In this document: in pieces, positions 1 through 61,650 of the stretch
Numbering within the stretch: position 1 is the first letter of the stretch
Layout of the letters: every line of letters starts with the position of its first letter
From: Oscillospiraceae bacterium
Lineage (GTDB): Bacteria > Bacillota > Clostridia > Oscillospirales > JAGBHD01
Direction of reading: 5' to 3'
Length of the DNA stretch: 61,650 nt
NCBI GenBank assembly: GCA_018110785.1
Contig: JAGBHD010000054.1
Location: 1 to 61,650, forward strand
Made by a program: the position numbers and the translations under genes
Notes under the pieces: model-generated
What the model saw: only the letters and a program-made list of their open reading frames with translations
Database searches by the model: none
Told to the model about the DNA's origin: nothing

Positions 1-630
1 AGAACAAAAATAGCAACTTGCACTACCGACGGCGAAGAAGAGGGCGAATGTGAATCTTGCGGAGAAACGGTTTCTCAAGAGATGGAAGCGCTTGGTCATA
101 GCTTTAACAATTGGGAAACAGAAAAAACAGTTGGCTGCAGCGAAGACGGAAAAGAAATAAGAAGCTGCAAAAGGTGCGGGGAAAAAGAAATTAAAACAAT
201 AGAAGCTAAGGGGCATAAATTCGGCGAAGCCGTAACAGTAAAGGAGCCAACCGAATATGCAGATGGTTTAAAAGAAAGCAAATGCGCCCGTTGCGGCGCG
301 AAGCTAACAGAGATAATCCCCAAGCTTACTTCTTCTGAAAGCAGTGTCCCTCAAATCGAGAGAGAAAACAGCTCGTCGGCGCCGATAAAAGATTCTATTG
401 TATCTGCTCCTATTTTTGAAAAAGAAGAGTCTTTAGCGAAAGAAGAAATAATAAACGATACCGATAAAGAAAATCTATCGCCGAAAAATGAAAAAACTAA
501 AAACAGCGCGGTATGGTATATTATAATACCAATAGCTTTAGTTCTTATTGGAGCAGGAACTGCCGTATTTATAATATTAAAAAGAAAAACAAAGGTTTAT
601 AATCCAACTGAAGAAGAGCTTCCCTTCTAA
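1..630 (+). CDS. C-terminal part of a membrane-anchored protein with Cys-pair repeats (5' partial)
   Basis: The reading frame is already open at base 1, so the start lies outside the window; 209 residues are visible. Two or more repeat units are seen, each with a GH(S/K)F motif followed by a CxRC-type cysteine pair (CKRCG, CARCG). A low-complexity Ser/Glu/Lys-rich linker follows, then one hydrophobic segment encoded at about 511-576 and a short Lys/Arg-rich tail, which fits a C-terminal membrane anchor. Similar Cys-pair repeats occur in secreted or surface proteins of gut Clostridia (family knowledge). The function is not recognised. The stop codon lies inside a terminator hairpin. Confidence 0.75.
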   Translation, partial: RTKIATCTTDGEEEGECESCGETVSQEMEALGHSFNNWETEKTVGCSEDGKEIRSCKRCGEKEIKTIEAKGHKFGEAVTVKEPTEYADGLKESKCARCGAKLTEIIPKLTSSESSVPQIERENSSSAPIKDSIVSAPIFEKEESLAKEEIINDTDKENLSPKNEKTKNSAVWYIIIPIALVLIGAGTAVFIILKRKTKVYNPTEEELPF

Positions 631-643
631 GGAAGCTCTTTTG
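614..643 (+). terminator. Rho-independent terminator overlapping the stop codon
   Basis: A perfect 10-bp inverted repeat (AAGAGCTTCC at 614-623, GGAAGCTCTT at 631-640) encloses a 7-nt loop that contains the TAA stop, and ends in a short T run. Confidence 0.8.
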
Positions 644-678
644 ATACCCAAATTGTCGATTTTGGTAGGATATTTGGT

Positions 679-768
679 GGAATTTATATAAAATTCCTAA
701 AAAACTTTGAATTTATAGATTCAAATTGTTAAAAAGGTAGAAAATCTCAAAAAGCAGGTTTTTTGAGA
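679..768 (+). other. Three successive short inverted repeats upstream of the S10 promoter
   Basis: GGAATTT/AAATTCC (679-685, 691-697), TTTGAAT/ATTCAAA (706-712, 719-725) and TCTCAAAAA/TTTTTGAGA (745-753, 760-768) follow each other in AT-rich sequence with no convincing gene. They may be extra terminator-like hairpins insulating the ribosomal operon. None has a good T run after it, so the role is open. Confidence 0.4.
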
Positions 769-787
769 CTAAAATTTAAAAAAATGC

Positions 788-816
788 TTGAAATCGGCGG
801 GAGTTTGCGATATTAT
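788..816 (+). promoter_or_regulatory. Sigma-A type promoter of the S10 ribosomal operon
   Basis: TTGAAA (788-793), a 17-bp spacer, then TATTAT (811-816). It lies about 290 bp upstream of rpsJ and is the only good housekeeping promoter seen before the cluster. Confidence 0.7.
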
Positions 817-822
817 AATAGG

Positions 823-1093
823 GCACGACTGCATGAGTATGCGTTGAAACGGGAGGTTGCGCCAAAAGGTTTGGCGGTTTTTCCGTGGAGTATGTTCGGC
901 TTAAAGCCGAGCGGAAAGTGCAAAATCTTTATTAGGTCTTTCGGAGGAAGTCGCGTTTCAGCGAAACCCGTTCGACAGGCTGGACCAAAAGGTCCCGCGT
1001 TCCGGTTGTTCCGGTTTTTTTAATGAGAAAACCTTGAAACACACGGGGCGGTGTTAAAGATTTTCGCTTCTCCTTATGTAGTGAATCTTTAAT
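823..1093 (+). promoter_or_regulatory. Structured 5' leader of the S10 operon with terminator-like hairpin
   Basis: About 270 nt of untranslated leader contain several hairpins: CGCCAAA/TTTGGCG (860-866, 870-876), TCGGC/GCCGA (896-900, 906-910), GTTTC/GAAAC (955-959, 963-967), GGACC/GGTCC (982-986, 991-995) and CCGG/CCGG followed by seven Ts (1002-1020). AACGGG (848-853) could pair instead with CCCGTT (967-972), giving mutually exclusive folds. This looks like an attenuation-type leader; which ligand or r-protein would control it cannot be told from sequence. Confidence 0.5.
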
Positions 1094-1106
1094 AGGAGGA
1101 AAAAAG

Positions 1107-1418
1107 ATGGCAGTCAAGGAAAAAATCAGAATCAGACTGAAAGGCTTCGATGCTCAGTTGGTTGACAAATCCGCTGAGAAGATCGTTGAAACCGCTAAGC
1201 GCACAGGCGCAAGAGTAAGCGGTCCGATCCCGCTTCCTACAGATAAGGAAGTTGTTACGATTCTTCGCGCTGTTCATAAATATAAGGATAGCCGCGAGCA
1301 GTTTGAACAGAGAACCCACAAAAGACTCATTGATATTCTTCGTCCGTCTAATAAGACAGTTGAAGCGCTTCAGGGTCTGGAGTTTCCTGCCGGCGTAGAA
1401 ATCGAAATCAAACTTTAA
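1107..1418 (+). CDS. rpsJ: 30S ribosomal protein S10
   Basis: 103 residues, the usual length for S10, a small-subunit head protein that also acts as NusE in transcription antitermination. The N-terminus runs [17 protein letters not shown], and the ISGPIPLPT-type loop appears here as VSGPIPLPT; the end is EIEIKL. The start is set by an AGGAGG site about 7 bases upstream. It is the first gene of the S10 operon, 290 bp behind the promoter. Confidence 0.98.
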
Positions 1419-1438
1419 TTCGATTCGTCGGGGGTCAA

Positions 1439-1496
1439 GTTGGAAAGAGAGCGGCTGCCCCAATAATGCCGGGGACAGAAAACGCGTCTATCCAAC
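1439..1496 (+). other. Nested stem-loop in the rpsJ-rplC intergenic region
   Basis: The 104-nt gap between rpsJ and rplC holds nested complementary segments: GTTGGA (1439-1444) with TCCAAC (1491-1496), AGA-GCG with CGC-G-TCT inside it, and CTG-CCCC (1455-1461) with GGGG-A-CAG (1471-1478) at the tip. No T run follows. It may be a processing site or an autogenous r-protein target. Confidence 0.5.
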
Positions 1497-1522
1497 CAAT
1501 AACCTTAAGGAGGTAAAATGTT

Positions 1523-2155
1523 ATGAAGAAAGGCATCATCGGTAAAAAAGTTGGTATGACTCAGCTTTTTGACGAAAAGGGAAAGATCATCCCTGTTACC
1601 GTTATCGAGGCAGGTCCCTGCCCCGTAGTTCAGAAGAAAACTTCTGAAAACGACGGATACGAATCGGTTCAGTTAGGCTTTGAGGATATGACCTCTAAGC
1701 ACACAAACAAACCCCTCAAAGGACACTTTGAGAAAGCAGGTGTTGCTGCAAAGAAACACCTCAAAGAATTCCGCTTGGATGACTGCGCTGCATTAAATGT
1801 TGGCGATATCATCAAAGCAGATACTTTCGCAGTAGGCGATAAGGTTGATGTTTCGGGCGTTTCCAAAGGTAAAGGTTTCGCAGGAACAATCAAGCGCTAT
1901 GGCAACAAGAGCTTAAAGGCTACTCACGGTACAGGTCCTGTTGCTCGTGAGGCTGGTTCTATGGGTGCTATCAGCGATCCGTCCCGTGTATTCAAAGGAA
2001 AGGGACTTCCTGGCCACATGGGCGCTGAGAATGTTACCGTTCAGAATCTTGATGTTGTTAAGGTTGATGCTGAAAACAACCTGATAGTTCTCCGCGGAGC
2101 AATCCCGGGACCTAAGGGCGGCGTTGTTGTTATCACCGACAGCGTTAAGGCCTAA
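1523..2155 (+). CDS. rplC: 50S ribosomal protein L3
   Basis: 210 residues, the normal length. It begins [20 protein letters not shown], typical of bacterial L3, and carries the [11 protein letters not shown] and GHMGAENVT regions that reach toward the peptidyl transferase centre. An AGGAGG site lies 8 bases before the ATG. L3 is an early-assembly protein of the large subunit. The 104-nt structured gap upstream sets it apart from the otherwise tightly packed operon. Confidence 0.98.
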
Positions 2156-2172
2156 GGGAAGGAGGAGTTATA

Positions 2173-2799
2173 ATGCCAGAGATTAAAGTTTTTGATATGA
2201 GCGGCAAAGAAGTTGGCTCTCTCACCCTTAACGATAAGATTTTCGGAATTACTCCGAATGTTCATGTTATGCATGAGGCAGTCAGACTCTATCTTGCCAA
2301 TCAGAGACAAGGTACACAGAGCACATTAACCCGCGCGGAAGTTTCCGGCGGCGGACGTAAGCCTTGGAGACAGAAGGGAACAGGTCATGCTCGTCAGGGC
2401 TCGACAAGATCTCCTCAGTGGACTCATGGCGGTATTGCGCTCGGACCGAAGCCGAGAGATTATGGCTTCGATTTAAACAAAAAGGTAAAGAGACTTGCTC
2501 TTTGCTCTGCTCTTTCCTCTAAAGTTTCTTCGAACGAGCTTATCGTTGTTGAAGGACTTAAGATGGACGAATACAAAACCAAAACAATGGTTAATATGTT
2601 CGCTTCTTTAGATGCAGGCAAAAAGCCCTTGTTAGTTTTAGATGCAGTTGATAATTATGTTATCAAGAGCGCTGCTAACATTGAGGGAGCTAAATCTGCT
2701 CTTTACAACACATTGAATGTTTACGACATTCTCAACAGCAGCAAAATGGTAGTTTCTAAGGAAGCTCTTCTGAAAATCGAGGAGGTGTATTCCAAATGA
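2173..2799 (+). CDS. rplD: 50S ribosomal protein L4 (L1e)
   Basis: 208 residues, normal length. The extended loop with [18 protein letters not shown] that lines the peptide exit tunnel is clear at about residues 60-80. In gamma-proteobacteria L4 controls the S10 operon by binding its leader (established); whether it acts on the leader here is unknown. The gene overlaps rplW by 4 bases (ATGA). Confidence 0.98.
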
Positions 2800-3089
2800 A
2801 GTATGCTCAGGATATTATCTTAAAGCCGATTATTACAGAGCGTTCTATGGAGAAGATTGCTGATAAGGTTTATACCTTTAAGGTAGCTGTAGATGCAGGA
2901 AAGATCGAAATTGCGAAAGCGGTTGAAGAGATTTTCGATGTTAAGGTTGCTTCGGTTAATACAATTAACTGCAAAGGCAAACAGAAGAGAATGGGCGCTT
3001 CTGTTGGATACCGTTCCGACTGGAAGAAAGCCATCGTAACCCTGAAAGCAGATTCGAAGCCGATCGCGTTCTTCGAGAGCATGGTATAA
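2796..3089 (+). CDS. rplW: 50S ribosomal protein L23
   Basis: 97 residues, typical for L23. The N-terminal '[10 protein letters not shown]' and the internal [14 protein letters not shown] loop match the family. L23 sits at the tunnel exit and is the docking site for trigger factor and SRP. The start codon overlaps the end of rplD, which implies translational coupling. A 99-nt gap with a perfect palindrome follows. Confidence 0.97.
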
Positions 3090-3099
3090 GAAACAGGGG

Positions 3100-3121
3100 T
3101 TTCGCTGAAATTTCAGCGAAA
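3100..3121 (+). repeat. Perfect 22-bp palindrome between rplW and rplB
   Basis: TTTCGCTGAAA (3100-3110) is immediately followed by its exact reverse complement TTTCAGCGAAA (3111-3121). A smaller hairpin ATGG/CCAT follows at 3132-3145. There is no T run, so this is more likely an RNA processing or attenuation hairpin than a full terminator. Confidence 0.6.
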
Positions 3122-3188
3122 TAGCAAAGTATGGAGCCCACCATTAAGAGGCTTCGCAAAAGCAAATAAAAAAGGAGAGTGAAACTTC

Positions 3189-4018
3189 ATGGCAATTAAG
3201 ACTTATAAGCCTACAACACCTGCCAGAAGATCTATGACATCCACTGATTACAGCGGTTTGTCCAAAGTAGCTCCCGAAAAAAGCTTGCTCTCGGTAGTCA
3301 AGAATAAATCGGGTAGAAACAGCTACGGAAGAATTACCGTTCGTCATCGCGGCGGTAAAAACAAGGTAAAATACCGTATTATTGATTTCAAGCGCAACAA
3401 ATTTGATATTCCCGCAACAGTTATGACTTTAGAATACGATCCTAACCGTTCGGCACATATCGCGCTTTTGAAGTATGAAGACGGGGAAAAGAGATACATT
3501 CTCGCTCCCGACGGTCTCAAGGTTGGAGATACTGTTGTAGCAGGAACAACAGCTGATATTAAGCCCGGAAATGCGCTTCCGCTTTCCTCTATTCCTGTTG
3601 GTACAGTTATCCACAACATCGAGCTTTATCCCGGAAAGGGCGCGCAGCTTGTTCGCTCTGCAGGAAATATGGCTCAGCTCATGGCTAAAGAGGGTGCTTA
3701 CGCACTTCTCCGTCTCCCCTCTGGAGAGCTCAGAAATGTTCCCGCTAACTGCATGGCAACAATCGGACAGGTTGGTAACACTGACCACGAAAACGTTTCC
3801 ATCGGTAAAGCCGGAAGAAAACGCCACATGGGCTGGCGTCCCACAGTTCGCGGTTCTGTAATGAACCCGTGTGATCACCCGCACGGTGGTGGTGAAGGTA
3901 AATCACCTATCGGTCGTCCGGGACCTGTTACTCCGTGGGGCAAGCCTGCTTTGGGTTACAAGACAAGAAGCAAGAAAACCGCTCAGACAAGTTTATTGTC
4001 AAGCGCCGCAGCAAGTAG
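3189..4018 (+). CDS. rplB: 50S ribosomal protein L2, apparent 1-nt deletion near the C-terminus
   Basis: L2 is required for subunit association and peptidyl transfer. The protein is canonical up to about residue 264, including [14 protein letters not shown] near the C-terminus. As given, the frame then departs and runs on to 4055, inside rpsS. One added A in the AAAA run at 3975-3978 would restore the normal basic ending [14 protein letters not shown] and a TAG at 4016-4018, giving 276 residues. That ending is encoded intact in the neighbouring frame, so a sequencing or assembly deletion is the simplest reading. An L2 with the shifted tail would be unusual for an essential protein. Confidence 0.93.
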
Positions 4019-4039
4019 TGCTGAAAGGAGGCAGTTAAT

Positions 4040-4321
4040 TTGGGTAGAAGCGTAAAGAAGGGACCTTATGTTGAAGAGTCTCTTATGAAAAAAGTTATCG
4101 CTATGAATGAATCGGGCGAAAAACGCGTTGTTAAAACATGGAGCAGAGCTTCCACAATTTTCCCCGAATTCGTAGGACACACATTCGCTGTCCATGACGG
4201 ACGCAAACATGTTCCGGTATATGTTACCGAGGATATGGTAGGACACAAACTTGGTGAGTTCGCTCCCACAAGAACCTACAAAGGTCATGCAGGAAGCAAG
4301 ACCAGCAATAACGGAAACTAA
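4040..4321 (+). CDS. rpsS: 30S ribosomal protein S19
   Basis: 93 residues, normal size. The start is a TTG at 4040, supported by AAGGAGG (4025-4031) at ideal spacing and by the family N-terminus [18 protein letters not shown]19 lies in the small-subunit head with S13. The core [18 protein letters not shown] is plain. The gap to rplB is only 21 nt once the rplB frame is corrected. Confidence 0.97.
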
Positions 4322-4346
4322 GGTTAACCGGAAGGAGGATTTTTAA

Positions 4347-4682
4347 ATGGAAGCAAGGGCTATTTTACGGCATGCCCGTATAGCAACCAGAAAAGTACAA
4401 ATCGTACTTGATTTAATAAGAAATCAGCCGGTTGACAAGGCAAGGGCTATCTTAAAGCATACCCCTAAAGCCGCCAGCGAATTACTTATTAAACTTTTGG
4501 ATTCGGCTAAAGCAAATGCTGAAAATAATTTCAGCATGAGCAAAGACGCTCTCTATGTTGCAGAGTGCTTTGTAACACCGGGTCCCACACTGAAGAGAAT
4601 CCATCCCAGAGCACGAGGCAGTGCGAACAGAATTCTGAAAAGAACTTCGCACATCACCTTGGTACTCAAGGAGAAGGAATAA
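4347..4682 (+). CDS. rplV: 50S ribosomal protein L22
   Basis: 111 residues, normal length. The start [19 protein letters not shown] and the beta-hairpin region [17 protein letters not shown], which protrudes into the exit tunnel and is a macrolide resistance hot spot in other species, are both present. No insertions are seen in the hairpin. A good AGGAGG site lies 8 nt upstream. Confidence 0.97.
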
Positions 4683-4701
4683 GCTGAAGAGGAGGTAGAT
4701 T

Positions 4702-5367
4702 ATGGGACAGAAAGTTAACCCGCATGGATTAAGAGTGGGCGTAATCAAAGATTGGGATTCCCGTTGGTTTGCTAACGACAGCGTCTTCGGTGATACTCTC
4801 GTTGAGGATTACAATCTGCGTAAATTTCTTAAGAAAAAGTTATATTCCGCAGGTGTTCCGCGCATCGAAATCGAGCGCGATGCTAACAAGGTTAAGATCG
4901 CTATCCACTGCGCAAAGCCCGGTATGGTTATCGGTAAAGGCGGCGCAGAGATAGAGAAATTAAAAGCAGAATGCGCAAAAATGATTGGAAAGCCCGTTTT
5001 AGTCAATATAGTTGAGATCAAGAACATTGATACAAATGCACAGCTCGTTGCTGAATCAATCGCATCTCAGTTGGAAAGACGTATTTCCTTCAGAAGAGCA
5101 TTAAAACAGTCTATCGGAAGAACAATGAATGCAGGCGCTAGAGGTATTAAAGCGCAGGTATCCGGCCGTTTGGGCGGTGCTGAAATTGCAAGAAGCGAAT
5201 CGTATCACGAAGGTACTATTCCGCTCCAGACAATTCGTGCAGACATTGATTACGGATTTGCTGAAGCAAACACAACCTACGGCAAAATCGGCGTTAAGGT
5301 TTGGGTTTACAAAGGCGAAGTTCTTTCCGATAACAGAAAACCCCAGAAGGAAGGGGGCAGAAAATAA
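4702..5367 (+). CDS. rpsC: 30S ribosomal protein S3
   Basis: 221 residues. It begins [21 protein letters not shown], as S3 does. The KH-domain GxxG loop is [11 protein letters not shown] at about residue 75. The C-terminal domain includes [18 protein letters not shown]3 helps form the mRNA entry pore and has helicase activity. It ends one base into the rplP start region, so the two are likely translationally coupled. Confidence 0.97.
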
Positions 5368-5789
5368 TGTTATTGCCGAAAAGAGTTAAATACAGAAGAG
5401 TCCAGAGAGGACGTCTTAAAGGTAAAGCCATGAGAGGCAATACCGTTACCTATGGCCAGTTCGGTTTGCAGGCTTTAGAGCCCGCATGGATAACATCCAA
5501 CCAGATTGAAGCTGCCCGTATCGCGATGACTCGTTATACAAAGCGCGGCGGTCAGGTTTGGATCAAAATATTCCCCGACAAGCCGGTAACACAAAAGCCT
5601 GCTGAAACACGAATGGGTTCCGGTAAAGGTTCTCCCGAATATTGGGTAGCCGTTGTTAAGCCCGGAAGAGTTATGTTCGAAATCGGCGGTGTTTCGGAAG
5701 AGGTTGCGCGCGAGGCTCTTCGTCTTGCTATGCACAAACTCCCGATTAAGTGCAAGTTTGTAAAGAAGGAAGAAACGGAGGTTCAGTAA
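5367..5789 (+). CDS. rplP: 50S ribosomal protein L16
   Basis: 140 residues, normal length. [16 protein letters not shown] is the family start, and the [16 protein letters not shown] loop near the A site is intact. The ATG overlaps the rpsC stop. The arginine that is hydroxylated in E. coli falls in this loop region; no hydroxylase is visible in the window. Confidence 0.97.
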
Positions 5790-5790
5790 T

Positions 5791-5991
5791 ATGAAAATTT
5801 CTGAAATTAGAGAACTTTCTTCAGCAGAACTCAATGAAAAGCTTGAAGAAAGCAAAAAAGAGCTTTTTAACCTGCGTTTCCAGCTTGCTATAAATCAGCT
5901 TGAAAACCCGATGAGAATCAGAGCAGTGAGAAAAGACATTGCGAAGATCAAAACGGTTTTGCGTGAGCTCGAGCTCAAAAATGAGCAGTAA
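5791..5991 (+). CDS. rpmC: 50S ribosomal protein L29
   Basis: 66 residues, an all-helical small protein near the tunnel exit. [19 protein letters not shown] followed by [19 protein letters not shown] is characteristic. It follows rplP by one base, with its ribosome binding site inside the rplP 3' end (ACGGAGG). Confidence 0.96.
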
Positions 5992-6014
5992 TGGGAATGG
6001 AGGAAAATTTTACG

Positions 6015-6272
6015 ATGAGCGAAAGAAACCTCAGAAAAACAAGAGTGGGTATAGTTGTTAGCGACAAGATGGACAAGACAATCGTTGTTGCAGTTAAAGA
6101 CAATGTTACACATCCGCTTTATAAAAAGATCATCAAGCGTACAGTTAAATTCAAGGCGCACGATGAAAACAATGAGTGCTCTGTCGGCGACCGCGTTTCC
6201 ATTATGGAGACTCGTCCTTTGTCCAAAGACAAGAGATGGAGACTTGTAAAGATTATTGAAAAAGCTAAATAA
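6015..6272 (+). CDS. rpsQ: 30S ribosomal protein S17
   Basis: 85 residues from the ATG at 6015. I preferred this start because GGAGG lies at 5999-6003 and the family begins [15 protein letters not shown]. An in-frame upstream ATG at 5991 would add eight unsupported residues. The KMDKTIVV motif and the [15 protein letters not shown] segment are standard S17. Confidence 0.95.
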
Positions 6273-6302
6273 TTTTCGTAAAACCGAAAGGAGGAACGCT
6301 CT

Positions 6303-6671
6303 GTGATACAGATGCAGACCTACCTCAAAGTGGCAGACAACACCGGTGCAAAAGAACTTATGTGCATTCGTGTGCTTGGAGGTTCACGCAGGAGGTACGC
6401 CAATATAGGTGATGTTATCGTTGCTACGGTTAAAAAAGCAGCACCCGGCGGCGTTGTGAAAAAAGGTGAAGTTGTTAAAGCAGTTATCGTTCGTTCTGTA
6501 AAAGGCGTTCGTCGCGATGACGGAAGCTATATCAGATTCGATGAGAATGCTGCAGTTATTATCAAAGAAGACAAGAACCCGAAAGGAACTCGTATTTTCG
6601 GGCCTGTCGCAAGAGAGCTTAGAGATAAGGATTATATGAAGATTCTTTCCCTTGCTCCCGAAGTACTTTAA
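6303..6671 (+). CDS. rplN: 50S ribosomal protein L14
   Basis: 122 residues, exactly the typical length. The start is GTG at 6303 after AAAGGAGG; the protein begins [21 protein letters not shown]14 forms part of the inter-subunit bridge with 16S rRNA and is where silencing factor RsfS binds in other bacteria. Confidence 0.97.
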
Positions 6672-6686
6672 GGAGGTGCTACCAGA

Positions 6687-7010
6687 ATGAATAAGGTTCA
6701 TGTTAAAACCGGAGATACCGTAGTAATTCTTTCCGGCGATGATAAAGGTAACACCGGCAAGGTACTCGCAGTTAGCCCCAAAGAGGGTAAAGTTATTATC
6801 GAGGGAAGAAACCTCGTTACAAAGCACGTAAAACCCCGCAGAATGGGCGAGCAGGGCGGCATAGTTAAGGCTGAGGCTGCTATCTATGCTTCCAAGGTTC
6901 AGCTCGTTTGCCCCAGCTGCAATAAGCCTACCAGAATCGCTCATAAGATTTTAGAGGACGGCAGCAAGGTTCGCGTGTGCAAAAATCCGAAGTGCGGAAA
7001 AACATTCTAA
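6687..7010 (+). CDS. rplX: 50S ribosomal protein L24 with C-terminal Cys pairs
   Basis: 107 residues. The KOW motif [18 protein letters not shown] is at the N-terminus. The C-terminal third holds CPSC at the start and CKNPKC at the end, consistent with a small zinc ribbon as in many Firmicute L24 proteins. L24 initiates large-subunit assembly. Confidence 0.96.
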
Positions 7011-7024
7011 GTGGAGGAATAAAA

Positions 7025-7564
7025 ATGGCAATTCTTAAAGAGATATATGCTAAAGATGTAGCGCCTGCTTTAATGCAGAAGTTCGGTTACAAAAGCGTAA
7101 TGCAGATTCCGAAGCTTGAGAAGGTTATTGTTAACGTTGGCTCGGGAGAGGCAAAAGACAATGACAAAATGGTTGACGCTATCATGAATGATCTCGCTTT
7201 AATTACCGGACAGAGAGCAGTTAAATGTATTTCGAAGAAGTCCGTTGCGAACTTCAAGCTTCGTGCAGGACAGGTAATCGGATGCAGAGTTACTCTCCGC
7301 GGCGAGAAAATGTATGAGTTTGTTTACAAGCTCTTCAATCTCGCTCTTCCCCGAGTAAGAGACTTCCATGGCATCAGCGCTAACTCGTTTGACGGCAGAG
7401 GAAACTACAACTTCGGTATCAAGGAACAGCTTATTTTCCCTGAAATCGAATATGACAAGATTGATAAGGTACGCGGCATGGACATTGCATTTGTTACAAC
7501 CGCTAATACCGACGAAGAAGCTAAAGAGCTGCTCACATTATTGGGCGCTCCGTTCGAGAAATAA
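7025..7564 (+). CDS. rplE: 50S ribosomal protein L5
   Basis: 179 residues from ATG 7025, which has GTGGAGG just upstream. The same frame is open back to 6977 within rplX, but that extension lacks a ribosome site. Conserved regions include [34 protein letters not shown] and [10 protein letters not shown]5 is part of the central protuberance and binds 5S rRNA. Confidence 0.97.
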
Positions 7565-7577
7565 GGAGGGGTGAATT

Positions 7578-7763
7578 GTGGCAAAGACTTCAATGAAAAT
7601 TAAACAGCAGAGAGAGCCCAAGTACTCTACTCGTGCTTATAATCGCTGCAAGATTTGCGGCAGACCCCATGCTTATCTTCGCAAATATGGTATTTGCCGT
7701 ATATGCTTTAGAGAATTAGCCTACAAGGGCGAAATTCCGGGCGTTAAAAAGGCAAGCTGGTAA
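7578..7763 (+). CDS. rpsN: 30S ribosomal protein S14, zinc-binding type Z
   Basis: 61 residues, the short zinc-binding form of S14. CKIC and CRIC pairs (in [11 protein letters not shown] and [10 protein letters not shown]) form the zinc site. Translation starts at a GTG (7578) after AAGGAGGGG. Some Firmicutes carry a second, zinc-free S14 under Zur control; none is seen here, although a zur-znu operon lies at 45.9 kb. Confidence 0.97.
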
Positions 7764-7785
7764 AAATAGCAAAGGAGGTTACAGC

Positions 7786-8184
7786 ATGCAAATCACCGAT
7801 GCAATTGCAGATATGCTGACCAGAATCAGGAACGCTAATTCTGCTAAACATGATACGGTTGATATTCCCGCATCAAATATTAAAAAATCAATAGCTAAAA
7901 TATTAGCTGATGAAGGCTATATCACCTCTTATGAGGTAATTGATGACAACAAGCAGGGAGTTATCCGCATTACTTTGAAATACGGCGAGAACCGTTCTCA
8001 GGTAATTACGGGACTTCGCAGAGTGTCTAAGCCCGGCCTTCGTATTTATACAAGCTGTGAGGATATGCCTAAGGTTATGAAGGGACTTGGTACCGCCATT
8101 CTCTCTACTCCTAAGGGCATCTTAACCGACAAGGAAGCAAGAAAGCTCAATGTCGGCGGAGAAGTTCTCGCGTTCATTTGGTAA
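7786..8184 (+). CDS. rpsH: 30S ribosomal protein S8
   Basis: 132 residues, normal size. The start [17 protein letters not shown] and the C-terminal [24 protein letters not shown] are diagnostic. In E. coli S8 is the translational repressor of the spc operon, acting near rplE (established); no equivalent site was looked for in detail here. Confidence 0.97.
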
Positions 8185-8196
8185 GGAGGATTTTCA

Positions 8197-8745
8197 ATGT
8201 CAAGAATAGGTAGAAAGCCGATTGCTGTTCCTGCCGGTGTTGATGTTAAAATCGATGGAAACATCCTTACCGTTAAAGGCGCAAAAGGTACACTCACAAA
8301 AGAATTTCACAAGGACATGATCATTGAAAGAGAAGGCGATGAAATCATCGTTAAGCGTCCCAGTGAAAACAAAATGCACAAATCGCTTCACGGACTCACC
8401 CGCACACTCGTTAACAATATGATTGTTGGTGTTTCCGAAGGCTATAGCAAAACTCTCGAGGTTAACGGTGTTGGTTACCGTGTAGCAATGCAGGGCAAAA
8501 ACCTTGTTATGAACCTCGGATATTCACATCAGGTAATCATGGCTGAGCCGGAAGGCATCAAAATCGAAGTTCCCAATCCGAACTCGATTGTTATCTCCGG
8601 TGCAGACAAACAGCAAGTTGGTCAGTTTGCTGCTGAGGTTAGAGAAAAACGTCCGCCGGAACCCTACAAGGGCAAAGGAATCAAATATGCTGATGAGCAT
8701 ATTATCCGCAAAGAGGGTAAAGCCGGTAAGGGTGCTAAGAAATAA
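8197..8745 (+). CDS. rplF: 50S ribosomal protein L6
   Basis: 182 residues. SRIGRKPIAVPAGVDV at the N-terminus and the C-terminal RPPEPYKGKGIKYADE stretch are the family signature. Two homologous L6 domains are visible. L6 sits near the sarcin-ricin loop and factor-binding site. There is a 12-nt gap from rpsH with its own AAGGAGG. Confidence 0.97.
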   Translation: MSRIGRKPIAVPAGVDVKIDGNILTVKGAKGTLTKEFHKDMIIEREGDEIIVKRPSENKMHKSLHGLTRTLVNNMIVGVSEGYSKTLEVNGVGYRVAMQGKNLVMNLGYSHQVIMAEPEGIKIEVPNPNSIVISGADKQQVGQFAAEVREKRPPEPYKGKGIKYADEHIIRKEGKAGKGAKK

Positions 8746-8763
8746 TCAAAGGAGAAAAGTTTC

Positions 8764-9123
8764 ATGATAACAAAGAAGGACAAAGCCGCTTTAAGAGCAA
8801 AAAGACATCTTCGTGTCAGAAGCAAAATAAGCGGAACAACAGAGTGTCCGAGACTTTGCGTTTACCGTTCTAATAAGAACATAAGCGCTCAGATCATCGA
8901 TGACATCAAGGGTGTTACATTAGTCAGCGCTTCTTCCGTAGAGAAGGATTTCTCCGGTCTTGGCTCCAATAAAGATGCTGCTAAAAAGGTTGGAGAGCTC
9001 GTTGCAAAGAGAGCGCTCGACAAAGGCATTGAAGAGGTCGTTTTTGACCGCGGCGGATTTATTTTCCACGGCAGAGTAGCTGCTCTTGCCGAAGGTGCCC
9101 GCGAAAGCGGACTTAAGTTCTAA
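8764..9123 (+). CDS. rplR: 50S ribosomal protein L18
   Basis: 119 residues. The Arg/Lys-rich N-terminus ([15 protein letters not shown]) and [18 protein letters not shown] are typical of L18, which carries 5S rRNA into the central protuberance together with L5. The end [21 protein letters not shown] is highly conserved. Confidence 0.97.
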
Positions 9124-9138
9124 TCAGGAGGGATAACT

Positions 9139-9639
9139 TTGGCTAAGATGGATGCAGCTAATTCCAATTATATTGAAAAGGTCGTTTTCCTTAACCGCGT
9201 TGCTAAGACCGTTAAGGGTGGACGTATCTACAAGTTCGCAGCTTTAGTTGTTGTCGGCGACGGCAACGGAACTGTTGGCTACGGACTCGGTAAGGCTTCT
9301 GAGGTTCCGGATGCTATTCGCAAGGGAATTGAAGACGCTAAGAAAAATCTCATTAAGGTTTCTCTTAAAGGAACAACTATTCCTCATGAAATCATCGGCG
9401 CTTACGGCGCAGGCAGAGTTTTGATGAAACCCGCAGCACCCGGTACCGGAGTTATTGCCGGCGGTGCAGTTCGTGCAGTTGTTGAAGCAGCAGGAATTAA
9501 GGATATCAGAACAAAATCTCTTCGTTCTAACAACCCCAACAATGTTGTTAAGGCTGCTTTCGCAGGCTTGGCTTCCTTAAGAAGCTTAGAAGAGGTTGCT
9601 GCAGTTCGCGGCAAAAGCCCGAAAGAGATTTTAGGTTAA
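9139..9639 (+). CDS. rpsE: 30S ribosomal protein S5
   Basis: 166 residues, starting at a TTG (9139) with AGGAGGG upstream. [19 protein letters not shown] is the double-stranded RNA-binding start, and [22 protein letters not shown] appears here as [19 protein letters not shown]5 is important for decoding accuracy. It is standard in length and content. Confidence 0.97.
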
Positions 9640-9648
9640 GGAGGAAGA

Positions 9649-9831
9649 ATGATGGCACAGTTAAAGATAAAGCTTGTTAAGAGCTTAAACGGCCGCAAGG
9701 CAGATCAGATCGCAACTGCTCATTCTCTCGGACTTAAAAAGATCGGTGCTGAAACAGTTCAGCCTGATAATGAGCAAACAAGAGGAAAAATCAACAAGAT
9801 TTCCTTTTTAATCGAAGTAAACAAAGCATAA
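9649..9831 (+). CDS. rpmD: 50S ribosomal protein L30
   Basis: 60 residues, or 59 from the second ATG at 9652, which is the likelier start given the Shine-Dalgarno spacing. KIKLVKSLNGRKADQIATAHSLGL is the family signature. L30 is a non-essential large-subunit protein absent from some bacteria. AAGGAGG lies just before the gene. Confidence 0.94.
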   Translation: MMAQLKIKLVKSLNGRKADQIATAHSLGLKKIGAETVQPDNEQTRGKINKISFLIEVNKA

Positions 9832-9847
9832 ATAAGGAGGTGCCAAT

Positions 9848-10288
9848 ATGAAACTGCATGAGCTTTCTCCGGCTCCCGGTTCTGTTAAAGACGTGTTCAG
9901 AAAAGGACGCGGCGCAGGCAGCGGTAACGGAAAAACAGCAGGTAAAGGCCACAAAGGTCAGAACGCACGCAGCGGCGGTGGTGTTCGTCCGGGCTTTGAA
10001 GGCGGACAGATGCCTTTAAGCCGAGTAATTCCTAAGCGTGGCTTTGTTAATATTTTCGCAACAAAATTAGCTATCGTTAATGTTTCCGATCTCGAAAGAT
10101 TTGAAGACGGAGCAGTTATCGACGATAAGGCAATTATCGAAGCAGGCATAATTAAGAAGCCTCTCGATGGCATCAAAGTCCTTGGTAGAGGTGAAATAAC
10201 CAAAAAACTTACTGTTAAAACAACAGCAATTTCTGAAACTGCTAAGGCAAAAATTGAAGCAGCAGGCGGGAAAGTAGAGGTGGAATAA
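9848..10288 (+). CDS. rplO: 50S ribosomal protein L15
   Basis: 146 residues. The glycine-rich N-terminal extension ([22 protein letters not shown]) threads into 23S rRNA in known structures. The C-terminal globular domain includes [12 protein letters not shown]. The stop is two bases before the secY ATG, suggesting coupling of L15 and SecY synthesis. Confidence 0.97.
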
Positions 10289-10289
10289 G

Positions 10290-11588
10290 ATGTTTCAGAC
10301 TTTAAGAAATGCTTGGAAAATGGCAGACTTAAGGAAAAAGCTTCTTTACACTCTTCTTATTATCGTTATTTTCAGAATAGGTGCGGCAATCCCGATTCCG
10401 TTCTTAGATCCGTCGGCACTCGCAACTTTATTTAATCAGGGCGAAAATACAATGTTAGGATATCTCGATATCTTAACAGGTGGAGCGCTTGCTAACGGTA
10501 CGCTTTTTGCCCTTTCTATTCAGCCTTATATCAATGCTTCTATTATCATTCAGCTTCTTATGGTAGCAATTCCTCCGTTAGGAAGACTTGCGAAAGAAGG
10601 AGAGGTTGGACAGAAGAAGGTTGGTATGATAACTCGCTGGGTAACATTAGCCTTGGCTTTAGTTCAAGCTATCGGTTACTACTTCATTATGAAGTCATAC
10701 GGCGCAGTTGAATATACAAAAGGCTTTGATGGATGGTATGCCCTCTTCATCATTCTCGCATGCTTTACAGCAGGTTCTTGCCTTATTGTTTGGCTCGGTG
10801 AGAGAATTGATGAAAATGGTATCGGAAACGGTATCTCTATGATACTTTTTGCAGGTATCGTAAGCCGCGGACCGTCAGCCGTAAATACGCTCTTGAAATA
10901 TTGGGAGATGGGAAATCAGGGCTATACACAGTACTATTTCCTTGTTCCGTTGGTAGCAGTTCTTTTCGTAGCAGTAATAGGATTTATCGTATTCTTTACT
11001 AATGCAGAAAGAAAGCTCCCCGTTCAATATGCTAAGCGCGTTGTAGGAAGAAAAATGTATGGCGGACAGTCAAGCTATATTCCGATTAAGGTTAATATGA
11101 GCGGTGTTATGCCGATAATCTTTGCTTCGTCTTTTGTTTCCCTTCCGGCAACAATCAAGACCTTTGCAAACATTTCGGATGATTCTACTTGGGGTAAAAT
11201 CTTAGGATTTTTAAATCCCGATACAATTGCTTATGCAATTATTTATTTTCTGCTTATTATCTTCTTTAATTTCTTTTATGTTCAGATTCAGTACAATCCG
11301 GTTGAGATTGCAAATAACTTACAGAAAAACAACGGAGCAATTCCGGGTATCCGTCCCGGCAAGCCTACCTATGAATTTATTCAGAAGGTTCTCGGCAAAG
11401 TCGTATTCCTCGGTGCGCTTTTCTTAGGTCTTATTGCAACATTGCCTATCTTACTTGGCAAGGTTACCGGAATGGGCATTCAGCTCGGCGGAACAACAGT
11501 TTTAATTTTAGTTGGTGTTGCGCTTGAAACTACCCAGCAGATGGAATCTCAGATGATGATGCGTCATTATAAGGGATTTCTTGAATAA
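10290..11588 (+). CDS. secY: Preprotein translocase channel subunit SecY
   Basis: 432 residues with about ten hydrophobic transmembrane segments. SecY forms the protein-conducting channel with SecE and SecG. Family marks include RIGAAIPIPFLD in TM1, the plug-region LDILTGGAL, QPYINASIIIQLL, GERIDENGIGNGIS before TM5 and RVVGRKMYGGQSSYIPIKVN. It follows rplO by one base, as in most bacteria. Confidence 0.98.
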   Translation: MFQTLRNAWKMADLRKKLLYTLLIIVIFRIGAAIPIPFLDPSALATLFNQGENTMLGYLDILTGGALANGTLFALSIQPYINASIIIQLLMVAIPPLGRLAKEGEVGQKKVGMITRWVTLALALVQAIGYYFIMKSYGAVEYTKGFDGWYALFIILACFTAGSCLIVWLGERIDENGIGNGISMILFAGIVSRGPSAVNTLLKYWEMGNQGYTQYYFLVPLVAVLFVAVIGFIVFFTNAERKLPVQYAKRVVGRKMYGGQSSYIPIKVNMSGVMPIIFASSFVSLPATIKTFANISDDSTWGKILGFLNPDTIAYAIIYFLLIIFFNFFYVQIQYNPVEIANNLQKNNGAIPGIRPGKPTYEFIQKVLGKVVFLGALFLGLIATLPILLGKVTGMGIQLGGTTVLILVGVALETTQQMESQMMMRHYKGFLE

Positions 11589-11599
11589 GGAGAGTTAGA

Positions 11600-12232
11600 A
11601 TGAATCTTATATTTTTAGGTGCTCCCGGAGCAGGTAAAGGAACCCAAGCAGAAATTGTTTGCGATAAGTTAAATATCCCTACAATTTCTACAGGTAACAT
11701 TATCAGGGAAGCTTTAAAAAACGGTACTGAACTCGGACTTAAAGCAAAATCTTTCATCGAAAGCGGAAAGCTCGTTCCTGATGAAGTTGTTATTGATATC
11801 ATCAAAGAGCGCTTAGCTCAGGACGACTGTAAAGAAGGCTTCATTCTTGATGGATTCCCCAGAACAGTTGTTCAGGCAGAAGCTTTAGATCGTATGGGAA
11901 TAAATATCGATAAGGTTATTGATATTGAAGTTTCCGATGCTGATATCGAAAAACGCTTAACAGGCAGAAGAGTTTGCAGCGTTTGTGGAAGTTCTTATCA
12001 TCTGGAGTATAAAAAACCGGCAGTTGACGGAATTTGCAACAAGTGCGGCGGAGCATTAGTTCAGCGCAAGGATGATGCGCCTGAAACTGTCAGAGAAAGA
12101 CTCGCGATTTATCACGAACAGACCGAGCCTTTGAAGGCTTACTATGAAGAGAAAGGAAAGCTCTTTATAGTTGAGGGACAGGAAGAGGTAGCAGATACCA
12201 CCGCCCTTACCTTCAAAGCGTTGGAGGCATAA
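11600..12232 (+). CDS. adk: Adenylate kinase, zinc-lid type
   Basis: 210 residues. Adk interconverts ATP + AMP and 2 ADP. The P-loop is GAPGAGKGTQ near residue 7, the AMP-site TGNIIREA follows, and GFPRTVVQAEAL is present. The lid carries four cysteines in two pairs (CSVC, CNKC), a structural zinc site common in Gram-positive Adk. It lies in the normal secY-adk-map order with 11 nt between secY and adk. Confidence 0.97.
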   Translation: MNLIFLGAPGAGKGTQAEIVCDKLNIPTISTGNIIREALKNGTELGLKAKSFIESGKLVPDEVVIDIIKERLAQDDCKEGFILDGFPRTVVQAEALDRMGINIDKVIDIEVSDADIEKRLTGRRVCSVCGSSYHLEYKKPAVDGICNKCGGALVQRKDDAPETVRERLAIYHEQTEPLKAYYEEKGKLFIVEGQEEVADTTALTFKALEA

Positions 12233-12235
12233 AAA

Positions 12236-12988
12236 ATGGTAGTGCTGAGAAGTGAATCGGAACTGCGGCTTATGAAAGAAGCAGGAAAGATATCCGGAGA
12301 AGCACTCGCCTTAGCCGGCAGCATGGTTAAACCCGGCGTTTCAACGGGAGAAATTGATGATGCAGTTCGCAAGTTCATCATCTCCCGCGGCGCAAAACCC
12401 AATTTTCTGGGTTACGCGGGTTACCCTGCAAGCTGCTGTATCTCGATAAACAATGAAATTATTCATGGAATTCCTTCCAAGAAAAGAATCATCAAGGAAG
12501 GAGATATCGTTTCGATAGATGTCGGAGCGATAAAAAACGGATACAACGGCGATAACGCGGCAACCTTTCCGGCTGGGAAAATTTCCCCCGAAGCCGAAAA
12601 ACTTCTTTCGGTAACAAAGGAATGCCTTCGCCGCGGAATTGAAGCGGCAAAAAGCGGTAATCGGCTGGGTGATATAGGCTTTGCAGTGCAATCATATGCT
12701 GAAGAAAACGGTTTTTCCGTTGTCAGAAAATATGTGGGGCACGGTATCGGCGAAGATATGCATGAGTCCCCCGATGTTCCGAATTACGGAAAGGCGGGAA
12801 CAGGGCTCAGGCTTATGCCCGGTATGATGATTGCGATCGAACCAATGATTAACGCAGGAAGCTATGAAGTGAACGATAACCATGCAGACGGCTGGTTGGT
12901 TACAACAGCTGACGGAAGTTTATCTGCACATTTCGAACACACAGTAGCGATAACCAAAAGCGGTAATGTTGTTTTAACCCAGATTTGA
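12236..12988 (+). CDS. map: Methionine aminopeptidase, type I
   Basis: 250 residues. It removes the initiator Met from nascent proteins. The metal-ligand motifs appear in order: [19 protein letters not shown] (Asp, Asp), [10 protein letters not shown] (His), IEPMINAG (Glu) and FEHTVAI (Glu). There is no N-terminal zinc finger, so it is the short bacterial form. It starts three bases after adk. Confidence 0.97.
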
Positions 12989-13026
12989 GGATAAAACTCG
13001 ATTTATTTCCAAAGGAGGAAAACAGG

Positions 13027-13245
13027 GTGTCGAAAGACGATGTAATCGAGATAGAAGGTACAGTTTTGGAGGCGCTGCCTAACGCAATGTTTAAGGTAGA
13101 ACTTCCGAACGGACACAGTATTTTAGCCCACATCAGCGGGAAGCTCAGAATGAACTACATTCGCATTCTTCCCGGAGATAAAGTAACGGTTGAGATGTCG
13201 CCATACGACCTTACAAAGGGCAGAATAACATGGCGATCGAAATAG
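13027..13245 (+). CDS. infA: Translation initiation factor IF-1
   Basis: 72 residues from GTG 13027, the standard IF-1 length, with AAAGGAGG in front. The S1-like OB fold shows as [20 protein letters not shown] and [20 protein letters not shown]. The same frame is open upstream from 12985, but those residues are not part of the family. The gene pair infA-rpmJ is conserved in Firmicutes. Confidence 0.96.
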
Positions 13246-13269
13246 CCAAAAGGCAGGAGGTTATTATTT

Positions 13270-13383
13270 ATGAAAGTCAGACCTTCCGTTAAGCCCATTT
13301 GCGAAAAATGCAGAGTTATCAAGCGCAAAGGTCGCGTTATGGTAATTTGTTCCAATCCGAAGCATAAACAGCGTCAGGGCTAA
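13270..13383 (+). CDS. rpmJ: 50S ribosomal protein L36, zinc-binding form
   Basis: 37 residues. [20 protein letters not shown] then [14 protein letters not shown] shows the C-x2-C...C...H zinc site of the C+ form. An AGGAGG site lies about 10 nt before the ATG. It is the smallest r-protein gene in the cluster. Confidence 0.96.
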
Positions 13384-13407
13384 ACTATTTAATGGAGGTG
13401 CAAATTA

Positions 13408-13776
13408 ATGGCACGTATTGCAGGAGTAGATTTGCCTAAAGATAAGCGAATCGAAGTTGGTATTACCTATGTTTATGGCATAGGCGCCAGCAAAGCTAAA
13501 GAGATATTGGCTGCAACAGGAATCAATCCTGATACAAGAGTAAGAGATCTTACCGAAGAGGAAGCAAACAAGCTTCGTGAGTATATTGCAGCAAATTTAA
13601 CAGTTGAAGGCGATCTCAGAAGAGATACAGCTCTCAACATTAAGCGTCTTGTTGAAATCGGTTGTTACAGAGGCGTTCGTCATAGAAAGGGTCTCCCCGT
13701 TCGCGGACAGAGAACCAAGACTAACGCAAGAACTCGCAAAGGACCGAAGAAGACAATCGCTAACAAGAAGAAGTAA
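13408..13776 (+). CDS. rpsM: 30S ribosomal protein S13
   Basis: 122 residues. It starts [20 protein letters not shown] and ends in the basic tail that contacts the P-site tRNA and subunit bridges ([18 protein letters not shown]). A GGAGGTG site precedes the ATG. It is the first gene of the alpha part of the cluster. Confidence 0.97.
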
Positions 13777-13792
13777 GAGGAGGTAACTGAAA

Positions 13793-14188
13793 ATGGCAAC
13801 AGCTAAAAAAGTAGCTACAAGAAAGCGCCGCGAGCGTAAAAACATTGACCGCGGACAGGTTCACATTCAGTCCACCTTTAACAACACAATGGTAACAGTA
13901 ACAGATAGTCAGGGAAATGCAATTTCTTGGGCATCTGCGGGCGGACTCGGATTCAGAGGCTCCCGTAAGTCAACTCCTTTCGCAGCTCAGTCTGCAGCAG
14001 AAACTGCAGCTAAAGCAGCTATGGAGCATGGACTTAAAACCGTTGAAGTTTTTGTTAAGGGACCGGGTTCAGGAAGAGAAGCAGCCATTCGTGCACTTCA
14101 GACAGTAGGTCTTGAAGTTACGATGATTAAAGACGTTACTCCTATTCCTCACAACGGATGTCGGCCGCCTAAGCGCCGTCGCGTTTAA
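13793..14188 (+). CDS. rpsK: 30S ribosomal protein S11
   Basis: 131 residues. [20 protein letters not shown] and the C-terminal [18 protein letters not shown] are diagnostic. S11 lies on the platform near the mRNA exit. The start is set by AGGAGG 11 nt upstream of the ATG. Confidence 0.97.
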
Positions 14189-14211
14189 TTTCAGAGAGAG
14201 GTGGAACCATT

Positions 14212-14838
14212 ATGGCAAGATATACCGCAGCGGTATGCAAACAGTGCCGCAGAGAAGGCCAGAAGCTTTTCTTAAAGGGCGAAAAATGCTATTCTGCAAA
14301 ATGCCCCTATACTCATAGAGAATATGCTCCCGGTCAGCACGGACAGGGCCGTAAAAAGAGCAGTGAATACGGTATTCAGCTTCGTGCAAAACAGAAAACC
14401 CGCCGTTATTACGGAGTTCTCGAAAGCCAGTTCAGAAAGTATTTCGAGATGGCTGCAAGACAGCAGGGTATGACAGGTGAAAACCTTTTGAAAATTCTTG
14501 AAAGCCGTCTTGATAACGTAGTTTACAGACTCGGTCTTGCTCATTCCAGAGCTATGGCTCGTCAGCTCGTTCGTCACGGTCATTTCACAGTAAACGGAAT
14601 AAAAACAGATATTCCTTCTTTCCTTGTTAAAGAGGGTGATGTTGTTGCAGTAACTGAGAACACATCTAAAAACGATAACCTTAAGGCTGTATTTGAAGCA
14701 AATTCGGCTCGTCCCGTTCCTATGTGGCTTGATGCTGATAAAACCAATATGACAGCAAAAGTAATTCGTATGCCCGAAAGAGACGAAATTGACCTTGATG
14801 TTGCAGTTAACCTCATCGTCGAGCTATACTCTAAATAA
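14212..14838 (+). CDS. rpsD: 30S ribosomal protein S4, zinc-binding form
   Basis: 208 residues. Cysteines at 9, 12, 26 and 31 form the N-terminal zinc site of the C+ type. The S4 RNA-binding domain starts near [19 protein letters not shown]4 is a primary 16S rRNA binder and in many bacteria an autogenous repressor (B. subtilis S4 binds its own leader). Here the gene sits inside the alpha operon, as in E. coli. A strong hairpin follows. Confidence 0.97.
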
Positions 14839-14863
14839 GACAGGATAGAATAACTTAATTTGA

Positions 14864-14879
14864 GCGGGGTTATCCCCGC
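14864..14879 (+). other. Stable hairpin between rpsD and rpoA
   Basis: GCGGGG (14864-14869), loop TTAT, CCCCGC (14874-14879), with no T run. It sits just before the rpoA ribosome site. It could be a translational control element or an RNase-processing barrier. Confidence 0.45.
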
Positions 14880-14900
14880 GAAAGAAACGGAGGGTTTTTA

Positions 14901-15851
14901 ATGATTGAAATAGAGAGACCTAAAATTGAAGTCGTTGACTTAAAGCCCGATGGCTCCTATGGAAAATTCGTAGTAGAGCCTCTTGAGCGCGGTTATGGTA
15001 TTACCCTCGGAAACAGCTTAAGAAGAGTTTTGCTTTCTTCTTTGCCCGGTGTTGCTGTTACAGCAATTAAAATCGACGGAATTCAGCACGAGTTCAGCAC
15101 GATCCCCGGTGTTAAAGAAGATGTAACAGAAATTGTTCTTAATATGAAGGGTCTTACCGCAAAGTTGTACGGCGAAGCTCCGAAAACGCTTTACATTGAT
15201 GCAAAAGGCGAAAAAGAAATTACTGCTGCAGATATTCAGGCAGATTCGGAGGTTGAAATACTCAACCCTTCCATGCATATAGCAACCCTCGGAGAGGGAG
15301 CAAGCCTTTATATGGAAATTGTTATCGATAAAGGCAGAGGCTATGTGCCGATCGAGCGCAATAAACAGCTTTTGCAGCCGGAAATCGGTATGATCCCGAT
15401 TGATAGTATCTATACTCCGGTTTCGAAGGTTAACTACACGGTAGAAAACACTCGAGTTGGTCAGATAACCGACTTTGACAAACTCACATTAGAAGTGTGG
15501 ACAGACGGAACAATTTCCGCAAAAGAATCTGTTTCGCTGGCTGCCAAGGTGCTTAATGAACATCTCAACTTGTTTGCCGATCTCTCTGCTGAAGCATTCA
15601 GCACAGCGATTATGGTAGAGAAGAATGAAAAAGATAAAGAAAAAGTTCTTGAGATGACCATTGAGGAGCTTGACTTGTCCGTGCGTTCGTTCAACTGTTT
15701 GAAGAGAGCAGGAATCAATACCGTTGAGGATTTAACAACCAAAACGGAAGAAGAAATGATGAAGGTAAGAAATCTCGGAAGAAAATCCTTAGAGGAAGTT
15801 ATCAATAAACTTGAAAACCTCGGACTTTCCTTCAGCAACGAAGAAGAATAA
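14901..15851 (+). CDS. rpoA: DNA-directed RNA polymerase alpha subunit
   Basis: 316 residues. The N-terminal assembly domain (about 1-230) contains [23 protein letters not shown]; the C-terminal domain (about 245-310) contains [23 protein letters not shown] and the UP-element-binding [10 protein letters not shown]. These parts nucleate polymerase assembly and contact promoter DNA or activators. It lies between rpsD and rplQ as is usual. Confidence 0.98.
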
Positions 15852-15884
15852 TAATCTTATCTTTCAGAAAAGGAGTGAATCTAA

Positions 15885-16226
15885 ATGCCCGGAACAAGAA
15901 AACTCGGTAGAGCTACCGACCACCGTAAGGCAATGCTCAGGGGCATGACAACTTATCTTCTGGAAAACGGCAAGATCGAAACAACCGTAACCAGAGCTAA
16001 AGAAGTTCGTGCTACAACTGAGAAAATGATTACATTAGCTAAAGATCCGTCGCTCCATGCAAAACGTCAGGCGATGGCTTATATTACCAAAGAAGCTGTT
16101 GTTAAAAAACTTTTCGATGAGATTGCACCGAAATATACAGAAAGAAACGGCGGATATACCCGTATTATCAAAATCGGACCCCGTCGTGGCGACGCAGCTG
16201 AAATGGCTATAATCGAGCTTATATAA
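15885..16226 (+). CDS. rplQ: 50S ribosomal protein L17
   Basis: 113 residues. [36 protein letters not shown] is the standard L17 core (positions 5-40), and [24 protein letters not shown] is the usual end. It is the last gene of the ribosomal cluster and is followed 14 nt later by a strong terminator. Confidence 0.97.
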
Positions 16227-16240
16227 TCGAATAAAAATAA

Positions 16241-16267
16241 AAAGCGGGCATAAGCCCGCTTTTTTTA
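16241..16267 (+). terminator. Rho-independent terminator of the S10-spc-alpha cluster
   Basis: AAAGCGGGC (16241-16249), loop ATAA, GCCCGCTTT (16254-16262) and a continuing T run. A strong, textbook structure. Confidence 0.92.
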
Positions 16268-16294
16268 TTTATTGTTATTAAGATTTTATTAAAA

Positions 16295-16326
16295 ATATTG
16301 CAATATAAGCAATATCGTGATAAAAT
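16295..16326 (+). promoter_or_regulatory. metY promoter overlapped by an inverted repeat
   Basis: TTGCAA (16298-16303), a 17-bp spacer and TAAAAT (16321-16326). An inverted repeat ATATTGC (16295-16301) / GCAATAT (16309-16315), 7-bp spacer, covers the -35 box, so it is a candidate repressor operator. No SAM riboswitch was seen in the short leader. Confidence 0.65.
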
Positions 16327-16361
16327 AATAAAATACGATGGAAAAATAGGAGGAAGCACTA

Positions 16362-17645
16362 ATGAAAAATTTGAGCTTAGAAACAAAATGTATTCAGGGC
16401 GGATATGTTCCCGGTAACGGTGAACCCCGACAGATTCCGATAATCCAGAGTACAACCTTTAAATATGATACAAGCGAGGATATGGGCAAATTATTCGACC
16501 TTGAGGCAAGCGGATATTTCTATACAAGACTGCAAAATCCTACAAGCGATTATGTTGCCGCTAAAATATGTGAGCTTGAGGGCGGAACAGCCGCAATGCT
16601 TACCTCTTCAGGTCAGGCTGCAAGTTTTTACAGTATCTTTAATATTGCATCTTGCGGCGACCATATAGTATCCTTATCAACAATTTATGGCGGAACCTAT
16701 AATCTCTTCGCCGTCACAATGAAGAGAATGGGAATAGAATTTACATTTGTTTCCCCTTATGCTACCGATGAAGAATTAGAAGCCGCATTCAAACCCAATA
16801 CAAAGGCAGTATTTGGTGAAACCATAGCGAACCCAGCGCTGGCAGTTTTAGATATCGAGCGCTTTGCTAATGCTGCCCACGCCCACGGTGTTCCCCTTAT
16901 AGTTGATAATACCTTTGCAACCCCCTATCTCTGCCGTCCTTTTGAATTCGGCGCAGATATTGTTATTCATTCAACAACCAAGTATTTAGATGGCCATGGC
17001 GCAACAACAGGCGGTTGTATTGTTGACAGCGGTAAATTCGATTGGACCCGCTATCCCGATAAGTTCGCAGGGCTTTGTACCCCCGATGATAGCTATCATG
17101 GTGTTACCTACACCGAAAGATTTGGGCTCGAGGGCGCATTTATAACAAAAGCAACTGCTCAGCTCATGCGCGATTTCGGCTCAACTCAGTCGCCGCAGAA
17201 TGCATATATACTTAATTTGGGTATAGAAACATTGCATGTTCGTATGCCGCGCCATTGTGAAAATGCTTTAAAGGTAGCAAAATTCTTATCGGAAAACGAA
17301 AAAATTGCTTGGGTAAAATATAGCGGACTTGAAAGCGATAAGGATTATGCCCTTGCTCAGAAATATCTTCCCAAAGGCTCATGCGGCGTTGTAAGCTTCG
17401 GCGTAAAAGGCGGAAGAAAAGCTGCAGAAGCATTTATGAAAAAATTAAAAATAGCAGCTATAGCTACCCATGTTGCAGATGCTCATACCTGCTGTTTGCA
17501 TCCTGCAAGCGCAACTCATCGCCAAATGAATGATGAAGAGCTTATCGCGGCAGGTGTATCGCCCGACCTTATCAGACTTTCTGTCGGTATTGAAAATGCC
17601 GATGATATAATCAATGATATAAAAGAGGCATTAGAAAACATTTAA
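16362..17645 (+). CDS. metY: O-acetylhomoserine sulfhydrylase / aminocarboxypropyltransferase
   Basis: 427 residues, a PLP enzyme of the Cys/Met metabolism family. It makes homocysteine (or methionine) from O-acetylhomoserine and sulfide (or methanethiol). Marks: TRLQNPT, TSSGQAA, the pocket [13 protein letters not shown], and the PLP lysine in [11 protein letters not shown]. The length of about 427 is typical of MetY rather than of the shorter cystathionine gamma-synthases (about 380). metA follows 16 nt later in the same operon, and its predicted acetyl specificity supplies the matching substrate. Confidence 0.93.
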
Positions 17646-17661
17646 GAATTGGAGAATTTAT

Positions 17662-18581
17662 ATGCCGATAAAAATTCCAAACGGTCTTCCGGCAACCGAA
17701 ACCTTAAAAAGTGAAAATATATTCGTTATGAATGAGCTGAGAGCAGATACTCAGGATATCCGCCCTCTTAAAATTCTTGTGCTCAATTTAATGCCAACAA
17801 AAATTGAAACCGAAACCCAGTTAGCCCGTCTTTTGGGAAATACCCCCTTGCAGGTTGAGCTTGAGCTTATTCATACAACCTCTCATAAGGCAAAGAATGT
17901 ATCGGAAGAGCATCTTCTTTCTTTCTATAAAACTTTTGAGGATGTTAAAAACGAAAAGTTCGACGGTATGGTTATAACAGGTGCGCCCGTAGAAAAAATG
18001 GAATTTGAAGAGGTTGCCTATTGGGAAGAGCTTACAGAAATTATGGAATGGACCAAAACTAATGTTACAAGTACCTTTCATATTTGTTGGGGCGCTCAAG
18101 CAGGTCTTTATTATCATTTCGGTATAAAGAAATACCCCTTGGAAAAAAAGCTTTTCGGCATATTCCATCATAAGGTAGAGCGCCGCTCATCAATGCTTTT
18201 CAGAGGTGCTGATGATATCTTTATGGTGCCACATTCCAGACATACTACTATAAGGCGCGAGGATATAGAAAAGGTGCCCGAGCTTCGCATATTGGCTTCT
18301 TCTCCCGAAGCAGGAATATATGCCCTCTCAACCGATAACGGTAAGCAGATTTTTATAACGGGCATTCGGAATATGATGCCGATACCTTGAAAAAAGAATA
18401 TCTTCGCGATAAAAATTTAGGGCTTCCGATAAATGTTCCCGAAAATTATTTTCCCAACGATGATGATACAAAAGATCCCCTTGTAACCTGGAGGGGACAC
18501 GCAAATTTAATATACTCAAACTGGCTCAATTATTATGTTTATCAGGTTACGCCCTATGATATCAAATCAAAAAACAAATAA
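17662..18581 (+). CDS. metA: Homoserine O-acyltransferase (MetA), acetyl type, apparent 1-nt deletion
   Basis: MetA activates homoserine for methionine synthesis. As given, the first frame stops at 18390 after 242 residues. The rest ([20 protein letters not shown]...) continues in another frame to 18581. One added base in the GGG at 18359-18361 restores [16 protein letters not shown] and a 306-residue protein, the normal length. The break falls just before the catalytic His235/Glu237. Cys142 (FHICWGAQ) is present. Residue 111 is Glu (GAPVE), which in the family marks acetyl-CoA rather than succinyl-CoA use (established work on residue 111). Confidence 0.9.
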
Positions 18582-18589
18582 TTCTGTTG

Positions 18590-18628
18590 CAGCGAGCAGA
18601 GGGGAATATCCCCTTGTTCGCTGTTTTT
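18590..18628 (+). terminator. Rho-independent terminator after metA
   Basis: CAGCGA (18590-18595) and TCGCTG (18618-18623) close a long, slightly bulged stem with GGGG/CCCC at its tip and loop AATAT; TTTTT follows. Confidence 0.85.
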
Positions 18629-18649
18629 ATTGAGTAGATGCAAATATCC

Positions 18650-18827
18650 CGCATTTACAGATTTAATAGAGAGGGCTATCGTACTTGCGGATTTAATAAA
18701 TTGAAACCCTCGCATTTGCAGATTTAATAGAAAAGACTATCGCATTTGAGAATTTAATTAATAAAAAAACTCGCATTTGCGGATTTAGTGAAATCCCCCG
18801 TGTTTACCATTTTATTGAATTGGCTAT
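18650..18827 (+). repeat. Array of about six degenerate 30-31 bp tandem repeats upstream of the his promoter
   Basis: Units start at 18650, 18680, 18711, 18741, 18772 and about 18799. The consensus is close to CGCATTTGCRGATTTAATAG followed by a variable stretch. Units 1, 3 and 6 end in CTAT and the others do not, which hints at a 61-bp double unit. The last unit runs into the -35 box of the his promoter. There are no spacers of the CRISPR kind and no coding frame. Confidence 0.75.
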
Positions 18828-18862
18828 TGACTTTGGCGCTTTAGTGTGCTACAATGCTAAAG
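18827..18862 (+). promoter_or_regulatory. his operon promoter with candidate operator
   Basis: TTGACT (18827-18832), 17 bp, TACAAT (18850-18855). An inverted repeat CTTTAG (18839-18844) / CTAAAG (18857-18862) with a 12-bp spacer brackets the -10 box. Its site just ahead of a TrpR-family gene suggests autoregulation by that protein (inference). Confidence 0.75.
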
Positions 18863-18891
18863 AGCTAAAACGAACAGAACGGAGAATAACT

Positions 18892-19188
18892 ATGGCTAAA
18901 ACAGATAAGAATGCTATAAATCGTTTATATAAAGCAGTTTTAAAGCTTCAAACAGAAAAGGAATGCGAAAACTTTTTTAATGATATTTGTACAATGCAGG
19001 AAATAGAAGCTATCGCTCAGCGTCTTGATGTTGCCTGTAAGCTTTTGAAAGGCAAGGTATATACCGAAATCAGCGCAGATACAGGAGCTTCCACCGCTAC
19101 TGTTTGTAGGGTAAACCGCTGTATAAAATACGGCGGCGGCGGATATAAAACCGTTGTTGAAAGATTAGATGAAGAGGAGCAGAAATAA
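18892..19188 (+). CDS. TrpR/YerC-family transcriptional regulator at the head of the his operon
   Basis: 98 residues from ATG 18892. I chose this start because GGAGAATAAC lies upstream and the earlier in-frame start at 18820 lies within the promoter. The protein is helical with a TrpR-type helix-turn-helix: DICTMQEIEAIAQRLDVACKLL then EISADTGASTATVCRVNRCI. TrpR relatives bind an amino acid as co-repressor. Its place as first gene of the histidine operon, with a palindrome at the promoter, makes a histidine-responsive repressor likely (inference). The paralogue at 53896 shares the ATGASTAT helix. Confidence 0.88.
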   Translation: MAKTDKNAINRLYKAVLKLQTEKECENFFNDICTMQEIEAIAQRLDVACKLLKGKVYTEISADTGASTATVCRVNRCIKYGGGGYKTVVERLDEEEQK

Positions 19189-20291
19189 TGATAGATGAGA
19201 AGCTTTTAAAAAAAGAGGAGCTCGTTGTTTATATGTTGCGCTCTCTTTACAGACGATATGGATATGCGCAGTATAAAATGAGCAAATTCGAAGAATACGA
19301 TTTATATGTTAAAAATAAGGACTTCTTAGTTTCCGATAGGATAATAACCTTTAACGATACAAACGGAAAGCTTTTAGCCTTAAAGCCCGATGTTACCCTT
19401 TCTATAATAAATCATATTTCCGAAGAGCCCGAGGGCGTTCAGAAAATGTATTATAATGAAAATGTTTATAGGGTTTCGGGAGAGTCGCATAGCTTTAAGG
19501 AGATCGTTCAGACAGGTCTTGAATGCGTCGGAAACATCGCTCTTTATGAAATATGCGAGGTTGTGTCTTTGGCTGTTAAAAGCCTTGAAGCAATAGGCGA
19601 AAATTTCAAGCTCGATATTTCCCATGCAGGTCTTTTGTCTTCGCTTTTATCCTCTGTAGGGTTAGAGGGCGAAACCGAAAAAAAAGTAAGAGAATGTATC
19701 TACCGTAAAAACTCAGGCGAGGTTTCTTCTATGATGGAAGAGGGCAAAATTTCTGCCTCTCAGACAGCCCTTGTAAATGCTCTTATGCGAAATTATAAAA
19801 ATCCCGAAGAGCTGTTCGATATTTTAGAAAGCTTATGCGGAGATAGCGAAGAAATGAGAGAGTTTAAAGCTGTCTGCTCTGCCTTAAGCTCACTCGGCTT
19901 ATTTAAAAATGTTAATATTAACTTCTCCTTGATAAATGATATGAGCTATTACAGCGGAGTTGTTTTCAAAGGCTACATAGAGGGAGCTCCTTCAAGCGTT
20001 CTTTCGGGCGGTCAGTATGATAAGCTTATGAAAAAGTTTAAAAAGAAAGCGGGAGCTATAGGCTTTGCCGTTTATCTCGATAGCTTTGAGAGATTAAATT
20101 TTGAAGCTCCCGAATATGATGCTGATATCGTTTTAATAGCGAACGGGGAGAAAACTGAAGAGATTATAAAAAGGGCGGAAGAGCTTTCAATGGACGGAAG
20201 CAGGGTGTTAGTTCAGAAAAAACTTCCCTCAGATATCCGCTATAGAAAAGCCTTAGATATGAACGGAAAGGAGCTTTCTGAAAATGCTTAA
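19188..20291 (+). CDS. hisZ: ATP phosphoribosyltransferase regulatory subunit HisZ
   Basis: 367 residues, a histidyl-tRNA synthetase paralogue without the anticodon domain. It activates short-form HisG and passes histidine feedback. The class II core shows as ALKPDVTLSI, QKMYYNENVYRVSG, EIVQTGLECVGN and SVLSGGQYDKL. The start overlaps the end of the regulator gene (TAATG). It is consistent with the short HisG that follows. Confidence 0.94.
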   Translation: MIDEKLLKKEELVVYMLRSLYRRYGYAQYKMSKFEEYDLYVKNKDFLVSDRIITFNDTNGKLLALKPDVTLSIINHISEEPEGVQKMYYNENVYRVSGESHSFKEIVQTGLECVGNIALYEICEVVSLAVKSLEAIGENFKLDISHAGLLSSLLSSVGLEGETEKKVRECIYRKNSGEVSSMMEEGKISASQTALVNALMRNYKNPEELFDILESLCGDSEEMREFKAVCSALSSLGLFKNVNINFSLINDMSYYSGVVFKGYIEGAPSSVLSGGQYDKLMKKFKKKAGAIGFAVYLDSFERLNFEAPEYDADIVLIANGEKTEEIIKRAEELSMDGSRVLVQKKLPSDIRYRKALDMNGKELSENA

Positions 20292-20910
20292 TATTGCTTT
20301 GCCGAAAGGAAGGCTCGGAGAAAAGGTCTATGAGCTTTTCGAAAAGGCAGGTTATGAATGCGAGTCTATCCGCGAAAACAATCGCAGATTAACCTTTGAA
20401 AACCCCGAAAAAGGAATTCGCTATTTCTGGGTAAAGCCCTCAGATGTTTCTATCTATGTTGAAAGAGGCGCCGCAGATATAGGTGTTTGCGGCAAAGATA
20501 TCCTTTTAGAATATGAGCCTGATGTTTATGAGCTTTTAGACCTTAAAATGGGCAAATGCCGAATGGCAGTAGCGGCTCCTAAGGGCTTTCGCGATAATAC
20601 CGCGGCAACCTTAAAGGTTGCAACTAAATTTTCTAATATCGCCGCAAAGCATTATGCTAAAAAAAGCCGCGATATAGATATAATCCATTTAAACGGCTCT
20701 ATTGAGTTAGCCCCTATATTAGGCTTATCCGATGTTATCGTTGATATAGTTGAAACGGGGAAGACCTTAATTGAAAACGGGCTTGAGCCTATAGAGGATA
20801 TCGTTCCCATAAGCGCAAGACTTATCGCAAATAAAGCCCATTACGGCTTTAAAACCGATAAAATAAACGAGATAAAAAACAGCTTAGAAAAAATTTTGGA
20901 GAATAAATAA
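20284..20910 (+). CDS. hisG: ATP phosphoribosyltransferase catalytic subunit, short form
   Basis: 208 residues, lacking the C-terminal regulatory domain of long HisG, so it needs HisZ. It catalyses the first step: ATP + PRPP to phosphoribosyl-ATP. Marks: NIALPKGRLGEKVYELFEKAG, GAADIGVCGKDIL, and the PRPP-site VDIVETGKTLIENGL. It overlaps hisZ by 8 bases. Confidence 0.97.
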   Translation: MLNIALPKGRLGEKVYELFEKAGYECESIRENNRRLTFENPEKGIRYFWVKPSDVSIYVERGAADIGVCGKDILLEYEPDVYELLDLKMGKCRMAVAAPKGFRDNTAATLKVATKFSNIAAKHYAKKSRDIDIIHLNGSIELAPILGLSDVIVDIVETGKTLIENGLEPIEDIVPISARLIANKAHYGFKTDKINEIKNSLEKILENK

Positions 20911-22190
20911 TGATTAAGATTTATAAATACGGCGAGGTTTCTTCTGATGATATATTCGCCCGCAATAATCCTACCGCCGATGTTTCGGGTGTAGTTCGTG
21001 AGATAGTAGAAAATGTTAAAGAAAACGGCGACAAGGCTCTTTATGAATACTCTGAAAGGTTCGACGGCGCAGTTTTAACCTCTTTAGAGGTTACCAAAGA
21101 AGAGATAGAAGAGGCTTATAGCTTAGTAGAGCCCGAATTTATAAGAATTTTAAAGGCGGCGGCTGAAAATATCAGAGAGTTTCATTCGGCTCAGAAAAGA
21201 AACAGCTTTATTATAAATAATAAAAAAGGCATAGTAACGGGACAAAAGGTTGTTCCAATAGAAAAGGCAGGTCTTTATGTTCCCGGAGGAACGGCAGCTT
21301 ACCCTTCAACTGTTTTAATGGATAGCATCCCCGCTAAAATAGCAGGTTGCAAGGAAATTTGTATCTGTACGCCCCCCTCTAAAGATGGCAAGGTAAATCC
21401 CGTTATCTTAGCGGCGGCAAATATAGCGGGGGTTGACCGCATTTTTAAGGTAGGCGGAGCGCAGGCTATAGCCGCTTTGGCTTATGGTACCGAAACTGTT
21501 TCTAAGGTCGATAAAATTGTAGGACCGGGAAATGCCTTTGTTGCCGAAGCCAAAAGACAGGTTTTCGGGCTTGTTAATATTGATATGATTGCAGGTCCGA
21601 GCGAGATTTTGGTTATTGCCGATAAAAACAGTAATCCTCAGTTTGTTGCGGCAGATTTGCTTTCTCAAGCGGAGCACGATAAAAACGCGAGCGCTGTTTT
21701 AGTTACCGAGAGCGAGAAATTAGCCGAAGAGGTAGCTTTAGCTATAGAAAATCAAATCGAAGAATTGCCCCGCAAGGAAATAGCGAGGGCTTCTATCGAC
21801 CAAAACGGAAAGATTATAATAGCTCCCGATATAAATACTGCTGTTGAAATTTCAAACGAAATAGCCCCCGAGCATTTAGAGCTATGTGTTGATAATCCCT
21901 TTGATATGTTGGATAATGTTCGCCATGCAGGAAGCGTATTTATGGGCAGATTTTGCCCCGAAGCCCTCGGCGATTATTTCGCAGGCCCTAATCATACTTT
22001 GCCTACAGGCGGTACCGCAAGATTTTCGAGCCCCTTGTCGGTAGATGATTTTGTTAAGAAAATCCAATATACATATTATACTAAGGATGCGCTAAGTGAG
22101 GTTGCCAAAGATGTTGCCTTCTTTGCTGAAAAAGAGGGGCTTACGGCTCATGCAAACAGCGCTATTATAAGAACGAAGGATAAAAAATGA
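20910..22190 (+). CDS. hisD: Histidinol dehydrogenase
   Basis: 426 residues, a zinc enzyme that oxidises histidinol to histidine in two NAD+ steps. Marks: [47 protein letters not shown], the zinc-site QAEHD and APEHLEL, and [14 protein letters not shown]. Length and motifs are complete. It begins at the last base of the hisG stop. Confidence 0.97.
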
Positions 22191-23248
22191 GTAAGTTTTT
22201 AAGCGAAAAATATGCTTCTTTAAAGGAGTATGTTCCGGGCGAACAGCCTCAGGATAAGAAATATATAAAACTTAATACAAATGAATCTCCTTTTCCTCCC
22301 TCGCCAAAAGTTTTAAAGTCAGTGAATAGGACAGAGGTTAAGAAGCTTCGCCTTTACAGCGATCCTGAAAGCAAGGCTCTTAAAGAGGCAATCGCTGAAA
22401 ATTACGGGGTAAAGTCGGAGAATGTTTTCGTTTCCAACGGCTCTGATGAAATTTTAAACTTCGCCTTTATGGCTTATGGAGATAAGGGCGCAACCTTTGC
22501 TGATATTACATATGGATTTTACAAGGTTTTTTCCGAGCTTTACGGAATAAAGGCTAGGATAATTCCTTTAAAAGAGGATTTCAGCTTAGACTATAAAGCC
22601 TTTTTAAAGGGCGAGGGACTTGTAGTTATAGCCAATCCCAATGCGCAAATCGGAAAATCAATTTCCCTTTCCGAGATAGAAGAAATTTTAAAGGCAAACT
22701 CAGAAAATGTAGTTTTAATCGACGAAGCTTATGTTGATTTCGGCGGAACTTCGGCGCTGCCGCTTTTAGAAAAATATAATAACCTCTTGATTGTAAGAAC
22801 ATATTCGAAATCGAGAAGTATGGCAGGGGCAAGGCTCGGATATGCTTTTGCTTCAAAGGATATAATAGCCGATTTGGAGAAGATAAAATACTCTACAAAT
22901 CCTTATAATGTTAATAGGTTGACCCAAATAGCTGGAGTCGCGGCCGTAAAATCGCAAAAATACTATGATAAAAATTGTAAAAAAATAATAAAAAATCGCG
23001 CGAATTTAGTTCAAAAATTAACCGAAATTGGCTTCGAAATTCTGCCCTCAGAGGCAAATTTCATACTTGCCAAACACCCCGAAATCTCGGGTGAGGAAAT
23101 TTATCTAAAGCTTAAAGAGCGCGGAATTTTAGTTCGCCATTTTAGAGATGAAAGAATTTCCGAGTTTAACAGAATAACCATCGGAACTGAAAAACAGATG
23201 GAAGCGCTTATAAAAAAATTAAAGGAAATAACGGAGGAAAGAAAATGA
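22187..23248 (+). CDS. hisC: Histidinol-phosphate aminotransferase
   Basis: 353 residues, PLP fold type I. It converts imidazole-acetol phosphate to histidinol phosphate with glutamate. Marks: KLNTNESPFPPSP at the start, FVSNGSDEILNFAF, VLIDEAYVDFGG, and the PLP lysine in TYSKSRSMAGARLGYA. It overlaps hisD by 4 bases. Confidence 0.95.
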   Translation: MSKFLSEKYASLKEYVPGEQPQDKKYIKLNTNESPFPPSPKVLKSVNRTEVKKLRLYSDPESKALKEAIAENYGVKSENVFVSNGSDEILNFAFMAYGDKGATFADITYGFYKVFSELYGIKARIIPLKEDFSLDYKAFLKGEGLVVIANPNAQIGKSISLSEIEEILKANSENVVLIDEAYVDFGGTSALPLLEKYNNLLIVRTYSKSRSMAGARLGYAFASKDIIADLEKIKYSTNPYNVNRLTQIAGVAAVKSQKYYDKNCKKIIKNRANLVQKLTEIGFEILPSEANFILAKHPEISGEEIYLKLKERGILVRHFRDERISEFNRITIGTEKQMEALIKKLKEITEERK

Positions 23249-23832
23249 GAGAGGCTCTAATAAATCGGAAAACAAATGAAACCGATATATCCTTAAAGCT
23301 TTGTCTTGACGGCAAGGGAGAAAGCTTAGTTGATACCGGATGCGGATTTTTAGACCATATGTTAACCCTTTTCTCGAAGCACGGAAAATTTGACCTTACC
23401 GTTAAAGCGAAGGGTGATACAGAGGTTGATTTTCACCATTTAACAGAGGATGTTGGAATTTGCTTGGGACAAGCCTTTTCAGAAGCTCTCGGCGATATGA
23501 GAGGAATTAAGCGTTACGGAAGTATGATTTTGCCGATGGACGAAGCCCTTATCTTAACGGCTGTTGATATTTCGGGCAGAGCGCATCTCGCTTTTTCTGT
23601 TCGTATGCGCCTTAAAAAGGTAGGAACATTTGATACAGAGCTTGTAAGAGAATTTTTCGAGGCATTTACCCGCCACGCGGGGCTGACACTCCACATTCGC
23701 AGAATGGCAGGATATAACACACACCACATTATAGAGGGAATCTTCAAATCCTTTGGCAGAAGTCTGAGAGAGGCTGTTAAAATAGATGCCGAGAATAAAG
23801 ACGATATACCTTCTACAAAGGGAATGATTTAA
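23245..23832 (+). CDS. hisB: Imidazoleglycerol-phosphate dehydratase
   Basis: 195 residues, a monofunctional dehydratase without the phosphatase domain found in enterobacterial HisB. The manganese-binding histidine motifs are FLDHML, DFHHLTEDVGICLGQA and NTHHIIEGIFKSFGR. The phosphatase step is probably supplied by the PHP protein at 26569. It overlaps hisC by 4 bases. Confidence 0.97.
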   Translation: MREALINRKTNETDISLKLCLDGKGESLVDTGCGFLDHMLTLFSKHGKFDLTVKAKGDTEVDFHHLTEDVGICLGQAFSEALGDMRGIKRYGSMILPMDEALILTAVDISGRAHLAFSVRMRLKKVGTFDTELVREFFEAFTRHAGLTLHIRRMAGYNTHHIIEGIFKSFGRSLREAVKIDAENKDDIPSTKGMI

Positions 23833-23833
23833 A

Positions 23834-24442
23834 ATGATAGCAATTATTGATTACGGAGTTGGAAATTTATTTTCCTTAAAATCTTCCTTTGCCGCTATAG
23901 GGGTTGAAGCTTTGGTTACCGATAACCCCGATGAAATACGAGCGGCTCAAAGGCTTATTTTACCTGGGGTTGGCGCATTCGGCGATGCCGCAGATAAGCT
24001 TAAAAAAAGCGGACTCGATATTGTTTTAAAAGAAGAGGCGGCAAAAGGCAAACCTTTAATGGGAATTTGTCTTGGAATGCAGTTGCTTTTCGAAAAAAGC
24101 TATGAATTCGGAGAATACGAGGGCTTAGGGCTTATCCCCGGCGAGATAGTTCCCTTTGAGGGAAAGATATCAAAGGAATACAGAATCCCTCAGATAGGCT
24201 GGAACAGCCTTAATTTAAAGAATAATTCGCCTATTTATAAGGGTTTAAAAAACGGCGACTATGTTTATTTCGTTCATTCCTTTTATGCCGAGTGCGAGGA
24301 TAAATATAAATCGGCAGTGAGTGAATACGGTATAGAATTTACCGCTTCTGTTATGAAGGATAATATTTTCGGATGTCAATTCCACCCCGAAAAAAGCGGA
24401 GAGATAGGACTTAAGATTTTAAAGAACTTCAGCGAGGTTTAA
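23834..24442 (+). CDS. hisH: Imidazole glycerol phosphate synthase glutaminase subunit
   Basis: 202 residues, a class I glutamine amidotransferase feeding ammonia to HisF. Marks: IDYGVGNLFSLKSSF, LPGVGAFGDA, the nucleophile GICLGMQLLF, and the catalytic His/Glu in GCQFHPEKSG. It is one base after hisB. Confidence 0.97.
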   Translation: MIAIIDYGVGNLFSLKSSFAAIGVEALVTDNPDEIRAAQRLILPGVGAFGDAADKLKKSGLDIVLKEEAAKGKPLMGICLGMQLLFEKSYEFGEYEGLGLIPGEIVPFEGKISKEYRIPQIGWNSLNLKNNSPIYKGLKNGDYVYFVHSFYAECEDKYKSAVSEYGIEFTASVMKDNIFGCQFHPEKSGEIGLKILKNFSEV

Positions 24443-24445
24443 TTT

Positions 24446-25162
24446 ATGATAATACTTCCTGCAATAGACTTATATGAGGGAAAGGCTGTAAGACTTTATA
24501 AGGGAAACTATGATGAAATGACGGTTTACAGCGAAAACCCTGCCGAAATAGCGCATGATTTCGCAAAAAAAGGCGCTGAATATATCCATATCGTTGATTT
24601 AGAGGGCGCGAAAAACGGAACTACCCCTAATATAGAGGTTGTTAAACAGATTATATCTTTAGGCGGCATTAAGGCTGAGATAGGCGGCGGAATTCGCTCG
24701 ATGGAGGTAGTTAAAAGCTATATTGAAGCGGGGGTTGACCGCGTTATTTTAGGAACTGCCGCAGTAGAGGATAAAGCATTTTTAAAAGCGGCTTTGGAAA
24801 AATATTCAGAGCATATCGCAGTTGGCGCAGATATTAAAGACGGATTTATTGCTATAAAGGGCTGGACTCAGAAATCTGAGATAAGCTGCGATGAATTTTT
24901 TAAAGAAATGGAAGATTTAGGGGTTAAAACAATTATTTGCACCGATATCTCCAAAGACGGCGCAATGAAAGGCACTAACCGCGAGCTATATAAAGAGCTG
25001 TCGCAGAAATTTAATATAAATATTATAGCTTCAGGGGGCGTAAGCTCGATGGAAGATATTATCGCTTTAAAAGAAATGAAGCTTTACGGCGCTATAATCG
25101 GCAAGGCTTATTATACGGGGGCTATTGATATAAGAGAAGCTGTTGAGGTGGCAAAATGCTGA
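24446..25162 (+). CDS. hisA: Phosphoribosylformimino-AICAR-phosphate ribotide isomerase
   Basis: 238 residues, a TIM barrel with two phosphate-binding halves. LPAIDLYEGKAVRLYKG contains the catalytic Asp, and the second half has TDISKDGAMKGTN. It converts ProFAR to PRFAR. It overlaps hisF by 7 bases and is homologous to it. Confidence 0.97.
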   Translation: MIILPAIDLYEGKAVRLYKGNYDEMTVYSENPAEIAHDFAKKGAEYIHIVDLEGAKNGTTPNIEVVKQIISLGGIKAEIGGGIRSMEVVKSYIEAGVDRVILGTAAVEDKAFLKAALEKYSEHIAVGADIKDGFIAIKGWTQKSEISCDEFFKEMEDLGVKTIICTDISKDGAMKGTNRELYKELSQKFNINIIASGGVSSMEDIIALKEMKLYGAIIGKAYYTGAIDIREAVEVAKC

Positions 25163-25917
25163 CAAAAAGAATAATTCCCTGCCTTGATGTTAAAGACGGC
25201 AGGGTTGTTAAAGGGGTTAATTTTAAATCTCTTTCGGATATTTCTTCGCCCGTATCTCTCGGAAAATTCTACAGCGAAAACGGCGCAGATGAATTGGTTT
25301 TTTATGATATAACTGCTTCCGCAGAAGGGCGAAAGCTTTTTTCTGATATTTTAAAAGAGGTAGCTTCCAACATATTTATTCCGCTGACTGTTGGCGGCGG
25401 AATAAATACATTAGATGATTTTGACCGCGTTTTAAAATGCGGCGCGGACAAGGTAAGCGTAAATTCCGGAGCAATTAAAAATCCTGATATATTGGAAAAG
25501 GCGGCAAAGCTTTATGGCAGCCAATGCGTTGTTTTATCGGTTGATATAAAAAGGGTGAACGGCGTTTTCACGGTTTTTTCCCGCGGCGGAAGAGATAATA
25601 CGGGGATTGAAGCTATTGAGTGGATTAAAAGAGGCGTGTCCTTAGGTGCGGGCGAGATCGTTGTTAACTCCATTGATACAGACGGAGTTAAAAAAGGCTT
25701 TGATTTAGAGCTTTTATCTCGCGTTTGCGATGCTGTTAACGTTCCTGTTATTGCATCGGGCGGAGCAGGTTCGGTAGATGATTTTACAAAGCTTTTCAAA
25801 GAGGTACCGAAAATCAGCGCAGGACTTGCGGCATCGGTTTTCCATTTCGGAGAGATTGAAATTCCTGAGCTTAAAAAGGAATTAAAAAGAAACGATATAG
25901 AAGTGAGGTTGGTATAA
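25156..25917 (+). CDS. hisF: Imidazole glycerol phosphate synthase cyclase subunit
   Basis: 253 residues. [19 protein letters not shown] is the classical start with the catalytic Asp; the second catalytic Asp lies in [13 protein letters not shown]. It uses ammonia from HisH to cyclise PRFAR to imidazole glycerol phosphate and AICAR. Confidence 0.97.
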
Positions 25918-25918
25918 G

Positions 25919-26572
25919 ATGATAGATATAAGCAAGCTTAAATTCGATGAAAAGGGGCTTATCCCCGCGATAGTTGTTGATTCATATTCAAAAGAGGTTT
26001 TAACCTTAGCATATATGAGCAAAGAGAGCCTTCAGATTTCTATGGAAAAGGGGCTTACCTGTTTTTACAGCAGAAGCCGCAATGAACTTTGGCTTAAAGG
26101 CGAAACCAGCGGCAATTATCAGCATATTGTTTCCATAACGGCTGATTGCGATATGGACGCTTTAACGGTAGTTGTTGAAAAAGACGGTCCTGCTTGCCAT
26201 ACGGGAACGGAATCCTGCTTTACCAATGAGCTTTGGCATTCTAAAGAGCTTGGAGAGTTTTCTTTAAAGAAGCTATATGCCTTATTAGAGGGCAGAAAAG
26301 AGAATATGCCCGAGGGCTCTTATACAACCTATCTTTTCTCTAAAGGAATTGATAAAATTCTTAAAAAGGTAGGCGAGGAGAGCACCGAGGTTATTATAGC
26401 GGGTAAAGCTGAAGACAAGGCTGAAACGGTTTATGAAATTGCAGATTTAGCACATCACATTATGGTACTTATGGTTGAGATGGGAATATCCTTAGAGGAC
26501 ATAGCGCGCGAGCTTTCCTCAAGAAATATTATTGATACAAAGGTAAAACAAGAAAAGATGACGGGGAAATGA
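25919..26572 (+). CDS. hisIE: Bifunctional phosphoribosyl-AMP cyclohydrolase / phosphoribosyl-ATP pyrophosphatase
   Basis: 217 residues. The N-terminal half (about 1-115) is HisI with [16 protein letters not shown] and the metal-site [10 protein letters not shown]. The C-terminal half (about 120-215) is HisE with [14 protein letters not shown]. These are steps 2 and 3 of the pathway, fused as in many Firmicutes. It lies one base after hisF. Confidence 0.96.
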
Positions 26573-27381
26573 TAAGAGAAAATCTACATACTCATACTTT
26601 ATATTGCGACGGGAAAAATACAGCCGAAGAGATGATTTTGTCGGCAATAGAAAAATCCTTTACCGATATCGGCTTTTCGGGACATTCATTTACAGAGTTT
26701 GATACGAGCTACTGTATGACCGAAACACCAGAATACCGCGCTGAGATTTTATCCCTTAAAGAAAAATACAAGGGAAAAATAAATGTATGGTTAGGGCTTG
26801 AAAAGGATTATTTTTCAAATGAGGATAGAGGGGCTTATGATTATATCATAGGTTCGGTTCATTATGTTTTGAAAAACGGGCAATATATTCCTGTTGACGA
26901 ATCGGCTGAGACTATAAAAAATGCTGTGGAAAATGAGTATGGCGGAGATTATTCTCTTTTTATAAAGGATTATTATGAAGAGGTTTCCCTTATTGTTAAA
27001 AAGACCGATTGCGATATTATCGGGCATTTTGATTTAATATCGAAATATTTTGATGATTTAGGAATAGAAGAAACAGAAAGCTATTTAGAGATAGCTTTTA
27101 ATGCATTAGAAAAGCTTATTCCCGAGGGCAAACCCTTTGAGATAAATACGGGAGCTATTGCCCGCGGTACTAAAAAGCTTCCTTACCCCTCATTTAAAAT
27201 ACTGAAAAAAATAAATGAGCTTGAAGGCAAGATAATTTTCTCGAGCGACTGCCATAACAAGGAATATCTTGACTGCTATTTTGAAGAAAGCTTAGAAATA
27301 GCAAAAAAAGCGGGTTTTGCGGCAAGGTCGGTAATAACCGATAAAGGGTTTATAGAAATTGGTTTAGAGGAAGAATTATGA
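26569..27381 (+). CDS. hisK: PHP-family histidinol-phosphatase
   Basis: 270 residues, a PHP metal-dependent phosphoesterase. Metal-site motifs are [30 protein letters not shown] and SSDCHNKEY. It fits the histidinol phosphate phosphatase that is otherwise missing from this operon. PHP proteins also have other substrates, but the place in the operon supports this role. It overlaps hisIE by 4 bases. Confidence 0.88.
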
Positions 27382-28160
27382 GAATAATTGATTTTCATAC
27401 GCATGTTTATCCTGAGAAGATAGCTCAGAAGGCTACGGATAATGTTTGCCATTTTTACGATATAAAGGGCGGTATTTTAGGAACAGCCGATATGCTTATA
27501 AAAGAGGGACAAAAAGTAGGGGTTGATAAATACGTTATCCTACCTGTTGCCCTAAAGCCTGAAAATGTTCGCCATTTAAACGAGGCAACCCTTTTTGAAA
27601 CCAAAAAGCATAAAGAATTTATCGGCTTTGGTACGGTACATGCGGCTCAGAATAACATAATGGAAGAAATAGAATATATTGAAAGTGCAGAGCTTCGCGG
27701 AATAAAAATGCACCCCGATTTTCAGCATTTTCCGATAGATGATAACAGGCTTTTTGAAATGTATGATTATTTACAAGATAAAATGCCTGTAATACTGCAT
27801 ACGGGAGATCCGCGATATACCTATTCGCATCCCGAAAAATTAAAAAAGGTTCTTGATAATTTTCCTCACCTTACCGTTATAGCGGCTCATATGGGCGGTT
27901 GGATGGTTTTTTCTGAGGCTTTAGAGATTTTGGGAAAAACAAACTGCTATGTGGATATTTCGAGTTCAAGAATGTTTATGGAGGGCGAAGCCATTTATAA
28001 ATATATAAACGGCTACGGCGCCGACAGAATTCTTTTTGGAAGCGATTTTCCGATTTGGAGCCCTGCAGACGAGTTTAACGCTTTGATGAAGCTTAATATA
28101 TCAGATGAGGCATTGGAGAAAATTGCACATAAAAACGCAGAGCGGATTTTAAAAATTTGA
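27378..28160 (+). CDS. Amidohydrolase-family TIM-barrel protein, unknown substrate
   Basis: 260 residues. The metal-dependent hydrolase pattern is clear: DFHTHVYP, GIKMHPDFQ, ILHTGDPRY, AAHMGG and LFGSDFPIW. It resembles the amidohydrolase-2 group (aminocarboxymuconate decarboxylase or 2-pyrone dicarboxylate hydrolase relatives). It overlaps the histidinol-phosphatase gene by 4 bases, so it is the last gene of the his operon, but no standard histidine step is left for it. The role is unknown. Confidence 0.85.
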   Translation: MRIIDFHTHVYPEKIAQKATDNVCHFYDIKGGILGTADMLIKEGQKVGVDKYVILPVALKPENVRHLNEATLFETKKHKEFIGFGTVHAAQNNIMEEIEYIESAELRGIKMHPDFQHFPIDDNRLFEMYDYLQDKMPVILHTGDPRYTYSHPEKLKKVLDNFPHLTVIAAHMGGWMVFSEALEILGKTNCYVDISSSRMFMEGEAIYKYINGYGADRILFGSDFPIWSPADEFNALMKLNISDEALEKIAHKNAERILKI

Positions 28161-28187
28161 AAAAAATAATAAAATTTAAAAAAATAT

Positions 28188-28216
28188 TTGACAACGATAA
28201 AAAAATAGTTTAATAT
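28188..28216 (+). promoter_or_regulatory. Promoter of the leucine T-box transcript
   Basis: TTGACA (28188-28193), 17 bp, TAATAT (28211-28216), directly before the T-box leader. Confidence 0.8.
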
Positions 28217-28222
28217 GTTTAA

Positions 28223-28511
28223 TATATTAAATTTAAATATTAAATGCTATGAAGATATTAAGCGTAAGCGCAAATCGTATTTTCAGAGAGCCGTCGGTAG
28301 GTGCGAGGCGGCAGACGAGCTTTCAGCTGTCTCGTATCGGAGCAGGATTTCTGAAATCAGAGTAAGAGATCTCGGTTGGCCCCGTAATAGGCCAAGGGTT
28401 TGTTGGAACCTTAGAGTGGTTTTCTTGATAAAGAAAACAATGTCGGGTGGTACCGTGGTCAATAATTTGTTTGATCATCCCGCAGAGATTATTTCTCTGC
28501 GGGATTTTTTT
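28223..28511 (+). promoter_or_regulatory. T-box riboswitch, specifier read as CUC (Leu)
   Basis: The T-box sequence GGGTGGTACCGTGG lies at 28445-28458, followed by a terminator (CCCGCAGAGA 28479-28488, TCTCTGCGGG 28494-28503, T run). Stem I has the AGAGAG segment at about 28286 and a kink-turn base: TGCT-AT-GA at 28245-28252 opposite GA-GCA at 28340-28344. The helix GATA (28254-28257) / TATC (28335-28338) places the specifier just before it, at 28331-28333 = CUC followed by G. The hand alignment uses the geometry of B. subtilis glyQS. The presence of a T-box is certain; the specifier reading is likely. Confidence 0.9.
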
Positions 28512-28532
28512 ATTTAGAAAGGGAGAAAAAGT

Positions 28533-29903
28533 ATGAAAAAGATTGCAGTTTCCGATATGACTCTCAGAGTATTGGCGGAAGAAAACAAAAGGTTAACCTT
28601 TAGAGAGAAATTAAATATAGCATCTAACCTAGATGCTTGCGGTATAACTTCAATCGAGCTACCGTCGGTTGGTAAAGAAGCTGAAAACGAAGTAATTTAC
28701 CGAACTATAGCTACCTCTGTTAAAAGTGCGGAAGTTTGCATAGACGGCGGAGATACAATAGAAAGCGTTGAAGCGGCATACAACTGCATAAAAGATGCAG
28801 CCTCCCCTTGCATTCAGATAGTTATGCCTACATCTACAGTTCAGATGGAATATATTTATCATCTCAAATCAGCCGCTATGATTTCTAAAATAGCAGAGCT
28901 TGTATCTTTCGCGGCGAAAAAGGGAGCAAAGGTTGAATTTGTAGCAAGAGATGCTTCCAGAGCCGAAGAGGGATTTATCGAGGAATGCGCTAAAACTGTT
29001 TTTGAAAGCGGCGCCTCGGCGATTACTATTTGCGATGATGCGGGAATTTATTTCCCTGAGGATTACAGCGAGATAATTGCAAAGGTTAAAGGAAATACAG
29101 ATATAAAGGTTTATGCAGCTCCCTCGAACAGCTTAAGCCTCGCAGCGGCTTCGGCTATAGCCGCTATAAAGGCAGGAGCAGATGGAATTAAAACGGCTAT
29201 AAATGATAATTATTTAGGCGCAGATATTCTTTCTGATATATTCAGAAGCAAAGGCGCAGATATGAAGATAACAAGCTCTTTAGACAGCGCTGTTATAAAA
29301 ACTATGGTAGCTTCTCTTAAAGGCAGCGCAGCAATAGAGGTTAAAGAAGAGAAAGCGGCTTCCGTAGAGGTTATTGATGGTAGTTCAACAATAGCTGATA
29401 TTGCCGCCGCCGCAAAAAAACTCGGATACGAGCTTTCCGATGAGGATATCGGCAAGGTTTATGAGGAAGCAAAAAGGGTTATCCAGAAAAAGGGAAAGAT
29501 TGGAGCTAGTGAGCTTGAGGCTGTTATAGCTTCTGCTTCTATGCAGGTTCCCTCTACATTCCATGTTGTTTCTTATGTTGTAAACAGCGGAAATATTATT
29601 ACCGCAACGGCGAATGTAACCTTGGAGAAAAACGGCGAGAAAATAAGCGGTGTTGCAACTGGCGACGGCCCTATAGATGCGGCTTTCCATGCAATTGAGC
29701 AGATAGTAGGACACCATTACGAGCTTGACGATTTTCAGATACAGTCTATAACAAAGGGAAGAGAAGCGGTAGGCTCCTCTCTTATCAGGCTTAGAGCCGA
29801 CGGAAAGCTTTATTCCGGAACGGGGCTTTCTACCGATATCGTAGGCGCGAGTATTCGCGCTTATGTAAATGCGCTCAATAAAATAGTATATGAGGAAAAC
29901 TAA
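28533..29903 (+). CDS. 2-isopropylmalate synthase-like protein lacking metal ligands
   Basis: 456 residues. Residues 1-265 resemble the HMGL-like TIM barrel of LeuA. Residues 335-452 match the LeuA allosteric leucine-binding domain (STFHVVSYVV, GDGPIDAAFHAIE, STDIVGASIRAYVNALNK). The catalytic part is degenerate: the metal-binding TLRDGEQ has become TLRVLAE (residues 10-16), and the HxH pair is replaced by APS (196-198). It therefore probably cannot condense acetyl-CoA as LeuA does. It may be a leucine sensor, a scaffold or an enzyme with new chemistry. It lies directly behind the leucine T-box. Confidence 0.8.
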   Translation: MKKIAVSDMTLRVLAEENKRLTFREKLNIASNLDACGITSIELPSVGKEAENEVIYRTIATSVKSAEVCIDGGDTIESVEAAYNCIKDAASPCIQIVMPTSTVQMEYIYHLKSAAMISKIAELVSFAAKKGAKVEFVARDASRAEEGFIEECAKTVFESGASAITICDDAGIYFPEDYSEIIAKVKGNTDIKVYAAPSNSLSLAAASAIAAIKAGADGIKTAINDNYLGADILSDIFRSKGADMKITSSLDSAVIKTMVASLKGSAAIEVKEEKAASVEVIDGSSTIADIAAAAKKLGYELSDEDIGKVYEEAKRVIQKKGKIGASELEAVIASASMQVPSTFHVVSYVVNSGNIITATANVTLEKNGEKISGVATGDGPIDAAFHAIEQIVGHHYELDDFQIQSITKGREAVGSSLIRLRADGKLYSGTGLSTDIVGASIRAYVNALNKIVYEEN

Positions 29904-29904
29904 T

Positions 29905-32355
29905 ATGAAACTTGCTTTTTCAACCAAATATATAAATCCTGATTCCTTTTTAGAGCTTTGTAATTTTACCTCTGAATACGGATTTTCGGGATTTGAGGTA
30001 GCAAATGCTATCGCTGATAAAAAGCGCCATGAGGATAGCATATTTCATTCTTCTGAAACCGCAGGAGCAAAAAGAAAGCTTGTAAACCGCCATATTGAGA
30101 TAAGCGCTCTTGCATTTCCCGAAGCTATAAACGATAATACCGATGCAGAAGATTTGAAAAAATATGTAGAAATGGCATCTAATGTTTCGGGAAGCGGGGT
30201 AATAGTTGAATTTGAAACGATACCCGAAAGAGAGAAACTTAAAGCGATTTTTGGCCCTGCTATAGAAACAGCCGAGAAATTCGGCGTTATGATTATGATA
30301 GAAACGGCGGGACCTCTTTCCGACACAAAAAAGGTATTAGAGGTTATAAATGTTTTTGAAACCGCTGCTTTAGGGGTTGCATGGAATATAAGAGAAACCT
30401 ATTTTAAAGCGGGAGAGTCTGCCGATAAAACTATCCAGACCTTAGGCGCTTATATCTCTTATGTTCGCTTGGGGGACAAAAAAGGAGAGAAAAACGTTCT
30501 CATCGGCGATGGAGAGCTTCCTGTTCGCGATTTTATGAATGCCCTTCGCTCTCTTAATTACGATGGCTTTATCTCGGCAGACTGGAATGACGATATTACC
30601 TCTGCAGATATTGTTCTTACCCATTTTGTAAGCTATATGGCTTCTTTAGCGGCTAAAGAAACTGCTTCTAAAGAGATTTATTATAATCACTCTAAAACGG
30701 GAACATTCCCTTGGAAGAAATATGATGTTTTAGATATAACCTTTTCTGAGGTTCTCGATACTATGGCGGAAAGATACCCCGACCAATATGCATTTAAATA
30801 TACAACTCTCGACTATACGCGCACATACGCGCAGTTCAGAGAGGATGTTGATAAGGTTGCGGCGGCGCTTATTTCTATGGGCGTTAAGGCGGGACATCAT
30901 GTAGCTATATGGGCAACAAATGTTCCTCAATGGTTTTTAACCTTCTGGGCATCTGTTAAGATTGGCGCAGTTTTGGTAACCGTTAATACGGCATATAAAA
31001 TTCATGAGGCGGAATATCTGCTTCGCCAGTCGGATACCCATACTTTAGTTATGATAGACAGCTGCAAGGATTCTAATTATAAGGAAATTATAGAAGAGCT
31101 TTGCCCTGAGCTTAAAAACACAGTTCCCGGAACACCTCTTTATTCTAAAACTCTGCCATTTTTGCGCAATGTTGTAACCGTAGGCTTTAAGATGGACGGC
31201 GCTTTGGAATGGAATGAGTTTATGGAACGAAGCTCTTTAGTTCCTATAGAAGAGGTAAGAAGAAGAGCATCTAAGGTAGTTCCCGATGATGTTTGCAATA
31301 TGCAATATACCTCAGGAACAACGGGATTCCCCAAAGGCGTTATGCTGACACACCGCAATATTATAAACAACGGCAAGATAATCGGCGACCGAATGGATAT
31401 TTCAACTGCCGACAGAATGATGATTCAGGTTCCCATGTTCCATTGCTTCGGAATGGTTCTCTCGATGACTAATATGATGACTCACGGGGGAACAATTTGT
31501 CCTATGCCTTATTTCTCGCCGAAGTCTTCGCTTGCTTGTATAAATCAAGAAAAGATTACCTGTTTTAACGGTGTACCTACGATGTTTATCGCGATGTTTA
31601 ATCATGCAAATTTCTCAAAGACCGATTTTTCTCATATAAGAACGGGGATTATGGCAGGCGCCAACTGCCCTCCCGATTTAATGCGAAGAGCGGCGGCAGA
31701 GATGAATATGACTGAAATTATCAGCGTTTACGGACAGACAGAGGCTTCCCCCGGATGCACGATGGGAGAGGTAAATGAAGACCTTGAGCATAGGGTTGAA
31801 ACGGTTGGAAGCGCCTTTCCGGGAGTTGAATGTAAGATTATTGATCCCGAAACGGGAGAGGAACTGCCCGACGGAGAAAATGGCGAATTTGTTGCTCGCG
31901 GATATAATATAATGAAAGGGTATTATAAGATGCCCGAAGCTACCGAACAGACTATTGATAAAGACGGCTGGCTTCACAGCGGAGATATATGCTGCCGCAC
32001 TCCCGACGGATATTATAAGGTAACAGGCAGACTTAAGGATATGATAATTCGCGGCGGCGAAAATTTATATCCAAGAGAAATAGAGGAATTTTATTTAACA
32101 CATGATAAGGTCCGCGATGTTCAGGTTGTAGGCGTACCCGATAGCCGATATGGCGAAGAGGCCTGCGCTTGGATAATTCTTCATAAAGGGGTTTCTTCCG
32201 ATGAAGCTGAAATGAGGGAATACGGAGAAAGCCATATGGCAAAACACAAGGTCCCGAGATACTTTATTTTTACTAAAGAATTCCCGATGAATGCGGCAGG
32301 AAAGATACTTAAATATAAAATGAGAGATGAATCTATAAAAAAATTAGGACTTTAA
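29905..32355 (+). CDS. TIM-barrel / acyl-CoA synthetase fusion
   Basis: 816 residues from ATG 29905 (GAGG upstream; the in-frame ATG at 29890 lies inside the previous gene). Residues 1-250 resemble a xylose-isomerase-like (AP endonuclease 2) barrel, but the usual DxxH and HxHxKD metal motifs are altered (WNIRE, YVRLGD). Residues 275-816 are an AMP-forming acyl-CoA synthetase: P-loop YTSGTTGFPKG at 468-478, VYGQTEASPG, HSGDICCRTPDGYYKVTGR, and the catalytic Lys in NAAGKILKYKMR. Its start is one base after the LeuA-like gene. From the leucine T-box I infer isovalerate as a likely substrate. Confidence 0.85.
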   Translation: MKLAFSTKYINPDSFLELCNFTSEYGFSGFEVANAIADKKRHEDSIFHSSETAGAKRKLVNRHIEISALAFPEAINDNTDAEDLKKYVEMASNVSGSGVIVEFETIPEREKLKAIFGPAIETAEKFGVMIMIETAGPLSDTKKVLEVINVFETAALGVAWNIRETYFKAGESADKTIQTLGAYISYVRLGDKKGEKNVLIGDGELPVRDFMNALRSLNYDGFISADWNDDITSADIVLTHFVSYMASLAAKETASKEIYYNHSKTGTFPWKKYDVLDITFSEVLDTMAERYPDQYAFKYTTLDYTRTYAQFREDVDKVAAALISMGVKAGHHVAIWATNVPQWFLTFWASVKIGAVLVTVNTAYKIHEAEYLLRQSDTHTLVMIDSCKDSNYKEIIEELCPELKNTVPGTPLYSKTLPFLRNVVTVGFKMDGALEWNEFMERSSLVPIEEVRRRASKVVPDDVCNMQYTSGTTGFPKGVMLTHRNIINNGKIIGDRMDISTADRMMIQVPMFHCFGMVLSMTNMMTHGGTICPMPYFSPKSSLACINQEKITCFNGVPTMFIAMFNHANFSKTDFSHIRTGIMAGANCPPDLMRRAAAEMNMTEIISVYGQTEASPGCTMGEVNEDLEHRVETVGSAFPGVECKIIDPETGEELPDGENGEFVARGYNIMKGYYKMPEATEQTIDKDGWLHSGDICCRTPDGYYKVTGRLKDMIIRGGENLYPREIEEFYLTHDKVRDVQVVGVPDSRYGEEACAWIILHKGVSSDEAEMREYGESHMAKHKVPRYFIFTKEFPMNAAGKILKYKMRDESIKKLGL

Positions 32356-32374
32356 AATTTTTTTAAAAAAGTAC

Positions 32375-32403
32375 TTGACAGTAAAACTTTAGTGTGCTAA
32401 TAT
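32375..32403 (+). promoter_or_regulatory. Promoter of the isoleucine T-box transcript
   Basis: TTGACA (32375-32380), 17 bp, TAATAT (32398-32403), with an extended -10 (TGTGC). The segment TTTAGTGTGCTA (32388-32399) is identical to one at the his promoter. Confidence 0.8.
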
Positions 32404-32409
32404 GATTTC

Positions 32410-32684
32410 ATCAATTTAATAAAGGCTATGACGAAGACGGACTTAACATAGAGTTTTAAAGAGAGTCGGGGGCGGTGGAAGCCCGATAAACAAGTGTTCT
32501 GTTTCCTATCACTTCTGAGCCGGAGATCCGAAAAGAATTTCTTAGTAGGCGTCTCTCGTGATTGCTGCGTTAATGCATACGGCTTGTTAGAGCCTGAGGG
32601 GCATCTTAAAGATGCAATTTGAGTGGTACCGCGGGTATTGATTTTCAAAACTCGTCTCAAGTTTTTTGAGACGGGTTTTTATTA
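32410..32684 (+). promoter_or_regulatory. T-box riboswitch, specifier read as AUC (Ile)
   Basis: The T-box sequence GAGTGGTACCGCGGG is at 32621-32635. The terminator stem is CTCGTCTCAA (32651-32660) / TTGAGACGGG (32666-32675) with a T run. AAGAGAG is at about 32459. The 3' strand of stem I reads AUC-A-CUUCU-GA-GCC (32508-32523), where CUUCU pairs imperfectly with 5' AGACGG, GA closes the kink-turn and GCC pairs with 5' GGC at 32424. This puts the specifier at 32508-32510 = AUC. It has the same register as the valine T-box at 35 kb. Confidence 0.9.
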
Positions 32685-32707
32685 TTTTATAAAAGGAGAG
32701 ATGGAAA

Positions 32708-34975
32708 ATGGAACTTAATACAGCCATGGAAAGACTTACGGAGATTGCTCGCCGAATACGCGAGATGCGAGAAATTTTAGGCTACAGCATTTCCGATATG
32801 GCTTTGAAAACCGAGGTCAGCGAAGAGCAGTATCTTGCGTTTGAAAGCGGTACGGCTGATATACCGTTCTCATTTATTCATAAATGCGCTTTGGTGTTTA
32901 ATGTTGAGCTTACCGAGCTTTTAGAAGGCAACAGCGCAAATCTTTCGAGCTATACAGTAACGAGAAAGGGAGAAGGACAGGAAACCGCTAAAGAAGACGG
33001 TATTGATATTAAAAACCTTGCTCCTAAATTTAAAGATAAGATAGCAGAGCCTTATTGGGTAAGATACGAATATTCTGCTTCTCAGCAAAATAAGCCTATT
33101 CATTTAACAAAGCACAGCGGACAGGAGTTTGACCTTGTTCTAAAGGGTACTTTAAAGGTTCAGATAGGCGAACATACAGAGGTTTTGCATGAGGGCGACA
33201 GCATTTATTACGACAGCTCAACACCTCACGGAATGATAGCTGTTAACGGAGAGGATTGCGTATTCTGCGCAGTTGTTCTCCCCGGAGAGGAAACAAAAGA
33301 AGAGGTTGTAAGACAGAGCATTGCTTCGGCAAAAACCTCCGAAGAGCTTATCTGCGAGGAGTTTGTTAAACCTTTGGAAGATGAAAACGGGGTTTTAAAG
33401 AAGATTGACTTTGTTAATACCGAGAGGTTCAACTTCGGATTTGATATCGTTGATAAAATCGCAGATAAATATCCCGAAAAATTAGCAATGCTTTATGTTG
33501 ATAAAAACCATAACGAGAAAAGATTTACCTTTAAGGATATAAAGAGAGCCTCTAACCAATGCGCTAACTATTTCGCTTCGCTTGGAATCGGAAAAGGCGA
33601 TAAGGTTATGCTCGTTTTGAAAAGACATTATCAGTTCTGGTTTTCTATGGTTGCTCTTCATAAGCTCGGCGCTGTTGCGATTCCTGCAACAAACCAGCTC
33701 AAAGAGCACGATTTTGAATATCGCTATAATGCGGCAGGGGTTAAGGCTATTATCTGCACATCTGATGGAGATACTGCCGAAATCGCTGAAAATGCGGCAA
33801 AGAAATGCCCTGAAGTTAAAACCAAAATTATCGTAGGAAATCCCCGCGAGGGCTGGTGCGACTTTAACAGCGAATACACCCGCTTTTCGGGAAAATTCGA
33901 AAGAAGCGAGGACACACCTGCAGGTGATGAAACTGCTTTAATGTTCTTCACATCGGGAACAACAGGAAACCCAAAAATGGCGGCTCATAAACATACCTAC
34001 GGTCTTGGACATTTTGTAACGGCTAAATACTGGCATTGTTGCGAAAGAGATGGCCTCCATTTTACAATTTCTGACACCGGCTGGGGAAAATCCCTTTGGG
34101 GCAAGCTTTACGGACAATGGCTCTGCGAGGGCGCGGTATTTGTTTACGACTTTGACAGATTTGATGCGGCAGATATTTTACCTATGTTTGCAAAATACAA
34201 GATAACAACCTTCTGCGCTCCGCCCACGATGCTTCGTATGTTTATAAAAGATGACCTTTCTAAATACGATTTGTCATCTATCCATCATATGACAACGGCA
34301 GGAGAGGCATTAAACCCTGAGGTTTATAAGCAATTCAAAGAGGCAACAGGTCTCCAGATTATGGAAGGCTTCGGTCAGACAGAAACAACCCTTACCATCT
34401 GCAACCTAAGAGGAACAACTCCGAAAATAGGCTCTATGGGCAAGGCTTCGCCGCAATACGATGTTGATATCGTAGATGCTGAAGGTAAATCCGTACCTAA
34501 CGGAGAAACCGGAGAAATCGTTATTCATACGGATAAAACCGTTCCATGCGGACTTTTCAATGAATATTATCTTGACGAAGAGAAAACGAATGAAGCTTGG
34601 TACGACGGAATGTATCATACAGGCGATACTGCTTGGAGAGATGAAGACGGTTATTTTTGGTATGTTAGCCGCATAGACGATGTTATCAAATCTTCGGGTT
34701 ACCGCATAGGACCTTTTGAAATCGAAAGCGTTATTATGGAGCTTCCTTATGTTTTAGAATGCGGTGTTTCAGCTGCTCCCGACGAGGTTCGCGGTCAGGT
34801 TGTTAAAGCTAGTGTTGTGCTTACCAAAGGAACTGTTCCCTCCGATGAACTCAAAAAGGAAATTCAGGAATATGTTAAGAGCCATACAGCTCCTTACAAG
34901 TATCCCAGAATCGTTGAATTCAGAGAGGAACTGCCGAAAACGATAAGCGGAAAAATCCAGCGCAATAAACTTTAA
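32708..34975 (+). CDS. XRE-HTH / cupin / acyl-CoA synthetase fusion (isoleucine T-box unit)
   Basis: 755 residues. Residues 10-75 are an XRE-type helix-turn-helix, 130-190 a cupin barrel (HSGQE, SSTPHGMIAV), and 240-755 an AMP-forming acyl-CoA synthetase with P-loop TSGTTGNPK at 415-423, GEALNPEV, EGFGQTETT, YHTGDTAWRDEDGYFWY and Lys749 in SGKIQ. XRE-cupin proteins normally are stand-alone repressors; fusion to a synthetase suggests an enzyme that may also bind DNA. The isoleucine T-box upstream points to 2-methylbutyrate activation (inference). It is close to the next paralogue throughout. Confidence 0.88.
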   Translation: MELNTAMERLTEIARRIREMREILGYSISDMALKTEVSEEQYLAFESGTADIPFSFIHKCALVFNVELTELLEGNSANLSSYTVTRKGEGQETAKEDGIDIKNLAPKFKDKIAEPYWVRYEYSASQQNKPIHLTKHSGQEFDLVLKGTLKVQIGEHTEVLHEGDSIYYDSSTPHGMIAVNGEDCVFCAVVLPGEETKEEVVRQSIASAKTSEELICEEFVKPLEDENGVLKKIDFVNTERFNFGFDIVDKIADKYPEKLAMLYVDKNHNEKRFTFKDIKRASNQCANYFASLGIGKGDKVMLVLKRHYQFWFSMVALHKLGAVAIPATNQLKEHDFEYRYNAAGVKAIICTSDGDTAEIAENAAKKCPEVKTKIIVGNPREGWCDFNSEYTRFSGKFERSEDTPAGDETALMFFTSGTTGNPKMAAHKHTYGLGHFVTAKYWHCCERDGLHFTISDTGWGKSLWGKLYGQWLCEGAVFVYDFDRFDAADILPMFAKYKITTFCAPPTMLRMFIKDDLSKYDLSSIHHMTTAGEALNPEVYKQFKEATGLQIMEGFGQTETTLTICNLRGTTPKIGSMGKASPQYDVDIVDAEGKSVPNGETGEIVIHTDKTVPCGLFNEYYLDEEKTNEAWYDGMYHTGDTAWRDEDGYFWYVSRIDDVIKSSGYRIGPFEIESVIMELPYVLECGVSAAPDEVRGQVVKASVVLTKGTVPSDELKKEIQEYVKSHTAPYKYPRIVEFREELPKTISGKIQRNKL

Positions 34976-34982
34976 AAAATAG

Positions 34983-35012
34983 TTGACAAGATTTTAGAAG
35001 ATATGATATAAT
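34983..35012 (+). promoter_or_regulatory. Promoter of the valine T-box transcript
   Basis: TTGACA (34983-34988), 18 bp, TATAAT (35007-35012). Confidence 0.8.
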
Positions 35013-35018
35013 TCTCTT

Positions 35019-35300
35019 ATATTGTAAAGGCTTCGACGAAGAGGGCAAAAGAATGTTCCGGTTAAGAGAGGCGGCGGTTGGTGAAAGCTGCTCGAAGAAA
35101 TCTTTTGTTTGTAGCTTCTGAGCCGGAAGGAAGAAAGGGCAAAAAAGCCTTAGTAGAACCTTCCCGTGATTGCTGCGTAAATGCATAAGGCTTGATAGAG
35201 CCTGAGGGGCATCTTAAAGATGCAATTTGAGTGGTACCGCGGGATATAATTGATTTTATAGCTCGTCTCAAAGGAAACATATCTTTTGAGGCGGGCTGTT
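35019..35300 (+). promoter_or_regulatory. T-box riboswitch, specifier read as GUA (Val)
   Basis: The T-box sequence GAGTGGTACCGCGGG is at 35229-35243. The terminator stem is 35261-35273 / 35283-35296 with only a weak T-rich tail. AAGAGAG is at about 35065. The stem I 3' strand reads GUA-G-CUUCU-GA-GCC (35111-35124); CUUCU pairs with 5' AGAGG (35040-35044) and GCC with GGC (35029-35031). The specifier is therefore 35111-35113 = GUA. It governs the synthetase gene and, by read-through, probably ilvE and the oxidoreductase. Confidence 0.9.
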
Positions 35301-35338
35301 ATTGTTTAAAACCCGCCGGCACAACGGGAGGAACTTAT

Positions 35339-37636
35339 ATGAATACTGCTACCGGTCTTGAATTTAAAATTAAAGAGATGGCGCAGCGAATTCGTACGCT
35401 TAGAGAAATAGTTGGAATTTCGCCTGATGAGATGGCGGCAAAAACAGGCATCAGCTCAGCAGAATATATTGCTTGCGAAGCGGGAGAGAAAGATTTAAAC
35501 TTTGCTTTTCTTTATCGCTGCGCGTTAGCTTTGAATGTTGATGTTACCGATATTATAGAGGGCGCAAGCCCCCGTCTTGCAGGATATACAGTTACAAGAA
35601 ACGGAGCCGGTCAGGAAATTCAAAAGGCGCACGGCATGACCTATTATAACCTTGCCGCTTCCTTTAAAAATCGTATCGCGGAGCCTTTGTATGTTATATC
35701 CCAATATGACGAAAAAGCGCAGAACGCCGATATTGAGCTTACGAGCCACGAAGGTCAGGAATGCGATGTTGTAGTTAAAGGAGCTTTAAAGGTTCAGGTA
35801 GGCGACCATATTGAAATTCTCCATGAGGGCGATAGCATTTATTACGATAGCTCAACCCCTCACGGAATGATAGCTGTTGAGGGCGAAGACTGTATTTTCT
35901 ATGCATTTGTTTTAAACCCCGCAAGCGAGCCTATTTCAAAGATTGCTCACGGCGGCGTTAGAGATTTTGTAGCGGCGCCTAACAAAAAGAAAAAAGAAGA
36001 AAAAAAGCGCATATGGGAAGACATTATTATTCCGACAGAAGATGATAACGGCGTTTTAAAGGCTATAAGCTTTAAAAATGAGGATAATTTCAACTTTGCT
36101 TTTGATGTTATTGACCGTTTAGGCAGAGAACAGCCCGAGAAAACAGCCATGATTCATATTTCAAGGGATAAAACAGAACGCCGTTTTACCTTTTCGGAGC
36201 TAAAAAGAGCATCGTCGCAAACTGCGAACTATTTTAAATCATTGGGCATCAAAAAGGGCGATAAAGTAATGCTTATTCTAAAGCGTCATTATCAGTTCTG
36301 GTTTTCAATGATAGCGCTTCATAAAATAGGTGCTATTGCAATTCCTGCGACAAATCAGCTTAAAGAGCACGATCTTACATACAGATTTAACAAAGCTAAT
36401 GTTAAAATGATAATCTGCACCTCTGATGACGGTGTTGCCGAAGAGGTTGAAAAGGCAGAAAAACATTCTCCCGAGCTTCAAACCAAAATCATAGTAGGCT
36501 CCCATAGAGATGGTTGGAGAAGCTTTGACGAGGAATATGGCTTATATACAGGCAAATTCGAGCGCGATGAAGAGTCCCCCTCGGGCGATGATATTATGCT
36601 TATGTATTTTACCTCGGGAACAACAGGAAATCCAAAAATCGCAATGCATAACTATAAATATCCGCTCGGTCATTTTATAACCGCGAAATATTGGCATTGT
36701 GTTAATCCCGATGGGCTTCACCTTACAATTTCCGATACAGGTTGGGCAAAGGCTGCATGGGGCAAGCTTTACGGACAATGGCTTTGCGAAGCAGGTCTTT
36801 TTGTTTACGATTTCGATAGATTTGATGCGAACGATATTATGCCAATGTTCGCTCGCTACGGAATTACGACCTTCTGCGCTCCGCCAACAATGCTTCGCAT
36901 GATGATAAAGCAGGATTTATCGAAATTTGATCTTTCCTCTATCGAGCATATGACAACGGCGGGAGAGGCATTAAACCCCGAAGTCTTCAGACAGTTTGAA
37001 AAGGCAACGGGACTGCAGATAATGGAGGGCTTCGGACAGACCGAAACGACGGTTGCTTTAGCTAACCTTGCAGGAACTAAGGCTAGGCTCGGCTCGATGG
37101 GAAAACCCGTTCCGCTTTATAATATAGAGCTTGTAGATTCAGATGATAAGCCTGTCCCTGTTGGCGAGGTAGGCGAGATTGTTATAAATATCAAAAACGG
37201 TACACCGCCCGGACTTTTCCAAGGATATTATACCGATGAAGAAAAAACCGCCGAATGCAAAAGAAACGGGTACTATCATACAGGCGATACTGCTTGGCGC
37301 GATGAAGACGGTTATTTCTGGTATGTAGGAAGGGTTGATGACGTTATTAAGTCATCAGGTTACCGCATAGGACCTTTTGAGATTGAAAATGTTATTATGG
37401 AGTTGCCCTATGTTTTAGAGTGCGGCGTTTCAGCTGAGCCTGATGAGGTAAGAGGTCAGGTAGTTAAGGCAAGTATAGTTTTAGTAAAAGGAACTGACGG
37501 CACTGACGAGCTGAAAAAGGAAATTCAGGAATATGTTAAAAACAGAACAGCTCCTTATAAATACCCCAGAGTTGTAGTTTTCAGAGATGAGCTTCCGAAA
37601 ACAACAAGCGGAAAAATTCAGAGAAATAAACTGTAA
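35339..37636 (+). CDS. XRE-HTH / cupin / acyl-CoA synthetase fusion (valine T-box unit)
   Basis: 765 residues from ATG 35339, which follows GGGAGGAAC; the same frame is open from 35231, but that part is T-box leader. HTH at 12-75, cupin at 130-192 (with LHEGDSIYYDSSTPHG), a Lys/Glu-rich linker near 215-225, and synthetase at 250-765 with P-loop TSGTTGNPK at 425-433. It shares the domain order and long identical stretches (KRHYQFWFSM, KSSGYRIGPFEIE) with the 32.7 kb gene, so this is a duplication with divergence. The valine T-box suggests isobutyrate as substrate (inference). Confidence 0.88.
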   Translation: MNTATGLEFKIKEMAQRIRTLREIVGISPDEMAAKTGISSAEYIACEAGEKDLNFAFLYRCALALNVDVTDIIEGASPRLAGYTVTRNGAGQEIQKAHGMTYYNLAASFKNRIAEPLYVISQYDEKAQNADIELTSHEGQECDVVVKGALKVQVGDHIEILHEGDSIYYDSSTPHGMIAVEGEDCIFYAFVLNPASEPISKIAHGGVRDFVAAPNKKKKEEKKRIWEDIIIPTEDDNGVLKAISFKNEDNFNFAFDVIDRLGREQPEKTAMIHISRDKTERRFTFSELKRASSQTANYFKSLGIKKGDKVMLILKRHYQFWFSMIALHKIGAIAIPATNQLKEHDLTYRFNKANVKMIICTSDDGVAEEVEKAEKHSPELQTKIIVGSHRDGWRSFDEEYGLYTGKFERDEESPSGDDIMLMYFTSGTTGNPKIAMHNYKYPLGHFITAKYWHCVNPDGLHLTISDTGWAKAAWGKLYGQWLCEAGLFVYDFDRFDANDIMPMFARYGITTFCAPPTMLRMMIKQDLSKFDLSSIEHMTTAGEALNPEVFRQFEKATGLQIMEGFGQTETTVALANLAGTKARLGSMGKPVPLYNIELVDSDDKPVPVGEVGEIVINIKNGTPPGLFQGYYTDEEKTAECKRNGYYHTGDTAWRDEDGYFWYVGRVDDVIKSSGYRIGPFEIENVIMELPYVLECGVSAEPDEVRGQVVKASIVLVKGTDGTDELKKEIQEYVKNRTAPYKYPRVVVFRDELPKTTSGKIQRNKL

Positions 37637-37648
37637 AGGAGAATATAT

Positions 37649-38728
37649 ATGAAATACGAAATTTCTATAACCAAAACAGCGGCTCCAAAGCCTCACCCGA
37701 CCGATGAATCAAAGCTCGGTTTCGGAAGAATTTTTACAGATCACATGTTTTTAATGGATTATGCGGCTGATAAAGGCTGGTATAACGGAAGAATAGTTCC
37801 TTTCGGTCCCATCCCCGTTCACCCTGCTTCTACCGTTTTGCATTACGGCGCAGAGATATTTGAAGGACTTAAGGCCTATAGAACGGTTAATAACGAGATT
37901 AAATTATTCCGTCCGTTAGAAAACATAAAGCGCCTTAACAACAGCGCAGAGCGTTTATGCTTGCCTGAACTTGATGAAGAGGGCTGTCTTGATATTTTAA
38001 AGACATTGGTTGAACTAGAAAAGGATTGGGTTCCAAAGAGCGAGGGGACATCTCTTTATCTTCGTCCGTTCCTTTTCGGAAATGACCCGCATCTTGGAGT
38101 TCACGCAGTTAAAGAGGCTGTTTTTGCAGTTATCTGCTCACCCGTTGGCGCTTATTATGCAGAGGGCATAAACCCCGTTAAGATTGCTATTGAATCCGAA
38201 GATGTTCGCGCTGTTCGCGGCGGAACAGGATACGCTAAATGCGGCGGTAACTATGCGGCAAGTCTTAGAGCGGGAGAAAGAGCCGAAAGAAAGGGATATA
38301 CTCAGGTTCTTTGGCTTGACGGCGTTGAGAGAAAATATATTGAAGAAGTCGGCGCGATGAACGTTATGTTCAAAATCGACGGCAAAATTATAACCCCCGC
38401 GCTTACAGGCTCGGTACTCCCCGGTATAACAAGAAAATCCAGTATAGAGATGCTTCGCGATTGGGGATATGAGGTAGAGGAAAGACTTTTATCGGTTGAT
38501 GAGCTGTTTGCGGCGGCAGAAGACGGCAGCTTAGAAGAGGCTTGGGGAACAGGAACAGCGGCAGTTGTTTCTCCTATAGGTCATCTTTTCTATAACGGCA
38601 AGGAATATACTGTTTCCAATAATGAAATAGGTGAACTTACACAGAAGCTTTATGATAATCTTACAGGTATTCAGTGGGGCAAGATAGAAGATAAATACGG
38701 CTGGTGCGAAAAGGTTTGCAATGGGTAA
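37649..38728 (+). CDS. ilvE: Branched-chain amino acid aminotransferase
   Basis: 359 residues, PLP fold type IV. It exchanges the amino group between glutamate and the 2-oxo forms of Val, Leu and Ile. Marks: HYGAEIFEGLKAYR, YLRPFLFGNDPHLGV, the PLP lysine in AKCGGNYAASL, and KYIEEVGAMNVMF. It starts 12 nt after the valine-unit synthetase and is probably on the same T-box-controlled transcript. It is the final step of the proposed acid-to-amino-acid route. Confidence 0.95.
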   Translation: MKYEISITKTAAPKPHPTDESKLGFGRIFTDHMFLMDYAADKGWYNGRIVPFGPIPVHPASTVLHYGAEIFEGLKAYRTVNNEIKLFRPLENIKRLNNSAERLCLPELDEEGCLDILKTLVELEKDWVPKSEGTSLYLRPFLFGNDPHLGVHAVKEAVFAVICSPVGAYYAEGINPVKIAIESEDVRAVRGGTGYAKCGGNYAASLRAGERAERKGYTQVLWLDGVERKYIEEVGAMNVMFKIDGKIITPALTGSVLPGITRKSSIEMLRDWGYEVEERLLSVDELFAAAEDGSLEEAWGTGTAAVVSPIGHLFYNGKEYTVSNNEIGELTQKLYDNLTGIQWGKIEDKYGWCEKVCNG

Positions 38729-39383
38729 GAGAATTTACATTATTGCAGGGCATTACGGAAGCGGAAAAACAAATATAGCGGTAAACTTGGCGCTAAAGCT
38801 TAGAAAAGAGGGAAAAGAGGATAAAATTGCCGACCTTGATATAGTTAACCCCTATTTCAGAACTAAGGACAGCGCGGATGTTTTGGAAAAAGCGGGAATA
38901 GAGCTGATTTCTCCCCATTTTGCCAATACAAATGTTGATCTACCCGCTCTTCCGCCCGAAACCTATAGCATATTCCAGAATAAGAATTTTTCTGCAGTAA
39001 TAGATGTTGGCGGAGATGACAGAGGCGCCTATGCGCTAGGCAGATATGCTCCCTACATTTTGGAAGAAAATAATTTCGAAATGTGCTTCGTTGCAAATTT
39101 CTATAGACCTTTAACAAAAACGGCTGAAGAAGCGATAGAGGTAATGAGAGAAATTGAAGCCGCCTGCGGCATAAAATTTACTGCGATTATAAACAATTCC
39201 AATCTTGGTTCTGAGACTGCAAAAGAGGATATCTTAGCCTCTAACATTCAGGCTGAGCGGTTGAGAGAAATATCCTCTCTTCCGATACTTTTTAATTCGG
39301 TAAGAGCCGATATATCAGAGGAAATAGAAGACAGCTTTCCTCTTAATTTGCAGGAAAAATATTACGATATAAAGGAGAATTAG
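38721..39383 (+). CDS. P-loop ATPase of the ParA/MinD/CobQ type
   Basis: 220 residues. A deviant Walker A motif GHYGSGKTNIAVNLAL lies at residues 9-24. VDVGGDD-type residues (AVIDVGGDDRGAY) occur near 92-104. No cysteine cluster is seen, so a simple Fe-S carrier of the Mrp type is unlikely. It overlaps ilvE by 8 bases and is 1 base from the ferredoxin gene. The position inside the ilvE-oxidoreductase operon suggests a maturation or activation role for the oxidoreductase (inference). Confidence 0.82.
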   Translation: MGKRIYIIAGHYGSGKTNIAVNLALKLRKEGKEDKIADLDIVNPYFRTKDSADVLEKAGIELISPHFANTNVDLPALPPETYSIFQNKNFSAVIDVGGDDRGAYALGRYAPYILEENNFEMCFVANFYRPLTKTAEEAIEVMREIEAACGIKFTAIINNSNLGSETAKEDILASNIQAERLREISSLPILFNSVRADISEEIEDSFPLNLQEKYYDIKEN

Positions 39384-39384
39384 T

Positions 39385-39591
39385 ATGGCAAAGGTTAGTT
39401 TTAAAACTGATATTTGCAAGGGCTGCGGACTTTGTGTTGACGCGTGTCCGAAAAAAATTATCGCTTTAGCGAAAGATAAATTAAATGCGAAAGGACATTC
39501 TCCCGCGATTATTACCGATCAGGATAAATGCATCGGTTGCGCTTTTTGCGCAACAATGTGTCCCGACTGTGTAATAACCGTTGAGAAATGA
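39385..39591 (+). CDS. vorD: 2-oxoacid:ferredoxin oxidoreductase delta subunit (ferredoxin-like)
   Basis: 68 residues with two 4Fe-4S motifs: [14 protein letters not shown] and [14 protein letters not shown]. It carries electrons between the catalytic TPP/4Fe-4S subunits and ferredoxin. It is the first of four subunit genes in the order delta-alpha-beta-gamma. The vor/kor naming is uncertain from sequence; the context favours branched-chain oxoacids. Confidence 0.9.
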
Positions 39592-39601
39592 GGTGTTGAA
39601 A

Positions 39602-40662
39602 ATGGCAGAAAAGGTTTTAATGAAAGGTAACGAAGCTATTGCGGAAGCGGCTATTAAAGCGGGCTGTCGCCATTATTTCGGTTATCCTATAACCCCTCAG
39701 ACAGAAATTGCGGCTTATATGGCAAAGCGTATGCCTAAAATCGGCGGTGTATTTCTACAGGCAGAAAGCGAGGTTTCTGCAATTAATATGGTTTACGGAG
39801 TTGCGGGAGCAGTTTCAGAGTTATGACCTCTTCTTCTTCCCCCGGTATTTCCTTAAAGCAAGAGGGTATTTCTTATATCGCAGGCGCAGATTTGCCCGCG
39901 CTTATCGTTAATGTTCAGCGTGGAGGCCCCGGCCTTGGCGGCATTCAGCCCTCTCAGTCGGACTATTTTCAGGCAACAAAGGGCGGCGGACACGGAGATT
40001 ACCATCTTATCGTTTTAGCCCCTGCTTCTGTTCAGGAAATGGCAGACCTTACAATTAAGGCTTTCGATTTATCCGAGAAATACAGAGTTCCTACAATGCT
40101 TTTAGCAGACGGAACTATGGGACAGATGATGGAGCCTGTTGAACTTCCTGAGATAGCTCCCAAAGAAAGCGAAAAGCCTTGGGCTGTAAGAGGAACAAAA
40201 ATGGAGAGAGAACATAATATTATAAACTCTCTTTATTTAAAACCCGAAATTTTAGAGAAAACAAACTTCGAAAGATTCGAGAGATACAAGGCTATCGAAG
40301 AAAACGAAGCTATGTATGAAGAATATATGATGGACGATGCTGAGATTTGCGTTGTTGCATTCGGTATTGCGGCGAGAGTTTCCAAAAACGCAGTTACTGC
40401 GGCTCGCAAAAAAGGCATCAAGGTAGGACTTATAAGGCCTATAACCCTCTGGCCTTTCCCGAAAGAGGCTTTGAAGAAGGCGGCAGACAAGGTAAAAGGA
40501 TTTATCTCTGTTGAGCTTTCTATGGGCCAGATGATTGAGGATATAAAGCTTTCTACCGAATGCAAAAAGCCGGTAGAGCTTTGCAACCGCACAGGCGGTA
40601 TGATTCCTACCCCCGAAGAAGTTCTTGCTTCTATTGAAAAATTAGCAAAGGAGGCAAAATAG
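39602..40662 (+). CDS. vorB: 2-oxoacid:ferredoxin oxidoreductase alpha subunit, apparent 1-nt deletion
   Basis: As given, the frame from ATG 39602 stops at 39826 after SEL, and the rest runs from about 39823 to 40662 in another frame. One added G near 39812 gives [20 protein letters not shown] and a 353-residue protein, the usual size. The pyrimidine-binding part [11 protein letters not shown] and the conserved [11 protein letters not shown] are intact, as are [18 protein letters not shown] and the C-terminal part. A sequencing or assembly error is more likely than a real break, since all partner genes are intact. Confidence 0.9.
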
Positions 40663-40663
40663 A

Positions 40664-41416
40664 ATGGTAGTATTTGAGAAACCGAAGGCATTAACCGATG
40701 CGCCTTTGCATTATTGCCCTGGCTGCACACACGGTATTATTCACCGATTAGTAGCAGAGGCTATTGATGAGCTCGGTGTAGAGGGAAAAACTGTTGGTGT
40801 TGCTCCTGTTGGATGCGCAGTTATGGCATATGATTATTTTGCCTGCGATATGGTAGAAGCGGCTCACGGAAGAGCCCCCGCTGTTGCAACAGGTCTTAAA
40901 AGAGCTATGCCCGAAAATATAATCTTTACATATCAAGGCGATGGAGATTTAGCTTCTATCGGTATGGCAGAAACTGTTCATGCCGCAACAAGAAACGAAA
41001 ATATAACAATTATTTTCGTTAACAATGCAATCTACGGTATGACAGGCGGTCAGATGGCTCCTACATCTCTCCCCGGTCAGGTAACCCAGACCTCTCCTTA
41101 CGGAAGAGACACAGCCGTTCAGGGATTTCCTATTAAGGTAAGCGAGATGCTTTCCGCTTTAGATGGTCCCGAATATATCGAGCGCGTTGCCGTTAATAAT
41201 GTTAAAAATGTTAAGAATGCTAAAAAGGCAATCTTAAAGGCATTTAAAAATCAGGTTGAGGGAAAAGGATTTTCTTTAATTGAGGTTGTTTCCTCCTGCC
41301 CTACAAACTGGGGTATGACTCCTTCTAAAGCTTTAGAGTGGGTAGAAGAAAAAATGATTCCCTATTATCCTCTCGGCGTTTATAAAGATAAGAGCGCTGA
41401 AAAGAAGGAGGACTAA
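40664..41416 (+). CDS. vorA: 2-oxoacid:ferredoxin oxidoreductase beta subunit (TPP-binding)
   Basis: 250 residues. The TPP motif is YQGDGDLASIGM...NNAIYGMTGGQMAPT. The cysteines of the catalytic 4Fe-4S cluster include CPGCTHG and the one in APVGCAVM. With the alpha subunit it interconverts a 2-oxoacid and its CoA thioester plus CO2 and reduced ferredoxin, a reversible reaction. It starts one base after the alpha gene. Confidence 0.93.
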   Translation: MVVFEKPKALTDAPLHYCPGCTHGIIHRLVAEAIDELGVEGKTVGVAPVGCAVMAYDYFACDMVEAAHGRAPAVATGLKRAMPENIIFTYQGDGDLASIGMAETVHAATRNENITIIFVNNAIYGMTGGQMAPTSLPGQVTQTSPYGRDTAVQGFPIKVSEMLSALDGPEYIERVAVNNVKNVKNAKKAILKAFKNQVEGKGFSLIEVVSSCPTNWGMTPSKALEWVEEKMIPYYPLGVYKDKSAEKKED

Positions 41417-41418
41417 TC

Positions 41419-41949
41419 ATGACAACACAGATTTTAATCGCAGGCTTCGGCGGACAGGGCGTTTTATTCGCAGGAAAGTTTATAGCGTATAAAGGTCTTA
41501 TCGAGAATAAGGAGGTTAGCTGGCTCCCGTCATACGGACCTGAAATGCGCGGCGGAACGGCTAACTGCAGTATTATTATAAGCGATGAGCCTGTAGGCTC
41601 GCCTATCGTATCTAACCCTGATGTTCTTATCGCGATGAATTTACCCTCTTTGGATAAATATGAAAAGGAAGCAAAACCCGGCTCTTTGATTTTTGTTGAC
41701 AGTACTCTTATTGAGCGCAAGGTAGAAAGAGGAGATGTTAAAGCCTTCTATATCCCCGCAACAAAAATGGCTATGGATGCAGGAATTCCTACTTTAGCTA
41801 ATATGATAATTGTAGGAAAGGTTTTGAAAGAAACCGAAGGACTTTCCAAAGATAATCTTGAAGAGGCTATGAAAAAGGTTGTTTCGGCAAAGAGAATAGA
41901 GCTTTTAGATATGAACATCAAGGCTATTGAAGCAGGATATAATTATTAA
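41419..41949 (+). CDS. vorC: 2-oxoacid:ferredoxin oxidoreductase gamma subunit
   Basis: 176 residues. QILIAGFGGQGVLFAGKFIAY at the start and WLPSYGPEMRGGTANCSIIIS are typical of the gamma subunit that helps bind CoA. It completes the delta-alpha-beta-gamma set and ends the operon before a strong terminator. Confidence 0.94.
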   Translation: MTTQILIAGFGGQGVLFAGKFIAYKGLIENKEVSWLPSYGPEMRGGTANCSIIISDEPVGSPIVSNPDVLIAMNLPSLDKYEKEAKPGSLIFVDSTLIERKVERGDVKAFYIPATKMAMDAGIPTLANMIIVGKVLKETEGLSKDNLEEAMKKVVSAKRIELLDMNIKAIEAGYNY

Positions 41950-41950
41950 A

Positions 41951-41984
41951 ACAAAAGAGATGGCTTGCCATCTCTTTTGTTTTT
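41951..41984 (+). terminator. Rho-independent terminator after the oxidoreductase operon
   Basis: A perfect 14-bp stem ACAAAAGAGATGGC (41951-41964) / GCCATCTCTTTTGT (41967-41980), minimal 2-nt loop, and T run. Confidence 0.9.
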
Positions 41985-42109
41985 GTGAATAATTTTTGAA
42001 AAGATTTTTAAAAAGTGGATTTTTTAATAAATATATGATATATTTAGAAAAAGGAAAAGTCGGTTCAAAAACGCTTTTAATTTTATATCATCAGAGGGTG
42101 TTTTTTTAG

Positions 42110-43039
42110 ATGCGAGGATACAAGAAAAAAGCTTTAATAATTTTAAACCCAAAAGCGGGGCAAAAGAAAGCTAACCGCCTTTTAACCGATATTATCTCGG
42201 AACTTCAAAAGGGCGGATATATCTGCACACCCGTTGTAACAACTGCCTCAAAGGAAGGTGAGGATATTGCTGCTTCTTTGGCGAAAGATTATGATACAGT
42301 TATCGCAGTTGGCGGGGACGGCACCTTTAATGAGGTAGTTTCGGGAGTAATTAAATCGGGCGCCGAAGTTTCGATAGGATATATTCCTGCGGGAAGCACA
42401 AATGATTTTGCCGCCGCATTGAAGCTTTCCTCTTCGCCTGTTTCAGCCGCTAAAGCTATTGCGGCAGGGAACATAAGAAAACTTGATGTTGGAAGCTTTA
42501 ATGACAGGATTTTTACCTATGTTGCATCATTTGGCGCATTTACGGAAGCTTCTTATACAACACCTCAAGAATTAAAGAATGCATTGGGACATCTTGCTTA
42601 TATAATAGAGGGTACTAAGGACATTTGGAGCATAAAAAGCTATAAGCTAAAGGTTGAAACCGATAAAAAAACCTTTGAGGGGGATTATATATTCGGAGCG
42701 GTAAGCAATTCAACCTCTTTGGGCGGTCTTTTGAAAATAAATCCTAATATCGTTGATATGAACGATGGGCTTTTGGAGCTTCTTTTTATTAAAAAGCCTG
42801 AAAATCTTAATGATTTAGGCCAGATAATAACCGCTCTTAATACAATGAAATATAATAGCCCTATGATAGATTTTTGCTCGACACACAAAGCGGTTATTTA
42901 TGCCGATAAGAAGATGAATTGGACCTTAGACGGAGAAAGGGCAGAGGGTAAGGAAATAATAGAGGTAAAAAATATTAAGGATAAAATTGATATTATTGCT
43001 TCGTCTGTCGGAGCAAAAAAAGGAAAAGAACGAAAATGA
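42110..43039 (+). CDS. Diacylglycerol kinase-like lipid kinase (YegS/DgkB family)
   Basis: 309 residues. It phosphorylates diacylglycerol or a related lipid using ATP. The catalytic core is seen as ILNPKAGQKKA, AVGGDGTFNEVVSG (GGDGT) and YIPAGSTNDFAAAL. The C-terminal beta-sandwich ends with MNWTLDGERAEG. The exact substrate is not determined by sequence. It overlaps the following glycosyltransferase by 4 bases, so the two may act on the same membrane lipids. Confidence 0.9.
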   Translation: MRGYKKKALIILNPKAGQKKANRLLTDIISELQKGGYICTPVVTTASKEGEDIAASLAKDYDTVIAVGGDGTFNEVVSGVIKSGAEVSIGYIPAGSTNDFAAALKLSSSPVSAAKAIAAGNIRKLDVGSFNDRIFTYVASFGAFTEASYTTPQELKNALGHLAYIIEGTKDIWSIKSYKLKVETDKKTFEGDYIFGAVSNSTSLGGLLKINPNIVDMNDGLLELLFIKKPENLNDLGQIITALNTMKYNSPMIDFCSTHKAVIYADKKMNWTLDGERAEGKEIIEVKNIKDKIDIIASSVGAKKGKERK

Positions 43040-43980
43040 AAACAAAGCTGTTTATAGTTGTTCCTGTTTATAATGAAGAGGCGGTTTTGCGCGCATCTGC
43101 GGCGGAGCTTGAAAGGGTTATTTTAAGTCTTTCGGAGAAAGAGAAAATCTCGAAAGACAGCGCGATAGTTTTTGTAAACGACGGCTCAACAGATAGTTCT
43201 TTAGAAATAATTAAAGAGCTTTCAGAAAAAGAGCATTTCCGCGGAATTTCGCTCAGCTGCAACAAAGGACATCAGAACGCTCTTTTAGCAGGACTTGAAT
43301 ATGCTTTTGGGAAATGCGATGCGGTTATAACGATTGATGCCGATTTGCAGGATGATACAGCGGTTATCGAGGAAATGATAGATAAGCTGCAGTCGGGCAA
43401 GGATATCGTATATGGCGTAAGGAATGACCGAAGCGCCGATAGCTTCTTTAAAAGAACGAGCGCTGAGATGTTTTATAAGCTGATGCAGCATTTCGGCGCT
43501 AAAACCATTAATAACCATGCCGATTTCAGATTGTTATCCGCCCGCGCATTAGGTGAGCTTTTAAAATATAAGGAGAGAAATATTTATCTCCGCGGAATGG
43601 TGCCCTTGATAGGGCTTCCCTCTGATAATGTTTATTATAAGCGCAAAGAGAGGTCGGCAGGAGAATCGAAATATCCTTTCGGAAAAATGTTTTCCTTTGC
43701 GGCTGAGGGGATAACCTCATTTTCTATAAAGCCGCTAAGACTTATAACCTGGATGGGGCTTTTGGTTTTCTTAGCAAGTATTGCGATGATGATTTATGTA
43801 GTTATCAGATTTTTATCGGGAGCAACAGTTGCAGGCTGGGCAAGTATAGTTGTATCGGTTTGGGCGATTGGCGGCCTTTTATTGTTAGCCGTTGGGATTG
43901 TAGGCGAATATGTCGGCAAGATATATATAGAGGTTAAAAACCGTCCTTTATATGTAATAGAGGAAATTTACGGCGAATAA
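43036..43980 (+). CDS. Family 2 glycosyltransferase, polyprenyl-phosphate type, membrane-anchored
   Basis: 314 residues. The GT-A domain (1-215) has VPVYNEEAVL, FVNDGSTDSS, CNKGHQNALLAGLEYA and the metal-site TIDADLQDD. Two hydrophobic segments at about 238-260 and 270-295 match the GtrB/CsbB/DPM1 architecture. It likely transfers a sugar from a nucleotide donor to undecaprenyl phosphate at the inner face of the membrane. Confidence 0.9.
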   Translation: MKTKLFIVVPVYNEEAVLRASAAELERVILSLSEKEKISKDSAIVFVNDGSTDSSLEIIKELSEKEHFRGISLSCNKGHQNALLAGLEYAFGKCDAVITIDADLQDDTAVIEEMIDKLQSGKDIVYGVRNDRSADSFFKRTSAEMFYKLMQHFGAKTINNHADFRLLSARALGELLKYKERNIYLRGMVPLIGLPSDNVYYKRKERSAGESKYPFGKMFSFAAEGITSFSIKPLRLITWMGLLVFLASIAMMIYVVIRFLSGATVAGWASIVVSVWAIGGLLLLAVGIVGEYVGKIYIEVKNRPLYVIEEIYGE

Positions 43981-43993
43981 AATAGAAAAATGG

Positions 43994-44022
43994 TTGATTT
44001 TACTTTCAAATAATGCTAAAAT
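43994..44022 (+). promoter_or_regulatory. Promoter of the riboswitch-oadB transcript
   Basis: TTGATT (43994-43999), 17 bp, TAAAAT (44017-44022), extended by ATGC before the -10. Confidence 0.75.
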
Positions 44023-44033
44023 ATGAAATGTAA

Positions 44034-44168
44034 GTAAAAGGGAGTAGCTTGCAGGGAGATTTTCCTGTAATGTAAGGCGTCATCTCGGCGGAGCTTCCGT
44101 TCGCCTGCATTTTAAAAAGCAAGACTTTTACCGTACTTTTTTTATAAAGTATGGTAAAGGTCTTTTTT
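44034..44168 (+). promoter_or_regulatory. yybP-ykoY (Mn2+) riboswitch with terminator switch
   Basis: The aptamer begins AAAAGGGAGTAGC (about 44036-44048) and ends AGCAAGACTTTTACC (44118-44132), the two hallmark joints of the manganese-sensing yybP-ykoY class. P1 is the pairing of GTAAAAG (44034-44040) with CTTTTAC (44125-44131). The 3' P1 strand is shared with a terminator: 44122-44139 against 44146-44163, then TTTTTT. Ligand binding should therefore block termination, an ON switch. Confidence 0.85.
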
Positions 44169-44201
44169 AATTCTCCTATAAAAGGAAAGGAATGTAAAAA
44201 A

Positions 44202-45296
44202 ATGGGTGTATTGCTTGAAACCATACAAACCCTCCAAATCGGTCAGGTTGCAATGTGGATAATCGGCGGAATTCTTATCTATCTTGCAATCAAAAAAGAT
44301 ATGGAGCCAACTCTTTTGTTGCCGATGGGCTTCGGCGCAATTTTGGTGAATTTGCCTGAATCGGGCGCAAAGGCTGTTATTGACCGCCTTTTTGAAATCG
44401 GCGTTGAAAACAACGAATTGATGCCGCTTATATTATTTATAGGTATCGGCGCGATGATAGATTTCGAGCCGCTTTTAACCAATCCTAAGCTTATGATATT
44501 CGGCGCGGCAGCGCAGTTTGGTATTTTCTTTACGCTTTCTTTGGCATCGCTTTTCGGATTCGAGCTTCACGATGCCGCATCTATCGCAATTATCGGCGCG
44601 GCTGACGGTCCTACCTCTATTTTCGTAGCTCAGCAGTTGAATTCCAACTATGTTGCGGCGATAATGGTTGCGGCTTATTCGTATATGGCATTAGTTCCGA
44701 TAGTTCAACCGCCTATCATAAAGCTCTGTACTACAAAGAAAGAGCGTATGATAAGAATGAAGAATGTTAACCGCAAGGTTTCCAAAACAACAAAGATTTT
44801 ATTCCCCATTGTTGTAACAATTATTGTAGGTTTAGTTGCTCCTGATGCGGTAGCTTTGATAGGATTCTTGATGTTCGGCAACCTTATTCGCGAATGCGGA
44901 GTTTTAAATTCGCTTTCCGAAACCGCTCAGAATGTTCTTGCAAACCTCATTACTATCTTCTTAGGTATAACAATTGCTTCAAGAATGGTAGCTGCAGAGT
45001 TCTTGCAGTTTGAAACTCTCTTAATAATGGGACTAGGTCTTGTTGCATTTATCTTCGATACCTTTGCAGGGGTTATGCTCGCAAAGATAATCAATATCTT
45101 CAGCAAAGAAAAGATCAATCCTATGATCGGTGCAACAGGTATTTCGGCATTCCCGATGTCTGCCAGAGTTGTTCATAAAATGGGCAGAGAGGAAGATCCT
45201 CAGAACTTCCTTTTAATGCATGCAATCGGCGTAAACGTTTCGGGCCAGATAGCATCGGTTATTGCCGGCGGCTTGATTTTAGCCTTTGTTGCTTAA
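44202..45296 (+). CDS. oadB: Sodium-ion-translocating decarboxylase beta subunit (OadB/GcdB/MmdB family)
   Basis: 364 residues from ATG 44202 (AAAGGAAAGGAA upstream; the in-frame start at 44151 lies in the terminator). About ten hydrophobic segments. Family marks: IGIGAMIDFEPLLTNP, IIGAADGPTSIFVAQ with the conserved Asp, and NPMIGATGISAFPMSARVV. The family couples carboxylate decarboxylation to Na+ export. No alpha or biotin-carrier gene is nearby. The manganese riboswitch in front is unexpected. Confidence 0.9.
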   Translation: MGVLLETIQTLQIGQVAMWIIGGILIYLAIKKDMEPTLLLPMGFGAILVNLPESGAKAVIDRLFEIGVENNELMPLILFIGIGAMIDFEPLLTNPKLMIFGAAAQFGIFFTLSLASLFGFELHDAASIAIIGAADGPTSIFVAQQLNSNYVAAIMVAAYSYMALVPIVQPPIIKLCTTKKERMIRMKNVNRKVSKTTKILFPIVVTIIVGLVAPDAVALIGFLMFGNLIRECGVLNSLSETAQNVLANLITIFLGITIASRMVAAEFLQFETLLIMGLGLVAFIFDTFAGVMLAKIINIFSKEKINPMIGATGISAFPMSARVVHKMGREEDPQNFLLMHAIGVNVSGQIASVIAGGLILAFVA

Positions 45297-45309
45297 GGAG
45301 GATTATGTA

Positions 45310-45450
45310 ATGATAGATTTTGCAGCTTTTTTAAATTCGCTCCCTATTATGGGAAAAGGAATGCTTGGAATATTTATAGTAACAGGTGTTATAATCCTTA
45401 CAGTTTATTTACTTAACTACTTTACAAACAAAACTAAAAAAGAAGACTAA
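45310..45450 (+). CDS. Small membrane protein, candidate OadG-like gamma subunit
   Basis: 46 residues with one transmembrane helix (about residues 17-38) and a charged Lys/Glu tail. The start has AAGGAGGATT upstream. It lies 13 nt after the beta-subunit gene. Size and topology fit the gamma subunit that anchors decarboxylase complexes, though the sequence is too short for firm assignment. Confidence 0.7.
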   Translation: MIDFAAFLNSLPIMGKGMLGIFIVTGVIILTVYLLNYFTNKTKKED

Positions 45451-45454
45451 TAAA

Positions 45455-45487
45455 AATAAGGCTGGGTTTTCCAGCCTTATTTTTTTA
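45455..45487 (+). terminator. Bidirectional terminator between the oadB unit and spoIIID
   Basis: AATAAGGCTGG (45455-45465), loop GTTTT, CCAGCCTTATT (45471-45481), then a T run on the plus strand and an A run on the other side, so it can serve both converging genes. It overlaps the spoIIID stop codon. Confidence 0.88.
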
Positions 45488-45734
45488 CCTTTAATGATTG
45501 ATATTTTGCTTTAGTAGCCTCTCCGCCTCTGATATGCCGCTGAGAGAGATTATATCCTAAAACCTTCCGAACGCCCTTATACAGCTGAGGGTCTATTTTT
45601 TTTAGCTTTTCGCTGACGTCCTTGTGAACGGTAGACTTCGAGATAGCAAACTTTGCCGCCGTTTCTCTTACGGTAGCTCCGGTCGAAACTATGTATTCCC
45701 CGAAAACCACCGCGCGTTCCTTTGAGCTTATCAT
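45477..45734 (-). CDS. spoIIID: Sporulation transcription regulator SpoIIID
   Basis: 85 residues, the usual length. The helix-turn-helix is ATVRETAAKFAISKSTVHKDVSEKL, followed by GYNLSQRHIRGGEATKAKY. SpoIIID controls mother-cell genes during endospore formation. Its presence implies a spore-forming lineage. The ribosome site (GGAGGGGTG on the minus strand) lies at about 45745-45753. Confidence 0.95.
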   Translation of the reverse strand: MISSKERAVVFGEYIVSTGATVRETAAKFAISKSTVHKDVSEKLKKIDPQLYKGVRKVLGYNLSQRHIRGGEATKAKYQSLKVKK

Positions 45735-45818
45735 ATAAACACCCCTCCAAGTCTTAAAACATTAATATTCGAGGAAAGGGCGAAATATGAAGAAACTAAA
45801 GAAAATATTTGTCATCTA

Positions 45819-45863
45819 TTGACTTGAAAGGGCAAAGCATATATAATATGAGAGTAATTCTCA
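45819..45863 (+). promoter_or_regulatory. zur-znu operon promoter with Fur-family operator
   Basis: TTGACT (45819-45824), 17 bp, TATAAT (45842-45847). Immediately downstream is the perfect inverted repeat TGAGA (45849-45853) / TCTCA (45859-45863) with 5-bp spacer, at the transcription start. It is a good candidate site for the Zur-like protein encoded next. Confidence 0.75.
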
Positions 45864-45881
45864 AATTTGGAGGGGATTAAA

Positions 45882-46277
45882 ATGGGAGTTTATCAGACGA
45901 AGCAGAGGCTAAGGCTTATTTCGTTTTTGGAAAAGAATACCGATAGGCAGCTTTCGGCTTCCGAGATAGCTGACGGCGTTTGTGAGAACGGCAAGGGTAA
46001 ATCGACTGTTTTCAGGCAGATAAAATCCCTTTGCGAAGAGGGGAATTTACAGCGCTTTCGCGGAGAGGACGGCAAAAGCGTTCTTTATCAATACGGCGGC
46101 GGAAAATGCCATATGCATTTTCACTTAAAATGCGTAAACTGCGAGAGGATAATTCATCTCGATTGCGACCATATAGACCATTTAAAAAGCCATATAAAGG
46201 CGGAGCATGGATTTTTTGTTGATCCTGCAAAAACCGTTCTTTACGGGCTTTGCAGCAATTGCAAGGAGGCAAAATGA
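45882..46277 (+). CDS. zur: Fur-family regulator, probably zinc-responsive Zur
   Basis: 131 residues from ATG 45882 (GGAGGGG upstream). N-terminal winged helix (RLISFLEKN...STVFRQIKSL); C-terminal metal-binding part with HMHFHLKCVNC, HLDCDHIDHL and a final CSNC, i.e. the structural zinc cysteines. The operon with znuACB identifies it as a zinc regulator rather than Fur or PerR. It overlaps znuA by 4 bases. Confidence 0.88.
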   Translation: MGVYQTKQRLRLISFLEKNTDRQLSASEIADGVCENGKGKSTVFRQIKSLCEEGNLQRFRGEDGKSVLYQYGGGKCHMHFHLKCVNCERIIHLDCDHIDHLKSHIKAEHGFFVDPAKTVLYGLCSNCKEAK

Positions 46278-47194
46278 AAAAATTTTTAGCTTTAGTTTCG
46301 GCTTTTATTTTAATTTTCAGCTTTTCTAGCTGCGGTGCAAAGCATTCAGGGGAAGAAAAGCTTTCGATAGTTACTACGATATTTCCTGCCTACGATTTTG
46401 CGAGAGCTGTTGCGGGAGATAAAGCGGAGATTACGATGCTTATAAAGCCCGGCAGCGAGAGCCATACATACGAGCCTACCCCAAAAGAAGCGGCGAAGAT
46501 ATATGATGCCGATTTGTTTCTATATAACGGCGGCGAGGGCGAAAAATGGGCAGAGAACTTAATATCCTCTCTTTCGACAAAAAATGTTTTAACTATGATG
46601 GAATGCACAGAAACCTTAACCGAAGAGATAAAAGAGGGAATGGAGATCGACCACGGGGGCGAAGCCGAATTAGATGAGCATGTTTGGCTTTCTTTATCGG
46701 GAGCTCAGAAGATTATAGAAAAAATAGCTGAGCGCATATCGGAAATAGACCCCGAAAATGCTGACTATTATGAAAATAATGCAAAAAATTATATTTCAAA
46801 AATAAATGAGCTGAAAGAAGAGGCTAAAGAGGCAGTTTCTTTAGGAAAACGGAAAACGGTTATATTTGCCGACCGCTTCCCCGCGCGCTATTTTGCAAAT
46901 GAATTCTCTCTCGACTATTATGCGGCTTTCCCAGGCTGTTCCGAAGAGTCGGAGGCTTCTGCAAAGACGATGGCGTTTTTATGCGATAAGGTAGAAGAGC
47001 TTGGAATTCCCGCTGTATTTTATATAGAGTTTTCCAACCAAAAAACAGCAGATGCTGTTTGTGAGGCTACGGGGGCTAAGAAACTTTTATTTCATTCATG
47101 CCATAATGTATCGGCAGTTGATATGGAAGCGGGAATAACCTATATAGATTTGATGAGAAGCAATATTCAGAATATAAAGGAAGCGTTAGCTTAA
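46274..47194 (+). CDS. znuA: Zinc ABC transporter substrate-binding lipoprotein
   Basis: 306 residues from ATG 46274. A lipoprotein signal peptide ends at FSFSSC (lipobox Cys near residue 20). The cluster A-1 binding protein has metal ligands in SESHTYEPTP, LDEHVWLS, FHSCHNVS and the acidic site near TYIDLMRSN. The His-rich loop is short (DHGGEAELDEH). It delivers zinc, or perhaps manganese, to ZnuBC. Confidence 0.9.
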   Translation: MKKFLALVSAFILIFSFSSCGAKHSGEEKLSIVTTIFPAYDFARAVAGDKAEITMLIKPGSESHTYEPTPKEAAKIYDADLFLYNGGEGEKWAENLISSLSTKNVLTMMECTETLTEEIKEGMEIDHGGEAELDEHVWLSLSGAQKIIEKIAERISEIDPENADYYENNAKNYISKINELKEEAKEAVSLGKRKTVIFADRFPARYFANEFSLDYYAAFPGCSEESEASAKTMAFLCDKVEELGIPAVFYIEFSNQKTADAVCEATGAKKLLFHSCHNVSAVDMEAGITYIDLMRSNIQNIKEALA

Positions 47195-47883
47195 TGAATC
47201 TTTTAAAATGTGAAAACTTAAAAATGGGGTATGACGGCAAAGCTGTTTTCGAAGATTTAACCTTTTCTGTAGAGAAGGGGAGCTTTCTCTTTGTTCTCGG
47301 AGAAAACGGAAGCGGGAAAAGCACCCTCATAAAAGGTATATTAGGGCTTTTACACCCTATATCGGGAAAATTTCATTGGGAAGGCATATCTCGAAACGAG
47401 ATAGCCTATCTTTCCCAGACTACAGAGGTAAAAAAAGAATTTCCTGCCTCGGTAGGAGAAATAGTTTTATCGGGCAGACTTACCTCTAAGCGTTTTTCGC
47501 CTTTTTATTCTAAAAAGGATCGCGAGAAAGCAAAGGAAAGCATGAAATATATGTCGGTTGAAGATTTAGAGCATCGCAGTTTTTCTGAGCTTTCGGGAGG
47601 GCAGCAGCAGAGGGTATTGCTCGCGAGGGCGATTTCTGCTTCGGCGAGGGTTTTGGTTTTAGACGAGCCCTCTAAGGGACTTGACAGCAAGGTTACAGAA
47701 GAGCTTTATGAGCTGCTTTCCCATATGAACAAAAAACACGGTATAACTATTATTATGGTGTCCCATGATATGGCGGCGGCATTAAAATACGCCTCGCATA
47801 TACTTTCCCTTTCCGACGGAAGAAATAAATACGGCAAGACCGATGAGGTTTTATTTTCCTCTGAAAAGGAGGGCAAAAGATGA
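47194..47883 (+). CDS. znuC: Zinc ABC transporter ATP-binding protein
   Basis: 229 residues. Walker A GENGSGKSTLIKGI near residue 37, signature LSGGQQQRVLLARA, Walker B VLVLDEPSKGLD, and the His-switch MVSHDM. It begins at the last base of znuA. Confidence 0.93.
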   Translation: MNLLKCENLKMGYDGKAVFEDLTFSVEKGSFLFVLGENGSGKSTLIKGILGLLHPISGKFHWEGISRNEIAYLSQTTEVKKEFPASVGEIVLSGRLTSKRFSPFYSKKDREKAKESMKYMSVEDLEHRSFSELSGGQQQRVLLARAISASARVLVLDEPSKGLDSKVTEELYELLSHMNKKHGITIIMVSHDMAAALKYASHILSLSDGRNKYGKTDEVLFSSEKEGKR

Positions 47884-48695
47884 GAGCGTTTTTTGAAGCA
47901 ATCATATCTTACCCCTTTATGCTCAGAGCCTTGATTGTCGGCGCTTTAGTTTCGGGCTGCTGTTCGGTTTTGGGAGTGCCTCTTGTTTTAAAGAGATATT
48001 CAATGATAGGCGATGGGCTTTCGCATGTTGCTTTCGGCGCGATAGCTTTAGCGACCGCCTTAGGGTTTGCCCCGATGGCATTTACCATACCTGTTGTTAT
48101 TTTAACTGCATTTTTACTGCTTCGTTTAAGCGAAAACGGAAAGATAAAGGGAGATGCGGCAATAGCCTTAATTTCGACGGGCGCTTTGGCGGTAGGGGTT
48201 ATGGCGGTTTCTTTATCCAAAGGAATGAATACCGATGTTTATAACTATATGTTCGGCTCGGTGCTTTCGATGAGCGAAAGCGATGTAACCTTAAGCATTA
48301 TTCTCGCGGCGGCGGTAATTGTTTTGTTTTTATGCTTTTATCATAAGATTTTCGCCGTTACCTTTGATGAGTCCTTTTTAAAAGCGGGCGGCATGAAAAC
48401 GGGCGCATATAATATGCTGATAAGCTTTTTAACCGCCGTAACGGTAGTTTTAGGAATGAGGGTTATGGGTGCACTTTTGATTTCGGCGCTGATTATTTTC
48501 CCGACGATGAGCGCGATGCGGCTTTTTAAAACCTTTAAAAAGGTAGTTCTAAGCGCACTTTTGATTTCGGTAGTGTCTTTCTTAGTGGGCTTTTATTTTT
48601 CCTATGCATATGATGCGCCGACGGGAGCGAGCATTGTTGTTATAAATATAATTCTGTTTTTGATTTTCAGTTTGATTGCGAAGTTCAAAAAATAA
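47880..48695 (+). CDS. znuB: Zinc ABC transporter permease
   Basis: 271 residues, eight or so hydrophobic segments. ABC-3 family marks: GVPLVLKRYSMIGDGLSHVAFGAIAL and VVLGMRVMGALLISALIIFP. It overlaps znuC by 4 bases and is the last gene of the zur-znuACB operon. Confidence 0.93.
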   Translation: MRAFFEAIISYPFMLRALIVGALVSGCCSVLGVPLVLKRYSMIGDGLSHVAFGAIALATALGFAPMAFTIPVVILTAFLLLRLSENGKIKGDAAIALISTGALAVGVMAVSLSKGMNTDVYNYMFGSVLSMSESDVTLSIILAAAVIVLFLCFYHKIFAVTFDESFLKAGGMKTGAYNMLISFLTAVTVVLGMRVMGALLISALIIFPTMSAMRLFKTFKKVVLSALLISVVSFLVGFYFSYAYDAPTGASIVVINIILFLIFSLIAKFKK

Positions 48696-48704
48696 TTAAA
48701 ATAA

Positions 48705-48737
48705 AAAAATTCCGAGGTTTTAAAACCTCGGAATTTT
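48705..48737. terminator. Bidirectional terminator between znuB and nifJ
   Basis: An almost uninterrupted palindrome centred on TTTTAAAA: AAAAATTCCGAGGTTT / AAACCTCGGAATTTTT, with T runs in both directions, between two converging operons. Confidence 0.88.
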
Positions 48738-48753
48738 TGTTTTACCTTATGAC

Positions 48754-51700
48754 TTATTTGCCGTAAACTTCTGCGAGTTTCTCAAGGTGCTCTCTGTGCT
48801 CCTTAGCGCGAGCTTCTGCCTTAGCAAAGAGCTCTTCTGCCTTTTCAGGGAAGGAACGTGTCAAAGAGGAGTAACGAGCCTCGTTCATAATGAAGTCCTT
48901 ATAGCTCTGGGTAGCAGGTTTGCTATCAAGAGAGAAGGGATTTTTGCCTTCTGCCTTGAGCGAAGGATTGAAACGGAACATATCCCAATATCCGCAGTCA
49001 ACAGCCTTCTTCATTTCGTTCTGGCAGTTAACCATACCGCCCTTAATGGAATGCATCTCGCAAGGAGCGTAACCGATGATAAGGGAGGGGCCCGGATAAG
49101 CTTCAGCTTCTTCGATAGCCTTTAAGGTCTGATTCATATCAGCGCCCATAGCGATCTGAGCTACATAGATATATCCATAGGACATAGCAATTTCAGCAAG
49201 AGATTTCTTAGCGATTGCTTTACCTGCAGCTGCGAACTGAGCAACCTGACCGATCTGAGAAGCCTTGGAAGCCTGACCGCCTGTATTAGAATAAACCTCG
49301 GTATCAAATACCATAACGTTTACATCTTCGCCCGAAGCGAGGACATGGTCAAGTCCGCCAAATCCGATATCATAAGCCCAACCGTCTCCACCGAAGATCC
49401 AAACGGATTTTTTGGAGAGGTATTCTTTATGATCAAGAACGTCTTTGCAGAGAGCGCAATCAGCGCCTGCTTCTTCAATAGCAGCAACTAACTTTTCAGC
49501 AGCTGCGCCGTTTGTTTTACCGTCGTTAACGGTTGCAAGGAATTCTTCGCCTGCAGCCTTAACAGCGCTGTCAGCCTTATCAGAAGCTACGATCTCTTCA
49601 ACATCAGCGATAAGACGATCTCTTAAAGCTTTCTGACCGAGATACATACCAAGACCGTGCTCAGCGTTATCCTCGAACAAGGAGTTAGCCCAAGCAGGAC
49701 CCTGTCCCTTAGCGTTTGTTGTATAAGGAGAGGTAGCAGCGGGGCCGCCCCAGATAGAAGAACATCCAGTTGCATTGGAGATATACATTCTGTCTCCAAA
49801 GAGCTGAGTTATAAGGCGAGCATAAGCTGTTTCAGCACAGCCTGCGCAAGAGCCTGAGAACTCAAGGAGAGGTTTCTTATACTGGCTGGAGATAACATTC
49901 ATCTTCTCGGTTGTTTCAGCCTTTTCTGTTGCATTAGCAACGAGATAATCAAATACTTCCTGCTGATCCTCAACGGATTCTCTCGGAACCATCTTTAAGG
50001 AGTTGGTCGGGCAAACGCCGATACAAACTCCGCATCCCATACAATCTAAGGGAGAAACAGCGAGGGTATAGGTATAGTTTGTTTTAACAACGGGCTTAGG
50101 AGCCTTCTTCATATTAGCAGGTGCATTAGCTACTTCGTTTTCATCTAAAGCGAAAGGACGAATTGTAGCGTGAGGGCAAACGAAGGAACACTTATTACAT
50201 TTAGCGCAGGTGTCCTGATTCCAATCGGGAACCATAACAGCAACGCCGCGTTTCTCGTAAGCAGAAGCGCCCTGCTCGAATGTGCCGTCGGCATGATCCA
50301 TAAAGGAGGAAACGGGAATGCTGTCGCCGTCCATCTTGCTGACAGGCTTCATAATACCGTCAACCATCTTAACGAGCTTAGCGGGACCGTTTTCTGTAAC
50401 AGCTACTGTTTCATCGGTAGCGTTCTTCCAATCAGCGGGAACGTCGATCTTAACAAATGCTGTAGCACCTGCATCGATAGCTTTATGGTTCATATCAACA
50501 ATGTCCTGACCTTTTTTGAGGTAGGATTTTGTTGCAGCTTCTTTCATATATTTGATTGCGTCCTCAGCGGGCATGATCTTTGCAAGAGCAAAGAATGCAG
50601 ACTGGAGGATTGTATTTGTTCTCTTGCCCATACCGATCTGAGCGGCAAGGTCAATAGCGTTAACGGTATAAAGCTGAACATTGTTTTCAGCAATATAGCG
50701 TTTTGTTTCAGCGTTCAAATGGTGGCTGAGCTCTTCAGCGTTCCACTGGCAGTTGATAAGGAATACACCGCCCGGCTTAACATCGTTAACCATTTTGTAA
50801 CCCTTGATAATGTAAGAGGGGTTATGGCAGGCAACGAAGTCAGCTTTGTTTACATAGTAAGGGCTCTTGATAGCCTTATCGCCGAAACGTAAGTGAGAAA
50901 TTGTAATACCACCGGTCTTTTTAGAGTCATACTGGAAATATGCCTGAACATATTTATCGGTATGGTCGCCGATGATTTTGATGGAGTTTTTGTTAGCACC
51001 AACAGTACCGTCGCCGCCGAGACCCCAGAATTTGCACTCGATTGTGCCTTCTGCTGCGGTGTTAGGCGCGGGTTTCTCTTCGAGAGAGAGGTGGGTAACG
51101 TCGTCGTTGATTCCAAGGGTAAAGTAAACCTTTCCGTCTTCCTTTTTGAGTTCATCATAAACTGCGAAGATGCTGGAAGGAGGAGTATCCTTAGAGCCGA
51201 GACCATAACGGCCGCCGCAAACTGCGATGCCCGTTCTTCCCATACGGTTAAGAGCGGCAACAACGTCGAGATATAAAGGCTCGCCGAGAGCGCCAGGTTC
51301 TTTTGTTCTGTCTAAAACTGCGATTTTCTTAGCAGTAGCAGGGATAGCTTCGCAGAGCTTTTCAGCAGAGAAAGGACGATAAAGACGAACTTTAACAAGA
51401 CCAACCTTCTCGCCCATAGCGGTAAGGTAATCTATAACCTCTTCTGCAACGTCGCAGATGGAGCCCATAGCGATAATAACTCTGTCTGCATCGGGAGCAC
51501 CATAGTAGTTAAAGAGCTTGTAATCAGTTCCAAGCTTAGCATTTACTTTATCCATATATTCTTCAACAATAGCGGGAACTGCATCATAATAGCTGTTGCA
51601 AGCCTCGCGGTGCTGGAAGAAGATATCTCCGTTTTCGTGGGATCCGCGCATTACAGGACGATCAGGATTTAAAGCTCTCTTGCGGAAAGCGTTAACTGCG

Positions 51701-52293
51701 TCCATATCAACCATTTCTTTAAGATCGTCATAATCCCAAACAGCAACCTTCTGGATTTCATGAGATGTACGGAAACCGTCGAAGAAGTTGATGAAAGGAA
51801 CGCGGCTCTTGATAGAAGCTAAATGAGCAACTGCGCCGAGGTCCATAACTTCCTGAGGGTTAGTATCTGCCATCATAGCAAAGCCTGTCTGACGGCAAGC
51901 ATAAACGTCGGAATGGTCTCCGAAGATGTTGAGAGCGTGAGAAGCTACGCAACGAGCTGATACATGGAATACGCAAGGGAGCAACTCGCCTGCGATTTTG
52001 TACATATTCGGAATCATAAGAAGAAGACCTTGGGAAGCGGTGTATGTAGTTGTTAATGCACCAACTGCCAAAGATCCGTGAACAGTACCTGCAGCGCCTG
52101 CTTCAGATTCCATTTCAACAACGCGAACCTTTGTTCCGAAAATGTTTTTGAGTCCGGTAGCGGACCACTGATCAACATAGTCAGCCATAGGGCTGGAAGG
52201 TGTGATCGGGTAGATTCCGGCTACCTCGGTAAAAGCATACGACACGTGAGCCGCAGCGTTATTACCGTCCATAGTTTTGAATTTTCTTGCCAT
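48754..52293 (-). CDS. nifJ: Pyruvate:ferredoxin (flavodoxin) oxidoreductase
   Basis: 1179 residues, the single-chain PFOR. It oxidises pyruvate to acetyl-CoA and CO2 with ferredoxin as acceptor, the central step of clostridial fermentation. Domain order: N-terminal pyrimidine domain (GIYPITPSSPMADYVD), gamma-like domain (GLGGDGTVGANKNSIKIIG), two 4Fe-4S motifs (CAKCNKCSFVCPH, CMGCGVCIGVCP) and the C-terminal TPP domain (GGDGWAYDIGFGGLDHVL). The ribosome site AAGGAGG lies 9-10 bases before the ATG. Confidence 0.97.
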   Translation of the reverse strand: MARKFKTMDGNNAAAHVSYAFTEVAGIYPITPSSPMADYVDQWSATGLKNIFGTKVRVVEMESEAGAAGTVHGSLAVGALTTTYTASQGLLLMIPNMYKIAGELLPCVFHVSARCVASHALNIFGDHSDVYACRQTGFAMMADTNPQEVMDLGAVAHLASIKSRVPFINFFDGFRTSHEIQKVAVWDYDDLKEMVDMDAVNAFRKRALNPDRPVMRGSHENGDIFFQHREACNSYYDAVPAIVEEYMDKVNAKLGTDYKLFNYYGAPDADRVIIAMGSICDVAEEVIDYLTAMGEKVGLVKVRLYRPFSAEKLCEAIPATAKKIAVLDRTKEPGALGEPLYLDVVAALNRMGRTGIAVCGGRYGLGSKDTPPSSIFAVYDELKKEDGKVYFTLGINDDVTHLSLEEKPAPNTAAEGTIECKFWGLGGDGTVGANKNSIKIIGDHTDKYVQAYFQYDSKKTGGITISHLRFGDKAIKSPYYVNKADFVACHNPSYIIKGYKMVNDVKPGGVFLINCQWNAEELSHHLNAETKRYIAENNVQLYTVNAIDLAAQIGMGKRTNTILQSAFFALAKIMPAEDAIKYMKEAATKSYLKKGQDIVDMNHKAIDAGATAFVKIDVPADWKNATDETVAVTENGPAKLVKMVDGIMKPVSKMDGDSIPVSSFMDHADGTFEQGASAYEKRGVAVMVPDWNQDTCAKCNKCSFVCPHATIRPFALDENEVANAPANMKKAPKPVVKTNYTYTLAVSPLDCMGCGVCIGVCPTNSLKMVPRESVEDQQEVFDYLVANATEKAETTEKMNVISSQYKKPLLEFSGSCAGCAETAYARLITQLFGDRMYISNATGCSSIWGGPAATSPYTTNAKGQGPAWANSLFEDNAEHGLGMYLGQKALRDRLIADVEEIVASDKADSAVKAAGEEFLATVNDGKTNGAAAEKLVAAIEEAGADCALCKDVLDHKEYLSKKSVWIFGGDGWAYDIGFGGLDHVLASGEDVNVMVFDTEVYSNTGGQASKASQIGQVAQFAAAGKAIAKKSLAEIAMSYGYIYVAQIAMGADMNQTLKAIEEAEAYPGPSLIIGYAPCEMHSIKGGMVNCQNEMKKAVDCGYWDMFRFNPSLKAEGKNPFSLDSKPATQSYKDFIMNEARYSSLTRSFPEKAEELFAKAEARAKEHREHLEKLAEVYGK

Positions 52294-52357
52294 GGATTTT
52301 TTTCCTCCTTAAATTAATTCTATGTGAATTATGATTACATAATTTCATACATTATTA

Positions 52358-52386
52358 AGTTTATCACTTTTGAGGTTTTCTGTAAA
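52358..52386 (-). promoter_or_regulatory. nifJ promoter
   Basis: On the minus strand TTTACA (plus 52381-52386), 17 bp, TAAACT (plus 52358-52363), about 65 bp from the nifJ start. Confidence 0.65.
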
Positions 52387-52390
52387 GAAC

Positions 52391-52412
52391 TTTTGTCAAA
52401 AAAATGACAAAA
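52391..52412 (-). promoter_or_regulatory. Inverted repeat just upstream of the nifJ promoter
   Basis: TTTTGTCA (52391-52398), six As, TGACAAAA (52405-52412): a perfect 8-bp inverted repeat immediately upstream of the -35 box. The position fits an activator or UP-like element. The regulator is unknown; it is not a clear match to the Rex site TTGTTAA. Confidence 0.5.
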
Positions 52413-52438
52413 AATTGTCCAAATTTTTGCTCAAATTT

Positions 52439-53314
52439 TTAGAAATTTGGGGTAAAAACGGAAGAAGCGGAAGTTTTGTCCTGAGAAAATCCCGAAAAGC
52501 CTAATTTTTCTGCTTCCTTTAAAACAGAATTGTATTCAAATTCGGTAACTTTCCTTTTAAGTTCCGGAAAGCTTTCGGGTGCAAAATCGGGGGTATACTG
52601 CCGCATAAGGCTTAAAAGGATATTTTCGCTTCCAACCTCTTCGTAAAGTCGGTTTAAAATATCTATAGAGTCGAGCCGTAAAGACGGGAGAACTAAATGG
52701 CGGACCATAACTCCGCGCTTTAAAAGGCTGTTTTCTAAGTTAGGTTTTCCTGTTTGGCGGACCATCTCCTTTATAGCTTTTATAGCTATAGGGAAATAGT
52801 TTTCAGCGCCTGAATATTTAAGAGAATATTCAGAAGAAAAATATTTTAAATCGGGCAAATAGATATCGATAAGCCCCTCTAATTTTTTTAAAGTTTCTAC
52901 TTTTTCATATCCGCCGCAGTTATAAATTACAGGGATATGAAGAAGCGGTTTTATATCTTTCAAAACGGCGGCGATATCTTCTGCGTAATGCGTTGGGGTT
53001 ACGAGGTTGATGTTTAAAACGCCTTTTTCTTGGAGCTTTAATATAATTTCGCCAAGCTCCTTTTTCGAAACGGGTTTTCCTTTTAAAAATCTGCTGATAG
53101 CTTTATTCTGGCAATAAACGCACCGAAGGGAGCAGCCGCTGAAAAACAGCATACCGCTCCCGTTTGTTGTTTTATCTCCGCTTATAGGCGGCTCTTCATA
53201 ATAAAAGGGGGTAACCTTTGCTAAATAGATTTCATCTGTCGCTCCGCAAAAGCCCTTTTCGCCCTTTTCTCTGTTTACTAAGCATTCTCTGGGACAAATA
53301 TTACAGCTGCTCAT
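52439..53314 (-). CDS. Radical SAM protein, pyruvate formate-lyase-activating-enzyme-like
   Basis: 291 residues. The radical SAM motif is CSLRCVYCQNK (about 60-70), and an N-terminal CNICPREC pair may hold another cluster. FSGCSLRC and YNCGGYE resemble PflA-like proteins of unknown target found widely in anaerobes. No pyruvate formate-lyase gene is next to it. It overlaps dut by 4 bases. Activase or another radical reaction cannot be decided from sequence. Confidence 0.82.
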   Translation of the reverse strand: MSSCNICPRECLVNREKGEKGFCGATDEIYLAKVTPFYYEEPPISGDKTTNGSGMLFFSGCSLRCVYCQNKAISRFLKGKPVSKKELGEIILKLQEKGVLNINLVTPTHYAEDIAAVLKDIKPLLHIPVIYNCGGYEKVETLKKLEGLIDIYLPDLKYFSSEYSLKYSGAENYFPIAIKAIKEMVRQTGKPNLENSLLKRGVMVRHLVLPSLRLDSIDILNRLYEEVGSENILLSLMRQYTPDFAPESFPELKRKVTEFEYNSVLKEAEKLGFSGFSQDKTSASSVFTPNF

Positions 53315-53748
53315 TTTCTTCCCGTTGAGCCGAAGCCGCCCTCACCTCTGATAGTATCGGAAAGGGTATCGGTTTCCTCGTATTCGGCGGTAAGATAAGG
53401 AACTAAGGATATCTGGGCTATTCTTTCGCCTTTTTCGATGATTTTATCCTCTGAGCTATGGTTATGAAGCGCTACCATAATTTCGCCTCTGTAATCGCTG
53501 TCGATAACACCGACCTTATTAGCAGGGGCAAGTCCTTTTTTGCAGGCAAGGCCGCTTCTTGCGAAAACAAGACCTACATAGCCCTCAGGGATTTCCATAG
53601 CAATTCCTGTATGGACAAAAACAGTTTTTCCTGCGGGTATAATAGTATCTTCGTTTTCTGCGCTGCAAAGGTCGGCTCCTGCTGCGAAAGATGAGCCATA
53701 AGACGGCGCTTTGGCATTTTCATTTAATTTTTTGAAATTTACTTTCAT
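53311..53748 (-). CDS. dut: dUTP diphosphatase
   Basis: 145 residues, the trimeric dUTPase type. The five motifs appear in order: AGADLCSAE, RSGLACKKG, GVIDSDYRGEI, GERIAQISLVP and RGEGGFGSTG. It removes dUTP and supplies dUMP for dTMP synthesis. Confidence 0.96.
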   Translation of the reverse strand: MKVNFKKLNENAKAPSYGSSFAAGADLCSAENEDTIIPAGKTVFVHTGIAMEIPEGYVGLVFARSGLACKKGLAPANKVGVIDSDYRGEIMVALHNHSSEDKIIEKGERIAQISLVPYLTAEYEETDTLSDTIRGEGGFGSTGRK

Positions 53749-53792
53749 TGAAAGCTCCTTTTAAACTAAAAAAATCAACTTTTTACAAAATA

Positions 53793-53821
53793 ATTATATT
53801 ATGAAAGTAAAAAGAAAGCAA
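53793..53821 (-). promoter_or_regulatory. dut promoter (minus strand)
   Basis: On the minus strand TTGCTT (plus 53816-53821), 17 bp, TATAAT (plus 53793-53798). It is divergent from the promoter at 53831. Confidence 0.7.
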
Positions 53822-53830
53822 GTCTTTCTA

Positions 53831-53859
53831 TTTACTTTTCGGATTTAATGTGTTAAACT
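53831..53859 (+). promoter_or_regulatory. Promoter of the second TrpR-family gene, with inverted repeat at the -10
   Basis: TTTACT (53831-53836), 17 bp, TAAACT (53854-53859). A perfect repeat TTTAA-TGTG-TTAAA (53844-53857) covers the -10 region. It resembles the TTTAGTGTGCTA segment at the his promoter. Confidence 0.65.
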
Positions 53860-53895
53860 ATAAAAGTGAGAAAAAACTAAAGGATGTGATTTATT

Positions 53896-54189
53896 GTGAA
53901 TGCGAAATATGCAAACGAGGAGAGTATAGCTGAGCTTTATGAGGCTATGCTTATTCCTGAAACGGTTGAGGAATATACAAGCTTTTTGACCGACCTTTGT
54001 ACTGTTGCAGAAATAAAGGCAATGGCGCAGAGATTGCAGGTTGCAAAAATGCTTAAAGCGGGAAAGGTTTACAGCGAGATCGTTGAAACAACAGGCGCTT
54101 CAACTGCAACTATAAGCAGGGTTAACCGTTCGCTTTTCTATGGCGGAAAGGGCTATGAAACTGTTTTAAAGAGGCTTGAAGATAAATGA
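53896..54189 (+). CDS. Second TrpR/YerC-family transcriptional regulator
   Basis: 97 residues from GTG 53896, preceded by AAAGGATG. It is the same family as the gene at 18892: DLCTVAEIKAMAQRLQVAKML then EIVETTGASTATISRVNRSL. It closely resembles B. subtilis YerC (general knowledge). It heads a unit with a methyltransferase, hslO and tyrS. Its own promoter carries an inverted repeat, so autoregulation is possible. The effector is unknown. Confidence 0.88.
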   Translation: MNAKYANEESIAELYEAMLIPETVEEYTSFLTDLCTVAEIKAMAQRLQVAKMLKAGKVYSEIVETTGASTATISRVNRSLFYGGKGYETVLKRLEDK

Positions 54190-54935
54190 GCGGATATGGA
54201 GCCTTCTCCGAGGTTTATGACCTTTTAATGGGGAATGTTGATTATAAAGGCAGAGCCGAAGTTTTTGATGCTTTAATAAAAAAATATTCTCTTATTGAGC
54301 CGAAAACCCTTTTGGATATTGCCTGCGGAACAGGCAACTTAACCTTTTTGTTTTATGAAAAGGGTTACGATATAACTGCTGTTGATATATCCGAAGAAAT
54401 GCTGATGCAGGCTTTCGAGAAAAGAATGCGGCTTGGCGCTGACAGCGTTTTGCTTTTATGTCAGGATATGACCGAGCTTGATTTAAACGATACGGTTGAT
54501 GCGGCTGTTTGCTCTATGGACGGGATAAACCATTTAACCGATACCGAGGATTTATCAAAAGCCTTTCAGCGGATATCCATCTTTTTGAACAAGGGCGGAG
54601 TTTTTGTTTTCGATGCGAATACCGTTTATAAGCATAGAGAGATTTTAGGGAACAACTGTTTTCAGATAGATGAGGGAGATGTTTTCTGTTCTTGGCAAAA
54701 TAATCTTTATGCTGATAATGTTGTAGGGATAAGCCTTAATATCTTTAAAAAAGATTTCAGCGGAAAATATCAGAGAGATGCTGAGTATTTTGAAGAACGC
54801 GCATATACGAAAGAGGAGTTTATAGCCTTAGCTGAGAATGCGGGGCTTCAGTTTATAGCTGAGCTTGATGAGAATAGCTTGGAAGAGCCGAAGATTGTTT
54901 CTCAGCGGCTTTATTATGTTTTTAGAAAAGTTTGA
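54186..54935 (+). CDS. SAM-dependent class I methyltransferase
   Basis: 249 residues. Motif I is LLDIACGTGNLTF at about residue 39, with ITAVDISEEML (acidic ribose-binding Asp) after it and the later VDAAVCSMDGINHL. It resembles the uncharacterised YqeM-like methyltransferases. The substrate is unknown. It overlaps the TrpR-family gene by 4 bases. Confidence 0.85.
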   Translation: MSGYGAFSEVYDLLMGNVDYKGRAEVFDALIKKYSLIEPKTLLDIACGTGNLTFLFYEKGYDITAVDISEEMLMQAFEKRMRLGADSVLLLCQDMTELDLNDTVDAAVCSMDGINHLTDTEDLSKAFQRISIFLNKGGVFVFDANTVYKHREILGNNCFQIDEGDVFCSWQNNLYADNVVGISLNIFKKDFSGKYQRDAEYFEERAYTKEEFIALAENAGLQFIAELDENSLEEPKIVSQRLYYVFRKV

Positions 54936-54949
54936 GATGATGAAATTAA

Positions 54950-55816
54950 ATGGGTAAACTTGTAAGAATGTTAACGAAAGACGGGGCTGTTGTTGTAACG
55001 GCGGTTGATTCAACCGATATTGTAAATGCGGCTCAAAGCCACCATAAAACTTTGGAGCTTGCTTCGGCGGCGCTCGGCAGGCTTTTAACGGCGGCATCTT
55101 TAATGGGATATAATTTAAAAAACGAAACCGATTCGCTTACTCTTCAAATAAGGGGCGACGGACCTTTGGGAACGCTTATTGCCGTTTCCGATTATATGGG
55201 AAATGTTAGGGGATATGTTGAAAATCCTATGGAGCAGCTGCCGCTGAATGGAAAAGGCAAGATAGACGTAGGCGGCGGAGTAGGCGGCGGTCAGCTTTAT
55301 GTTGTTAAAGATTTGAGCTTAAAAGAGCCGTATTCGGGCTGTATTCCCTTAGTTTCGGGGGAGATAGCCGAGGATATAACCGAATATTATGCTGTAAGTG
55401 AACAGACGCCGACAGTTTGCGCCCTCGGTGTTTTGGTTGATAGGGATTATACAATTAAACACGCGGGCGGATATCTTTTACAGCTTCTCCCGTTTACACC
55501 CGACGAAACGATTGATAAGATTGAAGCAAATCTTAAATTGATGCCGTCGGTAACGAATATGATGCTTGAGGGCAAAACCCCCGAGGATTTTTGCAAAATG
55601 CTTCTTGAGGGGATGGAGCCTGAGATACTCGATGAAACCGAAACCTCGTATAAATGCCGCTGCTCCAGAGAAAAAACTCTTAAAGGCCTTGCTTCTTTGC
55701 CGCCTGAGGATATAAAAGAGCTTTCGGAGGACGAAGAGATAACGGTTGATTGCAGATTTTGCTCTGAAAAATATGTTTTCGGGAAAGCGGAATTATTAAA
55801 ACTAATAAAAGAATAA
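54950..55816 (+). CDS. hslO: Redox-regulated chaperone Hsp33
   Basis: 288 residues. The N-terminal chaperone domain holds VVTAVDSTDIVNAA and RGDGPLGTLIAVSD. The C-terminal redox switch has the four cysteines CRC...CRFC that bind zinc when reduced and form disulfides under oxidation. It is 14 nt after the methyltransferase gene. Confidence 0.94.
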   Translation: MGKLVRMLTKDGAVVVTAVDSTDIVNAAQSHHKTLELASAALGRLLTAASLMGYNLKNETDSLTLQIRGDGPLGTLIAVSDYMGNVRGYVENPMEQLPLNGKGKIDVGGGVGGGQLYVVKDLSLKEPYSGCIPLVSGEIAEDITEYYAVSEQTPTVCALGVLVDRDYTIKHAGGYLLQLLPFTPDETIDKIEANLKLMPSVTNMMLEGKTPEDFCKMLLEGMEPEILDETETSYKCRCSREKTLKGLASLPPEDIKELSEDEEITVDCRFCSEKYVFGKAELLKLIKE

Positions 55817-55840
55817 AATACACGAAAGAGGATATTTTAA

Positions 55841-57061
55841 ATGGGAATTTATGAGGAACTTATAGAACGCGGGCTTATCGCGCAGGTAACAGATGAAGCG
55901 GAAATTCGCGAACTTGTAAATAAAGGAAAAGCGAAGTTTTATATCGGCTTTGACCCTACGGCTGATAGCTTACACGTTGGCCATTTTATGGCGCTTTGCT
56001 TAATGAAAAGACTTCAAGAGGCGGGGAATACCCCTGTTGTTTTAATAGGCGGAGGAACCGCTCATATAGGCGACCCGTCGGGAAGAAGCGATATGCGCTC
56101 GATGATGACTACCGAGCAGATAAACCATAACTGCGAATGCTTTAAAAAGCAGATGAGCCGTTTTATTGAATTCGGCGAAGATAAGGCTATTATGGTTAAT
56201 AATGCTGATTGGCTTTTAAAGCTTAACTATGTTGATTTTCTCAGAGAGGTAGGCGCCTGCTTCTCGGTTAATAAAATGCTCTCTGCAGAATGCTACAAGC
56301 AGAGAATGGAAAAGGGCCTTTCCTTTTTAGAGTTTAACTATATGCCGATGCAGAGCTATGATTTTTATTATCTCTTTAAGGAGTACGGCTGCAATATGCA
56401 GTTCGGCGGAGATGATCAATGGTCTAATATGCTCGGCGGAACAGAGCTTATCCGCCGCAAGCTCGGCAAAGACGCTTATGCAATGACGATTACTCTTCTT
56501 CTTAATTCCGAGGGCAAGAAGATGGGTAAAACTCAGTCGGGCGCGGTATGGCTTGATCCTAAGAAGACAACACCTTATGAATTTTTCCAGTATTGGAGAA
56601 ATGTTGATGATGCAGATGTTTTGAAATGTATCAAGATGCTGACATTCTTACCTCTGGATAAAATTAAGGAGATGGAAGCTTGGGAAGGCGCTAAGCTTAA
56701 CGAGGCTAAGGAGATTTTAGCTTATGAGCTTACAAAATTAGTTCACGGCGATGAAGAAGCCGAAAAGGCTCTTCAAGGCGCGCGCTCGATATTCGGCGGC
56801 GGCGGAACTGAAAATATGCCGACACATAGTCTTTCCGATACTGATTTTGCAGAGGGGGAAATAGACCTTCTTTCTATTCTTGTTAAATCTGGACTTACTC
56901 CTTCAAGAGGAGAGGCGAGAAGAGCTGTTGAGCAAGGCGGTGTTTCGGTTAATAACGAAAAAATGACCGACGGCAGAAAAACCTTTAAAAAAGAAGATTT
57001 TGCCGACGGCTTGGTTGTTAAAAAAGGAAAGAAAAACTTTATTAAGGTTTTAGCAGAATAA
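55841..57061 (+). CDS. tyrS: Tyrosyl-tRNA synthetase
   Basis: 406 residues, class I. The HIGH motif appears as LHVGHF, the KMSKS motif as KKMGKTQSG, and the tyrosine pocket includes GGDDQWSNMLGG. The C-terminal S4-like tRNA-binding domain is at about 340-405. No T-box leader precedes it; the 24-nt gap after hslO shows it belongs to the upstream unit. Confidence 0.96.
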   Translation: MGIYEELIERGLIAQVTDEAEIRELVNKGKAKFYIGFDPTADSLHVGHFMALCLMKRLQEAGNTPVVLIGGGTAHIGDPSGRSDMRSMMTTEQINHNCECFKKQMSRFIEFGEDKAIMVNNADWLLKLNYVDFLREVGACFSVNKMLSAECYKQRMEKGLSFLEFNYMPMQSYDFYYLFKEYGCNMQFGGDDQWSNMLGGTELIRRKLGKDAYAMTITLLLNSEGKKMGKTQSGAVWLDPKKTTPYEFFQYWRNVDDADVLKCIKMLTFLPLDKIKEMEAWEGAKLNEAKEILAYELTKLVHGDEEAEKALQGARSIFGGGGTENMPTHSLSDTDFAEGEIDLLSILVKSGLTPSRGEARRAVEQGGVSVNNEKMTDGRKTFKKEDFADGLVVKKGKKNFIKVLAE

Positions 57062-57066
57062 ATTTT

Positions 57067-57107
57067 AAAAGCCTTGGCTTCGAATTCCGAAGCCAAGGCT
57101 TTTTTAC
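57067..57107. terminator. Bidirectional terminator between tyrS and degV
   Basis: AAAAGCCTTGGCTTCG (57067-57082) and CGAAGCCAAGGCTTTT (57088-57103) form a perfect 16-bp stem around loop AATTC, with T runs both ways. Confidence 0.92.
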
Positions 57108-57112
57108 TTTTT

Positions 57113-57961
57113 CTATTTGCGGATAAACAAAATTCCCAAAGTTCCAGGTCCGCAATGGGAAGAAATGGTACAACCGGCGGTTGTTTTCAAAACCTCTGCG
57201 AAAGGAGCGCGCTCTAAAATAAGCTTTTCAATCTCATTTACGGTTTCATCGGAAACGTTACCCGAATTTGTAATGAAAATTCGGCTTAAATCCAAATCAT
57301 CTCTGCCATCTAAGCGGTCTTTAACATAGCTGTAGAAGCAGTCCTCAATTTTGCCGCGGTATTTTTTGCCAACACCCATTTTACCGTCCTTTACCTCGAT
57401 GCAGGGGCGAAGCTTTAAAAGGTTAGCTCCGAGAGCTGAAAGGGCGCTGCAACGTCCGCCTTTGTATAAATAATCTAATGTATCAACAACGAAGCTTGCT
57501 TCAACCTTGTCGCGAAGACCGTTTATAATACCAACGATTTCTTTTGCTGTTTTTCCCTCTTTAACAAGCTCGCATGCTTTTAAGGCTAAAAGGGCAGTTC
57601 CTGTTGAAAGGTTGAGAGAATCTATAGGATAAACACCTTCAATATCCTCTGCGGCAATAGCAGCATTCTGATAGGAAGAAGAAAATCCTGAGCTTATATT
57701 GAAATGGATAACCTCGCTTCCGTCAGCTACAAGATTTTTGAAGAACTCTTCATAAGCGGCAACGTTTATAGCGGCGGTTTTGGGGAGAGAGTTTGTTTTT
57801 TTAACCTCTTCGTAAAGCTTTTGGGGATTTATTGTTATTCCGTCCTCATAAGATGTTCCCCCGATTGTTACAATGAAAGGGCGGGTCTGTATTTTATATT
57901 TATTTAATATTTCGTTTGTTAAATCTACCGAGCTGTCAGCAGTTATGTATATTTTACCCAT
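57113..57961 (-). CDS. DegV-family fatty-acid-binding protein
   Basis: 282 residues. The start is YITADSSVDLTNEIL, and the fatty-acid-binding cleft residues lie in FNISSGFSSSYQNA and LDYLYKGGRCSAL. Related FakB proteins bind fatty acids for phosphorylation by FakA (family knowledge); no fakA gene is in the window. Its promoter faces away from groES. Confidence 0.88.
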   Translation of the reverse strand: MGKIYITADSSVDLTNEILNKYKIQTRPFIVTIGGTSYEDGITINPQKLYEEVKKTNSLPKTAAINVAAYEEFFKNLVADGSEVIHFNISSGFSSSYQNAAIAAEDIEGVYPIDSLNLSTGTALLALKACELVKEGKTAKEIVGIINGLRDKVEASFVVDTLDYLYKGGRCSALSALGANLLKLRPCIEVKDGKMGVGKKYRGKIEDCFYSYVKDRLDGRDDLDLSRIFITNSGNVSDETVNEIEKLILERAPFAEVLKTTAGCTISSHCGPGTLGILFIRK

Positions 57962-57991
57962 AATTACCTCCGATAATTTTATAATAACACA

Positions 57992-58020
57992 ATTCTAACA
58001 TAATGAAGAAATTTTTGCAA
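57992..58020 (-). promoter_or_regulatory. degV promoter (minus strand)
   Basis: On the minus strand TTGCAA (plus 58015-58020), 17 bp, TAGAAT (plus 57992-57997). Confidence 0.7.
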
Positions 58021-58037
58021 TAATTTTTATAAAACTA

Positions 58038-58066
58038 TTGATTTTTTGGAATGAAAAGGTTAGAAT
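58038..58066 (+). promoter_or_regulatory. groESL promoter
   Basis: TTGATT (58038-58043), 17 bp, TAGAAT (58061-58066), directly upstream of the CIRCE operator. Confidence 0.8.
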
Positions 58067-58070
58067 AGTT

Positions 58071-58097
58071 TTAGCACTCTAAGACGGTGAGTGCTAA
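58071..58097 (+). promoter_or_regulatory. CIRCE operator (HrcA-binding site)
   Basis: TTAGCACTC (58071-58079), nine bases, GAGTGCTAA (58089-58097), a perfect match to the CIRCE inverted repeat. It implies HrcA-controlled heat-shock expression of groESL. No hrcA gene is in the window. Confidence 0.97.
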
Positions 58098-58130
58098 ATT
58101 TGACAATTTAATTTTAGCGGAGGAGAAGAA

Positions 58131-58415
58131 ATGAACATTAAACCGTTGCTCGATAGAGTTGTTTTAAAATCGGTAGAAGCAGAGGAAACTACCAAAAGCG
58201 GAATTATCCTTTCTGCAGGCTCTAAGGAAAAACCTCAGATTGCTGAGGTTGTAGCAGTTGGCCCCGGCGGAATTGTTGATGGAAAAGAAGTTAAAATGTT
58301 CTTGAATGTAGGCGATAGGGTTATTGCCGCAAAATATGCAGGAACAGAAATCAAGCTTGATGACAAGGAATATACAATCCTTCGTCAGGCTGATGTTTTA
58401 GCAATAGTTGAATAA
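58131..58415 (+). CDS. groES: Co-chaperonin GroES
   Basis: 94 residues. It begins NIKPLLDRVVLKSVEAEE, with the mobile loop near TKSGIILSAGSKEKPQ, and ends with the usual EYTILRQADVLAIVE. It caps the GroEL cavity. The start has GGAGGAG 7 nt upstream. Confidence 0.97.
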   Translation: MNIKPLLDRVVLKSVEAEETTKSGIILSAGSKEKPQIAEVVAVGPGGIVDGKEVKMFLNVGDRVIAAKYAGTEIKLDDKEYTILRQADVLAIVE

Positions 58416-58421
58416 ACATAA

Positions 58422-60071
<1,650 letters not shown>

Positions 60072-60083
60072 AAACAACAAAAT

Positions 60084-60116
60084 AGCCTTTCTGCAAAAAA
60101 GCAGAAAGGCTTTTTT
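60084..60116 (+). terminator. Rho-independent terminator after groEL
   Basis: GCCTTTCTGC (60085-60094), loop AAAAAA, GCAGAAAGGC (60101-60110), T run. Confidence 0.92.
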
Positions 60117-60375
60117 GTTGCTTTTAAGAACGATATAGTTTGTAAAATGCAAAAAATAATGGACTGCAAAAAAATGCGAAAAAATTAAATTTTTAAATCT
60201 TTAACAAGCGCGGCCCTTACTTGATTTTTATACAAAAATAATTTAAAATGAAAGTTAAACTATGAAAAATAATAACTTCGCATCTGCAGTATAACTTATC
60301 GCCGAATATCTAAACGCTCGGCTCGATGAATATCTCGGAATTTTGGAAAGATAATGCGTGATCAGGAGGAAAACA
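60117..60375 (+). other. AT-rich intergenic region with a promoter for the helicase gene
   Basis: A promoter TTGATT (60221-60226), 17 bp, TAAAAT (60244-60249) lies about 125 bp before the helicase start. A short open stretch (about 60296-60355, LIAEYLNARLDEYLGILER) ends in TAA and may be the tail of a lost gene, but has no start or recognised family. No other structure was seen. Confidence 0.5.
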
Positions 60376-61650
60376 ATGTTCTATAAAATGATAGAGAACA
60401 AGTGCAAAGAGTGGTATGCTTCAGAACAATGCACGGTTCATAATTTAATTGAATATATAGAGAAAACCGGACAAATGAGAGATGCTCAGATCGAAGCTAT
60501 CAAGGTTTACCTGTTCCTCAAAATCGGTTGCGAATGTAAGCCATTGGAATTTTTATTTAGGTGCGGTTATTTTAACTCTATCGATCTAAATGATATAGAG
60601 TTGTCTACTGCAACACGTGAATACTTAGAAGAAAATTCTGCAGCAACAGCATTATTTGAATATTCGCGTCTGACATACGACAAAGGAGAACAGGTTTCTG
60701 AGAAACTAGAAAAGCAGATTAAGAAAGATCCGTCAAGTGTGGACTATAAAGATTTCTTTCGAACAGCATTTTATGGTGTTTCCTATACCGATTATCTGTT
60801 CAGTCTTCCTATGGGTGCGGGCAAAACATATCTTATGGCGGCGTTTATCTATCTTGATTTATATTTTGCTCTCAACGAGCCTACCAATCCCGCTTTTGCC
60901 CATAACTTTATCATTTTTGCACCGTCGGGTTTGAAATCCTCTGTTGTTCCGAGTCTTAAAACGATTCAAAACTTTAACTCTGCGTGGATCATTCCCGAAC
61001 CTGCCGCAACAGATATCAAGCGAATGATCTCTTTTGAAGTATTGGATCAGGGAAAGACCGCAAACAAATCCAACAAAACCAAGAACCCGAACGTTCAGAA
61101 GATTGCTAATCATCAGCCGCTTTCCGAACTTTTCGGTTTGGTTGCTGTAACTAATGCCGAAAAGGTTATCCTTGACCGTATTCAAGAGAAAAACGGTCAG
61201 ATTAGTTTGTTTGAAGAAAGCGACGATGAAAAAGATAGACAAGCTAATGAACTCCGTAACCTCATTGGCAAACTGCCGTCCCTTTCCATTTTCATTGACG
61301 AGGTGCATCACGCTGTTAGCGATGAAATAAAGCTTCGTGCCGTTGTAACCAAATGGGCGCAGAATAACACCGTCAACTCCGTTATCGGTTTTTCGGGTAC
61401 GCCTTATCTTGAAAAAGCAGAGAAGTTCAAGGTTGTAGATTCTCTTTCTGTTGGCACTGCTGAGATCACAAACATTGTTTACTACTATCCTCTTATTGAT
61501 GGTGTAGGCAACTTCTTAAAACGCCCTATCGTAAAAATTGCAGATATCGCAGACAGTAGTTTGATTATCGAAAAAGGTGTCAGAGAGTTCCTTGATACAT
61601 ACAAGGACACTGTCTATGCCGATGGACTGACTGCCAAACTTGGTATCTAC
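60376..61650 (+). CDS. DEAD/DEAH-box helicase, type III restriction Res-like (3' partial)
   Basis: 425 residues visible; the frame runs off the window end. The start at ATG 60376 has AGGAGG 6-7 bases before it. Superfamily 2 motifs: Walker A PMGAGKTYLMAA at about 145-156, the DEVHH box (motif II) and GFSGTPYLEKA (motif III). An N-terminal region of about 130 residues shows no recognised domain. This pattern is found in Res subunits of type III restriction systems and in other defence helicases. The partner methylase or nuclease would lie beyond 61650. Confidence 0.75.
   Translation, partial: MFYKMIENKCKEWYASEQCTVHNLIEYIEKTGQMRDAQIEAIKVYLFLKIGCECKPLEFLFRCGYFNSIDLNDIELSTATREYLEENSAATALFEYSRLTYDKGEQVSEKLEKQIKKDPSSVDYKDFFRTAFYGVSYTDYLFSLPMGAGKTYLMAAFIYLDLYFALNEPTNPAFAHNFIIFAPSGLKSSVVPSLKTIQNFNSAWIIPEPAATDIKRMISFEVLDQGKTANKSNKTKNPNVQKIANHQPLSELFGLVAVTNAEKVILDRIQEKNGQISLFEESDDEKDRQANELRNLIGKLPSLSIFIDEVHHAVSDEIKLRAVVTKWAQNNTVNSVIGFSGTPYLEKAEKFKVVDSLSVGTAEITNIVYYYPLIDGVGNFLKRPIVKIADIADSSLIIEKGVREFLDTYKDTVYADGLTAKLGIY

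Follow-up and report, generated by a model that had tools for sequence, protein, structure and literature searches.

HisZ is the regulatory subunit of the short-form ATP phosphoribosyltransferase (PMC9734150). For isopropylmalate synthase (LeuA) of E. coli, G462D is listed as a feedback-resistant variant (PMC12967937). In rumen bacteria, a route by carboxylation of isovalerate was reported by Allison et al. (1962, 1966), as cited in PMC7356843, and the 3ETC enzyme (Macs, from Methanosarcina acetivorans) prefers 2-methylbutyrate (PMC10455477).

The locus described here lies on contig JAGBHD010000054.1 of a gut bacterium of the Oscillospiraceae (order Oscillospirales), and the window is the whole stretch of 61,650 nt that was analysed. 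It holds a gene, here called pseudo-LeuA (pLeuA), whose sequence identifies the product as a non-catalytic descendant of LeuA (Table 1). The preferred reading, to which a probability of roughly two in three is given, is that pLeuA is the leucine-sensing regulatory subunit of an isovalerate-CoA ligase in a route from isovalerate to leucine.

Table 1. Features of the pLeuA operon in the window
Feature	Coordinates	Strand	Evidence
T-box leader, leucine specifier CTC	28240..28485	+	Rfam RF00230, 107 bits; specifier-loop alignment; relatives
Pseudo-LeuA (pLeuA), 456 aa	28533..29903	+	Pfam; homologue alignment; AlphaFold model
LeuA-type TIM barrel without metal site	28533..29342	+	Structure alignment; ligands lost
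TLRDG replaced by TLRVL, without the metal Asp	28560..28574	+	Residues 10-14; alignment
HxH replaced by APS, without the two metal His	29118..29126	+	Residues 196-198; alignment
LeuA regulatory (leucine-binding) domain	29505..29900	+	PF08502, residues 325-451, E 7.7e-32; conservation
Xylose-isomerase-like barrel (about residues 1-260) fused to acyl-CoA ligase (from about 271), proposed isovalerate-CoA ligase	29905..32355	+	AP_endonuc_2, AMP-binding, AMP-binding_C; pairing
T-box leader, isoleucine specifier ATC	32419..32662	+	RF00230, 91.9 bits, slightly below gathering threshold of 93; relatives
HTH-cupin-acyl-CoA ligase (MbcS/Macs type), proposed 2-methylbutyryl-CoA ligase	32708..34975	+	3etc_A, E 2.6e-193
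T-box leader, valine specifier GTA	35024..35273	+	RF00230, 90.3 bits, slightly below gathering threshold of 93; relatives
Second HTH-cupin-acyl-CoA ligase, proposed isobutyryl-CoA ligase	35339..37636	+	Pfam; homologues (start placed by comparison with homologues; the GTG at 35231 in the ORF list falls within the T-box)
IlvE branched-chain aminotransferase	37649..38728	+	TIGR01123, 398 bits, above cut-off
NTPase-like protein, conserved in operon	38721..39383	+	No NCBIfam match
Ferredoxin-like subunit of 2-oxoacid oxidoreductase	39385..39591	+	Two 4Fe-4S cysteine motifs in translation
VOR alpha subunit, frame shifted near 39810	39602..40662	+	NF005507, 429 bits against cut-off of 399 (39823-40659)
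2-oxoacid:ferredoxin oxidoreductase beta subunit	40664..41416	+	TIGR02177 family
2-oxoacid:ferredoxin oxidoreductase gamma subunit	41419..41949	+	TIGR02175 family

By sequence and fold, pLeuA is a homologue of LeuA. Its reading frame matches HMGL-like (E 1.5e-27) and LeuA_dimer (110 bits against a cut-off of 24.9) in Pfam, and its AlphaFold model (pLDDT 87) has the LeuA fold. The model barrel superposes on the isopropylmalate synthase structures 3eeg and 3ewb with a VIA-align Z of 36 and an rmsd of 1.5-1.7 over 261-263 residues, and the top Foldseek match of the model is the leucine-bound LeuA of M. tuberculosis. The scores of pLeuA against the two LeuA equivalogs nevertheless lie below their cut-offs (217.7 vs 598.7 for TIGR00973; 233.4 vs 532 for NF002086). 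An earlier note, made from the letters of the window, had claimed that the barrel lost the metal-binding Asp of TLRDG and both His of HxH. Alignment with E. coli LeuA confirms these losses (D14 to V13, H202 to A196, H204 to S198) and extends them to N238 (Y227 in pLeuA), to the catalytic Glu and to the entire His/Tyr subdomain of about 44 residues ('HSSGIHQDGV...NYEI' in E. coli LeuA), which is deleted. The same pattern holds across the family when 101 pLeuA homologues are compared with 29 true LeuA proteins from the window's order: the first metal Asp (D13) survives in two of the 101 (2%), the two His in 0-1%, the Asn in 2% and Glu-140, the catalytic residue, in 1%; none of the 101 has the subdomain. 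That intact ligands might lie elsewhere in the barrel had been named beforehand as the finding that would count against the claim; the alignment revealed none in the pLeuA barrel. Because the defining catalytic features of LeuA were looked for and are missing, pLeuA should not be classed as a LeuA enzyme. The possibility of a pseudogene was also considered and rejected, as 95 complete ORFs show an uninterrupted, conserved frame.

A barrel without its old metal site might still have acquired another activity, and the earlier note had raised an enzyme with new chemistry as an alternative to a sensor. In such a case, pLeuA would be a metal-independent, leucine-regulated enzyme acting on an acyl-CoA or a 2-oxoacid. 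The LeuA-like fold and a set of invariant barrel residues (D8, M105-E106-Y107, K112, D140, R143 and D168) imply that a pocket may persist. Most of the invariant residues, however, are invariant in true LeuA as well (D8, D140, R143 and D168), substitution is unconstrained at the sites of the former ligands (K/V/A/E at 13, Q/K/E/S at 196), and no new conserved polar cluster that would replace these ligands was seen in the pLeuA barrel. Moreover, the catalytic subdomain is deleted, and the pathway described below has no gap that requires an enzyme at this point. New chemistry is thus disfavoured and appears very improbable.

By contrast with the barrel, the regulatory domain is retained, as had been noted before. 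With retention in 80% or more of pLeuA proteins as the threshold, 22 of 100 barrel positions that are invariant in true LeuA are conserved, vs 9 of 14 such positions in the regulatory domain (p=0.002). Glycine motifs persist in the domain, and G414 of the window protein, which aligns with G462 of E. coli LeuA, is Gly in 100 of the 101 homologues. The leucine pocket was assessed through conservation and this one mutation site. When the regulatory domain alone was searched with phmmer against the PDB, no match was obtained.

By its leader sequence, the transcript that carries pLeuA is under leucine control: the gene lies directly under a leucine T-box, as the earlier note had stated. Leaders of pLeuA in relatives carry the leucine specifiers CTC (71 cases) or CTG (4), while the leader of the first HTH-cupin ligase reads ATC 26 times and that of the second GTA or GTC 20 times. 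This tally was made with a pattern restricted to CTC/CTG, ATC and GTA/GTC, under which any other codon would fall among the 19 leaders that gave no assignment, and the few odd assignments in it are probably misreads. Overall, of the 96 pLeuA loci whose upstream sequence is long enough, 80 have a T-box motif, seven true-LeuA loci being excluded. An isoleucine specifier for the first T-box, suggested by eye from the stretch GAAATCAGAG, was rejected: this stretch falls outside the specifier loop in the Rfam alignment, and relatives carry CTC or CTG. At some loci (L009-L012, L015-L017, L028, L045 and L047), tandem T-box motifs are found upstream of pLeuA; the first reads CTC and the second, where it could be parsed (L015), ATC. 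Often just one ligase precedes IlvE and VOR at these loci.

The pairing of pLeuA with the barrel-ligase fusion is very strict. As the earlier note had observed, the pLeuA stop codon (29901-29903) ends one base ahead of the ATG of the fusion at 29905, a spacing that is typical among relatives. The comparison with homologues that it had proposed bears this out: the fusion lies downstream of pLeuA in 95 of 95 complete pLeuA ORFs from fetched loci, usually with a 1-base gap, and among 147 genomes of the window's order it is present in all 25 that have pLeuA vs 35 of the other 122. Most loci share 79-90% identity in the ligase part of the fusion. Both the pLeuA barrel and the xylose-isomerase-like barrel, on the other hand, change rapidly and in step; the distance matrices of the two barrels have a partial correlation of 0.64 given the ligase, a value reached in 0 of 1000 permutations. 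This correlated divergence is suggestive of contact between the barrels, short of proof, and the mirror-tree signal may instead reflect two fast-evolving domains on one phylogeny. No natural fusion of pLeuA with the ligase was seen. In an AlphaFold model of the 816-aa fusion the ligase part is poor (mean pLDDT 70.7) and, consequently, only the first barrel of this model was considered.

Strict pairing, near-coupled reading frames and correlated barrels would also be expected if pLeuA were a scaffold or assembly partner of the ligase, with a regulatory domain that serves to dimerise and nothing else; LeuA_dimer does double as a dimerisation domain. Nevertheless, a scaffold alone leaves unexplained why a leucine-type domain, with its glycine motifs and the feedback-resistance glycine, is kept in a leucine-controlled operon, and fusions without pLeuA exist. 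A purely structural role is therefore judged unlikely.

The fusions that lack pLeuA are informative about the order in which the system arose. A long barrel-ligase frame is present in 35 of the genomes without pLeuA; since such fusions occur in many genomes, the ligase activity does not require pLeuA. The four that were inspected (L148, L151, L152 and L155) keep the E, D, H and E metal ligands of the first barrel (WDxHH, HxKD, SLEW), while barrels of the window type have lost them (WNIRE, RxGD) and those of early-branching pLeuA loci have intermediate motifs. The pLeuA-free fusions L148, L152, L153 and L156 sit after T-boxes that apparently read CTC, and the ligase itself is thus part of leucine supply. 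Because pLeuA-free fusions combine intact ligands with a CTC T-box and early-branching loci are intermediate, these sequences suggest that pLeuA was added to a ligase already serving the leucine arm, after which the fused barrel degenerated too.

Downstream, acyl-CoA ligases, a VOR-type oxidoreductase and IlvE all lie within one operon, which, by its gene content, is an operon for the synthesis of branched-chain amino acids (BCAA) from branched fatty acids. The layout is as expected for three arms leading from isovalerate to leucine, from 2-methylbutyrate to isoleucine and from isobutyrate to valine; the assignment of isovalerate to the fusion ligase is part of this proposal. The earlier note had missed this trio of leucine, isoleucine and valine T-boxes with VOR and IlvE, which gives the sensor its meaning. 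Both HTH-cupin ligases, which are under the isoleucine and valine T-boxes, carry an N-terminal XRE-type HTH and a cupin, and could represent a self-sensing version of the arrangement seen with pLeuA. The VOR alpha gene is split in the window assembly and intact in relatives, through either an assembly error or a recent mutation. In many relatives, an Amidohydro_2 gene (27378-28160 in the window) adjoins either pLeuA or the ligase, though its position varies. Elsewhere in the window, an S10-Clostridia ribosomal leader (836-914) precedes a ribosomal protein operon.

The genomes that carry pLeuA are depleted of the canonical pathway. The genome that holds the window, at 1.40 Mb and 97.5% completeness, contains neither a second LeuA nor an IlvD or IlvC, and no LeuC scored above cut-off. 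In the 147 genomes of the order, mostly metagenome assemblies in which absences can be gaps, IlvC occurs in 3 of 25 pLeuA genomes vs 74 of 122 others (p=1e-5) and type-I LeuA in 0 of 25 vs 47 of 122 (p=3e-5), a pattern that recurs across the 25 genomes. A regulatory domain was detected in 24 pLeuA genomes; 20 of them lack a second LeuA_dimer protein, which is present in G076, G052, G016 and G074. Gene content thus indicates that the operon is a replacement for the canonical BCAA pathway, with the exception of G014, G051 and G076, where IlvC and IlvD are retained. In G014 and G051 a second LeuA_dimer protein is lacking, in keeping with a role specific to leucine in these genomes. Across a sample of the phylum pLeuA is rare, with full-length matches in 4 of 398 genomes, two of them beyond the window's order (L177 and L178, in genomes G534 and G197), which suggests horizontal transfer or an older origin of pLeuA. 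The searches returned no plasmid homologues of pLeuA and no PADLOC match to a defence system at the locus.

The direction of the pathway and the target of pLeuA may also be read differently. The reactions of VOR and IlvE are reversible, so the operon might degrade BCAA oxidatively, and pLeuA might act on transcription, transport or VOR, or might activate the ligase instead of inhibiting it. T-boxes, however, switch genes on when their cognate amino acid is scarce, which points to synthesis, and with IlvC, IlvD, LeuA and LeuC missing, the cell needs another way to make leucine unless it imports the amino acid. In addition, the ligase fusion is the closest constant neighbour of pLeuA. Another target or an oxidative role is accordingly regarded as highly improbable.

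Under the preferred reading of pLeuA as a leucine sensor, leucine scarcity would turn the transcript on through the leucine T-box. The fusion ligase would then make isovaleryl-CoA from isovalerate, the shared VOR-type oxidoreductase would convert this thioester to 4-methyl-2-oxopentanoate by reductive carboxylation, and IlvE would turn this product into leucine. Once plentiful, leucine would bind the LeuA_dimer domain of pLeuA, the signal would travel through the dead LeuA-type barrel into the fusion by way of its xylose-isomerase-like barrel, presumably within a complex of the two proteins, and the leucine-bound pLeuA would lower the activity of the ligase. As its active site is gone, its leucine domain intact and its partner always at hand, pLeuA probably tells the ligase when enough leucine has been made. 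The earlier suggestion of a leucine sensor that adjusts the partner synthetase is thus supported in part: the loss of catalysis, the retained domain, the pairing, the T-box and the missing LeuA, IlvC, IlvD and LeuC all fit it, while binding and adjustment themselves belong to the proposed mechanism. A more specific and tentative version, given slightly less than even odds, is that LeuA was co-opted as an allosteric subunit devoted to an unrelated enzyme and that two dead TIM barrels relay the leucine signal to an acyl-CoA ligase. Such a relay would place feedback at the protein level on top of the leucine T-box, in a leucine pathway without prior gene assignment.

In the open-licence literature searched, neither a LeuA pseudoenzyme nor this operon was found, and no description was found of genes for the route from isovalerate, 2-methylbutyrate and isobutyrate. 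The operon would thus offer a concrete gene set for the rumen BCAA route of the 1960s, with a T-box marking each arm, and pLeuA a clear example of how an allosteric domain can outlive its enzyme and move to a new partner. Gut and rumen Clostridia with the operon would rely on branched fatty acids from their neighbours, a dependence that bears on cross-feeding and on ruminant feeding.

Compared with known systems, pLeuA shares with LeuA (TIGR00973 / NF002086) the barrel fold, the domain order and a conserved LeuA_dimer domain, but has none of its metal ligands, catalytic Glu or His/Tyr subdomain, and scores 218-233 bits where LeuA requires 599 and 532. Likewise, the barrel of the window fusion lacks the E-D-H-E ligands of xylose-isomerase-like metal enzymes. 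Macs, a 2-methylbutyryl-CoA synthetase, is the closest solved relative of the isoleucine-controlled ligase, which differs from it by its extra N-terminal HTH and cupin. The rumen carboxylation of isovalerate (PMC7356843) follows the same carbon routes to leucine, isoleucine and valine; that route is known from labelling, while here genes would stand behind it, together with a pseudoenzyme and with T-boxes specific for each amino acid. Finally, pLeuA resembles HisZ in its family-wide loss of catalysis and in a pairing that, from the genomes, appears obligate. If the proposal holds, both would be non-catalytic relatives of enzymes that sense an amino acid at the first step of its own pathway, although HisZ arose from histidyl-tRNA synthetase and works with HisG(S), and pLeuA is unrelated to it and has an acyl-CoA ligase as its partner.
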